From Spinellus fusiger (Eukaryota; Mucoromycota; Mucoromycetes; Mucorales; Phycomycetaceae), in assembly GCA_025094145.1 (NCBI GenBank), contig JALLLS010000008.1:434001-498000 (forward strand): a DNA stretch of 64,000 nt, given 5' to 3'. Of this stretch, positions 1 through 64,000 are shown in pieces; within the stretch, counting starts at the first letter, position 1, and each line of letters begins with the position of its first letter. The position numbers and the translations under genes are program-made. The notes under the pieces were generated by a model. It ran no database searches. It saw only the letters and a program-made list of their open reading frames with translations, and was not told where the DNA came from.

Positions 1-552
1 GCATTCTATGGAAATACAGAAAGAAAACAAGTCGAGAATAAGAAACAGTCAGCTGTCCAAGTCCTTAAAGCTTATCTTGTTTATACTCTAGGAAGCTGTT
101 TGGATCAAAGTCTATTTTATTAAAGATGTAGACAACTAAAGATTTATACTATTTTACTATTTCTTTATTTTACTATGAATTTGTCTAATTTGCTATTCTC
201 AAGCAATAGATATGATCATAGAACATTCAGGCAGACTGAGAAGGATAGCTGTCCTGTCCTATAGTGTGTATAATCTCGGTTCTGTATTTCAAGGCCATAG
301 AATTCCATAAAGTGATTTTGCTGTAAAAAGGGTTTCTCTCTTCCCTGAAACATACATAGGACAAGAGGAGGAAACCCATCTCTAAATTTACTGAAATGTT
401 GTTGTTCTTCATAACTTCTACCCTCTTTATTTTGTTTGCCTTTGTTTGGCATATAAACCAACAGTTGTGATCTGGTGAGTGTTTGTGTATGTTTATTATG
501 TCTGACATGTTAGTCAGTTTCTATTGTATATTCTTTTACTATAATAAACCCA

Positions 553-1094
553 GTGAATACTTTAAAAAGGCATAGGCAAGAAGAAGGTGCCAGTGTGAGG
601 GTAATACGACACACACATAGAGAGTACATTAATACATCTCGAACTAATTATTTTTACTATTATTTTATTAGTGGAAAGGGGCATTGGCACCTAGAAAGAT
701 TGGGGTACGATCCTACCAAGCTGTCTGTAATTGCTTATGGCACCGGAATGAAGGGAAAAGATGCTACCAAGTTTAAAGGTTATCGTATTGGTTTGACAAG
801 GGTTTTATATCAATCATTGAAAAAGAGACAAAAAGATGGAGATTTTCTTATGGTTGATGTTGATAAATTTCGAACATAGAGGGTAAGCATGATTAACCTC
901 TCACTCAATATAAAATGCTCTTTTAACAGTTACTCTTATTTTTGTTCTCAAGATCTGCCATACTTGCAACACAAATATCCTCACCGAAGTATTAGTGAAT
1001 TTCAACACTATCCACGCTTGCCAAAGTTGCGGAATTGTTTAGAACAGAGATATGAATGCATCAAAGGGTATCTATACAGTCACATAAGAATAGA
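553..1094 (+). pseudogene. Fanzor (eukaryotic TnpB-like, RNA-guided nuclease family) C-terminal pseudogene, copy F1
   Basis: The frame from about 566 to 877 reads into the C-terminal half of a Fanzor/OrfB protein: ...IAYGTGMKGKD..KFKG..., then VDVDKFRT. An intron with a GTAAGC donor at about 882 and an acceptor at about 953 follows. The next exon encodes ICHTC...ACQSCGIV and NRDMNASK, which is the four-cysteine zinc ribbon and the RuvC-III region. Breaks: a stop (TAG) after FRT where copy F2 has Ser; a stop (TAG) replacing the Trp before NRD; Lys at the likely RuvC-II Glu (F2 reads VDEF); and a deletion of roughly 45 nt removing the C-terminus that F2 retains. No N-terminal half can be read. 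In the family this protein is a TnpB homologue guided by an omega RNA; this copy cannot make an active enzyme. Confidence 0.8.
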
Positions 1095-1125
1095 TATTCT
1101 TATTTATATTATATTATATTATATA

Positions 1126-1309
1126 TCGCCACATCGAAAGTGGTTTCCTTCGGGATTCAGATATTTACAGGTAAATCTACATAATAATATTTATTTAAAA
1201 ACTAACATGAATACATCTCACTTTATTTGCTCCTTTTCAAATCCATGTCATTTCTTAAACAATTGTAGTTTGACTATTTCTTTTTATATCCCAAAGACCT
1301 CCTGGTGTG
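1126..1309 (+). other. Conserved 3' tail of the Fanzor element, possible omega-RNA locus
   Basis: This non-coding stretch downstream of the zinc-ribbon exon aligns closely with 50342-50534 (inverted), although the coding regions of the two copies have diverged by stops, frameshifts and deletions. It ends at the terminal CCTGGTGTG motif. In TnpB and Fanzor systems the guide RNA is transcribed across the 3' end of the element, with the guide lying just outside it. By that analogy the scaffold would lie here and the guide at about 1310-1330. This is inference from position and conservation only; no RNA structure was computed. Confidence 0.3.
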
Positions 1310-1726
1310 TATGGCTTCCGTACTCACCCATCCCGATATGTTTCATTTTCATTCTCCTAAAATAAAGCAGAATTGAGTTTGAAAAAGAGCAACGCCTCGT
1401 GTCAGTTCAGCCCATCCAGAGACAAAAAAAGAAAGAAAAAAAAAAAGTTGGCTATGTTGTGAATGGTATTTTAGTATTAATATTGATATTTAGCACGCCA
1501 CCATTACCAAAAGAGAAGACATCAAGGAGATAAACATTGGCAAGAGAACACCAAACACCAAACACCTATGTATTGATGTGTATATGTAGACATACCCCAC
1601 ACCATAGACAAGGCCCATTGATACCATTCTTTACATTTACTATGCTTATAACATGTGTGTTTTTATTCAATACAAAAAGACAATACTTTTTATCCAAGTG
1701 GAGTGTTGGGTGAGAGAGCTCGAGAT
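1310..1726. other. Intergenic, 3' side of the ADP/ATP carrier gene
   Basis: A 417-bp stretch between the Fanzor element and the stop codon of the carrier gene. It should contain the 3' UTR of that minus-strand gene. A short frame starts at 1311 (MASVLTHPDMF...) right at the transposon junction and stops after 21 codons; I cannot tell whether it is a remnant exon. Poly-A rich at 1425-1446. Confidence 0.5.
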
Positions 1727-2751
1727 TTACTCGGAGAACTTCTTGCCGAACATGATCAATTGGAGCTGATCGTAACCAGACAACACACCAGCACCAGCAA
1801 TGGCACGGAGGATGTTGGCACCAGCACCCTTGAAGAGGGACTTGGTACCTTCCTTGGCAACGATCTCCTTCAAGGCGTGGAGAGAAGAGTCGTACTTGAC
1901 GGCAGCACCGGAAGTCATCATCATTCTACGGCGGACAGTGTCAATGGGGTAGGAAGCAAGACCAGCACCAGTGGTAACAGCCCAGCCAAGCAAGAAAGTA
2001 GCCAAGAAGCTGCTCTGGAGATGTTCGGGCATGATGGGCTTGATAGAGTCGTACATACCAAAGTAGAGACCACGGTAGACAATGATACCAACGCAAGAGA
2101 TGTTGAAACCACGGTAGAGACCGGCAATACCATCGGAAGCCAATGTCTTGCGGTAGACATCAACAAGACCGGTGAACTGACGCTCACCACCCTTCTTGGA
2201 AGACTTGGCGTCGTTGGCAAGACGGGTACGTGCGTAGTCCAAGGAGTAGACGAAGAACAAGGAAGCGGCACCAGCAGCACCACCAGAGGCAAGGTTGCCA
2301 GCAAACCAGGGCCAGTAGCCATCCTTCTTCTTGTCCTTGTTGAACATGCGCTTGAACTTGTCCTTGAAGGCAAAGTTAAGGGCCTGGGTAGGGAAGTAAC
2401 GGATGACGTTGGCGGTGTTTCCACGCCACATGGCAGCCATACCCTCATCCTTGACGGTGCGGGAGAAGCAGTCAGCAATGCCCTTGTAGGGGGAAGCAAG
2501 ACGGCCCTGCTTGATCATCTCGTCCTGGTTCTGGATCAAGAGCTTGATACGCTCAATGGGAGCAGCAGCAGTCTTGGAGACAGCGGCAGAGACGCCACCC
2601 ATAAGGAAGTCCTAGGCAACAAGAAGATAAGCACACTGCCAAAAAAAGAAGAACAAAAAGAATCCAGTGCAATGACTCTTCTGCAGCATACACACTAGCT
2701 AGACTGCAATGAACTTACGATGACAAACTTGTTGGAATCCTGAGCAGCCAT
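1727..2751 (-). CDS. AAC: Mitochondrial ADP/ATP carrier
   Basis: Exons 2751-2719 and 2611-1727 give a 305-residue protein. It exchanges cytosolic ADP for matrix ATP across the mitochondrial inner membrane. The three tandem mitochondrial-carrier repeats are visible with signatures [14 protein letters not shown] and [11 protein letters not shown]; the RRRMMM hexapeptide is diagnostic of ADP/ATP carriers. Length fits the family (about 300-318). The first exon encodes only [11 protein letters not shown] and is joined in phase 0 across a 107-nt intron (GTAAGT...CTAG) to [19 protein letters not shown] element (GTTATAAAG on the minus strand) lies about 65 bp upstream. Codon use is strongly biased, as expected for a very highly expressed gene, which produces a long meaningless antisense frame. 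Confidence 0.97.
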
Positions 2752-2815
2752 TGCTTAGTAAGGGGTGAGGGGAAGAAGAAGAGGAAGGAGTCCTTGGGCC
2801 CAGCTGTGTGCCTGT

Positions 2816-2824
2816 CTTTATAAC
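2816..2824 (-). promoter_or_regulatory. TATA box of the ADP/ATP carrier gene
   Basis: On the minus strand GTTATAAAG lies 65-73 bp upstream of the carrier ATG, a spacing that fits a TATA box with a short leader. Supported by position and consensus only. Confidence 0.5.
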
Positions 2825-3027
2825 GGGCCAACGAAAATTTTTTATTTTTTTTTGTTATTTTGATGATCCGAGGCAGAGGGTAGATTGTGATTGGAGGGCA
2901 GGGATGCCAGGGGGTTGGAGGAAGGGGAGACGTAAGCAAACAACAAAAAGAGGGTCACTCTGTGGTTGGACTGCGAAAATAACAACAGCATACGAAAAAA
3001 GCATGCACTTTATTGCTTATTTCATGG

Positions 3028-3703
3028 TCAATCAATGGCATAGGAGATATTACAACCACAGCTATGGGTGGCATTGGGGTTATCTTTGACTTGGAAGGTA
3101 GAACCGATCAATTCCTCCACAAAGTCCACTTGTGAGCCACGGACAAATGCAAGGGAGATACTATCAACGACCACACGCACACCGTCCTTTTCAAACACAC
3201 TGTACAGCCATGATAGAAAGATATAGAGTGTGCTATGAGATATAGAGTGTGCTATAAGAAAAGACAGACATGGAACTTACATGTCGTCCTCATTCACTTC
3301 CCGAGTCAGCTCGAGTTTGTTTTGATAGCCATGACAGCCACCAGAGTCAACCAGCACCCGCAGCATAGATTGGTCATCATTATCCCGAGCACGAATGTAT
3401 TTCAATTGCTGTAAGAGTGAGTAGGAGAAGCAAGGGACTAGTGGAACCTACTCTGACAGCACTGTCTGTAATGGCAAGTCCGTTCTCTACGCTTGCTGTA
3501 GTCCATGAGGGTTGAGGAGTGGTTGCAGTGGTTGCAGTGGTTGCAGTGGTTGTACTAGCACTAGCACTAGAGATAGAACGGTAGGCTGGGCGAGAGGCAT
3601 AAGTATACCCCACACGCAAGAGAGAAGGATAAGACGAAAAAGACACTTTGCCAAGGGACAAAACACCCGAGACTTGTCTGTGCTTCACCAATAAACGTAA
3701 CAT
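3028..3703 (-). CDS. ISA2: Mitochondrial A-type iron-sulfur assembly protein (ISCA2/Isa2-like)
   Basis: Three exons (3703-3452, 3408-3281, 3199-3028) give about 183 residues. A-type carriers (HesB/YadR/YfhF family) hold or pass on [4Fe-4S] clusters in the matrix. The ATG at 3703 begins [10 protein letters not shown], an Arg- and Ser-rich mitochondrial presequence, followed by a low-complexity Thr/Ala stretch encoded by a 9-bp repeat. The conserved domain starts near LAITDSAV. It contains DSGGCHGYQ (first cluster Cys), [12 protein letters not shown] and the C-terminal [10 protein letters not shown] with the paired cysteines. Intron borders are GTAGGT/TACAG and GTAAGT/TACAG and all phases close. 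Isa2 is preferred over Isa1 because of the DSGG-C-G-Y spacing, but the paralogue assignment is less certain than the family. Confidence 0.88.
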
Positions 3704-3987
3704 GGAAAAATACACTTGACGGAAGAATAGCTTACACACACACTCTCTCTCTTTCTTTCTTTTTCTTTCTCACTCTTAGAAACTTATAAAAAGAGAATTT
3801 ACCCACTAAACCCACCCACCCAACCAACTTATACTATCTGCTGTCTCTCTCTTATCACAGCACGTGAGGAATACAAGCCACTACTCTACACACTCTTCTT
3901 TGTAAATTCATTCATACAAACCACTTTATTCAGTGGCTTTATATACGCCATAGCCACATATAAAATAGATAGGGAAAAAACAGAAGC

Positions 3988-6800
3988 TTAGAGCTTGTCG
4001 TAGTACTTGTCAAGACCGGGGATGTCTTCAACAAGACCCTTTCTCTTACGAACAGCACGAATAATGTCATACACCTTGTTACCGGCCTCCAATGGGTTGC
4101 CAGTCATGTTCTGCCAGTGATCAAACACAGCCTGGGGGAAGGCCTGACCAGCAGTGGCAGCACGCAAATCAGCAGTGAAGCCAAAGGATTCGTTGACAGG
4201 CAAGTAGGCCTTGACAGTCATCATGGGAGTACCAGGACGGGTTTCCTCAGAGAAGACGACACCACGACGTCTGTTGAGACAGCTGTAAATACCACCAATC
4301 ACAGAGTCAGGGCACTGGATCTCCACCAAGTAGACGGGCTCCTGGATACCGGGAGTGGCAGTCAGCACAGAGGCGTACACGACACGACGACAGGTAGGAA
4401 TGATCTGTCCACCACCTCTGTGGATGGCATCAGCGTGCAACACAACATCGAGAATGTTGAAACGACAACCACGCATGTTCTCCTCAGCCACAGGTCCTTC
4501 CTTGGTAGCCCACTGGAAGGCAGCTACACAGGAGTCCTTGATTTCGTTCAAGTACTGGACAGCCTTGGTGACATCCACCATCAAGTTGGGGCCGGTACCG
4601 TCGGGACCGAAACACCAGATCTTACGGGCCTCGGTGACATCCCACTCGAAGCGATCAGCCAAAGCACGGGCACGGATCTTGAAATCATCCTTGGGACCAA
4701 TCTTGCCAGCATCAATCTCGTTGGCAAGGTCGTCGTTCAAGGGGGCAGCACGCATGAAAATACGGTTGTGCTTGTTGGGGGACTTGGACAAGCAGTCCAT
4801 GGTGGACTCGGCAGTGACAGTCTCGCGGTACTGCACAACGGGATCACCGTACTTCAAGGGAACCTGGGCGTGGTCTTCTTCAAGATCCTTCAAGCAAATC
4901 TCGAGATGGAGCTCACCAGCACCAGCGACAATGTGTTCACCAGAGTCAGAGGTGAAGGTAAGGACACAGGGGTCGGACTTGGAGAGACGCTTCAAACCTT
5001 CGACCAACTTGGGGAGATCGTTGGCGTTCTTGACATCAACAGCCACCTGCACGACGGGGGAGACAGAGAACTTCATGATCTTCATGTTGTGGGCGACATC
5101 GGAGGTGGTGATGGTACCACTCTTGACCAAGAACTGATCGACACCAACAAGACCAATGATGTTACCAGCAGGGCAGTCATCGATAGCCTCAACGTTACGT
5201 CCCATCATCAACACAGTGCGCTGGATGGACTTGACGGACAAATCACTCTTGGATCCAGGAGTGTAGTTGGGGCCTTGGATTCTGACCTTGAGACCAGCAC
5301 GGACAGTACCAGAGAAGACACGACCGAAAGCATAGAAACGACCCTTGTCGGAAGTAGGCACCATCTTGGACACGTACAACATAAGAGGACCAGCAGGGTT
5401 GCAGTCTCTGATACCAATGGCACACTCGTCATCCATAGGACCTTCGTACAAGCTGGTCACACGGTATCTCTGGGCAGTGACGGGAGAGGGCAAGTGGATA
5501 CAGATCATCTCCAAGAGAGCATCACCAGCAGGCAAGAACTTGCGCATGACGACCTTCAACAGCTGCTTTCCTTCCAACTCACGCTCCTCGCTCTTCAAGT
5601 TGATTTCTAACTTCTCCAAGAGAGTGGTGACCTGGTCCTTCTTGAAGTTCATGACAGAGTCAAAGATCTTGAAGATGGGGTCCAAGATGAACATGTTGAA
5701 GGCACGCTCAAGGGGAGCACCACTGGCATCAGTGCCCTTGGTGGTCCACTTCTTGGTCTTGGGGTTGAAGTAGTTCTCACCCCACAACTTGCCCATCATC
5801 TTTTCCTTGTCCACACCGAACTTCTTAGCATAACGGACAGCAAACTGACGGAGAGTGAAACCCCAGCCGTGGAGACCAGAGGCAAAGGCAACAGTACCGC
5901 GCTCAGGGTAGACCTGGACATCACCCAAGACTTCATCCAAGTAGGTGGAGATGATGACGTTGACGGATTCAATGGTACGAGCAAAGGTCTATTGTTATCT
6001 ATTTTGTGAGTTGATCTGCTCTACACACTCCTACACACACATCTAGAGGTATCTATCAATAGAACTTACGTTGTACAACTCTTCCTTGCCCAACTGCAAC
6101 TCCAACAAGGCACGATCCACCTTGTTAATGACAATCACAGGCTTAATGCGCTCAGTCAAGGCCTGACGCAACACAGTCTCAGTCTGCACACACACACCAT
6201 CAATGCAGTCCACAACAACAAGAGCACCGTCAGTCACACGGAGAGCAGCAGTCACTTCAGAGGAAAAGTCAACGTGACCAGGAGAATCGATCAAGTTGAT
6301 CAAGAAGGAAGAACCGTCTGTCTTTTGGTTCTTGATTTCGTTGATGTCATCGGGGTTCTCCATTTGGAAGTACATGGAAATAGCAGTAGACTTGATGGTA
6401 ATACCACGCTCCTGTTCATCCTTGCGGGTGTCCATGAAACGGGTCTCACCAGCACGACCAGCAGAAATAATACCGGCCTTGGACACGAGGGAATCGGTCA
6501 AGGTGGATTTACCGTGATCGACGTGAGCAATCACAGACATGTTACGCACATTGGTGACCTTGTCCATAAGACCACGGATCTCCTCAATAGTAAAGTTCTA
6601 AGAATGAAGAGTGACATGAGCTTCCTTTCTTTTTCTTTTTTTTTCCTTTTTCTTTGATGACAATAATAATAAAAAATAAACGCATCCTTTATGGAAGACT
6701 ACTTACAACTGGTGGGATTCGATTCATCCATCCATACGTAAGGACATGCGTGTGTGAGTGACTTTCATCCGTTGAAGGCGTCGTTGATGGACTTACCCAT
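3988..6800 (-). CDS. EEF2: Translation elongation factor 2 (eEF2)
   Basis: Spliced length is 844 residues (yeast eEF2 is 842). eEF2 is the GTPase that drives ribosomal translocation. Exons: 6800-6797 (ATGG), a proposed 2-nt microexon 6708-6707 (TT), 6597-6070 and 5988-3988. Visible motifs: G1 [14 protein letters not shown], the switch I region with [11 protein letters not shown]3 DSPGHVDF, G4 NKVDR, and [15 protein letters not shown] around the histidine that becomes diphthamide. The C-terminus ends in LDKYYDKL. The unusual 5' end is needed to rebuild the invariant start MVNFT: ATGG + TT + AACTTT. Both flanking introns start GTAAGT and end in AG. Codon bias is extreme, giving a 497-codon antisense frame that is not a gene. 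Confidence 0.96.
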
Positions 6801-6950
6801 GTTGACTTTTTACGCTTTGTAGAAAAGGAGGAAAGGAAGGCTTCTAGAGGTGTGCACGACTAAGAATTAATAGGCTCCTCCGTCCCGCAGCAGTCGGAGT
6901 TGTTAATTTTTCTTGGTATGGATGCATGACGTGAGAAAATAAGAATGGAT

Positions 6951-8281
6951 TTATTGAGAGGTAGGACTGCGTTTAAGCATGGCTGCATAACTCAACAGAG
7001 GCAGGTGACAAGGGAATGGAAGTGACGGCCGAGACAGGGGAGGAAAGCTGTCACAGCACAAGGAGAGTGAGGGGATAGTCTTGGCAGTGGGTTGGGTGCT
7101 ATTGTGACTAGGCAGCAGCTGTGATGGAGGATGTTTGGGGTGTGTGGAGTGGGAGAATGTTGGCCTACGACGCCTAGTGTCTTTTTTGTCTTTGTTTTTT
7201 GTTCTATTGCTATGGTTATTGCTATGGTTATTGCTATGGTTATTGCTATGGTTACTGTTATGGTTACTGTTATGACTAGTGCTATGGTTACTGTTATTGC
7301 TATTGCTATGGTTACTGTTATGACTAGTGCTATGACGGGTGCTATGACTAGAAGGTGACTCTCCTCCACTCTTCTTCTTCTGCTTCTGCTTCTGTCTCTG
7401 TCTCTTTCGGTAGGCACGGTATCTCTTTTTCTTGTGTGCTGGGGCTGTGGAGACATTGTCTACACTCTCACACCCACCCACCCACGGACAAGAGGACAGC
7501 ATTCTATACAGATTTCCTTCAGTAGCACAGCTCCTTGGGACAGTGGGCACTGGGGTATGTAGGGAGACTACAGAATGAGACCGCAAGTGCATACCAGAGG
7601 TGCTTTTAATGCGAGTAGCCACAGACTGGCCTTTGAAGAGATGTTGGCGTACAATCACCAGCATAGTGACTGCATCTGCTTCATAGGCAAATGTAATGTA
7701 CCACATGGACAGGTCGTGGTGGATGGCCAGTATAGGAGGAGATCCAATGGCATAGAGAAACCCAAGCACTTCCTGACGTGTGGATAGAACAAAGTAGAGT
7801 TGTTGGTATAACATAACAGAGCATGGACAGAACTTACCTGTTCATTGGCTTCTGGAATGTCTCTAAGAATGAGAACAGTGCGCTCACTGCCACCCCCATG
7901 GCTGCTGCTGCTGCAACTGGAATAGATTGGGAGAGGGTCTAATTCCTACTATTGAGTTTCTTGCTCTTCTTTATCCATAAAGATAGATAGATACACTTAC
8001 AGCACGGATTCTCTTGTAAGGAATAGGCAGGTGGAGGGTAGGAGTGCAGCAAATACATGTCTGACAGATCAATCACCCTTGTTCTCTATTTTCCCTTTGA
8101 ACTTACTTTTATCGGAGCTTAGGATTTCATGATCAGTTGCCATGTCTTGGTCTTCTTCTAATAGAATCTCAATGTCCTCTTCATCTTCTTCCAATAGAAT
8201 TTCAATGTCATCGTCAGAGGAGTAGGTATCACTGTCTCTATCCTGGCATAAGAATTCTTCCTTAAAATCATCATAAGCCAT
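6951..8281 (-). CDS. RRM protein resembling La-related proteins 4/5, without a La motif
   Basis: Four exons (8281-8107, 8060-8001, 7938-7838, 7772-6951) give about 385 residues. The N-terminus (MAYDDFKEEF) is highly acidic with two copies of DIEILLEED. Residues about 95-170 form an RRM: ERTVLILRDIPEANEQ, then EVLGFLYAIG, WYITFAYEADAV and IVRQHLFKGQSVATRIKS, the spacing seen in the LARP4/5 RRM. No La motif is visible before it, which is odd for a LARP. The C-terminal half has a basic Lys/Arg/Gln stretch, then a Ser-Asn-His repeat encoded by a degenerate 12-bp DNA repeat at about 7200-7350, then low complexity. It probably binds RNA; cellular role unknown. The reading frame needs the acceptor at 7938; the nearer AG at the poly-Ser run would shift the frame. 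Confidence 0.75.
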
Positions 8282-8741
8282 AGTACCAACAACAACAACA
8301 ATAACAATAATATAGAAATATATAAAATAAAATAAAAAAGGGAAAGAAATAAGCAGATACCATAGCACAGACACCTGCTATTTTATGCGTGGCTTTGTCT
8401 CACAGTGGCACATTGGCCTGCATTGTTCCTATAGAAACAAGAGACGCTCTAAGACAGAAGTGGCCATTGATTGGCTGTTCATCATTGTTATTGGGTGGAG
8501 CTGGCATTGTCTTTTGTGTTGGGATGTCAAGTTCATTTGCCCTTATTAAGACAGCCCTCTTTTTCCCTGTCATTTTCCTTGTCATTCTCCCTTGACTGTG
8601 GCCTGGGATGGCCTTCTCATTTCTCTCATTTCATTTCACGTGTAGGGGAAGGAGCCAATCAGAAGAAAGATACCCAGAAGTGTCTGGATCATAAATTCAC
8701 AGTCCACGCCTTAAACATATAAAAAAATTCTCTTTCTTGTC
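8282..8741. promoter_or_regulatory. Shared divergent promoter region (RRM gene / PP5 gene)
   Basis: A 460-bp gap separates two divergently transcribed start codons. It contains an inverted CCAAT box (ATTGG, 8470-8474), a CCAAT at 8655-8659 and an AT-rich CATATAAAA stretch about 25 bp before the PP5 ATG. Consistent with a bidirectional promoter; no other gene is visible here. Confidence 0.45.
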
Positions 8742-11096
8742 ATGTCCAGTTCACTCGCTACGGAAGAGAACAAGGCCAAAGCCGATAAAATCAAATCTGA
8801 GGCCAACTCTCTGTTTGCAGGTACATGAGAAAAAGAGAACGAGAAAGAGAAAGAGAGAGAGAAGGAAAGTGTTTTCTATCTTAACTGACGGCCACAACAG
8901 AAAAGCGCTATGAACAGGCTATCAACAAATATACAGCAGCTATTGCCCTGAACCCCAATGTTCCTGCTTACTATACGAACCGTGCCTTTTGTCACTTGAA
9001 ACTCGAGTCTTATGGTTATGTGATTGCGTAGGTTATGTTTCTATATCCAAGGGATCTTTTTCTTTCTTTCTATTCTGTTGATATACATACATATAAATAT
9101 GTGTATATTTATATATAAATATATATAGAGATGCCGATGCTGCACTGGCCATTGACCCTCACTTCTCCAAGGCCAACTACCGTCGTGCCAATGCTCAAAT
9201 GGCCTTGGGTAAATTCAAAGAAGCCTTGAAGGATTTCCGGGTGGTAAGACATGGGTGAAATAGAAGAGTGGGGAGGTCTAATGCCGTGGACTTAAATAAG
9301 ACGGTACACACCTCTATCTCTATCTCTATCTCTATCTATTCTATCTACATTGGTTGGATTAGGTGTTTAAACATGCACCAGGCGATAAGGATGTCAAGTC
9401 AAAACTCGATGAATGTGCAAAGATTGTCAAGCGTATGGATTTCGAAAGAGCCATTGAGGTAATACTACAAAGACTGATAATGGGACCAACTCTGCTTAAC
9501 TCTTGATCTACAGCACAACGACTCCTCTCCCAGTGTAGCTGATACACTGAACCCAGAGACAATAGGTAACTACAATCACTATCATTATCAATAAAGAAAA
9601 AGAAGAATATCAGTGTGTGGGCTTACCATTGACTAGTGGTGGAATCCTCCTATGATGGACCTGTGCTCCACAACAACACTGTGAGCGAGAGTTTTGTAAA
9701 GGAACTTGTACAGCACTTTAAGGACCAAAAGAAACTCCACCGCAAGTATGCCTTTATGGTAAGCAACTTTTTCAACCAACAGTATGCATACCTTTTATTA
9801 TTACTATTATTATTAGTGTTATGACTATGAATGACTATTATTTACTATTATTTACTATTATTATTATCATTCAATAGATTATTATGGCGGTGCGTAAAAT
9901 GATGATAGAAGCCCCCTCTCTTATCGATGCACAAGTGCCTGAGGACGGTCTTCTCACTGTGTGTGGTGACGTCCATGGTAAGTCATACGATAAAAAAAAG
10001 GGCAAGACCACTCAACAAAACAAGGCCAATTCTATGATTTTATCAACATCTTCAACACTAACGGCTGGCCCTCTGAAAAGCACGCTTATCTTTTCAACGG
10101 TGATTTTGTGGATCGTGGCAGTTTCTCATTGGAAGTGATCTTGACTTTGTTTGCTTACAAGTGGCTCTATCCTAACTGTGTCTATTTGGCCCGTGGTAAC
10201 CATGAGACGGACAACATGAACAAGGTGTATGGATTTGAGGGAGAAGTCAAGGCCAAGTTTAGTGATGTGATGTTCAAGGTACGTTGAGAGGGTGGCACTG
10301 GAAAGAGAGAACTCAAGAGAGAGAGAGACAGTTATTTTCAGAGACATTCAATGCGCTTCCATTGTCGCATGTTATTGAGAATAAGATTATTGTTGTGCAC
10401 GGTGGTTTGTTCTCGAGGGATGATGTGACCTTGGATGATATTCGTAATATTGATCGTTTGGCACTTCGTCAGCCAGGATCTGAAGGTAGACAAGATATCT
10501 CTAGGGTGTATCTGCATGGGCTAATGTGAGGTGGGTAGGGTTGATGTGTGAGCTTCTGTGGTCGGATCCTCAGCCCCAACCTGGCAGGGAGCCCAACAAG
10601 CGTGGTGTGGGTATTCAGTTTGGACCTGATGTGACCAAGGCATTCTTGGAAAGAAACAACTTGGGTAAGGAAGACACCTTTTGTAGTAGATATTCTGCGT
10701 ATTCACTGCTTCTTTATATCTACTGCTATCTATTGCTATCTGTGCCTGTGCCTGTATAGACATGCTAATTCGTAGTCATGAAGTAAAAGAAGAGGGCTAT
10801 GTGATTGAGCATGATGGCAAGTGTGTGACTGTGTTCTCTGCACCCAACTACTGGTAAGCATACTCCAATGTAGGGCAATAGACTCATAAGAATCCAGTGA
10901 TATGGTAGGCAATAAGGGTGCTTATATCAATATTACCCCTGACATGGCATTGGATTACGTTACATTTGAGGCGGTGGTAAGTCACTCTATTCAGCAGAGA
11001 TAATAGACTGTATAACTCACCTGCACTGTCTAGCCTCATCCCAATGTGAAGCCTATGCAATATGCCAACCAATTTGGTGGTATGTTTGGCATGTAA
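8742..11096 (+). CDS. PPT1: Serine/threonine protein phosphatase 5 (TPR-PP5)
   Basis: Thirteen exons close in phase to 486 residues: 8742-8820, 8901-9027, 9129-9243, 9363-9458, 9514-9565, 9637-9758, 9878-9977, 10025-10278, 10332-10485, 10539-10664, 10760-10853, 10898-10976 and 11034-11096. PP5 is an Hsp90-associated phosphatase. The N-terminal TPRs are evident (EANSLFA..., [45 protein letters not shown]). The catalytic domain has [37 protein letters not shown] and FSAPNYCD. The C-terminus is [19 protein letters not shown]. The exon 9 start at 10332 was chosen because it restores LFSETF, conserved in PP5; the nearer CAG at 10341 breaks the frame. This gene is dense with introns (12) compared with its neighbours. 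Confidence 0.96.
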
Positions 11097-11379
11097 ACAT
11101 CCACCTATACACACCCATCTACACTCATCTACACCTATACACACACTCCTCCGTCCCTTTAGAAGTATTGCATCGGAAAGAAAGAAAGATACAAGAAGAC
11201 CATTCAATGTCTTATTATTCTAGTGACATTGCCACTGATATAAGGTGGATTCACTATAAAAGAAAAAGAAAGAAAAAGAAAAAGAAAAGCCTTGTTTATT
11301 TTTTATTATTTTTTATATAAAGAATAAAAATAAGAATAAGAATAAGAATAAGAATATACATGCAATCCAATAGTATTGA

Positions 11380-12431
11380 CTAATACACAACTTCCATGTC
11401 TGCTGTTCCTGCATGGCGTGCTTCTTCCTGCAGTTGTTTGAGCTTTTTCTGTTTCTCGCTGTAGAGTGAGTTGGCCTTGCGCTCTGCAAACCGTGTCAGA
11501 ATATAACCAAGAGAAGCAATGCCTAGTCCTGCTGTAGCTACACCCACTGATATGGACACCCAACAGAGTGATCAATATACGCACCTACACTAATAGATGA
11601 CTTACCCATGCCCTTCCAAATGGTTTCCCATCGCACAGCCTCAAGATCCGTACGCACATCTCCTAGCTGAATGGTGAACTTGTTATTGATCTCCTGAATA
11701 CGCATATCAATGTCCTTTTGCTCTTCTCTTGTTTCATTCTTGCGGTTATTCATATCAAGCGTCACTTCATTCTTCATCAAGGCAATGTCCTCACTGAGAC
11801 GCTGGGCCAATGCTTCCACTTCACGGGTAATCGTAGAAGTTTCTACTTGAAGCATTTGAGTGTCATTACGTCGCATGATCTGTACTTCTGTGCGTAATTC
11901 AGACAAGGCAGCCTTGAGGAGATACGATTCCTAGTGGAGTGCGTAAGACGCTTCATTCACAGGAAAGTAGTTACATTTTCAAGGTCGGATCGAAGCAACA
12001 GTCGCTGCTGTACTAGAGCGGCACTGTTGAGGATGAGTTTTATTCCTTCTTCTTTGTCTTTTTCTTCTTTTTCATGGCTGGGATGGATGTGTTTACCTCT
12101 CTCTTAGTCTGAACTTGATGCCTTTCATAAACACTTCTGCCTGTGAGCGAGTGAACCCCTGTCGTTCAAGTTCAGTCAGTAGGTTATATGTATCAAAGTG
12201 GTGCTGTCGGAATGAGTCTGCTTTCGAGAGGTAGATGGGTGTGGCATCGACAATGTCCACTAGTGACTTGACATTAGGTTCTGTGCCCTGGTGGGTGGTG
12301 GTGGGTGGTGATGGTGGTGGTGGCGCTGGTCGTGTAGGGAAGGGAGAAGGAAAAGGACGGGAGGCATCATCAGAAATGTACCTTTGAGCAAGGCGCTTTA
12401 CAGACAATCTCAAGGCAGACAAAGGAAACAT
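11380..12431 (-). CDS. DUF1640 / CCDC90-type mitochondrial coiled-coil protein (MCUR1/Fmp32 family)
   Basis: Four exons (12431-12097, 12023-11975, 11930-11606, 11546-11380) give 291 residues. The start MFPLSALRLSVKRLAQRY looks like a mitochondrial targeting peptide and is followed by a Pro-rich linker. The conserved domain begins with FDTYNLLTELERQGFTRSQAE. It continues through a long coiled coil (LLLRSDLENESYLLKAAL, then ELRTEVQIMRRN, ...DLEAVRWETIWKG) and ends in a membrane helix (VGVATAGLGIASLGYIL) with a basic tail. This order (F-D-Ty motif, coiled coil, C-terminal TM) is typical of inner-membrane CCDC90/Fmp32 proteins, linked to respiratory-complex assembly and calcium uniporter regulation. 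Exon 2 begins at the acceptor ending in CAACAG; other acceptors leave the wrong phase. Confidence 0.87.
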
Positions 12432-12537
12432 GCCAAAATAGTAGAATAAACAATAACAGATGAAGCCCTGAAAGAAACAGAGAGAAGAAGAAGAAAAAAA
12501 AGAGAGAAAGCCCCGACATTGGGCCCTGTATTCAAAT

Positions 12538-13617
12538 TTATAAGTCGCTTGTTCGTAACTCATAGACACTCTCGGGAGATAGAAAAGACGACAGAGAAGA
12601 CCACTGAAACGGAGGTCGTTGAGAAGCAGCCTCTTGCCAACCAGTGAGGGCTTCATCCTCAAATCCATAAATTGACTCAAGCGTAAGGGGATTCTGTGGG
12701 TGGACCTCTTCTTCGTCATAAACACTGACAAGTTCATCTTCTATTGGCAGTTGAATAGGACGGTGGGTGTGTTTTACAATGGTATCAATGACCCAGAACT
12801 GCAGTGTATTCATCACAAGGGGGAATCTGTACTTATTAATTACTAGACAAGAAGACGATGACTTACATAAACATCACAAATACAACCTGCCATCGGTGGT
12901 TTCCCATTGTCCAGCTTAAAATCCACTGTCCAAACAGAACCACAGAAGGAAACAAATAGAATAGGAACACCACCACTGCTTTCATCACCAACAGTGCACA
13001 AACATACACAAGCAGCTGCTGACTCCATCTCTTCATTTGATGGGAGAGAGGAGGACTTCCATACACACCACTCTCAAGACCCTTCCATCGGTAGTGGCGG
13101 GCCAATAAACGGACACTGGTAAGAAATGTCCATACAATCCCAATCCCCAGAGTAGTATCCACAAGCACATTGAGGAAATACCTACTCTACAAGTGAATCA
13201 ACAGAACGTAAAAGGCAAAAACAAGGCAAAAGGACAATAGGAATGGTAAATACCAAACACACGGATTCGCATCTTGTCCTTGGTGGTATTCTCCCGTGAA
13301 ATAAGACGCCACAAGGTTAAGGGAATGCACAACACTACCACCCATAAACTGCTTTCCTATATCCAAACCCCTGCATTCCTCCCAGTATAGGCAGATTCAG
13401 ATAGATAAAAAGATACAGACAGAATACACAAGCCCCATGAGTCATTGCCGTTTTCTCCATTAGCTCACCAGATCAACAGAGGTCTTTGGGGCTGTTCTCG
13501 GTAACGCTTGAATAGAAGCGTAGAAAATCCTAATGTCGCTAAACATAACTGCACTCGAATAGCAAACGCATCAAGCAACTTGCATCCAGACTCATCTTGC
13601 ATGAGATCCGTTTCCAT
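12538..13617 (-). CDS. STIMATE/TMEM110-like multispan membrane protein
   Basis: Four exons (13617-13469, 13370-13259, 13186-12867, 12826-12538) give 289 residues. The family signature is clear along the chain: GCKLLDAFAIRVQLCLATLG, KRYREQPQRP, DIGKQFMGG..VHSLN, NPCS.YFLNVLVDTTLG, RWKGLESGVYGSPP, then helices around LLVYVCALLVMKAVVVFLF and QVVFVMFIFPLVMNTLQFWVID. In animals STIMATE is an ER protein at ER-plasma-membrane junctions that promotes STIM activation; in yeast the related family member is a vacuolar membrane protein. Role in this fungus is unknown. Joining exon 2 to exon 3 needs a weak GTTTGG donor at 13258 and places Arg where the family usually has Trp (NPCSWYF). The acidic C-terminal tail is not conserved. 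Confidence 0.83.
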
Positions 13618-13718
13618 AGTGAAGCAACGTTCTTGCCAGTGTCACATCGGGCATTTAAACAATAGTGCTGCTATGCAACCCTAAAGTGTGAGATTTATTG
13701 TAGGCAGATACATAAGAA

Positions 13719-14652
13719 TTAAAGCAAGGGTGAACTATAGCCAAAAGTAGGAGAAGAAAGAACAGTAGGTACATTATTTAAGTGATGACTATTTAGGAAA
13801 TAGGACTTGGAGGAGGTTTGGTAGCGACGAGGAGGAAGTGGCATATCCCAAGTAGACACTTCTATTATAGATGTGGGTTCCTTTTTAATGATAGTTGACA
13901 GCGTAGGTTTCCACAGATCTTTCGCCTTCCTTCTTGTGCAATGGCTTTGGGTAGGCATTGTATTTCCAAACAAAGGCATACGCTGTGATTTCCCAATGGA
14001 TGTGTTGATATGGGCTGATAAACTAGTGGAGCGTGGTAGTGTAGAGGCCTGATGCTCATACCGTACTCCTGTCTCTTGTTCTTGGTGTGTTGGTAAAGGT
14101 GATGAGAAAAAAGAGCTTGAAAAAATAGAGCTGGAGGTGGAAGAAGATAGCCTGAGCGTTCCAGAATGTAATTTACTAATCCACTTGTCAAGGGTAGAGG
14201 GAGTTTCAACCTTTGTTTCGTAAGACTGTGAATAGGATGAATAGATAAACATTTGATAGTGGATCGTTTCTATCCATATATCATTCTCTTCTTCTGAATT
14301 GCAGTAAAAGGTCAGTTTAGTGCGCTTCTTGTTCTTGAGTTCAATAACAAATGCATTGGGAGAGTGTTTGCAGCAGTCATGTCTCTTGATATCACCACAC
14401 TGGGACATTGAAAAAGAGATGAATGTATTTTCACCAGAGAAACAACCAGTTTTCTTATAAGAGATGAGTAAAAGGTGGTTTTTTGGTAGCTAGGATTACC
14501 TCTGATTTATATAGTTTTAATTCACTCGAGGTCAGTACTAAATATCGCTTTCTCCATGAAGATCGAAAGCGCAATGGAGAATAGTAGTGAACCCATCCAC
14601 GATGCAAGAGTGCCATTTTTGAGGCCTGTACATGACACTGTAGGAAATGCAT
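13719..14652 (-). CDS. PH-domain protein
   Basis: Two exons (14652-14500 and 14399-13719) give about 277 residues. Residues about 13-105 look like a pleckstrin-homology domain: ALLHRGWVHYYSPLRFRSSW with RKRYLVLTSSELKLYKSE, then CGDIKRHDCCKHSPNAFVIE, LTFYCNSEEENDIWIETIHY (the final Trp helix). The rest is Ser/Thr-rich and probably disordered. PH domains bind phosphoinositides or proteins; no specific partner can be read. The linker between the strand KLYKSE and CGDIK is shorter than usual, so a small exon within 14400-14500 may be missing from this model. An internal ATG (MALLHRG) is an alternative start. Confidence 0.7.
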
Positions 14653-17600
14653 TAGTATTTATAAGATAGGGTCAATTAAATATCAGCTACTCCATAGATT
14701 TGATTGTTGGTAGTAAAAGGAAACTAGTACTGGAGACACTTCTTTATGCTGTTTCTCATGACAGCCTTTCTATCCAATGTGACCCTACACCCTTCCAATG
14801 GCTTTTGCTCTTTCTACAGAAAGATAAATCACCAATAGATAAAAGGAGTAGACCTGCTAAATCTCCATGATTACTTTTTGTGTATAAACAAAACAAAACA
14901 AAAAAAGTAAACAATGGGATACCTTTAATCTATTTTGTATCTGTACTGGGCATAAAATGAAGGGTACGTCAGACAGTACTTTATAAGCCCATAGAATGCA
15001 CTGTAAAATATTGATTGAATGCAGATAAGATGGGTTTGGGTACTGAGCATGCGGTAGACATCGATTTCTTTCTTTCTTTCTTTCTTTCTTATTAAACTTT
15101 ATCGTTATAGACGCGCCTTTTTTTTTCTTTTCCCACTTGCCCGCCAATAAAAGTAAATTGTGGGTCTAAGTGGGTTCATTGTATATTTTCAATAAGTAAA
15201 TTGATGACACTTGGGTGGTGGTTTGAGCATAGTTTATCCACTTTTAGATGTGCCTCCTATTCTATGAGCAATTTATCGTGTTTATTTTCCATCATGTGAG
15301 TTCTATTTTTTATGCTTCTATGAATGACGAATAGTAAGATACTTTGAACATTTATAAATGCATTTTTATTAGTGGTGGATTTTGGTGAAATAAAAATGTC
15401 TCTTGTTTCCCAAAGAAGAGGGGTTTTTTATTCCTTTCGCCATTCATGTTTACATATATTATTCAAGGAGAAGAGTCACAGCCTACAATTAGTAATTATA
15501 TACTCTACGTACATGTATGCATGTCATTTGTGTGTGTGTGTTTTCCCATAATATAAACGTTTTTTTAAGCATGAGTGGTAATGAATCAGATACTAATTAA
15601 ACCCATACAGAGAAAAGAAACACAGGAATAGCATGATAGAGATTGAGTATTGGCTGTAATTGATAAAATGTTATTTTACTTACTATAGAAAACATTATAG
15701 TAGAGATTATTGAATAATTGTAGATGTTTTTTCCTTCTTCTTTTTTGGAATTCACAAGAGAAGACATGGCATCACTATTCTATTTTCTCACCATGTTAAT
15801 AGGAGAACACATTACTATTGTCATGAGACAGATCTACAAAAGAGTATAACTGTCTCTCTTTATAACAAAGATAATAAACAAATCAAGTAGTAAAACTCAA
15901 TTCTAAAACTCAAATATAAGTATAGTGTTTTTTATCATCTTTTATAATGGCATTATAGAGTAACTCTAGTCTATTGATTAGTAATTGATCATACAACTAG
16001 ATCTATCTACTAAGAGTCTATAGGTTAATGATACGATGAACATTATAATTGGTAATAAGAAAGAATAAAAACGACTTGTAAACAAAACAAAAAAGCCTTT
16101 CTGTTAAGATGTATAAGAAAGTAGATGGCCTGTGATTCAGTGATACTGTACTTTTTGAATGATGTTGTAGCAGCTAGAATCAAATAATTGACTAAGTTTT
16201 GATTATCCTTCTCGGATTTTTTCTGTAGTATAATGTCTTATGCTTAGTAAAGTATTGAATGGGTTTTTCTTTATATTTCACAAATTAAATAACTGTTCTA
16301 TAGCTTAGAGGGTTTCTACTTTATTTTATTACTATTCTATAAGGACTATGAGCATATTCTTAAATGCATACATACATGCATAGAGTATAATACATATTAA
16401 ACAACCTTAAAAATATTGTAGTATAGACATTGAGGGTTTTAAAACTGTGAAAGTATAGTATGGCGCTGGAGAATTAGATCAATATTTTACAAGCACTACC
16501 CTTTTTGAATTGTCCTTTATCACTTGATTCAACATGAAAACAATGTACCACTTCTAGGGAGTTTCTACCAACAGCTACCTAATCAGAATTACCAAACAAA
16601 TATGAGAAGAAAAGGTATTAATTAACCACTGGATCACTTTGCACAAAGACCAAGATGGAATTAATTGACACGACACAAACTACGCGCTCCTTCTATCAAA
16701 CTTCAATGTACTATTATAGTAATACATTGGCAGTTGGAATATATTAGAAAAAACTAAGGTGTACTGTGTTTATAAATTAAATCTATCAGATAGTAGTGGA
16801 TACAAAAATTGATTATACAAAGTGTTAATTATATAGGATCAGACTTCAGAACACATCAAAAGACATTATCTTATTTTAATGACTACTTGTTTCAACCTTC
16901 CTATGACTGATTTGATCACTACACTGAATTAATAATAGAGAAAATGAGAGGAAAATGAATCCAGTAATATGAATACCGCTACATATTTTTACATGTCATT
17001 GTGTAGTATCACGTGTTCCATATTTTCTTAAATCAATAATAAATTAGATGGGTACTTACCATTGAAGGGAAATTATTACGAAAGAGTAAGTCTTTGAGAT
17101 CCCCCTTTTTTTATATATATACTAAGGACAAACTTTTATTCATTCATCTTAACAATGAGATTATTGATAGTCAATGATATCATTTTACTTTATTCTTCCA
17201 GCAAACTACTAAAAGAGAAGTATGAAGTAACTAAACTCTAACTTTTGTTTAGGTACTTGTTGAGTATATCTTTTCATTATTGATTTATCATTAAACAGAC
17301 GAGTAATGAAATAGGTATTAATGATTAATTCGATGGATCTATTGATAATGATAATTTTTATTTGAAGAAGAAACTGAATGAGACCTTTTTCAGCGCATTG
17401 AAAAGGTTTAATTTAGGCCTTTACATTTATTTACTAGTGAAGAACAACTATTCTTATTTAATTCCTTTGTTTTTATATATTACAATTACTTTACTTATTA
17501 TATACCTAATAAATTTTCTGAGTAGAATATCTTCAAAATAGATATACAAGCTGTTGCAAATATGTTCATTTACACAAAAGTCGTTACAACTGTTCAAATG

Positions 17601-17677
17601 ATGATATATACCAAACAAAAAGTAGTGAGATTGTGATAAGACCAAGAAATGGCAACTTACTTTAAAGAATTAGTTAG
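14653..17677. other. AT-rich DNA without recognisable genes
   Basis: About 3 kb of AT-rich sequence at the start of the gene desert. Only short random frames occur; the frame at 14857-15147 contains simple-sequence-encoded Lys runs (a TTTC repeat at 15065-15089) and is not a gene. I see no RNA gene or intact repeat here. Confidence 0.6.
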
Positions 17678-18170
17678 ATGAATCAGTCGTATGATCCTAT
17701 GAGCTACATACTTCTTTCTCCTACAGGACAGTTAGGTTGGAATATTAATACATACTTAGTCGATGACCAAAATGTCAAGATAAGCACAATGAAATACTAC
17801 TGCTTCAGATTGATGTACAGAAATCATTCCAATCACTTGCATGTATTTGGAAAGTCCTTTTATCAGTATAGAGTAGACATGTATGATAAAATTGAACAAG
17901 GTCGCCTGAATATCATAAGACATAACCAAGACACACTGAGAAGAGATATATTAAGTGGCGTACAGGATGCTGTTACCTTAGGTTTTATACATTAAAAACG
18001 AGAAGCTAACAGTTGGCAAATCGTAAAATCAGTCACAAAATCAATGGTCTGGGATGAAGCATCTATAATAAGTCGTAGCATATTTAATGTAGTCGATAGA
18101 TCTTTTAAAGATATCATAAAAGTGCGATAGCCTGTATTAAAATGTGTGCCTTTTGGTGTTTATTTCCTTG
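17678..18170 (+). pseudogene. Helitron Rep/helicase fossil
   Basis: The frame 17678-17995 matches the core of the Helitron-like N-terminal (Rep) domain: SYDPMSYILL..G.LGW, then MKYYCFRLMYRN, FGKSFYQYRVDMYDKIEQGR and IIRHNQDTLRRDILSGVQDA. These correspond to the family pattern YDPL.YPLLFP.GE.GW ... YY.YRL..R ... QQ..VD.Y..VE..RL...R.NQ..LR..L..G..DA. About 50 bp on, in another frame, 18042-18135 reads MVWDEASIISRSIFNVVDRS, the Walker-B region of the Helitron helicase (family DE.SM.S...LD.VD). The two pieces are out of register with the large middle of the protein missing, so this is a dead, internally deleted copy. Confidence 0.75.
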
Positions 18171-18699
18171 AAGTTATTCTATTTTTTAGTAACAATTAGA
18201 GTAGAGTAGAAGTATAAAAGAATGATAAAGAAGTTAAATAAAAAAGAGCAGAGTTAATCATACGTTAACTAACCGAATACCTCTGGACACAAGAAGCCAT
18301 TGATGACACTATCATATCAACACACGATAAATAGTAACTGACACTATTCAATGTTATTATTTATTTATTTAAAATAAAACTGTTTATTTCCTCTTTATTA
18401 TTGTATTTCCATATATCTCTCTGAACCAAGAAAAGGTCTAAGCCTTCTGATTCATCTCCATCCTTCTCTTCCCCAGTGATCAATGGAGCCTCAGTTGAAT
18501 AACTGATGGAAACTGATGATGCAGACGGACTATCTAAAGAATAATGAAATGTGTCTTATTGGATCCTGTCATGCAAAAAGATGTTATGTCTAGTACAGTG
18601 AGTTGTAACAAAGGATTCAAGTTTTTGATTTTTCGACCAAAAAATTGCTTCAATTTTATTTATTTATCCTATTCTTTTTTCACATTATATCTAACTTAT

Positions 18700-19690
18700 C
18701 TAACACCACTGAGTAGAAAAAAACCCTCTCTTTACCAGAAAAAGAATTACTGGTGACTTTACTCTTTGTCTCATTGTACATGAGGCAATTGTAAATGGTA
18801 CTACTCAAGTAGAGATTACCAGCCGTTTAAACATAAATCTTACTACCATTTCTCGTATTCTGAAGAGATTCAGAGAAGCAGTAAGCGCAAACCCCTTATT
18901 GATGAGAGATACAAGAGAGAAGTATCTCGAGAGGTGGTTTGAGATTCTTTTCAGACACTAAAGGAGCTTCACTAGAGCATGACCACCAAAGTGTCTATGT
19001 CGATATTCCATAACATGGTAAAGAAACTTGACCTATTTTCTTAGTGTGGTTAAAAAAAACTGATATTACTATTAAGCACAAGAAAATGAGACTTGCTTGG
19101 GCTAAAGACTATGCTCATTGGACTGATGAGTAATGGCGTACCATCATCTGGTCAAATGAATCAAATTACTAGTTCATTTTCAACAGCAATCACAACAGAG
19201 TTATCTGAAGGAAGTAGAAGATACTTCCTAAGAATGTGAAGCCCACCATGAAGTTTGGCGGTGATGGAATGATGGTGTAGGACGACTATGCCCAGTAAAG
19301 GGCAGTATTGATAGCCCTAGATACATTGAGATCTTGAAGGAGAAGTATCTTCCTGAGTTGGCCTATCTTTCTTAAACAAACCCAGAAACAGATTATTTTA
19401 TTCATAAGAATAATGCCAGTAGCTAAAGGTATAAGGTGGTGAAGGAATGGAAGGAGGAAGGACTGGCCTTCAAAAATTCCTTACCTGAACCCAATAGTGC
19501 ACCTTTGAGATATTTTGAGCTGTGAAGTTCAAAAGAGAATGATTACCCAAAGTGCTCTTTAAGATATAGAAACCGTCTTGTTGCTCGAATGGTAAAAAAA
19601 ATACTAATAGGAATGGTCAATAGCCTCATTTTGAGCATGCCTTGGAGATGCAATACTGTCATTGAAGCAAAGGGTGGCAGTACAAAGTGC
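18700..19690 (+). pseudogene. Tc1/mariner transposase fossil 1
   Basis: Translating in shifting frames gives a Tc1-like transposase: RKPLIDERYKREVSREVV, MTTKVSMSIFHNMVKKL (paired HTH region), then KMRLAWAKDYAHWTDE.WRT, IIWSNESN (first catalytic Asp changed to Asn), KPTMKFGG.GMMV, and fragments resembling the second and third catalytic blocks (about 19380-19560). Stops and frameshifts occur throughout, so it is non-functional. No clear terminal repeats were found around it. Confidence 0.75.
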
Positions 19691-20980
19691 TAATACCTTT
19701 TGTCTAATAAATATATATTTATTATTCTGTTGATCGTATCTATGTTCTATATGAGTTTGGTATTTCTACTGTATGTTGAATGTATTATTTGCAACAAAAA
19801 AGTAGAAGGACATATTACAAAAAAGGGAGTTGGAAAATAGAAAACTTAGATCCTTTGTTACAACTCACCGTACAAAGTACGGAAATAAGAGAATAAAAAG
19901 AAAAAATTAATAAAAAGAAACAAGGGAGTATTAAAATACCCACATTAAGAAAAAATAATACTTTGAATAGATATTGAGGGAAATACACTCGAAGAATAAA
20001 CGAATCTCCTTAATTGAGTATATTGTCGTTTTTCCTTTCTTTGATACTTTGAGTAAATATTACTGTAGTTTTGAAAAGTATATCTTTTTATCAGTTTTTA
20101 CCAAGCCACCAGAGTTATTTTTTCATCCTGCTGTTACTTTGAAATGTTTATCTTAACACTTCCTAAATTAGTAGTCATTTATACTTAATTGAGAGAGTCC
20201 GTTTTGTCGGTAATTTTTTTAATAGAAAATGAATCTCGATAGTAATTTTTTAGCAAGAGAATATGAAATATTAAGATAATAATAGGTCCTATTAGCTGCG
20301 CCAAACAAAATATATTAATATATCTTTCTATCTATAGTTGTAGCAAAAGTAGTAATTGTACTAGTAGTAGTAGTATCATATTTATATAAATCAGCTGTTA
20401 CACTTACACAGTAGCACTCAATACTGAACTACATCATTACCAATGAAGCTTATATAATAGTAAGAGGATTTTAACCCTAAAATAGATTTAGAGTGTCAAA
20501 AAATATGGCTGAAATCAGGTTTAAACACGAGGAAAATTGTATAAATTGAATAGTATTGTTAAAAGGTTTATAATATCTTCTATTGAAGGGTCATTCTTTT
20601 CAGGATAGTCATGGTATAACTAAAGATTGTGTTACAGTAGGCACTTATGTCTATATACTTGACTTAAAACATACCTAGCCTCATATATTTTATTGAAAGC
20701 CCCAAAGTCTGTTAAAAAACCCTCATTAAAACCCTTGGATTGCCACTGTATAAGATCAATTGATAATGTTGTATGTAAATACTAAGTCTCACTGTATGAA
20801 ACAATGCCAAATGGTTTCAATCAAACCAAAATTAATATCATATTCAACTCGAGTAAGATAACTTTGTTTTTTCTAATAAATATTCACATAAAGTGATATA
20901 CAAGATGGATCTGAATGTATTTCAATGAGCAGACACTACTGATTAAGAAATAAACATATATCAAATATTCAAATGAGCTA
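19691..20980. other. AT-rich intergenic DNA
   Basis: About 1.3 kb between the Tc1 fossil and the first 1321-bp element. No gene recognised. A possible isolated Tc1-type terminus (AAAACCC...GGATTGCCACTGTA) lies at about 20727-20751. The target TA of element A1 is at 20979-20980. Confidence 0.45.
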
Positions 20981-22301
20981 CACACCCAAAGATTTTTGGG
21001 ATATATAAAGAAATATCTTGAGAATAAAATCACAATATTCTTATGATTGGCTAATGTGTTTGAAAAAGCCTTTTCGATGTCTAAATGATCAATCTCAAAC
21101 TCTACTCGCCTATTCTAGCATTGGCTATTGACTTTGCAATTTAAAAGTATAGAATTGGCTGTAAAGACAAAAAATAGAACAAAAATCACCCCAAAATTAC
21201 AACTCAGTCGCTGCATTTATTGTTTAACATAATGTGTTATCCTTAAGCCCATAGTATTTGCAGTATGACACTGCTTAAGAAAGATGTATTATAGAACACA
21301 CTGAATTAACTCTAGTGGTCATTGTCCATAAAATAGAGAACCAAGCTCACTTATATTAAGAGCATTATAGTCATTCATTGAACCAATATCTATAATCACT
21401 TTAACAACTATCTCATTGTAACTGGTATTAACAATAGTACTTAGTAAGAATAAGATATTATTTCTAATACTGTCCTGTAGACCTAAGACAAATAGAGTGT
21501 GAGTTGTTTGACTTGTGAGTTTTATGAGTTAAGGCTAGTGTATACCCCACCAGAATAGAGAAAGAAAAATTATTATTTGTTTTGATATTCACCTCTTGTT
21601 ATTTCTCACACTGCACATACAACTTAACACTCAAGTACTCGTCAAGATGAGCATATCTGAGCAAGGTAATGTGCTATTATTAACAAAGAGAAACAATAGA
21701 AGGTGATAGCCACCACCAAATTCTACTCTTAAGGTAAAAAGGGTAAGCAGTGTCTTCATCTGGGCTTAAGCTCATTGTATTCCACAAGTCATAATACTGA
21801 CTCTTCTTCTAATAAATTATATATGGCTTATTATTCTCAAGACAAGTATTAAGTACAAGGTAAGCATACTATTTCTCTTGATCGAATTATTACTAATACA
21901 CTCTTCTGCTATTAGATAAGTAAAGACTCTTCTCAGGTCAGTTCCAGGTGGTATATTGTTCTTTCTATACTGTCTAGGGTGTCTAGGGTATATTCTCAAG
22001 TATATTTATCTATCTCCCAAGGATAAAACACAAAGCTTTTAGGGTGTATATTCTATTGCTATGAAGAAATACACCTAGAACAGCAGTAACTATATTATTA
22101 TAATAAACAATTTTATTCATAAACAATATATTCCATTGATAATACAATTTGATATTGAGATATCCACAAAAAGAAACAAATATTTGGATATCCGCAAACC
22201 TTTCTTTTGATTTTAAAAACAGATACATAAAGAGGGAATTGTATTGTGATGTAAAAGGAAAGAGCTATCACCGCTTAAAGGCCAGAAAATCTTTGGGTAT
22301 G
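20981..22301 (+). mobile_element. 1321-bp TA-flanked TIR element, copy A1
   Basis: Begins CACACCCAAAGATTTT and ends AAAATCTTTGGGTATG, flanked by TA on both sides (20979-20980, 22302-22303), the TA duplication typical of Tc1/mariner-type insertions. Length 1321 bp, the same as the inverted copy A2. It holds no intact transposase. On the minus strand two frames (22228-22010 and 21999-21817) have coding character; the second contains PPGTDLRRVFTYLIAEECIS, which recurs in copy A3 and, more diverged, in A4. It is therefore either a decayed autonomous element of unknown transposase or a non-autonomous one mobilised in trans. Confidence 0.85.
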
Positions 22302-22965
22302 TAAGTGGTCCATGCATTGATCTCAGTAAAATATTGGGAAATGTGTGCGTAGTTTTGATATATATTATTCGTGAGTAAAAATGTAAAAAGCCTTTAGGAG
22401 ATCACACAAATGAATCTATTGGTAAAGTTCACAAAACTTAGCCGACATAGAAAGTTATTATGTCTCAAACCCAGACCGTCAAAAGAAAGATATAGTTGGA
22501 AAAGTCTATCAATCAACATAAAAGAGCATAATCTGAATCATTTATTAGACATCAAATCTGGTTCGTTCGTAAAAGCCCTTTATTGTGCTAATTCAACCAA
22601 ATCTTACAAAGTTCTCGAACAGTCCATTTTAAATCAAAATATCATATATGTCCATTATATCAACTGATTGCTGCTTTAGAATATATACTGTTTGACAGTC
22701 TATTAGTGAACTGAGAGAATAAACCTCAAAAACCTTTATCCTTTCCGATATGTAACACCTATTTTTATGATCTGATTTCTTGTAAGCTGAATCAAGTTTC
22801 TTTATACGTATTGTTAGCTGATTATTGTAAACAAAATAATTGATTGGATTGAATCTCTATAAACCTTAAATAATCCAATACTTCTTGAGAATTGTCGTGA
22901 AGACTTTTCACCATAATGGGAAGGATCACTCTCTTGAGAATTAGAACTCATTTATCACCAAACTA
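22302..22965. other. Spacer between inverted elements A1 and A2
   Basis: 664 bp separating the two inverted 1321-bp copies. A frame of 85 codons (22410-22667) has no recognisable similarity and looks random. No other feature seen. Confidence 0.5.
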
Positions 22966-24286
22966 CATACCCAAAGATTTTCTGGCCTTTAAGCGGTGAT
23001 AGCTCTTTCCTTTTACATCACAATACAATTCCCTCTTTATGTATCTGTTTTTAAAATCAAAAGAAAGGTTTGCGGATATCCAAATATTTGTTTCTTTTTG
23101 TGGATATCTCAATATCAAATTGTATTATCAATGGAATATATTGTTTATGAATAAAATTGTTTATTATAATAATATAGTTACTGCTGTTCTAGGTGTATTT
23201 CTTCATAGCAATAGAATATACACCCTAAAAGCTTTGTGTTTTATCCTTGGGAGATAGATAAATATACTTGAGAATATACCCTAGACACCCTAGACAGTAT
23301 AGAAAGAACAATATACCACCTGGAACTGACCTGAGAAGAGTCTTTACTTATCTAATAGCAGAAGAGTGTATTAGTAATAATTCGATCAAGAGAAATAGTA
23401 TGCTTACCTTGTACTTAATACTTGTCTTGAGAATAATAAGCCATATATAATTTATTAGAAGAAGAGTCAGTATTATGACTTGTGGAATACAATGAGCTTA
23501 AGCCCAGATGAAGACACTGCTTACCCTTTTTACCTTAAGAGTAGAATTTGGTGGTGGCTATCACCTTCTATTGTTTCTCTTTGTTAATAATAGCACATTA
23601 CCTTGCTCAGATATGCTCATCTTGACGAGTACTTGAGTGTTAAGTTGTATGTGCAGTGTGAGAAATAACAAGAGGTGAATATCAAAACAAATAATAATTT
23701 TTCTTTCTCTATTCTGGTGGGGTATACACTAGCCTTAACTCATAAAACTCACAAGTCAAACAACTCACACTCTATTTGTCTTAGGTCTACAGGACAGTAT
23801 TAGAAATAATATCTTATTCTTACTAAGTACTATTGTTAATACCAGTTACAATGAGATAGTTGTTAAAGTGATTATAGATATTGGTTCAATGAATGACTAT
23901 AATGCTCTTAATATAAGTGAGCTTGGTTCTCTATTTTATGGACAATGACCACTAGAGTTAATTCAGTGTGTTCTATAATACATCTTTCTTAAGCAGTGTC
24001 ATACTGCAAATACTATGGGCTTAAGGATAACACATTATGTTAAACAATAAATGCAGCGACTGAGTTGTAATTTTGGGGTGATTTTTGTTCTATTTTTTGT
24101 CTTTACAGCCAATTCTATACTTTTAAATTGCAAAGTCAATAGCCAATGCTAGAATAGGCGAGTAGAGTTTGAGATTGATCATTTAGACATCGAAAAGGCT
24201 TTTTCAAACACATTAGCCAATCATAAGAATATTGTGATTTTATTCTCAAGATATTTCTTTATATATCCCAAAAATCTTTGGGTGTG
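22966..24286 (-). mobile_element. 1321-bp TA-flanked TIR element, copy A2 (inverted relative to A1)
   Basis: This is the reverse complement of A1 with no difference noticed by eye over the compared stretches; the two predicted frames translate identically (23039-23257 and 23268-23450). It begins CATACCCAAAGATTTT and ends AAATCTTTGGGTGTG, with its own flanking TA dinucleotides (22964-22965, 24287-24288). Since the DNA outside each copy is unrelated and each has its own TA, these look like two insertions or a local inverted duplication, very recent or kept identical by conversion. Confidence 0.85.
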
Positions 24287-26969
24287 TAAGAAGAGGACTC
24301 TATCGAATATCAAGGGATGTCGATAGTTCATAGCATTTCGATAAGTTAACCCCTGAATCTATACCATTATAAAAGTATAAAAGACGTATTAATTCCATTC
24401 AATATAAAACAGAGTTTAACTATACGTTTTACTGTTCCGTATACCTTTGGCTTAAAACCCCAAAGACGACAGAATCAATACAATATATATTGGTACCATA
24501 TTTTAGTAAATAATAAGTATAGCCCCTATAGAAAGACTTGGTGGTGTGGTATATAAATCTAGCTCTGCCAATGAGCAGACCCCCTTAAAAATCTCAAACA
24601 AATATTGCTCGTTAGGCTTTTGTTACTGATCATACTAAAGCGTACGTATATGGGTATAATAGTAGCCAAGCTTGCTTGAAGAAGAGTTAAATTATTGTTT
24701 TTGCTTTGTCATAAGCACTAACAGTTTATCTTTCTCACGGTGTTGTAGTGTTTCTGAGTTAAACAGGAAAATAAGAGACCATTCATTTGCTCAATTGAGT
24801 ACTGTATTGGGTTAAAAGGGTCTATAAGAAAGGCTTACTACACTAATTAGCATAGTGATCTGACAATCTCAAGGTTTAGTAGGCATGACAGTATAGTAAG
24901 TCAATAGAAGTTTATTGTTATTTTTGTATAACACATTAAAATAATAATAACAAATCGAAATAGATGGTGTAATTTTTATTAATAAAGTTTTTTCTTAGGA
25001 TATCATCAGCAGGCAATAGTTTGATAGATAATCCTATAGAAATTTCTAATTTATAAACTGAGTCCAACTTATACCATTGAGTGTTGTCATCAATGGCCCT
25101 TTTAATCCAAAAGGAATCTGGTCAGTTAACAAGTGGTTAAACTTGGATGTTTATTATTTTTTATTTCTGCGTCTTTTTTTTTTACTAATAGTATTTAGCT
25201 TCAGGGGTATGCTATTGAATACTCTAAACTATCACCATCCCTTAGTATTCAATAGCATCCACCTTCTCAGTTTAGTAGTTGGAGCTGATATTTCCCAAAA
25301 AGGGTTGCGGCTCCAATGATAGATAATATCTTTACGACAATGTCATATCCACATTTCAATTTAATAGGAATAGCTATAGCCTTTATTAAACAGAATGAAC
25401 ACTCAACTGTAGTCGAATTTTATTATTGAATCTTTTAGACCTATTCTTATTAGTTGATTATGATTTTTAATGAACAATAGAAGTGTATATGTAAAGTTAT
25501 TAAGCGACATATATGCATATGCTTTCACATGAATATGATGATAGTTTTTATGCCAACAACAAAAAGTATCAAAAATATTTTATTTATCTGCCTTACTGAA
25601 TAATGAAAAAAGTTCCATTATATAGGCCAGGGGGTTAATAGGATGTCTAAAGAGACATCCTGTCCTTACTTTTGATGACTTTCTGGTTGGTCAAAGTACT
25701 CTGTATCCACTGAAATAAATAAATCTTATAGCCTATTCGTTGGAATTTTCTTTACTTTTTATTTTTAATTACAACTTCTTGTGAATATTATCTTTGCATT
25801 TTCCCATCATTTCTCAAGAATTAGCATATGGAAATACCAGAATGAATATAAAATATAACTATATAAACACCGATACTATTGAGTGTTAAAGGTTAAATAT
25901 CGACTTTATAATTTTAATATAAATGTTAAAGATACAGTTATTCCTATCTTCATACTACTGGTATTTAGTGCTAAAGAAACCTTATTTCTATTATCATTAT
26001 CATCAAATCTATGAGCTGAGAAAGATATGTTTTATAATAGTGTTTGATAGTATCTAGAATATTCGTTTTATTCTACATGGTTCTAATACAAGTTATAGAT
26101 TCAATCCACAACTGATGCTGATGTAGTTTGCATCATTAGCGATTGTATTTGCATCATGACTGCATTTATTACTACTATCTAGACACAAGAATGAAATATG
26201 AGATATAGATACGAATAAAAAAAGCATAAGAATAGATTAAGCAAATATCTTATTACAATATAGATAATAGAAGAGATGCAGTGTCACCATTTAGAAATCA
26301 CCACTAACATACATTTGTTATTGCTTTAACAGGCAAAATGTTGTGTGCTAGAACATGCCAACAGATAGAAAGACCGTTCTATCAAGTAAAATATATATTC
26401 TACAATGCTTTGCTGCAGGTCATAGTACTTATCAATTTTCAATAGGATAGACCATCTATGACACATTATACCATGATAGTATTTTTATTTAAGTAAAAAA
26501 CAAGGACTGTAGTTTAATTTCTTGGCAGTAAAAAAAGACGTTCGATCTAAATCACATATAGCCTTTATCACTTATAACTTGTGTTGTCTATTCATCAATA
26601 TATATATCTACTCTATTGTTTTTATGATATACTCTCAGGCAAACACAACTAATATAATAAGTATTACCAGTCAATCATCTTTTAATATTCAAGTTTATTT
26701 ATGAGCAAAGTTTTTTTTCCATAAATATTCTAAGAAAAGAAATATTTGAGTTCTTTTGGAGAGACAAAAAAGTGATATTTAAAGACCAGCACTATCTCCT
26801 GGTGTGTGAGAAGACTATGTCCGGACCTATTAGTTAAAAAAGTATTTTTCTTTTCTTCCTTAGAAGTACCAAAATATGCACACACCACATACTAAACTTA
26901 CGGAGTCATTGATCTGGGTGATCTGTCTCTTTATAGAAATATAAAGAGGGTGGGTAAGAAAAATATACG
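24287..26969. other. AT-rich desert DNA with a hairpin
   Basis: About 2.7 kb without a recognisable gene. It contains a perfect 14-bp inverted repeat (25209-25222 and 25245-25258, ATGCTATTGAATAC, 22-nt loop) and a smaller hairpin at about 25642-25661 (GGATGTCT/AGACATCC). An end-like motif CTCCTGGTGTGTG at about 26798-26810 resembles the Fanzor-element terminus. The 80-codon frame at 25077-25319 is not recognisable. Confidence 0.5.
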
Positions 26970-29663
26970 ATTTTCACAAATTATTGGCCAACTTTTTTTA
27001 TTTTTATTTTAAAAAAAGAAAACTAACCCCAAAAAGAATATTTGGCCCAAATATTTAATTATATACCTAAAGATTTTCTTAGCTTAAACGGTAGCATGAC
27101 TTCCTTTTAAAGAATATGTATACCTTCCTTTTACATACTGATGTTTAAAATCAAAAGATTTGCTGATATCCAATCTATTTTTTCCTTTTGTAGAATATCT
27201 TAATGTCAAATTGTATTATCAATAAAATTATTTATTATAGTATTATAGCTAATACTATAGTATGACTATATCTACTGCCCAAGTGCATTCCCTCATAGCA
27301 ATAGAATCCACACCCTAAAATCCTTGAAAGATAGATAACCATGCTCAGGAGTATACCCTAGACACCGTTGATAGTATAGGAAGAAGACTACCTGAGACTA
27401 ACTTGAAAGGAGTCTTTACTTGCCTAGTAACAATCCAACGAGTGTCTTGTGGAATACAATAATCTCAAGCCCAGATAAAAACACTACTTACTTTTTTTTA
27501 TCTAAAGAATAGCCTTTGGTAATGTCTATCACTTCCTTCTATTATTTTTCTTTGTTAATAACAACACATTACCTTGCTCAGTTATGCTCATCTTGACACA
27601 TGATTAAATATTAAGTTGTTGGTTTCTATATGAAATAACAAAAAGATTTTTTTGTGTTCTTTATTGAATAAACCGATATGTTATGATGTGCAACATTTGG
27701 GAAAATAAAGACCATGTGGAACGAACAAGAAGAAAAAAAAGAAGAAAATCAGCTAGTTAAAATAATATATAAGAAAGAGAGAAAGAAAGAAAGAAAAAGC
27801 ATACTTCAAGTTACCACGAGCTGCAGAGTCACCACTGAAGAAAAGGCTTTACCGGCCATAACACCGGAAAGAAAAAGAGCAGCATCAAAAATGAAAGCCC
27901 AGCGGGTACGTCAAATTGCTTGCACTGTAGCAACAACCGCCAGAACAACAAAGTCAGTGTCTGGCAGAGAAAGAGGACAGCATAAAGAAAACAAAGACTG
28001 GACATCCTGGAGACGCCAAGAGGAACACCAACAAGAGAGGACAACACTCCACAGACACACGCTTTTTCTCAGAACAGAGAAACAGAAAATGGTCCCAATC
28101 TTCCACCAAACAGTGGAGGTGTTATGAAGAATTTGAAGATGTTAGAAACTTTCTCAGACCGTAGGAAGAGGCAGCTTTAGGGAGGAGGTCTGTGGGAAAT
28201 GAATGCTGTAGTGGACATGGAAAGTTGTTTAAGGATCAATCAAGATTCCTATTGATGATGAGCTTATAATATATTCTTCATACACGACCACTCGTCTATT
28301 TTGTTTTAATAAAAGCATCTCGTTTTGAGTCTGATTATTCTTTGAATTTAACACAAGTGCTTTGTCTCACTATTATGCAAAGCATCAAGCGATATAAACA
28401 CCAGAGATCTTAAAGACGACCCAGATGCACTAAAAGATATAAAAGATGTTCAACGCAACACACAAAGTATATCTTCATTATTTAGTGTAGGTATAAATAT
28501 TGATGGTTACACTTTTTTAATAGACATGATCAATCTTACTGCTTAACAAAAAAAAATTTAGTTGTGATCGATTTTGCTAATCTAACTATAGACCCAAATA
28601 ATCTTTATACCTTTGTTAGTTAACGACTTTTTTTTTTTAAAAAAAAAACATAGCCTTGTGAAGTACTTATACTTTTTGTTATCGTTAGTAACTATGCTTT
28701 AAAAAATCATTGTTGACAGATTCTCATTGGGCAATAGTGCTAAAATATTCGAAAAGAATCAAAACATTCAAGATATATCACTCATATCATCCTTTGACTG
28801 TCGAGTCAGTTCTGTACAAAAATCAAAAGAGTTATGATTCTTTTTTGTTCTTTTTTTATTTTTTAAAAAAAAAGTAGTAATTATGAGTTGAAGAATTTAT
28901 TCTTATAAAAAACTAATGGTAAGATTAAGATTTGAGATTAAGTTTTAATAAAGATGATTCTCCAACATTTACAAAATTGCACAAAAAAGTGGTACATTCA
29001 TCCTTTTAAGTTTCTTCCTGTAGTATCTGCTTTGTTAAGATCTGCTTTGTTAAGATCTGCTTTGCTGTTAGGAGGCCTATATCTCTTATAAATATTGGAT
29101 CTGCTATAATCCTTAAAAGAGGGACTAGACCTGGTTTCAAAGGATGGTTCTCATAGCAAACTTCCAACTCCTTAGCATCATCAATGTTTTTCATAAGTCT
29201 AATAGCGTCTTTGTCGCTAAAGTGTAATAAAAAATTAATAGATGATTCACCAGGCTTGCCATTGAGGCAGGCAACAGAATACTTCAGACGCTGGTGATTG
29301 GAATACACTGTATTTATAGTTCAGGCAAAGTAAGTATTCTTAAGGCGAACCAAACAAACACTCTTAACCACTTCTTAGAACCAAAAAGACTTGTCTTATT
29401 AACATAACATGCTTGTTCTAGTTTTACACGTTTTCTACTATAACACAAAGCATGTGCTATTGTACACTTAATTTTTGTAACTGTCTTTTCTCTAATAGTC
29501 ACTCATCGAACGAGTTGACAGTCCTTTGTGACAGACTCTATAACTGCCTATATAGAAGGCCTATTTAATAAATCGTTTTTTCTTTAGTGTTCTTGTTCAA
29601 TTTTGCTAATTAAATATTTGGGCTAAATTTTGTTTTTGAAGTTGGCCAATAATTTGTGAAAAT
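26970..29663. mobile_element. Putative 2.7-kb element bounded by inverted repeats
   Basis: The left end (26970-27061) and right end (29607-29663) are inverted copies: a perfect 23-24 bp core TTTTCACAAATTATTGGCC plus a second shared block CCCAAATATTTAATTA. Inside lie the nested element A4, a less AT-rich segment (27790-28200, a 137-codon frame rich in Lys, Arg and Gln, unrecognised), T-run/A-run junctions near 28630 and 28860, and two minus-strand frames (29502-29314 and 29308-29006) that are unusually free of stops but unrecognised. The second carries a 15-bp tandem repeat encoding KQILT. No target-site duplication is obvious, so the mobile-element call is tentative. Confidence 0.5.
27062..27640 (-). 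mobile_element. Truncated relative of the 1321-bp family, copy A4
   Basis: Starts directly at a TA with TATACCTAAAGATTTTC and follows the A2 sequence order (GGTAGC..., spacer, GATTGCTATGAGG-like block, CACCCTAAAATCC, ...ACCTTGCTCAGTTATGCTCATCTTGA) but is much diverged. It loses similarity near 27640, so the distal terminus is missing. The residual frame near 27340-27430 reads AQEYTLDTVDSIGRR, comparable with copy A3. It sits exactly at the inner edge of the left inverted repeat of the surrounding element. Confidence 0.7.
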
Positions 29664-30364
29664 AGTGAAGTCAACAGGAAAAAAGGTATATAAAAGTTAG
29701 TTTAGCACAATGCCACTTGTTCTGTTTCACCAATTATAAAATAGCACTGGCCTAGAGATGAATAGCTTATCTGTAAAATAAGCTGTTTCTGAGCTATTCA
29801 TAGGTGCCTTCATCCCTTGTTTACCCACAATATTATCTTTTGAGTATCTCCTTGACTCTATTCACACTAGAAAGTAACCCATTGTTTCTACATTCCAATA
29901 AAAAGTAAGTTTTTTTTAAAAAAAAAAAATGGTACAAAGTTGATTCTGTTTTTTAGAACACAACATACTTTCTAATATGATGTATACTAATGTTAATATT
30001 ATAAATATATTAATGAATATAAATGTAGATGGAAATAGTAGAAAGACACTATCAAACAACAGTCTACTCTCCTCTTTGTGGATGTTTTTCACTTTTCTTA
30101 ACTATTTCATATATAAGATTATAGATAGAAGCAAGCGAGTGAGATTTCCAAGCCCTTGTTCCTTCTATACCTCCTGCCCCTTCAATACTCCTGCCTCTGA
30201 TTTCTTTATACTTCTTATACTTCTGCCTTTGTTTTTGTCTCTTTTCTTTTTTCTCCCCTCCCCCCTCTTTTTTTTTAATCCACTTCTATACAGATTTCAT
30301 CTCGACAAGCACACTCCCTTTCTACCTAAATTTATATGGCTCATTGCCCATTTTCTATCTTCTT
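29664..30364. other. AT-rich DNA
   Basis: About 700 bp with no gene recognised. Contains a hairpin near 29757-29803 (GAATAGCTTA...AAGCT...AGCTATTC), a T/A junction run at 29910-29929, and pyrimidine-rich sequence at 30180-30290 that produces a spurious Phe/Leu-rich frame. Confidence 0.45.
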
Positions 30365-31505
30365 CACACCTAAGGATTTTTCTGATTTCTAAGCGGTAAT
30401 AATATTTTCATTTTAAATAGTGGAAATAATTTCTCCTTAAGGAAATGTGTTTTAAAATCATAGGTCTGAGGATATCTAATATTCTCCTTTCTTTTGTAGA
30501 ATATCTCATTATTAAACTGTATTATCAATAGAATATATTGTTTATGAATAAAATTGTTTATTATAATACTATAGCTACTGCCCAAGTGCATTCATCTCGT
30601 AGCAATAGAATCTACACTCTAGAATAGTATTGACAGTATAGAAAGACCACTCAAGACTGACCTGAGAAGTTTTTAATTACCTAATAGCAATACAATGAGT
30701 GTTTTACACAGTAGAATAAGCCGCATCCCAGATGAAGACACTATTTACCTTTTTATCTCCAGAATAGCCTTTGGCAGTACCTATCACTTATTTTTATTGT
30801 TTTGTTTGATTAGTATTAGTATACTACCCTGCTCTGATATGCTCATCTTGATAAGTACTCAAGTATTAAGCTGTATGTGTAGTATAGAAAATAACAAAAA
30901 AGAGAGAAGAAACTACCAAAACAAAATCATGTATATATTTCTATTCCGATGATGTATTATACAATAGCTACTTCTTTCCTACAATCAAGCCAAACAATTC
31001 ACACTCTATTTGCCTTGAGCCTAAAGTCCAGTATTAGAAACAATACTTTGTTATCATTAAGTACTATTGTTAATACCAGTTACAATGAAATAATTGAGGT
31101 GATTATGAATATTGAGTCAATGAATAGCTATACTGCTATTATTATAAATAGATTCAATTATTTTTTATAGACAATAACCCCTGGAATTAACTCCATAGTT
31201 TCTGAAAATAGTGTACATTGTTATGCACTCCTACTGTGAGCCTAAGGATAACACATTATGTTAAAAGAAGATCAATGACTGAGTTGTACTATTGGAGTAA
31301 GTCTGATTCTATTTATTCCTTTTATAGACAACTCTGCACCTTAAAATCACAATATCAATATCTATTGCCAGAATAGGTAGATAGAGTTTTAAATAGTTCA
31401 TTTAGACTACGGAAATGAATATTTAAACATCTCGACCAATCATGGAGACATTGTAGTTTGATATTCCGTTTGTTTCTTTTTATATCCAGAGCATCTTCAA
31501 GTGTG
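30365..31505 (-). mobile_element. Degenerate relative of the 1321-bp family, copy A5
   Basis: Left end CACACCTAAGGATTTTTCTG and right end ATATCCAGAGCATCTTCAAGTGTG followed by TA correspond to both family termini. Internal blocks align in order with A2 (AAGCGGTAATA, ATTATCAATAGAATATATTGTTTATG, GATATGCTCATCTTGA, ACCAGTTACAATGA). About 1.14 kb, so it has internal deletions as well as many substitutions: an old, dead copy. Confidence 0.75.
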
Positions 31506-31835
31506 TACTCAGACACCATTAACCCAATAAGGCATCTCTATTTTAGTCATAAGATGATTCATACTAAATTAGTTAATAAAAGATACCCAAAAGATGTTGC
31601 AATTGTGACAGTGATTCCAAGGCAACCCGACATAACTCAAAGTGCGACAAGGAGATTCAATTGGTGAGTCCAGGGGAGACGTAACAAATAGTAGAATGCC
31701 TTATATAGCTCTCATGACGACATGGCCCCACCTACATCGATAGGCCAGGCCTAAACACATTTCTTGTATTCTTTTTTATTCTTATTTTTATTCCTATTAC
31801 TAACATTTCTTTTTTTTTCTTTTTCTCCAGTGTTG
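31506..31835. promoter_or_regulatory. Upstream region of the tyrosine phosphatase gene
   Basis: 330 bp between element A5 and the phosphatase ATG. A pyrimidine-rich run ending TTTTTCTCCAG directly before TGTTG-ATG looks like a 3' splice site, suggesting a 5'-UTR intron. Composition becomes less AT-rich from about 31610, marking the edge of gene island 2. Confidence 0.4.
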
Positions 31836-34294
31836 ATGAGTTTAGCGTTCGAATCTCCCACTCGCAGGGCAGCTAATGAGGCTTACTTTACGCCACTCAA
31901 CATGCCCACCTTATTAACCGAGGAAACAGTCCCCAGCACCACAACACCCTACTTCACAGCACCCATTAATCCCATCCTTCATCAAGAGTTCCTTAATGCC
32001 ATACACAGCCGACATGCCTCCCAACCAACTGTCCTCACAGAATCCACACCAAGACTCACTTTAAATCCAGCAGCACTTTCTAATAAACGTAAGGCACCTA
32101 CCATTAACCTCCACAGCACCCCACCACCACCAGCAGCCAAGGTCACTGGCTCTGCTGCCACTCTACCACCCGTCACAGCACAGGAGCTTCTGCAATGGAT
32201 GAATGACGCTACCAAACTCCTTCTTCTCGATGTACGGTCCTTTGTCCAGTACAGCCACGCCCAACTCACAACAAGTGTCAATGTGTCTATTCCAAATACC
32301 ATCCTCAAAAGACCCACCTTTACTCTCGACAAAGTATATGAAGTCATCACCGAGCAAGATAAACAGCGCCTCGAGACATGGAAGCAGGTCGAGCGTATTG
32401 TCTTTTACGATCAATCTTCCAACACCCTCCCTGAGAACAGTGCAGCCATTTTCCTTACAGCCAAGTTCAAACAAGCAGGCTACAAGAGAGACATGTACTA
32501 CTTGAAAGGTAAGCGTCTGTTGTTGGCCACCTATAAAGTAAAAAAGCAAAAAAGCAAAAAAGAAAAAAAAAACATTAACCAACCAAGATAGGTGGATTCG
32601 AGTGCTTTTTTGCCCAAAACCCACAGCACTGCACCACCACGCCCCTCCCCAAAAACTCGCGTGCTCTCAGTGGCTCCCTACCGATGGGATTTGCCCAGCC
32701 TACGGGTCTTACCCAGCCCATGGCTCTCGGTACCCCTGCACTACAGCCACGCCGTCGTCCAAATCTCAACCTGAATTGTCTGCCTGCACCTTCTCTCGGG
32801 CCCTTTACAGCACCCATGCCTCAGTTTGAGAACCAAGCCTTTAATCCTTTCTTTTCCAACATTCGCCAAAACATGGAGTTATCGCATGGGCCTATTCGAG
32901 AGCGTTTTCCCGTGCGTTTGCCGGTAGGGTGTAATATAGATCCTTCTACGGGTAAAGTGACACTCCAGGGCCAACAACCACGACATATTGCAGGCAGTCA
33001 GCTTGAGCAACTCCACACTCTATTGAGTGCACCTGCCTGGCTACGTGCAGTGGTAGTCCAGGACCCTTCCAGTGAAAAGACAGGAGCCCAGTGCTTAGCA
33101 GAGATGTATGAGGTAGTTTGAGAAAGCAAGCAAGCAAGCAAGAAAGAAAAAGAGACAGTGCTTATAGAATCCTTTTTCAACCCACCTATAGAAACTAGAG
33201 CGGACAGAACAACGTCGTCTACAGAACATTATGCTGTTCCACTCTAAACATACCAACACGTCAGCCGAGTTTCCCTTGAGTATCGTTGCAGGCATCGAGA
33301 TGGGGGCATTGAACCGGTACACTAACATCTGGCCCTTTGGTAAGGACTCTACACTATAAGCTATGATGGGCTAATGGTTAGAATACACACGTGTCAAGAT
33401 CAAGGTATCAGCAACAGGCACTACAGACTACATCAATGCCAGTTATATTCAGTATGTGCCCACTTGTGAAGAGACATCCCGGCCTGAGCAAGTGAGTCAA
33501 GCTTCTTTACAAGCCATGACAGCCCCCTCGACGGCCACTCCCTACCGCCGCTATATCTCCACACAAGGGCCACTCCCTGCTACATTTGCTGATTTCTGGC
33601 AGGTAGTATGGGAACAGAACTCGCGAGTATTAGTGATGCTTACAAAAGAAGAAGAGATGAACAAGGTAATGTGTGCGTGTGTGCGCTATAGAGTGTGTTG
33701 GCTCATACTGTGTGGATACAGGTCAAATGCCATCGCTACTGGCCTTGTCAAAAGACACACTCCATCCAGTATGGAGGCATGACAGTGACATTTTTATCCG
33801 AGACCCACCATCCTGTGGCTTCAGAGACTGCACATTCAGATGACTGCATGATTGTACGGCAGTTCTCATTATTACAGCAAAGCACAGGTGCCAGCAGAAC
33901 AGTGACTCATTTGCAATATACGGGATGGATGGACTTTGGTGTACCTGACAATCCACTGGGAACACTCAAGGTCATCCATGCTGCAGATGAAGCACAACTT
34001 CATTATGAAGCAGAAGCCTCTCACGTCTCAGAAACACCTGTGGGTCCAATGATTGTACACTGCTCTGCTGGGTGCGGCCGTTCTGGTGCCTTTTGTGTGA
34101 TTGATACTGCACTAAGACGCATAGGACGCCAGGAACATCCTACAGGGACGACTGACCTCTTGATGGAAACCATTGCTTGTTATCGAGAACAGCGTCTTAG
34201 TATGGTACAGACACTGCGCCAGTTTATCTTTTGTTATGAGGCTGTTTGGTGGTGGATGTTGGGACATGGCCATACGCCTGCTTCTGCTTCTTGA
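31836..34294 (+). CDS. Rhodanese-domain protein tyrosine phosphatase (Pyp1/Ptp2-3 type)
   Basis: Five exons (31836-32508, 32592-33112, 33192-33339, 33382-33665, 33722-34294) give 732 residues. An N-terminal disordered region is followed by a rhodanese/CH2-like domain at about 110-235 ([38 protein letters not shown]); no active-site Cys loop is apparent, so it is probably a binding module. The C-terminal half is a classical PTP domain: [64 protein letters not shown] and the P-loop [13 protein letters not shown] with catalytic Cys and Arg. This architecture matches the fungal phosphatases that dephosphorylate stress MAP kinases (Hog1/Sty1). The WPD loop reads as MDFGVPD, with Val before PD where Trp is usual. 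Confidence 0.9.
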
Positions 34295-34703
34295 TGGAGA
34301 GTGTAGAAGGGATACTTTAGAGAGCAGTTTCCTCTTGCGTATGTATATTTCTGCTGTTATTTGTTATTTTCTTTTTCATTCTTTCATTCTTTCATTCTCT
34401 TGTTCATGTGTTTTTTTTTCTCTCTCTCTCTCTCTCTTTGTTTTGTTTTGTTTGGTAAAGAAGTATATCTACATTTGATCTTTTGATTGATTTTATCGGT
34501 TGATAAAGAAGAAGAAAAGACAAGTAGCTAAAAAGGACAGACATACTCCTTGTCACTGAAGGATCTGTACATAGTCTGGTGCGGACTTGTCTTATCCCAT
34601 TCTCCCCTACCTTCTACTCCAAGAACCAATGTCCTCACTCTAACACTTACTTTTATAGATGTGACTCTCTTTTATAGATGATGATGATTCACAAACAATA
34701 ACA
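34295..34703. other. Convergent 3' intergenic region
   Basis: 409 bp between the stop codons of the phosphatase (+) and pICln (-). Pyrimidine-rich runs (TCATTC and CT repeats, 34370-34445) and T-rich stretches, consistent with two 3' UTRs. No gene seen. Confidence 0.5.
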
Positions 34704-35381
34704 TTACTCTTCCATTGAATTATCAAACTGCCCTTCTTTGACACCATTTTGCTGTGCTACTGGCTCAAATACAGACTCCAAGTGACGGAGGGCTGCTTGT
34801 TGTACGTCATTCAGCTCAGCAGCATCACTTGGATCTGCATAGAACATATCCTCTTCCTCCTGTTCTGCCATAAACTCCTCATCAGGATGGAGAGATGCAC
34901 ACTCAGACATCACCAAGTAGATAGTCTCCACTGCCATTGTAAGCAAAACAGTCCCTTTTACTTCTCTACACTTACATATCTCAGAATCCTCGGGAATAAA
35001 CTTGAGTTCTGTTACTGTCTCCTCTAGTTCTTGTGCATCCTCAGGAAGTTGTTGTTGAGGGAAAAAGATGCCCTCGTCTAATTGGCAGTAAATACAGGGA
35101 ATGCCCTCACGACGCGATATAGCATGGATAATAATATCCTTGTATTCCACTGCTATTCCAGAGTTGTTTTCATGCGAGTAAAAGTACAACTGGCTTGTAC
35201 AATAAGCACACACGCTCTGTGTCTATGCCTTTGTTTACCTTTCACACACAAGCAGTTCTCCTACTATCTGCTCATGAGAACCTGCCAATAGAGGTTTAAC
35301 CAAGAGAACAGTGTTCTTCTGAGAGTGACGCACAACCACGTCTGAGAGATCAGGGGGAGAGGAAAGAAGAGTTACTGTCAT
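34704..35381 (-). CDS. ICLN: pICln (methylosome subunit, CLNS1A family)
   Basis: Three exons (35381-35239, 35193-34976, 34930-34704) give 195 residues. The PH-like fold is seen as GELLVCESQLYFYS, GIAVEYKDIIIHAISR, IYCQLDEG, TELKFIPEDSEILETIYLVM and SECASLHPDEEF, which is the pICln order of strands and C-terminal helix, followed by an acidic tail ending NSMEE. pICln works with PRMT5 and Sm proteins in assembling spliceosomal snRNPs. The first intron ends in TACAAG and splices Ser-Gln in place of an in-frame read-through; both introns are under 50 nt. Confidence 0.9.
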
Positions 35382-35673
35382 GAGGAAGAAAGACGTAGGA
35401 GAACAGAGAGCAAAAGTCCTTTAAAGTGACTTGCATGGGACAGGGGAAATAAGTTAAGTCCACCCACTTGCCCTGTTGTACCTCTTTTTTTTTTTTTTTT
35501 CCTTCTTTTTTTTCTTCTTTTCCTTCTTTTTTCTTGCAGTGCCAAAGAAAGACATTTAATAAGGTAGCAAAAGAGTGAAAAGATAAAGACTAGAAAATAA
35601 AACAAAACACTGTAGGAATAGAATAATAAAATAAAAGAAAAAAAAAAAGAAAGAAAGAAAGGATGGAGGCAGA

Positions 35674-36032
35674 TCACCACTTGTTGGAGGATTTGTTTTT
35701 TCTTTTCTTCTCTCTCAGTTTCCTCGCCTGCTTTCCACTGCGAGTGCCACTGGTGGAGACTGTCTTTTCGTCTTCCACCATGGAGTCCTCTGTTGCTGTC
35801 TCGGTGGTGACTTGCTCCTCTGTCTTCATGGCATTCTCATCTGTACCGTGATTGGGCTTTTTGGCTGCTGCTGCCTGTGCATCAGACAGTCGTTTGAGTC
35901 TCAGGTCCTCCACAGGCTTAAACACATTGTTACGCTTAATGGCTATGAGGTGTATTAAACCACTGCTTATTCTCGGCCACCCGTTTTACCTCTGAAGCGC
36001 TTCTTGGTCTGTGATCTTAAACTTCTTGCCAT
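35674..36032 (-). CDS. LLP homologue / DUF2423 small basic nucleolar protein
   Basis: Two exons (36032-35990 and 35942-35674) give 103 residues. It starts MARSLRSQTKKRFRAIKRNN, close to the N-terminal MAKSLRS...K signature of the LLPH/UPF0642 family, then VFKPVEDLRLKRLSDA. A Thr/Glu-rich middle is followed by STSGTRSGKQARKLREKKRK, matching the conserved STSG...basic tail of the yeast member YBL028C. Family members are nucleolar and linked to ribosome biogenesis. It is divergent from, and shares a promoter region with, the clathrin heavy chain gene. Confidence 0.85.
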
Positions 36033-36274
36033 GATAAAAAAAGAAAGAAAATACAAGCCGCTGGACACACCACAGTTGCTTTTGGAAAAAATAAAAATAA
36101 AATAAAACACCGACCGTCTTCTCCAGTCACTCGCCGCCCCATGCTATGACGTATCCACCTCTGTGATTGGCCGGGAAACAGTGCTGCCTAGACTCTTCTT
36201 TAGCGCGCCATACTTTGTGCAGTGGGTGCCTCTTCTTTTCTCTTCTACTGCTAGTCAAGGCATTAGGCAACAAG
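36033..36274. promoter_or_regulatory. Bidirectional promoter (LLP / clathrin heavy chain)
   Basis: Only 242 bp separate the two divergent ATGs. Visible elements: TGACGTA (36147-36153, ATF/CRE-like) and an inverted CCAAT box ATTGG (36166-36170). The LLP side has an A-rich stretch at 36030-36105. Confidence 0.5.
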
Positions 36275-39200
36275 ATGAACGAAACCCTTCCTATTAAATT
36301 CCAGGAACATGCTCAGGTAGACACAGGAGGAACGATAAAAGACACACACACACACACTTATACTCTATATACCTACATTAGCTGCTCAGTCTCGGTGTCA
36401 ACGCAGCCAGCATAGGCTTCAATACACTCACTATGGAGTCTGAACGGTTTATCTGTGTGCGTGAAGTAGTAAATGACAATAACCAAGTGGTCATTATTGA
36501 CATGGAAGACGATAACTCAATATCAAGAAGACCCATCACTGCCGACTCTGTTATTATGCACCCCACCACCAAAGTCATGGCCCTTAAAGGTAACAGTCAG
36601 TCAGACAGATAGACATATAGACAGATACGCGTTGGCCATGACTTACATATATTAGCCCAGGGACAGCTTCAAGTATTCAACCTAGAGATAAAGGCAAAAA
36701 TCAAGTCCCATATCATGCATGAAGAAGTCGTCTTTTGGCGGTGGATTGATCTCAAGACACTAGGACTAGTCACTAATAGTGCTGTGTACCACTGGTCCAT
36801 TGAGGGCGATTCAGCACCTGTCAAGATATTTGAGCGCCATTCTAGCTTAGCAGGATGCCAAATCATCAACTACCGCACCTCTTCTGATGGCTCATGGGTG
36901 GTGCTGGTGGGCATCTCTGCACAACAGAACCGTGTGGTGGGCTCCATGCAATTGTATTCCAAGGAAAGAGGCATCAGCCAGCCCATTGAAGGACATGCTG
37001 CAGCCTTTGCAGAGTTGACCCTGGACGATGCTGCTTATCCTAGCAAACTATTCTCTTTTGCTGTGCGTTCTGCTTCAGGTTCTGCCAAGGTATGTTTATT
37101 TTCTTTCTTTCTTCTTCTTGACTGATAATAATAATAAAAAGAGAGAAAGAGAAAGAGAAAAAGTATGACGCATCCCAATAACCTATGTCTATAGCTGCAA
37201 ATCATAGAAGTGGATCGTCCTGAAGGAAACCCTCCTTTCCAAAAGAGAAATGTCGAGGTTTTCTTCCCTCCAGAAGCACCCAGTGATTTCCCAGTAGCCA
37301 TGCAAATCAGTCAGAAATATGGCATTATCTACCTCGTCACCAAAATGGGATTCATTCACCTTTACGATTTGGAAACTGGCTCGTGTATTTACATGAACCG
37401 TATCAGTTCGGAAACTATCTTTGTCACTGTAGAACACACAGCCACCTCAGGTATTATTGGCGTCAACAAAAAAGGCCAGGTGTTGTCGGTGTCTGTAGAC
37501 GAAAACACCATCATTCCTTACATTATCAACAATCTGAACAACATGGAGTTGGCTTTGAAATTGGCTTCTCGTGGGGGGCTTCATGGTGCAGATAGTCTGT
37601 ATGAACAACGCTTCAACCAACTCTTCTCTTCGGGTGCTTATGGAGAGGCCGCCAAAGTAGCCGCCAATTCTCCCAGAGTAAGTCCCCATGCACGTGTGGG
37701 ATCGACCATTGACGTTTGCTTAGGGCATTCTCCGTACAGTGGAGACGATTGAACGCTTCCATCGTCTGCCTGTCACACCTAACCAAATCACGCCTATTCT
37801 GCAATACTTTGGTATTCTTCTTGAAAAGGGCAGTCTGAACAAGTTTGAATCGCTTGCTCTTGCCAGACCCATCTTACAGCAGAACCGTAAGGCCCTGTTG
37901 GAGAAATGGCTCAAGGAAGACAAATTGGAGTGCAGTGAGGAGTTGGGTGACTTTGTGAAGCAGACGGATTCTATACTTGCTCTGTCTGTGTATTTACGTG
38001 CCAAAGTCCCTAACAAGGTACGCTCTATGACCCCAGTTTCATTCAATGTTAATGAATAATGTGTGTATGTGTATGTATGTTAGGTGGTGATGTGTTTTGC
38101 TGAAAACAACCAGTACGACAAAATCCTTGCTTATTCAAAGACGTTTGGCTATGAACCTGATTACAACTCACTCTTATACAACATTGCCCGTACTAATCCT
38201 GACAAGGCAACCGAGTTTGCTACTTCTCTTATGAGTGATGAAAACGGTCCTTTAATTGCTCCTGATAAAGTAGTAGATGTGTTCTTGTCCCAAAACATGA
38301 TCCAGCAGGCCACTTCTTTCTTATTGGACTATCTCAAGCAGAACCGACCCGAGGATGCTGCACTCCAGACACGTGTGTTGGAAATGAATCTGATGCATGC
38401 TCCTCAAGTGGCAGATGCTATCATGAGTGCTGGCATGTTGACCCATTACGATCGTGTGGTTGTGGGCACACTGTGTGAGAAGGCTGGTCTTTACCAAAAG
38501 GTGAGTGGAAGAGAGGGATGTGATTCGCCAGATGATAAAGAGATACTCATGCAGGGTGGTGGTGATGGGGTTAGGCACTGGAACATTATACCGATGCCCA
38601 TGATATTAAGCGCATCATCCCTCATACTCATTTGATGAATGCTGAATGGCTTGTGTCCTACTTTGGCACGCTCTCCGTGGATCAGACGCTTGATTGTTTA
38701 AAGGAGATGCTTACCTCCAATCTACGCCAGAACCTGCAAGTAGTTGTGCAAGTGGCTATCAAGTACTCTGAACAATTGCAGCCCCACAATCTTGTTGATT
38801 TGTTTGAGAACTTCAAGAGCAATGAAGGCCTGTACTATTACTTGGGATCTATTGTCAATGTCAGCCAAGACCCTCTTGTTCATTTCAAGTACATCCAGGC
38901 TGCCTGTCGTACGGGCAATGTGCGTGAGGCCGAGCGTATCTGTAGAGAAAGTAACTACTATGATGCTGAGAAAGTGAAGAACTTCTTAAAGGTAGGTTGA
39001 TAATAACACCACTAATGAAATAAATAAGAAAGAACTTATTGGAACTTACTGGAACTGTAGGAAGCCAAACTTAGTGACCAGCTTCCCTTGATCATTGTGT
39101 GTGATCGTCATGGCTTTGTGCATGATCTTGTCTTGCATCTTTACCACAACAACCTCCAAAAGTTCATTGAAGTCTATGTCCAGAGAGTCAATCCCTCCCG

Positions 39201-42191
39201 TACTCCTGAAGTAGTGGGTGGTTTGTTGGATGTTGGATGTGATGAAGACATCATCAAGAACCTGCTTTTGTCTGTTACTGGAGAACTCCCTGTAGGCAAA
39301 CTATGTGAAGAAGTAGAACAGAGAAACAGACTCAAGTTATTGCTGCCATGGTTGAATATGCGTGTCACAGAAGGAAGCACTGATCCTGAGGTGTACAATG
39401 CATTGGCTAAGATTTACATTGATACCAACAACAACCCAGAGCCTTTCTTGAAGGAAAATGAGGTAAAGAGACTGTTTCAATGCGCTTTATTCATTCATTG
39501 TATAGCACTACGACTCCCATGCCATTGGTAAATACTGCGAGAAGAGAGATCCTTACCTTGCCTTTATCTGTTATGAGAAGGGCAAGTGTGATTATGAATT
39601 GATCAACATTACTACCGAGAACTCCATGTTCAAGCACCAAGCACGCTATCTCATTCACCGCAAGGACGATGCTCTCTGGGCCTTTGTGTTGCAAGAAAAC
39701 AACGAACACCGTCGCGAATTGATTGATCAGGTAAGCTAACTCATCAACAACCTCAAAGATTCTCATTTTATAGATTGTCGCCACTGCTCTTCCCGAGTGC
39801 ACTGTGCCTGATGATGTCTCCACTACTGTGAAAGCATTTATGAATTCAAATCTTCCTAATGAATTGATTGAGCTTTTGGAGAAGATTGTGTTGGAGAACA
39901 GTGCTTTCAATGATAACAAGACACTTCAGAACCTGTTGATCTTTACTGCTGTCAAGGTAAAGAAAAAATGCATTTGAACTCTCCTACTCACTCTAGCAGG
40001 CGGATCCCTCAAGAGTCATGGACTACATTTCTCGTCTGGATAACTTTGATGCTACAGATGTTGCCGAAGTGTGCATTGGTGAAAGCCTGAATGAAGAGGC
40101 TTTTGCTATTTTCAAGAAACACAATGTCAATGTCAATGCCATCAACGTTCTTATTGATAAGATCCAGGATCTTGACCGCGCTTATGAATTTGCTGACCGT
40201 TCTGATCAGCCCGAGGTATGGACTAAACTCGCCAAGGCCCAACTCGACAATATGCGCGTGAAAGATGCTATTGGTAAGCTCCACCATTTTATTTTATTTT
40301 ATCTTATTTATTATTCATGCACTCACATATGCTCTCAAGACTCTTACATTCGTGCCAATGATACTTCCAACTACATGGAGGTGACTCGCAATGCCATGAT
40401 GGACAACAAGTATGAGGACCTTGTTCGTTACTTGCAGGTCGCTCGCAAACACTCCCGTGAACCCTACATTGAGACTGAACTGTTGTTTACCTATGCCAAG
40501 ACAGACCGTCTTGCTGATCTTGAGGACTTCCTTTCTTCTCCTAACCTTGCTCAAGTCCAACAAGTGGGTGACCGCTGTTTCCAGGCCCATATGTTTGAGG
40601 CTGCCAAGATTCTTTACAGCAACATCTCAAATTACGCTAGTCTGGCTTCTACCCTTGTTCATCTCAAAGACTACCAAGGAGCTGTGGACTGTGCTCGCAA
40701 GGCCAACAGCACCAAAGTATGGAAGGAGGTCAACACAGAGTGTATTCTTCAAAATGAGTTCAGGTTGGCCCAGATCTGCGGTCTTCATATCATTGTCCAT
40801 GCCGAGGAATTGGATGAGCTTGTCAAGGTCTATGAACGCAATGGTTTCTTTGACGAGCTGATGAGTCTCTTGGAGTCAGGTCTTGGTTTGGAGAGAGCCC
40901 ATATGGGCATGTTCACTGAACTTGCTGTTCTTTACTCTAAATATGCTCCTGAGAAGATCATGGAGCACTTGAAGTTGTTTGTTGCCCGCATCAATATTCC
41001 AAAGGTGATTCGTGCATGCAATGATACACATCTGTGGCGTGAGTTGATCTTCCTCTATGTCCACTATGATGAGTTTGATAATGCCATTACTGCTATGATG
41101 GAGAATGCTGCCCAGTCTTGGGAACACTCAGTCTTCAAGGACATTATTGTCAAGGTCTCCAATGTTGAGCTCTACTACAAGGCCCTTCACTTTTACCTTA
41201 ATGAGCATCCTTTGTTGTTGAATGATCTATTGGCTGTGATGGTGCCTCGTATTAAGCACAGTCGTGTGGTTCAGTTGTTTGAGAAGTCTGATAATATTCC
41301 TCTGATTAAGCCATACCTAGTGTCTGTTCAGCATGTAAGTGTGTGTGTGTGTGTGTGTGTTAATGCCGTGACTTAACAACGGGGAACTAGGTCAATGATA
41401 AGTTGGTGAACAAGGCATTGAATGAACTGCTGATTGAAGAAGAAGACTACGAGTCCTTGCGTGATTCTATTGATGCTCATGACAATATTGATACTGTAGA
41501 CATTGCTCAATGTCTTGAGAAGCATGAATTGCTCGAGTTCCGCCGAATCTCTGCTCATCTCTATAAAAAGAACAGACGCTGGAGACAGTCCATTGCTTTG
41601 TCCAAGCAGGACAGACTCTTTAAAGATGCCATGGCTACTGCAGCAGAATCAAAAGATAAGGAGGTGGCTCAGGAACTTCTCCAGTACTTTATTGAAGTAG
41701 GCAAACGTGAGTGCTTTGCTGCCATGCTGTATTCATGCTATGATCTTTTGCGTCCTGATGTTGTGTTGGAGCTGTCGTGGCGTTATGGATTGAATGACTT
41801 TTCCATGCCTTACATGATTAACAGTTTGAAGGAACAGTTTAACAAGGTACATTGTGGATATTTCTAGTAAATGATAGAGGATCTTTTTTTGTTCTTTTTC
41901 TTTCTTTCTTATATGAATGTGAATGTGCCTTAGATTGAGCTCTTGGAGAAAGACGTGAAGGATCTTAAAGAAAAGGCAGAGAAGCAGAGTTCTGAGCAGG
42001 AGAATGGTAAGATTGTAGTGTCTGGTGGTGGTGTCTTTCCTAACTCTCTTTTCTTCTTGTTAGTCGCTATGCCTGTGCTTGGTGGTTTGGGTAATCCTTT
42101 GATGCTGACAGGAGGTCCTGGTAGCTTCCACCAATCTCCTATGATGACAGGCACTCCTCACTATTCTCAAGGACAGAGCTTTGGCTTTTAA
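36275..42191 (+). CDS. CHC1: Clathrin heavy chain
   Basis: Fifteen exons close in phase to 1676 residues, matching the family (human 1675). It forms the triskelion legs of clathrin coats. Exons: 36275-36316, 36382-36589, 36656-37089, 37195-37677, 37724-38017, 38084-38500, 38575-38991, 39061-39462, 39506-39730, 39774-39956, 40000-40273, 40340-41334, 41391-41846, 41934-42006, 42064-42191. The N-terminal beta-propeller starts [23 protein letters not shown] with [12 protein letters not shown] and [12 protein letters not shown]. The linker and leg contain [18 protein letters not shown] and [11 protein letters not shown]. The proximal leg has [20 protein letters not shown], and the hub ends in the light-chain/trimerisation segment. 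Shortish C-terminus ends SQGQSFGF. Confidence 0.97.
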
Positions 42192-42504
42192 GTTGAGCTC
42201 CTTGGAATATTCCTATCTTCAGCCTCCATTCCACATATTCACAGTGCCATAACCTCATGAATAGGAGGGTTTATAAATCTCTTTTTCTTCTTTTTCTTCT
42301 TCTTAGAAAAAAGAAAATACTATCCATTCAAAGAAAAACACTCATGCTATAAAAATATAAATAAAGAGTGTTTTGTTCAAAATAAAATAAAAACCCCACT
42401 TCCATCTTAAATAATAAGACATATTAACATCTCTCCCTTCTGTTTTATTGACCCTAGGAAGACACATTATAGTGCAATGACATGGCAAAAAGAATAGAAA
42501 ATGT
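42192..42504. other. Convergent 3' intergenic region
   Basis: 313 bp between the clathrin stop and the stop of the next minus-strand gene. T- and A-rich; probably both 3' UTRs. Nothing else seen. Confidence 0.5.
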
Positions 42505-42961
42505 TCAGGGCGAAAACACAAGCTTAGCCAGATCATTTCGCATCTTATAGTCCAGCAGTGCTTCCTTTAGACTGTCCATTGTGCGAATAGGCTCAGTAGA
42601 ACTAATAGAAAAGAAAGGACACTTGAGCCTGTGCGCAGTCACCTTTCACTACTTACACTCTAGGACATGATACACCCTCTATCAACACATTCATCAATCC
42701 AAGGCCTTCTTCCAACTGGTCTTTTGCAGTGCTGTGCTTTAGTCGACAGTCAGTCACTTGGAAATGAGGACTGTAGCTGTGGACGCTGGCAACATGAGTG
42801 GCTGTCTTGTCCAGGTTAACAAGAATAAGTTGATCTTTAGGCACAAGGGGGAAGTCCTCCCCTTCAAACACATAGTGCACTGTGGGATGTTGATGGATGC
42901 CGTGGGTCTGGTCACGAATAACGACAAACTGGGGAATCTCAAGCTGAGGAGAACGACTCAT
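42505..42961 (-). CDS. Conserved-looking hypothetical protein, 133 aa
   Basis: Two exons (42961-42657 and 42601-42505) joined in phase through a GTAAGT/TTAG intron. The product starts MSRSPQLEIPQFVVIRDQTH and contains HPTVHYVFEGEDFP, LILVNLD and a C-terminal helix RTMDSLKEALLDYKMRNDLA. No signal peptide or membrane segment is visible. The amphipathic pattern and clean splicing make it a likely real gene, but I do not recognise the family. It is divergent from the mitochondrial protein gene that starts 77 bp away, so they share a very short promoter region. Confidence 0.7.
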
Positions 42962-43038
42962 AAGAACCGAGATAACGGGGTTTGAATATTTATTTATTTA
43001 TTCATTCGTGGTCTTGTTCGCTTTCCCTGCCCCATAGG

Positions 43039-43864
43039 ATGTTCTTTAGAAACTCACTCGTCCGCCCTCTACGCTCCAACACCACCTGTTGTTTACGTCA
43101 CTACTCTCAGGAGCCCAAAAAAAAGGCTTCTCTTGCCAAGCCAACACTGCCAAGACACGCCTTTGTTCCTGTCATCAATATTCCTGAGAGTGAGCTGGCC
43201 CACAATGCGTTCTTCTCTCTTCACCGGCCTTTGCTTGGACTCTCGAATGATGAGGAAAAGCCATTCTTCACGCCTGTTCCTACGCCGGCAGAGATGGAGC
43301 GAGGTAAGGATCCTTGTGCCGTTGTGTGTTTGACTTAAGCCATTAGAGCTCTTTCTGCAGTATCTAAGCACCCTCAGGCCCTTTGTGCCTCCTTTTGAAA
43401 AGGACAAGGCAGAACCCCCTCTTGAAACCCACTTTTCAGAGCCACTTCATATAGAGAACACACTTCCAATGCACTACATGCCTGAGAGTGACCAGGTGGT
43501 GGAGTATTTCACGATGATAGAAAAGGCACTGGAGAAAAAGGCCAAGGAGGGAGTCAAGGGAAGGAGCACGAAGCCATTGACAGCAGCACAGACAGCAGAG
43601 AAAGAAGTCAGTCTTGGGGCTGTTGGGAATACATCAGGCAGAAAGAACAGAAGGAGACGAGACACAGCCCACAAGGACCCACCCACAGTGGATGGTTTAT
43701 TAACGACGACTCCTTATTCCTCATCTACAGTAAGAAAGATGGAAGAGAAAGGCACCAATGAGAATGTCAACATGGAAATGAAGTCACAGAAAAGGGAGGG
43801 TGTGTCATCCAATGGCAGAAAGAAAGGGCGCACTCAAGATCCCAAGCGAAAGATAAGCGAGTGA
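43039..43864 (+). CDS. Pet20-like mitochondrial protein
   Basis: Two exons (43039-43303 and 43347-43864) give 260 residues. The start MFFRNSLVRPLRSN with later CCLRHYS looks like a mitochondrial presequence. The segment LPRHAFVPVINIPESELAHN with FFSLHRPLLGL resembles the short Pet20 motif (LP.VP.T......E....GYRPLFLG) of fungal respiratory-chain proteins such as Pet20 and Sue1. The middle (LQYLSTLRPFVPPFEKD, HYMPESDQVVEYFTMIEKAL) appears folded, while the C-terminal 110 residues are Lys/Arg/Thr-rich. The acceptor at 43347 (CCATTAG) was chosen because the more obvious CTGCAG acceptor leads to a stop in 13 codons. Confidence 0.65.
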
Positions 43865-43960
43865 AAACAAGGGAGAATGAGTAGGGGAAGGAAATGCCCA
43901 TGGGAATTCTAGTTGGGTGTGTGCATGGGCGAGAATACCAATACCAGAGGATGAATTCAA

Positions 43961-44040
43961 GTGTGGAAATGCCCGTGTGGAAATGCCAGTGTGGAAATGC
44001 CAGTGTGGAAATTCAAGTGTGGAAATGCCAGTGTGGAAGA
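43961..44040 (+). repeat. 14-bp minisatellite
   Basis: Five to six tandem copies of GTGTGGAAATGCCA (units at 43961, 43975, 43989, 44003, 44017 and a partial at 44031), with only the fourth unit diverged (TTCAA ending). It lies about 100 bp after the Pet20-like stop, in the 3' UTR or spacer. It is followed at 44071-44130 by AAT/TAC trinucleotide runs and at 44150-44180 by an AACAATTCT repeat. Confidence 0.9.
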
Positions 44041-44437
44041 AGAGAGGCGATAAAGAACAAACAGCAAAGAAAATAATAATAATAATAATGATAATAATAA
44101 TAATACTACTACTACTTTATTATTATTTTATTACTTTTGTTGTCATTTCTAACAATTCTAACAATTCTAACAATTCTCTCATTAGAAATAACAACATTAG
44201 TATTGTTTAGTATCAGATGGAAACATTGAATAAAAATGCGTTGTTTGTCAACTACACCTTATGTGTCTGGTGTGTTGAATGCAGCTGTTGCTTCTTTTCT
44301 TTTTTCTTTCTTTCTTTCTTTTTTTAATACTGACAGGAGACAACCTCCAGGTGACAATTTTGATGATGTCACACGGAATGAGATACTTGTAGTCATTTTT
44401 TGTGCTTGTTCTGCTTTGTCTTCTTCTTCTCCACACA

Positions 44438-46233
44438 ATGACTAGTATGTTTACACAACGCTTTCACCATCCGCCCTATGTCAAACCAGCGTATTCAAGG
44501 CAGTCTCATTGTTCATACACCGAATGCCCCGCAGACAATTTAAGCATGGACACTGCCATGGATCAGCTACAGAGTGAAAAGTCCATCTTTGGACCTGCAC
44601 AGCCCCATTCAATGAGCTTCCCTTCAAGGACTGTCTATACCACCAAACTCCCCTGCCATTTTTTTCCTTCTCAAATGACCATGTATTCCTATGACCCCCT
44701 CAAGACCACCACCAAAGAGCCACTGTATACCTATGAAAGCACTGCTGCGTCCTGGTCTGAGCACCAAGAGGATCGTGACAAGATGTCCCGCACTCCACCT
44801 GAAGGAGCAATGTTCAAACGCCGTCATAGCCAAGCCTATGTTCCCCACCCACCTGTTGTTGAAGTACGTCGGTTCTCTTATTCAGACACACGCTCGTCCT
44901 ATTGTTCTCCTCCGCTCCTCCTCCCGCCGCCTTATGTCTCGTCGTCGTCTTCCTTCTCGTCTTCTCCGTCCTCCCACTATGGATGGTATCCTACACAATG
45001 CATGGCAACAGTGATGGAGGTGTCTCCTCATCCTGTCGACATGCAGTCGAGTAGCCAGACCCGTCGGAGAGTGTCTTCTGCCTCCACCATGGTTGCGCGT
45101 CGATCCAGCAGTGGCAGCACAGAGAGTTCAAAGAGCTCTGTTGCTACCTGTCCTGGCCACCGTACGGACAAGGAGGACGTCATTCCACCCACAACGCCAC
45201 CCTCCGCCTCACCTCTGCCTCAGTGTGAGCAGGACATTCCTTCCCTCGCACAGACATCCATAGTGCCAATGACAGAGGATCAAGTGATAGATAGGGACTG
45301 CTTTTCAGACTCCACAGCCACACCATCACCTGGCAAGGATGCTGGAGTCCTAGAAAGAAAGGACTCGGAGGAGACAGTGTCAGATGATCCAATGGCCATC
45401 CACAAGGTCACTTTTGCCGACACACTTGAGGTGGTGATAGACGAACCCCAACAAGCACCCTGTCCACAGAGCTACGTCATACATCAGGAGGAGAGGACAG
45501 GGACTGCACATGCACTCTCTCTACAGGAGACTTCTGTGGAACCCCCCATGCCTGTATGGGTGGATCCAATCAAAGCCCGCGATAACCCTACGCGTTATGC
45601 ATTTCTCAAGCACTATCTTCAGGCCCATCAACTCCCTTTCTCATCGGCTCTTCCTTTGCCCACAGCATGTAGTTTCTATTTTAACGATACATCCACTGCT
45701 CGACACAAAGAAGCAGTCACACAGTACTTGGCTACTGTGAAGCTGATGTTCTCTTGCCATTCAGTATGGGACTTTTCCTCACAATGGCGTCAATTTAAAC
45801 AGACAACAAAACCCTCACAATTACTCCCCAATCAAAACATCTATTGTTTTATAGAAGGGGTGGAGCCAATGTGGGAAGATAAGACAAATCAGGCGGGTGG
45901 TCGGCTCACACTGAGTCCAACCAATGTAACCTTGGACTTGCTATTTGAATGGGCGCTGTGTTCTTTTGTGGGTGGAAGTTTAGCCAGGCATGGTGTGGTG
46001 GGGATTGTCTTATCACGACGTACGCGAGGAGACAGAATAGAGCTGTGGGTGGATGCCACTGGCACGTCCGCAACAATGGATGTACTAAGGTAAATGAATC
46101 AATTGCATTTCTTTCTTCTGTGGAATATGGTTTATTCACTCGCCAATGCAGAGACACCCTCTGTACTCTTTCACCACCTGCATTGCATAGTTTTGTTATG
46201 AATGGTCGGTTTAAGAAGCACTTTGATAAATAA
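44438..46233 (+). CDS. eIF4E-fold protein with a long serine-rich N-terminal extension
   Basis: Two exons (44438-46089 and 46152-46233) give 577 residues. The first 370 are Ser/Pro/Thr-rich and probably disordered (VSSSSSFSSSPSSHYGW, RRRVSSASTMVARRSSSGST). The C-terminal 190 read as an eIF4E-like cap-binding fold: FSSALPLPTACSFYFNDT (normally HPL...W.LWY), HSVWDFSSQWRQFKQTTKPS (V.DFW..YN.I..PS), NIYCFIEGVEPMWEDKTNQ then AGGRLTL (Y..FK.GI.PMWED..N..GG), LLFEWALCSFVG, GVVGIVLSRRTRGDRIELWV (G.V.S.R.R.D.I.LW). The first cap-stacking Trp position is replaced (F-Y-F), while the second (PMWED) is kept. It may be an atypical eIF4E homologue or 4EHP-like repressor; cap binding is uncertain. Confidence 0.75.
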
Positions 46234-46903
46234 GAACACCAAGTCCCTTGGGTCATTCTTCCCTTTGTCCATTCTCAACAGACCCTCCTTTGTACCATAG
46301 TATGTCCTCGGAAGACTCTCCTTTCTTTCCAATTCACTCTGTACATTTCCTTCTTTCTGCCTGCCTGTCTGCCTGCCTGCCTGCCTGTCTGTCTGGCTGT
46401 CTTTCTTTCTTTCTGTCTTTATCAATGAATAAAAATAAAGTTTACTTACATAATCCAATGGCAAAAACAAAACAAAAGACCAATCTACAAACAACCAGGA
46501 ATCTACATTGGCTAATAAGATAGATACTCTATTGTCCATTGTCCATTGTCCATTGTCCTTTGTCCTTTGTCCTTTGTCCATCAAAGGTGCCTGAATATAA
46601 GTTCATGCCATCTCGTTTCTTTTCTTAATAATTACTATTGGATCTACATCCTTTTGATTGTCATAAAATCCACGTTGATTGTTATATCAATATAGGTGGG
46701 CCTATAAATACATCTATCAAAACATCACTAGATTAACGTCCATCTATTAAAAGAAGCCGGCAATGCCTTATGTTCTCCGTGAAAATAAAGTCTCCTAGAC
46801 TACCCTCTAAGTGTTATCACTTGAATAGTCTCTTATCCTTTCCTCTAAATTTACCCCTGAAGGCGTTAATTAGAGAGAACAAGAGTATAAATTGCTGGAT
46901 TCA
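46234..46903. repeat. Intergenic region with tetra- and heptanucleotide repeats
   Basis: 670 bp between two plus-strand genes. Contains a CTGC/CTGT tetranucleotide array (about 46357-46400) followed by CTTT repeats, and a 7-bp tandem repeat ATTGTCC turning into TTTGTCC (about 46531-46580). The spurious frames here come from these repeats. No gene seen. Confidence 0.75.
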
Positions 46904-48085
46904 ATGTTTGTTTTCAATGTATCCACCATGCCATCCATTGGAAGCAGCCTCATTTTGCCTTCTTCCATGGCATCACCCAATCGAGTGTTCTTATCACCCA
47001 TACCTATCCATCCTCGCCATAATAGACACTCAAATCCCCGAATGAACCAGATGCCTCAGGAAGTGCATCCTCACATTCTATCCAAAGAGTTCGCCCTTGT
47101 CTGTGATGCTTATTCTCGAAACACTCAACACAGACATCCCAAGGAAAAAGATTCAAAACTCATCCGTGACCCAACCACAGATACCTCAGCCAGCATCCTT
47201 CCTCATCCTCCCAGCTCTTCTTCTTCCATGTACTCTGTCTCCACCAATAAAGACTCTACCATTGCTACCTCATTGTCTTCTGAGAATAGCCTTCTTTCAC
47301 GTTCCTCCACCTTCTCTCCCTCACAACCCCTTCACTCATCTCATACTGTATCACAACTCACTAAATCGAGTATCCAACTTTTCAAATGGAATAAGTCATC
47401 GAGAGAAGAACTTGTGGGTGATTCTCATCAAGAGCAACAACAAGAACAACAACAACAACAACAACAACAACAGGAAAACAGTCCATGTCATAACAGAAGA
47501 TGGGAGTCTAAACATCTCTCCTTCTCCTCTCTTCCCACTGCACTGTATTATGGATCTCGCAAAGTACGCAGATACCTTGGCAAAGTGATGATTCCCCACT
47601 CACAAAAGAGCTTTGATGACATGCTCCAACATGGATTTGCATGTAGCCATACTTATGCAGCACAGGACACAGAAGACAATGATTCTGTAAGAACAACCAC
47701 CACGGACACGCATGATATGATTGACATTCCTAACAAACCCTGTACTCAATGTGGCCCTGATCAGCGCCAGATGACACTACGTATCACTCTAACACCTTGG
47801 CATTGTCGTGCTACAGAGACTGAGATTTATGGACAGACCATGGACAGGCGTGGTCATCACAGCAGCAGTGACACACTGCCTACCCACCTCCAGAAAAGCC
47901 TATCTACTGCCTCCAAAGTGTCCTCCAGTTGGCTAAGTCATTACAGTGCTCATAAATATGTATCTCCCTTGGCCACACAATCTATGCCTATACCACAGAA
48001 AAAGGCCAAAAAGCGTCAAAAGAGAGATGTCGGAAAGACCTATAGTCTTGTTCCTATTCCATGTTTTTCTGCAGTCCCTTCATGA
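46904..48085 (+). CDS. Ser/Gln-rich hypothetical protein, 393 aa
   Basis: A single open frame from ATG 46904 (MFVFNVSTMPSIGSS) to the stop at 48083-48085. Low complexity dominates: Ser-rich 85-155 and a poly-Gln run encoded by a CAA repeat at about 47437-47473. A less repetitive segment (YYGSRKVRRYLGKVMIPHSQ, FDDMLQHGFACSHTYA; CTQC; MTLRITLTPWHC) may be folded. The C-terminus has a basic cluster (PIPQKKAKKRQKRD) that could act as a nuclear localisation signal. I do not recognise the family. Coding character is supported by length and by codon composition similar to the neighbouring eIF4E-like gene. Confidence 0.65.
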   Translation: MFVFNVSTMPSIGSSLILPSSMASPNRVFLSPIPIHPRHNRHSNPRMNQMPQEVHPHILSKEFALVCDAYSRNTQHRHPKEKDSKLIRDPTTDTSASILPHPPSSSSSMYSVSTNKDSTIATSLSSENSLLSRSSTFSPSQPLHSSHTVSQLTKSSIQLFKWNKSSREELVGDSHQEQQQEQQQQQQQQQENSPCHNRRWESKHLSFSSLPTALYYGSRKVRRYLGKVMIPHSQKSFDDMLQHGFACSHTYAAQDTEDNDSVRTTTTDTHDMIDIPNKPCTQCGPDQRQMTLRITLTPWHCRATETEIYGQTMDRRGHHSSSDTLPTHLQKSLSTASKVSSSWLSHYSAHKYVSPLATQSMPIPQKKAKKRQKRDVGKTYSLVPIPCFSAVPS

Positions 48086-48527
48086 ATCTCTTGCTTGTCT
48101 TCTTTGTTTGTTCTGCTCACTCCAAATGATAGTGTACAAGTGCTGTATTCTTCTCTATCTCCTTATATTTGTATTCATAGCACCAAGCATATCTTTCGTG
48201 TATTTAGTCAATGATCCTATTCTTTCTCATTCTTTTTCTTCATCTATTGTTCTTTGTCTCTTCATGTATACTTTTTTTTATATATTTTTATTTCCTATTG
48301 GGTGTTGGTAAGGTTGCTGAAGCAGGGGAGCCTTTGTTTGGACTCTTTCTATTGCCAAGGAAACTACCACCTTTTTTTTATCTGTTTATAATTATCCACC
48401 ATCCACCACCAATAACATTCATTCATTCATGTCCATCATCAAGAATAAATGGCATTAATAAATCATAGTAATAATAATACATAATAATACATAATAATAC
48501 ACAATAATACACAATAAATCATCACAT
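48086..48527. other. Convergent 3' intergenic region
   Basis: 442 bp of T-rich DNA between stop codons of convergent genes, ending in an AATAATACA tandem repeat (48464-48525). No gene seen. Confidence 0.55.
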
Positions 48528-48752
48528 TTAGAGTGTGTCCTTGGAAGAGAAATACTTCACACTAAAACAAATAAAATGTAAACTTACACTTTGCTGGACA
48601 CACTCTTTAAAGAGCTGGAATTCCTTCAAGCACATGTCTTTTTGAACATCTTTATAGCTATTGGTAATACATCTTCCATAGACAGAGGCCTGTGATGAGC
48701 ATGTCATGACACCTTTTGCCAGAACAGTGATGCCCTTAGTACGCTTTTCCAT
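48528..48752 (-). CDS. Twin CX9C mitochondrial protein (NDUFAF8-like)
   Basis: 74 residues from ATG 48752. Two CX9C motifs are present: CSSQASVYGRC and CLKEFQLFKEC, in the context VLAKGVMTCSSQASVYGRC..., which resembles the complex I assembly factor NDUFAF8 (C17orf89), a small intermembrane-space protein oxidised by the Mia40 pathway. The first six residues are short and basic with no cleavable presequence, as usual for this class. Near the 3' end an AGTGT repeat brackets a 27-nt segment that looks like a tiny intron (GTAAGT...TTTTAG); reading through it keeps the frame and ends KYFSSKDTL, so I left it unspliced. NDUFAF8 identity is likely but not certain. Confidence 0.75.
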   Translation of the reverse strand: MEKRTKGITVLAKGVMTCSSQASVYGRCITNSYKDVQKDMCLKEFQLFKECVQQSVSLHFICFSVKYFSSKDTL

Positions 48753-48982
48753 GATATGAGTAAGGAGAGCAAGAGCCAGTGTTCGCCGTCACAGCGACCC
48801 ATTAAATGAAAGTGACTCTGAAAATGAAGAGGGCTGTCAAAGATTTTTATTTTTTATTTTTATTTTATTTTATTTTATTTTATATATAAAATACTTTCTA
48901 TAATACTCTCTCTTTGTTGCCTATTCTTTAGCTTTACTGTTTTCTACTTGTGTATTTACAGTATAGTTGTATGTGTATAATG
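48753..48982. promoter_or_regulatory. Upstream region of the CX9C gene
   Basis: 230 bp between the CX9C start codon and the left 228-bp inverted repeat. Contains a TTTTA simple repeat (48849-48880). No clear promoter motif. Confidence 0.35.
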
Positions 48983-49210
48983 TTGCTATTACTATTTTAT
49001 TGACTAGTTAGAGACATGAGTATTGGATCAATATGCCATTCATGTCAGCAGAAATGGCACTGATTTAGGAGAGAAAAAGAGAAAAAGAAAATTGTACTTT
49101 TGTAAGAGTCTATTCATACAATGGACTCATTCAACAGTGTAAATTCATTGATTCTGATAGTTTACTATGTGTCTAAATAGTGAATTTATAACAGCATGTC
49201 CTATTATTAT
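48983..49210 (+). repeat. 228-bp inverted repeat, left arm
   Basis: Reverse-complement match to 52902-53129, same length, with a single mismatch noticed (ACAGCATG versus ACAACATG). Outer end TTGCTATTACTATTTTATTG, inner end GTCCTATTATTAT. The arms bound a 4.15-kb segment containing Fanzor copy F2 and element A3. No target duplication is evident next to either outer end. Confidence 0.9.
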
Positions 49211-50341
49211 GACCTTTATTTGCTTCTCTAGCCTTCATTATTGGTCATACTAATGCATCCAATTGAATCTAAACTGATACACTTCTTTAGTATTATAATG
49301 CTACCAATCTAGGTCTTTTATGTTTCTCCAAAATGGGGTTATGCTTAAATTAGCTTATTATACCATTCATTATTCTTGTTTTCATTGAAATCATCTCACA
49401 CTATAAATGATGTCTCAAGCCATGTTAATCTGGGGTATACTTCTTTTTCAATAGAAATAGGTCCATGGTATAGAATGCTTTATAGAATAGTATTTATATT
49501 CATGATGATGAGTTGATTCAATAAAGCCCTATCAAACTATTCACATGAACTATTATACTTTATGTAAGTGTTATTAATGATAGGCCTGGACTTGGTTTAC
49601 TTGAAAGCACACTAAATATAGAATATCAATGCAAATATCTTGTCTACTTTATTTATAAGGAAGTGATTTTACTCTTTTTGGTGTATGTGAAAACTACTTT
49701 TTATTACTGACATTACTCTTATATTTCATTTTACCCCTGAATTAAGCCATCTGATCATAAGCAATAGATAGGTTGCCGGAAGGGTGATTTAATACCAATG
49801 ACTAGTCATTAGAGTCAGTATTATTTGTAAATCCATCCTTTATATTTCTTATGACTTTTAATAGTCTAAAAATAATACCCTGCAATCAAATAAGATAAAC
49901 TACCTGCATGCATTCTTATATCCTTCAATCATTAGATTAGATAAGAGAGGTGCTTCACCTTTATAAAGTATACAGACTATTTCTCCAATAAAATATCAGA
50001 TATTCAGGTCTTTTTCCTGTATTCCCGCCATCTATCTGTTGGGTAACACTATAAACTGTTAACAATTGTATCCTTGAGATTGCTTGATAAAGGTAGGCCC
50101 TTGTTTTGCATGTCCAATTACCACAATAAGGGACTTATTTTCTTAATATCCTGTATTCCATTTATGAAGATTACTTTCTTTCATTGATCTTTTCTATGCA
50201 AGGGCCTTGTCATACTCTACCTTTTATTTGTCATCTTCCGTATCTTATTTCATTATTATTATTCCTGTATTTAGGTTGTTTTTAATAGAAATCCAATTTT
50301 ATTGTTTGATTTATTACAAATAGCTAGAAGGATCCAATGTA
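49211..50341. other. AT-rich interior of the inverted-repeat block
   Basis: About 1.1 kb between the left arm and the Fanzor element. No reading frame or RNA gene recognised. Confidence 0.5.
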
Positions 50342-50534
50342 CGCCCACACCAGGAGATCTTTAGGATATAAAAGGAAATAGTCAAACTACAATTGTTTAA
50401 GAAATGACATCGATTTGAAAAGGAGCAAAAATAAATTATGTATTTATGTTAGATTTTAAACAAATAAAGATGATATAGATTTACCTGTAAATATCTGAAT
50501 CACATAGGAAACCACTTTCGATATGGCAATATAT
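50342..50534 (-). other. Conserved 3' tail of Fanzor copy F2 (possible omega-RNA locus)
   Basis: Counterpart of 1126-1309. Conserved blocks include CGAAAGTGGTTTCCT, GATTCAGATATTTACAGGTAA, GCTCCTTTTCAAATC and TTAAACAATTGTAGTTTGAC before the terminus. Conservation of a non-coding tail between two dead gene copies fits an element end and guide-RNA scaffold, but no structure was computed. Confidence 0.3.
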
Positions 50535-50551
50535 AATATGAATACAAATAT

Positions 50552-51125
50552 CTATTCTTCTCTACAGAAAGGAACTGGTCGGTGGCGACCATTCAAAACC
50601 TCTTCTGCAATTGTATAGATATTCTTTGATGCATTCACATCTCTGTTCCAAACAATTCCGCAACTTTGGCAAGCGTGGATAGTGTTGAAATTCACTAATA
50701 CTTCGGTGAGGTTATTTGTCCTACAAGTATGGCAGATCTTGAGAACAAAAATAAGAGTAACTGTTAGAAGAGCTTTTCATATTGGGTGAGAGGTCAATCA
50801 TGTTCCCCTTTGATGTAAGGAACTCATCAACACAACCATAAGAAGATCACCCTTTTGTCTCTTTTTTTCAATGATTGATATAAAATTCTTGGCAAACCAA
50901 CACAATGACCTTTAAACTTGGCAGCATCTTTTACCTTTATTCCTGTGCCATAAGCAACGACTAGCAGTTTGGTGGGATCATACTCTAATCCTTTTAGGTG
51001 TCAATACCCCTTCTAACTAATAAAACAGTAAAAATAATTAGTTCGAGATGTATCAACATACTCTCTATGTGTATGTCGTATTACTCTTGTACTGGCACCT
51101 TCTTCTTGCCTTTGCATTTGTAACG
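50552..51125 (-). pseudogene. Fanzor (TnpB-like RNA-guided nuclease family) C-terminal pseudogene, copy F2
   Basis: Better preserved at the C-terminus than F1. Reading the minus strand: EGASTRVIRHTHREY, YDPTKLLVVAYGTGIKVKD, KFKGHCVGL, then, after a frameshift, CVDEFLTSK (probable RuvC-II Glu intact). The intron region follows, then ICHTCRTNNLTEVLVNF, IHACQSCGIVWNRDVNASKN and IYTIAEEVLNGRHRPVPF before a stop at 50552-50554. All four zinc-ribbon cysteines and the RuvC-III Asp (NRDVNA) are kept. Breaks: a stop in the FIS*KG region, frameshifts before VDEF, and loss of the intron donor (GGGAAC where F1 has GTAAGC). N-terminal half absent. Non-functional as it stands. Confidence 0.85.
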
Positions 51126-51800
51126 GATTCACTGAGTTTATTAAAATAAAAGAATATACAATAGAAACTGACTAACATGTAAGACATAATAAACATACAC
51201 AAACACTCACCAGATCACAACTGTTGGTTTATATGCCAAACAAAGGCAAACAAAATAAAGAGGGTAGAAGTTATGAAGAACAACAACATTTCAGTAAATT
51301 CATGGATGGATTCCTTCCTCTTGTCCTATGTATGTTTCAGGGAAGAGAGAAACCCTTTTTACAGCAAAATCACTTTATGGAATTCTATGGCCTTGAAATA
51401 CAGAACCGAGATTATACACACTATAGGACAGGACAGCTATCCTTCCCAGTCTGCCTGAATGTTCTATGAAGATCATATCTATTGCTTGAGAATAGCAAAT
51501 TAGACAAATTCATAGTAAAATAAAGAAATAGTAAAATAGTATAAATCTTTAGTTGTCTACATCTTTAATAAAATAGACTTTGATCCAAACAGCTTCCTAG
51601 AGTATAAACAAGATAAGCTTTAAGGACTTGGACAGCTGACTGTTTCTTATTCTCGACTTGTTTTCTTTCTGTATTTCCATAGAATGCCATTATTATTACA
51701 ACCATTAGTTTGCCTTCTGTCAGCCCACACCCTTCTCTTTTCTGTCAATCTTCGTATGAGTAACCAGCCTTAAGAGGTCCTGTGTGTCTCTTGTCTCATA

Positions 51801-52726
51801 GCAACAGAATATTTTTGGAATATAAAGGGAAATACATGAACAATGAAATTATATTATTTGTTTTGTTGGCTAATGTGTTTGAAAAGAACCTTTTCACTGT
51901 CTGTCTGTTTTAGCATTGACTATAGACTGTGTAATTAAACACTATAAAGTTGGATAAAAGGAAGAAGTGAACTTGACATTGCAACTCAATCACTGATATT
52001 ATCTTCTTAACATAATGTGTTATTCTTAAGCCCACAGTATAACAATCAAGTACTCATCAAGATGAGCATAAATAAACAAGGTAATGTGCCATTATTAACA
52101 AAGAAAAGCAATAGGGGGAGGTGATAGACACTACCAAAGGCTATTTTTGAGATAAAAAGGTAAGCAGTGTCTTCATCTGGGCTTGAGTTCAATGTAATCC
52201 ACAAGACATTGTACTGACTCTTTTTCTAATAGATTATATATAGACTATTATTCTCAAGACAAGTATTAAGTACAAGGTAAGCATATTATCTCTCAAGATT
52301 GAATTATTACTAATACACTCTTCTGTTATTAGATAAGTAAAGACTCTTCTCAGGTCAGTTCCAGGTGGTCTTCTTCCTTCTATACTGTCTAAGGTGTCTA
52401 GGCTGTCTAGGGTATACTCCTGAGCATATTTATCTATCTCCTAAGGATAAAGCACAAAGCTTTTAGGTTGTGTATTGTATTGCTATGAGGGAATGTACTA
52501 AGGCATTAGCTATAGTCATACTATAGTATTATAATAGACAATTTTATTCATAAACAATATATTCTATTGATAATATAATTTAATATTGAGGTATTCACAA
52601 AAGGAAATAATAATTTAGATACTTGCAAAGCCTTTTATTTTAATCATTATTCCATAAAAGGTAATAATATTGGTCTTAAAAGGAAGGAAATATCATCGCT
52701 TAAAGGCCAGAAAATCTTTGGGTGTG
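51801..52726 (+). mobile_element. Internally deleted relative of the 1321-bp family, copy A3
   Basis: Right terminus GGCCAGAAAATCTTTGGGTGTG followed by TA is a perfect family end; the left terminus is worn (GCAACAGAATATTTTTGGAATATAAAG after TA). Internal blocks follow A1 order (GGCTAATGTGTTTGAAAA, CATAATGTGTTATTCTTAAGCCCA, ATGAGCATA..CAAGGTAATGTG). About 926 bp, so roughly 400 bp are missing. The minus-strand frame still reads AQEYTLDSLDTLDSI...RPPGTDLRRVFTYLITEECI, giving a comparison with A1/A2 that suggests an ancestral protein. Confidence 0.8.
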
Positions 52727-52901
52727 TAGACCTCCACTTTTATTGAACTATTATAATAGAATTACGATAGCGTCTGCTCTTATTTGGGATAGTGTTTGAG
52801 CACCATCCACTTTATACTTTTTTTATTAGTGTCATTGCCTGAAAGATGTCTATTCATTAAAACACTACTAATATAGCCTGATGGCGATACCTATGCAAAA
52901 A

Positions 52902-53129
52902 ATAATAATAGGACATGTTGTTATAAATTCACTATTTAGACACATAGTAAACTATCAGAATCAATGAATTTACACTGTTGAATGAGTCCATTGTATGAAT
53001 AGACTCTTACAAAAGTACAATTTTCTTTTTCTCTTTTTCTCTCCTAAATCAGTGCCATTTCTGCTGACATGAATGGCATATTGATCCAATACTCATGTCT
53101 CTAACTAGTCAATAAAATAGTAATAGCAA
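52902..53129 (-). repeat. 228-bp inverted repeat, right arm
   Basis: Reverse complement of 48983-49210. See the left arm. The 175 bp between A3 and this arm hold nothing recognisable. Confidence 0.9.
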
Positions 53130-53626
53130 AGTCATCTTAAATAATAATACACATTCAATGTATATCTCTGTATTTATACTAATCTACTAATACTTAACTA
53201 CAGAATAGTCTAATTCTATTTATCACTACAGAATATTAATAAAGGCATATAATACTTACTATCTCGTATTATAGACACAAAGCTTTTAAATATATTTATA
53301 CTACTAATAAAAAAAATAAAAAATAAAAACGATTGGCTGTATGGATACATAATCTCCAATAAGATCTCATGCTTTATTCTACATTTTACTTTAGTATAGT
53401 TTATTGGTTTATATTTTATCATTTTGAGTGCAGTCAACTCCACCAAAGGCCATCCTGGACTTTGGGCCATTTAATAGTCACACCACTGCCCTTAAGTAGG
53501 AACTACCAAATTTCATGTAGGAGTCCATTTGTTTTTTTTTCCTTTTTACTCTCTTCTTCTTCTTACGGCATAAGAACACACAGAACACACGACGCCATTC
53601 AGTAACCATTGCCTAAAAGTATCGCC
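53130..53626. promoter_or_regulatory. Upstream region of cullin-3
   Basis: About 500 bp, AT-rich up to 53420 and then more mixed. A pyrimidine-rich block (53528-53565) precedes the start codon. No clear TATA or CCAAT box. Confidence 0.35.
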
Positions 53627-56600
53627 ATGTCTTACAGAAAAATAAAGATAAAGCCACCCACGAAATTTGTAAGCGTTTTTCTTTTTTTTCTTTTTTCAGT
53701 TTCTCTTTTCTCTTTTCTCTTTTCTTTCCATCATTGGACTCATGCACTTATTCAATGATAGCCCAACGTGGATCGCGAACAAGAATATGAAGAAGGATTT
53801 CAGCTGCTTAGTCAGGCATTCATTGAAATCTTTAGGAAAAATGCAAAGACATTGTCTTATGAAGTACTTTATCGTACTGCGTACAACTTAACCTTTCGAC
53901 AATACGGAGAAAAGCTCTACTATGGTGTTAAAGATGTTATTGCAGAATATTTGGAATTCAAAACAGAAGAGTCTATTGTGCCTGCATTTGTTAACACGTC
54001 GAGTACAGAAGAAGAGACGGGTCCTGACTCGAGTGCATTGCTTATGAACACTGTCAAAGTAGTATGGGATGATTATGTTACAGCCATGACAATGATACGT
54101 ATGGCTCTCAAATATCTTGTAAGTAACTTCAGTAAAAAAAACGAAAGAAAGAAAGGATGAGAAGAGACAGGCCACCCATCTTCTTGCTTAGGATGACAGA
54201 CTTCCAAAACAAAACCTACCTCCAGTATTTGATATGGGACTTGACTTATTTCGTGACAAGGTCGTTCATTCTGACAAATATCCCATTCAAACACAATTAA
54301 TAGCAGCTATGCTAAATCAGATCCAATTGGAGAGACAAGGGGATGTTATTGATAGGAGTGTTATCAAGGCAGCTGTAACTATGTTATGTGAACTAATAGA
54401 TCCTACTACAAAAGAGAGTGTTTATATTATCGACTTTGAAAACAAGTATCTTGAGACAAGTGCTGCATTTTATAAGATCGAATGCCAGACACTGTCTACT
54501 TCTTATGATGCACCAGAATTCATGCGCAAGGTGAGTATTATTCATAGGCTCACGAATAACCCAATTAGGTTGAAAGAAGACTTGAGGAGGAATATGAAAG
54601 AACCATTCATTGTTTATCCCTTGCTACTGAACCAAAGATCCGTGGCATTGTAGAGAAGCATCTCATTACAGAAAACCTAAGGACAGTTATTGAGGTACAT
54701 GACCAATACAGAATAAGATAAAGGAGAAAAAAAAGAAATATTCAAGGTTTATCGTGGCTGTGTGTAGATGAAGAATTCGGGATTGGATAGTATGTTAAAT
54801 GCCGATAAATACGAAGGTGAGTTTATAAAATGATAAGTATAATAATGTTGATAGATTTACTGCGCATGTACAAGCTATTTTCGCGGGTTCCATCTGGTCT
54901 TAATGAAATGAGGGCATCAATGAAGGAATATATTCTTCACATGGGTTCAGAAATTAACAGAGTGGTGGCTCAAGATGTGCCAGAAGTAAAGAAGAATGGA
55001 TCAGAGAAGAGTGTTGGTGGCGGCGCACAAATTGCAATTCAATGGGTAGAACAAGTACTTGCACTTCAAGAGAAGTTTGATAAGATTCTTGAACGTGCAG
55101 TTGGTAATGATAAATCATTCCAGACTGTATTTAATGAGGTAAGATGATAAACCATAGCTTATTCTATTTACTAAGAATATCTGTCTGTATAGGCATTTGA
55201 AAGCTTCATTAATAACTGTATCAAGTCTGCTGAGTTTATCTCTTTGTTTATTGATGAGAATCTAAAGAAAGGACTCAAGGGTGTAAGTTGGAGAAGTATT
55301 TTGTATAGATTGACTTAGTATTTTATAGAAATCAGAGGATGAGGTGGATGATATTCTTGGTAAAACCATTACACTCTTCCGTTTCTTAAGGGATAAGGAT
55401 GTGTTTGAGCGTTATTACAAACAACACTTGGCAAAACGACTTTTGCTCAGTCGCAGTGTCTCTGATGATGCAGAGAGAGGCATGTTAGCCAAACTCAAGG
55501 TAATATAAGAATAGAATAAAAAATAAAAAAGACAGGCTATTAACAGGAATAGAGAGAATGTGGTTATCAATTTACAAACAAACTCGAGGGCATGTTTAAT
55601 GATATCAAATTATCGTCAGAGATGGACACTCAATTCAAGGATTACTCTGGCCAACCGGTAAAGGACTTGAAATAGACAGATACTAAACTATGCCAGCTAT
55701 CTATGGATATAGGTGTTACTGTATTAACTTCAACATTCTGGCCCATGAATCTGTCTTCGTCACCCAAGTGTAGTATGCCACAGAGCATTCTTAAGGCATG
55801 TGAGGCATTTGAGAAATTCTACTTTGATCGTCACAGTGGCCGACGTTTGACATGGCAGCCTCAAATGGTAAGAATATGACTGAAAATTGAATGCAAACTA
55901 AACAACCCTTTTTTTTTCTCCTTCTTTTTTCTCATGTGGGTCTATGCGTATCATTATGTTTTCTCTATATTCATACTAAAAGGGCAATGCAGATATTCGT
56001 GCCACCTTCAAGAGTAGCAGACATGTGCTTAATGTATCAACGTATGCCATGATTGTTCTTATGCTCTTCAACGATGATACAGAAAATGCTGGTCTTACAG
56101 TAGAGGTAATGTACTATTAGTAGAATGTATAGAGTATCTTATCATCTCTAGGAGATTCAGGGGCAAACCCAGATACCTGAAGCGGATGTCAAAAGAACCC
56201 TTCAGTCACTAGCATGTGCAAAATACAAAATATTAACAAAAGATGCCAAGGGTAGAGAGATCAACCCTGGCGACAGATTTTATTTTAACTCTGCATTCAC
56301 TAATAATCTTGCAAGAATCAAGATACAGTCTATAGTCTCAAAGGTAGAAAACGAAGGAGAAAGAAAGAACACACATGATAAAGTGGATGAAGAAAGAAAA
56401 CATCAAATTGAAGCTGCCATTGTGAGAATAATGAAGGACCGCAAAGTCATGGAGCATAATCTACTGATAGCAGAAGTAACAAAGCAGCTTGCTCTTAGAT
56501 TTATGCCAAATCCAGTAATGATAAAGAAGCGTGTGGAAGCACTGATAGATCGTGAATATCTAGAACGCAATACAGAAGACAGGTAAAGTGATTCGAGCAA

Positions 56601-56649
56601 GAAGTATGGCTAACTTTAGTCTAGACGCTCTTATCGTTATTTGGCATAA
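53627..56649 (+). CDS. CUL3: Cullin-3
   Basis: Thirteen exons close in phase to 770 residues (human CUL3 is 768). It is the scaffold of BTB-type E3 ubiquitin ligases. Exons: 53627-53668, 53762-54118, 54192-54530, 54569-54694, 54768-54816, 54855-55138, 55193-55282, 55329-55499, 55553-55657, 55697-55867, 55983-56105, 56152-56582, 56625-56649. The N-terminus [20 protein letters not shown] and [12 protein letters not shown] are CUL3-type. The cullin-homology part has [35 protein letters not shown] and [12 protein letters not shown]. The winged helix [14 protein letters not shown] has the neddylation lysine, and the end is YRYLA. Intron 9 is only 39 nt; its acceptor at 55696 was chosen because the nearer ATATAG causes a stop. 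Confidence 0.96.
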
Positions 56650-56803
56650 TTTTTATTATACATACTCTTGCAATCTTTGTCTTTCTCCCTCTTCCTCTTT
56701 GTCCTCTTTTCCTCTTTCTTTCTCAAATTTTTAGTCTACTCTTTCTGTATTTACAACCTCCACATGACAAACAGCTGTTTTGCTTGATAAAATATAAATT
56801 CTT

Positions 56804-57781
56804 ATGGAAAACACAGTAAAGGATTTGATAGAAATATCAATACCCGAGACATCTCATACTGCCATTCAAAAGACCCCTTGCTTCCCCTTCCAAAGTGATC
56901 ATATACAGCATAGCTTGGGATGTAGTCCATGTACAAGCAGTCCAAAGTACAAACTCTATGGTTATGAAGGATTCTTGAGCCCAAGCTCAATAGAGGCATG
57001 GCAGGAGATAAACAGCTACAGTTTAGTCCTAAATGGCGTTCCTACTCTTCGTCAACTACTTACATTGGACAAGGGACTCTTTACACTTGCACAATTCGAG
57101 GTGTTTCTATCTCATTTCGACAAGGCTGGCCTTCATCACCTGAAATTTTTATTAGAGTTAGAGACTCACTTTTGGCTTTATCACACTCTGCATGCTATCG
57201 ATGTTCCTCCCAAAGAATCACCCCGAAACTTTTATTGGCAATCCAAACCACGTGTTCTTGGCTGCCCCTCTACCGATACACTACCACTCCTTGGCTATCC
57301 CGGTCATCCTATCAACCAACACACTATCATTCAAAACGCAAAAAGAATACTAAGAAAATACTGTCGACAAAACTCCTTAATACGGATTTCATCTGAGACT
57401 GTCTCTACTCTGTACCAGTGCGTGAATAGAGATTATTGTGTAGATCCATCAGTGTTTGTCAGTGCTTATTTAAAAACACTTCATATTCTGGGGTATTATT
57501 ATTATCCATGTTACATCGAAAATGTATTATCTGTCAATCTGTCTCTTACCAGTGCAAGGATACTTCTTGTAGTAGGCCTTATTTTGATGTGGGCAGGCTT
57601 TTCCTTTGAATTGACTATGATATTTCTTGGGGTAAACAGTACAGATAATAGTAGATGGTGGGGGCTGCTCCCATTTGTGCTAGCTTGGGTAGCTCTAATG
57701 TCGAGTGTCACAAGATTTGGTTGGTGGATGACAGTCTTCAGAAGGAGGTTAGCATTTGTGTCAATGAGTGTTTATGGCTAA
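56804..57781 (+). CDS. RGS-domain membrane protein (Rax1-like)
   Basis: A single-exon frame of 325 residues from ATG 56804. Residues about 78-235 resemble a fungal RGS domain: VPTLRQLLTLDKGLFTLAQF, FLSHFDKAGLHHLKFLLELE, HTIIQNAKRILRKYCRQNSL, VNRDYCVDPSVFVSAYLKTL. Hydrophobic helices follow (ARILLVVGLILMWAGFSFEL; WGLLPFVLAWVALMSSVTRF). RGS plus C-terminal membrane helices is the architecture of Rax1-type fungal proteins involved in polarity and bud-site or hyphal growth. RGS domains accelerate GTP hydrolysis by G-alpha subunits; catalytic activity is not assured here. Only 154 bp separate it from the cullin stop. Confidence 0.78.
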   Translation: MENTVKDLIEISIPETSHTAIQKTPCFPFQSDHIQHSLGCSPCTSSPKYKLYGYEGFLSPSSIEAWQEINSYSLVLNGVPTLRQLLTLDKGLFTLAQFEVFLSHFDKAGLHHLKFLLELETHFWLYHTLHAIDVPPKESPRNFYWQSKPRVLGCPSTDTLPLLGYPGHPINQHTIIQNAKRILRKYCRQNSLIRISSETVSTLYQCVNRDYCVDPSVFVSAYLKTLHILGYYYYPCYIENVLSVNLSLTSARILLVVGLILMWAGFSFELTMIFLGVNSTDNSRWWGLLPFVLAWVALMSSVTRFGWWMTVFRRRLAFVSMSVYG

Positions 57782-58699
57782 TAGACTAGTGAAATAGAAT
57801 TTAGGGAGTATTGCTATATTATAACTGTAGTCTTGAGACAGCACCGGAAGCGTGCTATTTTTTGGCTAGTCATTCAATGTTTATTGGGGTTTAGTAGTAC
57901 TTTGTTTTTTGCCTTTATGCCTACAAATAGATTATAAAATATGTTCTTTTGTTGGCTATCTAATTGAGTAAGTATTCTATTTGGAGCATATACTATTCAA
58001 TGGTTAATTATGTGTAGATTATCTATGGATAAATATTATTACACAAGTATGCAGCAGGTTCTCCTAAACAAGTTTTTTTAAAAAAATAGAGAGATTGTCT
58101 GTATTTTTTTACCTGTTTATTTGTTTATTTTTCCATCACTCTAAATGTCCATTAGTATATTAATTTATGTCTCTGTCTATGAACAGGTCCATGTGTTAGT
58201 ATGTCAGCCTACAAATACGTCCATATATTAGTATATCCGTCTATGAATGTGTTGGTATTTTCATATACTAGTATATTTATCTATACATTCATTCATCTGT
58301 TTGTTTATTTAAATGTCTGTCTATTAATCCACATGTCTATCTATCTATATTTGTAGATGTAATATGGATGTTGAAGTGTTAAATATTATAGTAAGATATA
58401 CTTTCATAGATTATATATTATCTAAGAGAGAGTTTTTGTAAAACAATCAATGTTATCTGTATGTACTCCTCTTGTGAGCATAGCTTCCTTAGCAAATATG
58501 AATATTTTTGTAAATATTAATACTAAAATCAGAACTCCAAGGGACCAACACTAAGAAAAAAAAATCAAGGGAGAAAAGAAAAGGAGACTCATGAATTAAG
58601 ATATAGAACTTTAAAGAAACTATGATTTCATCACTTGTTATATAAACGTGCAAAGAACACTTTGTAGATTCTCATTGATCTTTTGCTTTGTATGTTATC
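57782..58699. repeat. Intergenic region with degenerate repeats
   Basis: About 900 bp. From about 58145 to 58350 the DNA consists of degenerate units of about 30-50 bp (GTCCAT..TTAGTATAT..., GTCTATGAA...). A T/A junction TTTTTTTAAAAAAA lies at 58073-58086. No gene recognised. Confidence 0.55.
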
Positions 58700-60206
58700 A
58701 TGAATAGTACAGAAAAGGCGCCTTACACTTATACGACATCAGAGTCCCCAAAAAAGCCTACTGGAAAACAGAATCTTCCACCATTATTCGATGTACCTGT
58801 TACTATATGGAATTGGCACGAACATAGTCACAAACTATTTGCCTTCCTTTTGACTACAATACCAATTCTAGCCATCTATGGTGTATTCACAACGGAATTA
58901 CACTACAAAACACTTATTCTCACAATTGTGACTTATACAGCCACTGGCCTGGGCATCACAGCTGGTAAGATGTGTTCACAGTAGAAATGTAAAGATGTAA
59001 ATAGAAATTTACTTATCAAGAAATAGGTTATCATCGACTATGGGCCCACAGAGCATACCAGGCAACTACTCCCTTGAAAATAATGCTTATAATCATGAGC
59101 ACAGCAGCATTTCAAGGCACAATTGATTGGTGGGTGAGAGATCATCGTTCTCATCACAGGTAAAGTGGAAAGCAAAAAGGAATGAACAGAGGATAGTAAT
59201 AACTCACTTTGGTCTGAATCGTAGATGGACAGACACTGACAAAGACCCTTATTGTGCAAACAGAGGTTTCTTTTACTCTCATATTGGATGGTTGATGGTC
59301 TATCGAGGCAGAGGAAAAACTGGGTTTGCTGATATTTCAGATCTCAGAGCTGATAAGTATATTGCTTTTCAACGCAAATATTATCCATATCTTGCCATCT
59401 TTTTTGGATTTACTTTGCCAGTAATTATTGCTAGCCTTTGGGGAGATATTAGAGTAAGTGTTGTTGTGTTATATCTTAATGATGTTAACCCTTTTTCACA
59501 GGGAGGATTCTATTATGCAGTTATTCTTCGAATGACGCTTGTACATCACGCCACATTCTGTGTTAATAGTTTGGCACACATTCTTGGTGAAGACACGTAT
59601 GATGATTTCCACACACCTCGCGATCACTGGCTGACTGCAGTAATTACATTTGGTGAAGGTTACCATAACTTCCACCATCAATTTCCTCAGGATTATCGCA
59701 ATGCCATTTTGAACTATCAATATGATCCTACCAAATGGTTGATCAAGGCATTTGAGATGGTTGGACTTGCTTATGATCTCAAGACATTTCCAACAAACGA
59801 GATTAAGAAGGGTTATGTTTATATGCAGGATAAAAAGTTAACAAATATCAAAAAAGGACTTAAATATGGCACTCCTATTCAAGAGTTACCTGTTTACACC
59901 TGGAAAGAATATCAGACAATTACAACAACTAAAGGAAAGCCATGGATCTTGATAGAAGGTATTCTATATGATCTTGAGGGATTCGACCATCCAGGAGGTA
60001 TGAAGTATATTACGGCAGGCTATGGCAAAGACATGACTGCATCATTTAATGGTGGAGTTTACAATCACTCTAATGGAGCAAGGAATTTATTATCAATGAT
60101 GAGAGTTGGTGTTCTATTGAATGGGATGGAGGTTATGAAAGACTCTGAGGAAGAAGAGAAGGAAATAAATGCATTAGCACTAGACTCTTACCTGAAATCA
60201 AACTAA
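58700..60206 (+). CDS. OLE1: Acyl-CoA delta-9 desaturase with C-terminal cytochrome b5 domain
   Basis: Four exons (58700-58964, 59027-59159, 59225-59453, 59502-60206) give 443 residues. It introduces the delta-9 double bond into palmitoyl/stearoyl-CoA in the ER. The three histidine boxes are intact: HRLWAH, HRSHHR and HNFHHQFP. Membrane helices surround them ([40 protein letters not shown]). The C-terminal 110 residues form a fused cytochrome b5 domain with the haem motif [11 protein letters not shown] and YNHSN, so no separate electron donor is needed, as in fungal Ole1. Start ATG 58700 gives [13 protein letters not shown]; a TATAAA-like ATATAAACG lies about 60 bp upstream. Confidence 0.96.
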
Positions 60207-62490
60207 CTGATTGTTACATTCATTTACACCCAAAGAGGTGCATTTATTCATTCTTGTATTCTTTTTCTATAAAATCAAATAAAACTTCATCATAATTATA
60301 AACTATAGCGACTATCTCACTCTTCATATTACTATTTAATATAATATATTAATATATTAGATGTTTAATGTGGGCATACTCAAGGTCAAAAGATAAATAC
60401 TAATAATAATAATAATATAAAGATCATAAAAGATGGATGAAAAACCAGTCATTCTCAATAATTTCTCGTCTGGATTGATAGTACTGATCGCTGTAGACTA
60501 AATTAGAATTAGTTTAGTAGTCGTGCAGTAAATTCAATATTTTATCCGTACTAAATATGTTGTAAAATTAATATATACTTTAAGTTAATCAGTTGACATG
60601 TTTGTAAGAATGTAACTTGAAATTTGTCGTGTTAAACTGAATAAAGATTCTCCACATAATGTCTAGAGACCCTACAATCCCATAAAGTTCACAATGTCTT
60701 GCAGTAGGATCTTCACTCTACAGCTATATTATCAGATATTTGAACTCTCTTTATATATTAATATAAGGGTTATTTTGTTTTATAGATACAATCTATCAAA
60801 ACAACTGAACTTATTGGTTTGTATTTAATTGAAAATAAGAACTTTATAAATAGATAAATGCTAGTGTTGAAATAATAAAGTTCGACTGATAAATAGTTAT
60901 TAAGAACATGAAAAAAATATCACTACTCCATTGACAGTTGAAGACTTATTAGTTTTTTATTTGTATTTAAAAGTAGATGGAATTTATTAATTGTTTTCAA
61001 GAGATCAAAACAATATTATCTATTACAATTAATCTTAATATATTTATTTCAGAGTATTATACTTTGTGGGTTTTCTTATTTCATCATAAAGCGTGTACTA
61101 TAGCCATTCTCTGAGAGATTAAAACAAGACATTCATTTAAAGCAGGCAGATGCAAAATAATTAGAATTAAAGAAAGTTCAAAATGTATAAAAGCTTCTAA
61201 CGGTAAGAAACAAAATGTAAGTACAAGTGAATAAGTTGATAGAATAAGACTTTAGAAATGAGTTTCAATAAGAGAACCTTAGACATCAAATTAATAAAGG
61301 TCTTTCTCTAGTGATTAAAAAAGAAAAAGAAACTCTTAGAAGAATATCTAGCCACTTAATATCTATGTGTATACTGAGAGATGTACACAGATATTTTTCA
61401 TAAGTAGACAATAAAAAAATATTATGATAAGAAAGTAAAGATATTTTGTGTTTAAAATACGATACACTGCACTATAGCCAAAGTAAAATAGGTAAATAGA
61501 AATCTCTGCTTATAATCAGTATTATTTAATGTAATCTTTTTTTTATTATTATTTAAATTTAATGACCATCAAAACAACTTGGAGTAATTGGCTAACTTTC
61601 CTAAAGACATAAATGATGTAAAAAAACAGTCTATTATAGATATATTTACCAACACTAAGACACAAATAGATATCTAGATAGTTGAAGTGTTCTCCTAAAC
61701 CTACTTTTATTTACCTCATTAAATAGTTACTAAATATAACCTATATGTGTTTATTGAAAGACTTTAGTCTTTATCTATGAATTTAATAAAGTGGATTAAC
61801 ATGATAAAAGTGTAAAAATAATAAAGCGGTTTTCCTTTGAGTGATTAGTGTATGAAGGTAAGCTTTAAGTATATTTATAAAGAGGCAAGACATCAAAAAT
61901 ATTTTAATCGATGCTGTACAGTGGGAGGTGTAATATTAGAGAACAAAAGTTTCTTTGAGAAAATAAAAGTAATTATAGAATGAGTCTTTTTGTAATCCTT
62001 TTAATAACAAATTAAGGAGAGAATCGTGACAAAAGAATTTGTTCTTTAATATCAAAAATAGAAAAAAAGTTTTCATCCAAGCATAGCTGTTAATCTATAT
62101 CAGAATCTCGTGGATTAGATATATAATGAATTACAGCTATAGATGTTGAGAATAGTGAATAAGACATTTTAATGTACATATAGGTCAAAGTATTGATTGT
62201 ATGACTTAACTATTAGCTTCTTTGTTTAGAAGGTCTAGTTATTTCACAAAAGGTGTAATTGAGTTCGATATAAGAAGAGAAATACGACAAGAGGGACAAA
62301 AAATTGGCATTTTAAAAAGAAATTCAATAGATTTCATATCATCAATACAGTGGTTTTCCTTTATCAAAAGGAAGACAAAATATTTTCTACTTTAAAGCCC
62401 ATATCATATTAAAGAAAAGCTTTAGAATACGTACATGTAATTTTATTTTAAATTTTATTTTTTAAAAACTATTACAAATGTAGCTTTAAT
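60207..62490. other. AT-rich DNA without recognisable genes
   Basis: About 2.3 kb downstream of the desaturase, strongly AT-rich, with no frame over 60 codons and no RNA gene that I recognise. Probably decayed mobile-element DNA. Confidence 0.5.
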
Positions 62491-62499
62491 AATGGGTAC

Positions 62500-63480
62500 T
62501 CTCACCCTTATTTTTAATGACTTATTGCATTCGTACTGGTATTGTTTAAATCAAAGAATTCCATGTTTTTGGCTCAAAAGAATCCCAAGTTTATTGCATA
62601 ATAATCTTAAACTTGTCTATCTTAACAGAACCGTTACATCTCTCCTGAATCTTGTCTTTTGTCCGTATCCAAAGGTTTTCAATGGGGTTCAGATCGGGTG
62701 ATTGAGTAGGCCACTCCAAGCCATCAATTTTTCTCTCTCTTTTTTCAATCACTTGCTACAATAATTTCATGAGTGGGTGCTCTATCTTTCATTGAGTATT
62801 AAGTGGCACTCTAGACCCCATAAACGTAGTAATGACTCTTCATAGACCTTTTTAACTAAACTAATAGCCTTTTGTTTATCCTTCTCAAGCATCACTAGTT
62901 CTGACTTCTCACCATGACAAATAACTCTCCAAATCATAACCAAGGACCTCCTGCTTTTGAATGTGGGAGCAGGACACTATTTTTTATAGGCTTCTCCATT
63001 ATTAAGCTAAATATGAACCACTCGAATGTTCTTGCTTATTTCGAAACTACTTTCTTCAGTCTATATTGATTTTTTCCGCCTATCAACAGTCCAGTAGAGA
63101 TGCTCTTTGGCAAACTTGAGTCTTATTTCTTGATGTTTTTCATTCAAAAAAAGTTTTTTTTTTCACACGGCTAAACATACCGTATTCATGCAGCACATGT
63201 CTAACAGTGCGCTTACTGCATTTCTCAGGTATTTCTGCAACTATTTCACTTAAAGTCAATCGTCTGTCCTTGCCAACAACGTTCAGAAGGTGTTTTATTC
63301 CTCTTTCATTGAATATTTTGGGTCTTCCCGAACCTTCTTGGCGTTTGGTAGTTCTTCTTGTCTCTTGTTGATTCAAAACATTGTAGATTGCTCGCAGCCT
63401 TACTCCGGTTTTTTCAGCTATTTCTTTTACTTACATGTTTGCTTGTCGAAAATTAACAATGGTAAGTTTTTGCTCTTCTG
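62500..63480 (-). pseudogene. Tc1/mariner transposase fossil 2
   Basis: The minus-strand frame 63376-63140 encodes a Tc1-type paired HTH: GSGRPKIFNERGIKHLLNVV, RRLTLSEIVAEIPE and RTVRHVLHEYGMFSRVKKK. Downstream in shifting frames: RLKFAKEHLYW, a worn first catalytic block, then WRVICHGEKSELVMLEK. The third catalytic block reads LEWPTQSPDLNPIENLW (about 62670-62720), and its SPDLNPIE motif is diagnostic of the Tc1/mariner DD-D/E catalytic core. Frameshifts and stops throughout make it dead. It is better preserved than fossil 1, and the two are different lineages. Confidence 0.85.
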
Positions 63481-64000
63481 TTAGTTGTATATTAAATTAA
63501 ATATGGATATGCTTTTATTAAGAAGAAAGGAAGAAAACTGCCACTAACATCTCTTATGTATGTAGATGCAACCCCCTAATAGTTTTTTTTGCTGATCTTA
63601 GTTTCCGTTTCCATGTTAATAATAAGACTTCTAATAACTCAAATAAACATCTCCTCATCCTAGTACTAGGGTGCCTTCCAAATCTTTAACAGTGCTTGTG
63701 GTGGTCATATTGAAAACCCGACAGTCCAGAATATCTTTAAGGCGTTTGAAAGGGTTGGAGTGGGTGGTTGTAAGAGCCACCCCTTCATCGCGATTAGTCT
63801 CTACCTTTTATTTACTTCTTAGTCTTACTGATGGTATGGCAACTAGTATTCTTCTTCTAAAAGACATAGTCCAACTTTATATACAGCTTAATAATATGAT
63901 ATAGTCCGAAATAAGCCTTGCTCTACAGACCATCACTATATCTGACAGGAATGACAGGGTCTCCTCATATTTCACAATCTTCTCCCCACCTCCAAACTTA
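63481..64000. other. Unassigned right end of the window
   Basis: About 500 bp after the Tc1 fossil. A frame at 63671-63904 has mixed composition and a higher GC content than the flanking desert, but nothing recognisable on either strand. It could be the start of another gene or element continuing beyond the window. Confidence 0.35.

Follow-up and report, generated by a model that had tools for sequence, protein, structure and literature searches.

The minus strand of the window, that is, the whole 64,000-nucleotide stretch of Spinellus fusiger DNA that was analysed (contig C176:434001-498000), carries between positions 50552 and 51012 the final two exons of a Fanzor/TnpB-type gene, hereafter copy B. 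The last exon (E2, 50552-50737, minus strand) runs from ICHTC through CQSCGIVWNRDVNASKN to a terminal CREE and the stop codon, and it contains a zinc ribbon followed by the RuvC-III aspartate (RD) within NRDVNASKN (50621-50647). The preceding exon (E1, 50808-51012, minus strand) ends in VDEFLTSK (50808-50831), is frameshifted and has one early stop. Alignment to a second copy in the window places a former intron of 70 nt between the two exons (50738-50807, minus strand), whose donor has been lost and now reads GGGAAC. Further upstream in the gene, positions 51018-51114 (minus strand) hold the tail of the exon before E1 (RQEEGASAR) together with its intron, and the stretch in common with a fuller Fanzor locus on contig C13 begins here (C13 5050-5827 matches window 51114-50346 at 85.8%).

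The second copy (copy A, 1-1311, plus strand) is truncated by the start of the window, the whole copy lying at L007 463-2824, and comprises E1 (676-882), a 70-nt intron (883-952) and E2 (from 953). The intron reads AGG|GTAAGC...CTCAAG|ATC. A stop lies ahead of its donor, another occupies the Trp codon, and 45 nt of the C-terminal exon are missing. The preliminary description had stated that the two copies are broken at different places and that copy B has suffered frameshifts and the loss of its intron donor, both of which agree with the breaks found here. It had also proposed splicing between Lys and Ile; the gene was indeed spliced, and the junction is Arg|Ile in copy A and Lys|Ile in copy B.

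The catalytic C-terminus was likewise said to be recognisable in copy B, and this is borne out by the motifs read above and by the zinc-ribbon profile PF07282, which copy B alone, in its own frame with X at the stops, matched with 28.0 bits (E 2.5e-6; curated cut-off 26.3 bits). That this C-terminus is the end of a Fanzor/TnpB-type gene, above chance, is confirmed, because, of 457 candidates for the exon in the genome, 150 were scored and 147 of these passed the same cut-off. Fanzor and TnpB have been told apart by a glutamate that precedes the first CxxC by six residues and by DPG in RuvC-I (Yoon 2023, PMC10711439). The glutamate is present in copy B only across the intron (EFLTSK|ICHTC). The RuvC-I part had no match in copy B or elsewhere in the window, and at this position the C13 locus reads DLG and relatives read DPD, DPN or DPG, the last being the Fanzor motif. 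From the non-IS607 type of the element, we infer a Fanzor1. A PDB sequence search gave the TnpB-like protein L79 as the best match (E 3.4e-5 with a composite query, 0.68 with protein P0001), and the AlphaFold prediction for the RuvC half (8 rows, P0004 first) was set aside at a mean pLDDT of 45.

Beyond what had been described previously, copy B proved to be an entire transposon, belonging to a family whose copies number in the hundreds. By the termini that it has in common with its relatives, the element occupies 50344-52728 (minus strand, 2385 bp), with inverted ends of the TACACACC type, a right end of the Fanzor type at 50344-50380 and a left end with a TC flank at 52706-52728. The right terminus common to A, B and the fetched relatives is GGTGTGTA, which in B reads GGTGTGGG, and the opposite terminus of the family reads TACACACC...AGATTTTTCTGG or nearly so. 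Most copies of the family are bordered by TA; in B the TA on the 50344 side reads CC. The window also contains two identical 1325-bp siblings that lack the Fanzor part (20979-22303, minus strand; 22964-24288, plus strand), and one empty site with a single TA established the TA target duplication for the sibling at 22964-24288. A 228-nt inverted repeat enclosing B (48983-49210 and 52902-53129, one mismatch) was considered as its end and rejected, the true ends being 50344 and 52728; the repeat had no further copy in the fetched loci, and no target duplication was seen around it. Six-frame translation of copy B and of a 3534-bp copy in L066 revealed no transposase domain, so the link to Tc1/mariner rests on TA and the inverted ends.

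Across the 38.1-Mb genome, 725 left ends of the family were found with at most one mismatch, and the reversed pattern was found 0 times. Whole-read elements of the Fanzor type range from about 0.9 to 3.5 kb. The best protein match was P0001 of Spinellus fusiger (Mucorales), whose exon stretches match the C13 locus. Among the matches listed for this query (150 of 991 candidates scored), most rows contained the C-terminal exon alone, and the N-terminal part was met at at least five places (C13, C164, C179, C127 and C46). The C13 locus (L074+L073, C13:406700-412900) holds a near-full-length Fanzor with the RuvC-I motif GVDLGRK and in-frame stops, and copy B matches it over the final 0.78 kb that leads up to the right end, as well as over portions of the left half. 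Since the RuvC-I part is absent from B while these segments are common to both loci, B is taken as a deletion derivative. No intact Fanzor was found among the copies read, those read whole all being broken. Beside the C13 Fanzor lies an entire 1056-bp element of the Fanzor-less kind (positions 130-1185), followed at about 1190-2900 (minus strand) by reading frames that by eye resemble a LINE reverse transcriptase; upstream of the frame that encodes the Fanzor N-terminus, at about 420-480 and 660-710 of L073, there are two motifs (CxxC-GH-C) that we take to be zinc-knuckle-like.

Copy B is thus very probably a defunct copy, with internal deletion, of a cut-and-paste DNA transposon that carried a Fanzor and had TACACACC ends and TA duplications. 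A Tc1/mariner-like transposase acting in trans would have moved the family, although no transposase was seen, and the Fanzor tail would have been carried along as a passenger, because it adjoins the right end that is required for mobility.

The preliminary description had called the C-terminus of copy B preserved, and selection on the C-terminal exons, either as a short protein or as the part of Fanzor still needed in cis, would account for such a state. E1, E2, the intron and the 3' noncoding DNA were therefore compared among 53 distinct copies, and dN/dS was corrected for the mutation spectrum seen in the noncoding columns, taking every one of the 1176 pairs that 49 copies form. The corrected ratio for E2 was 0.94 [0.60-1.60], matching that of the 3' noncoding control (0.92 [0.65-1.40]); the intron gave 1.49. 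The plain NG86 value for E2 (0.48) was discarded as a sign of selection, the noncoding control reaching 0.51-0.72 by the same method, which indicates an effect of mutation bias. Rare variants (in 1 or 2 of 45 copies) occurred with equal frequency at all three codon positions and in noncoding DNA. Because profile-fetched copies are biased toward intact motifs, copies selected by DNA were analysed apart. Among 29 of these, E2 was free of stops and of frame-breaking length in 15 of the 27 that could be judged, in agreement with the neutral expectation of 0.61 from substitutions alone. The second zinc cysteine was replaced by tyrosine in 17/29 DNA-selected copies and in 6/24 other copies, and the Trp codon had become a stop in 5/29 DNA-selected copies. 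The zinc exon E2 is in neutral decay and evolves like noncoding DNA.

Several features nevertheless speak for selected exons, and two of them also weigh against copy B being a plain passenger. The ratio for E1 is 0.63 [0.43-0.94], a weak signal which suggests that selection acted at some stage, and variants common to at least four copies are enriched at third positions in E1, not in E2. Moreover, the catalytic Asp codon is GAT in 52/52 copies, and a 57-nt block around NRDVNAS (E2 codons 22-40, about 50615-50671 in B) is unusually constant, with few variants common to several copies. Third codon positions of this block are as constant as the others, so its constancy is not a plain protein-level signal. 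Taken with the neutral behaviour of E2, this makes continuing selection on the C-terminal exons very unlikely. As a statement of selective upkeep, the earlier wording does not hold: it had itself named a lack of purifying selection and of any link to Fanzor as counting against it, and the former is what was found for E2, while the Fanzor link stands and E1 retains its weak signal.

The flanks of the elements gave a separate result. Of 440 exact left ends, 295 have C as the base that precedes their TA, while C precedes TA in 0.18 of cases within the window. Right ends showed C in 93/223 of the Fanzor type and 59/162 of the Fanzor-less type, counted among the matches listed and with at least these numbers of ends, since 100 of 130 and 100 of 103 rows were taken in two lists. 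The difference between all left ends and the listed Fanzor-type right ends (295/440 vs 93/223, p=5e-10) does not depend on class assignment. In 33 complete Fanzor-type copies, whose register was mended by hand where the pattern ran two bases off, C stood at the left in 27/33 and G at the right in 11/33. Left ends were also given a class according to which listed right end or Fanzor exon lay closest. This covered 241 ends, 149 of them on contigs as far as C104 and the other 92, all of the CAA variant, on contigs after that, and 86 could be assigned: C was present in 43/57 Fanzor-end and 11/29 Fanzor-less elements (p=0.001), and in 97 of the 155 ends without a class. The first subset alone gave 31/41 for the Fanzor type and 7/14 for the Fanzor-less type (p=0.098), and the CAA variant on later contigs gave 13/18 vs 4/15 (p=0.015). 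The left-right asymmetry thus appears, on modest numbers, to go with the Fanzor-type right end.

The left-flank motif resembles a target-adjacent motif and may mark Fanzor-dependent retention. It is a real possibility, if somewhat short of probable, that the Fanzor of a fuller copy, loaded with RNA of the right end and its flank, cut empty donor sites bearing a left-flank motif near YCTA. Repair at the cut donor site could then restore the element, a step put forward with similar reserve, leaving C before the left TA enriched in copies with a Fanzor end; restoration that depends on Fanzor would explain why the enrichment is found in copies with this type of right end. Fanzor might then serve in trans hundreds of deleted relatives that retain only the guide-RNA end, with about YCTA as the target-adjacent motif. 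The two classes have the left end, and presumably the transposase, in common, and the motif is enriched only in the Fanzor-end class. The RNA-guided step remains unproven because the search for an RNA scaffold came up empty: the right end folded no better than shuffled sequence, four predicted pairs showed no covariation, and Rfam gave no match. It is further weakened by the lack of any intact Fanzor among the copies read, by the small class numbers and by a bias that varies with the left-end variant, and a passive passenger moved in trans needs none of it.

The C bias could instead arise from the transposase or its choice of targets, acting on asymmetric ends, with no part for Fanzor. Both ends exceed the C background, so the transposase has a preference of its own; moreover, left and right ends differ in sequence, and the bias differs among left-end variants (C in 73/132 CAA ends and 222/308 others). 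This origin is a real possibility, if somewhat short of probable, and what stands against it is the Fanzor-less siblings, which have the same left end but carry C in 11/29, like the right ends listed for them (59/162, p=1.0). The class difference could also be artefactual, arising from small numbers, incomplete lists or misassignment, but this is rather unlikely. The fraction of left ends assigned, the incomplete right-end lists, the p value of the first subset and a possibly incomplete list of exon coordinates would all allow it, but the left-right gap persists when no classes are used, as does the contrast of 27 with 11 among the 33 copies read whole.

The closest parallel is the Spu-1 family of Spizellomyces punctatus, in which Fanzor and ghost elements alike have a conserved CA ahead of the left repeat, the target-adjacent motif of SpuFz1 is CATA, and ghost RNAs were suggested to serve Fanzors in trans (Saito 2023, PMC10432273). 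As in Spinellus fusiger, Spu-1 Fanzor1 and its ghosts are inverted-repeat elements in which full and Fanzor-less forms coexist, with no transposase found inside, and a conserved dinucleotide before the left repeat goes together with a motif ending in TA, for which the counterparts here would be, by analogy, YC before the TA and a motif near YCTA. Spu-1 differs in that its genes are full-length, its guide RNA has been sequenced and its cleavage has been measured, whereas the copies here are degraded and retain C-terminal exons; moreover, the ghosts carry the bias, unlike the Fanzor-less siblings here (PMC10432273). Fanzor1 has also been described in Tc1/mariner elements with TA duplications, including Fanzor-only elements with no transposase (Bao and Jurka 2013, PMC3627910), and the present family shares the TA duplication, the inverted ends and a Fanzor unaccompanied by a transposase. 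The TA-type Fanzor1 sequences named there are oomycete, viral and Hydra ones, and those of Rhizopus, Phycomyces and Mucor are MuDR-like with 9-bp duplications. The Spodoptera ascovirus Fanzor1 likewise belongs to a non-autonomous inverted-repeat element, whose end and target duplication lie within the guide-RNA scaffold; in that element the protein is intact and its RNA has been sequenced (PMC10711439), whereas the copies read here are broken and gave no RNA scaffold. Fanzor has already been published from elements that duplicate TA and from Mucorales, as have Fanzor elements whose copies reach into the hundreds. A literature search in one open-access library did not show the Spinellus fusiger family among the papers listed, and no open-access paper was found that paired Fanzor with Mucoromycota or Spinellus fusiger with a transposable element.

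The left-flank C bias in Fanzor-end copies is a new and testable lead. Should the bias prove real, comparing the flanks of sibling classes could test, in any genome, whether the nuclease favours the persistence of its element, and could predict a target-adjacent motif without an assay. Otherwise, the family provides a well-resolved case of the erosion of a nuclease gene in a multicopy family, in which an intact-looking catalytic motif in a single transposon copy need not mean selection.

In addition, several near-identical elements of the family lie in inverted orientation close to each other. The two identical Fanzor-less siblings in the window are separated by 660 bp, and their identity suggests recent movement or gene conversion. 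Elsewhere in the genome, pairs 10-17 kb apart were seen on C177 (L033/L034, C177:116758-118137 and from C177:131187; 99.9% over 1308 nt), C141 (L031/L032; 96.5% over 1621 nt) and C117 (L012/L013; identical across a 793-nt segment), for which local hopping or gene conversion may be considered.
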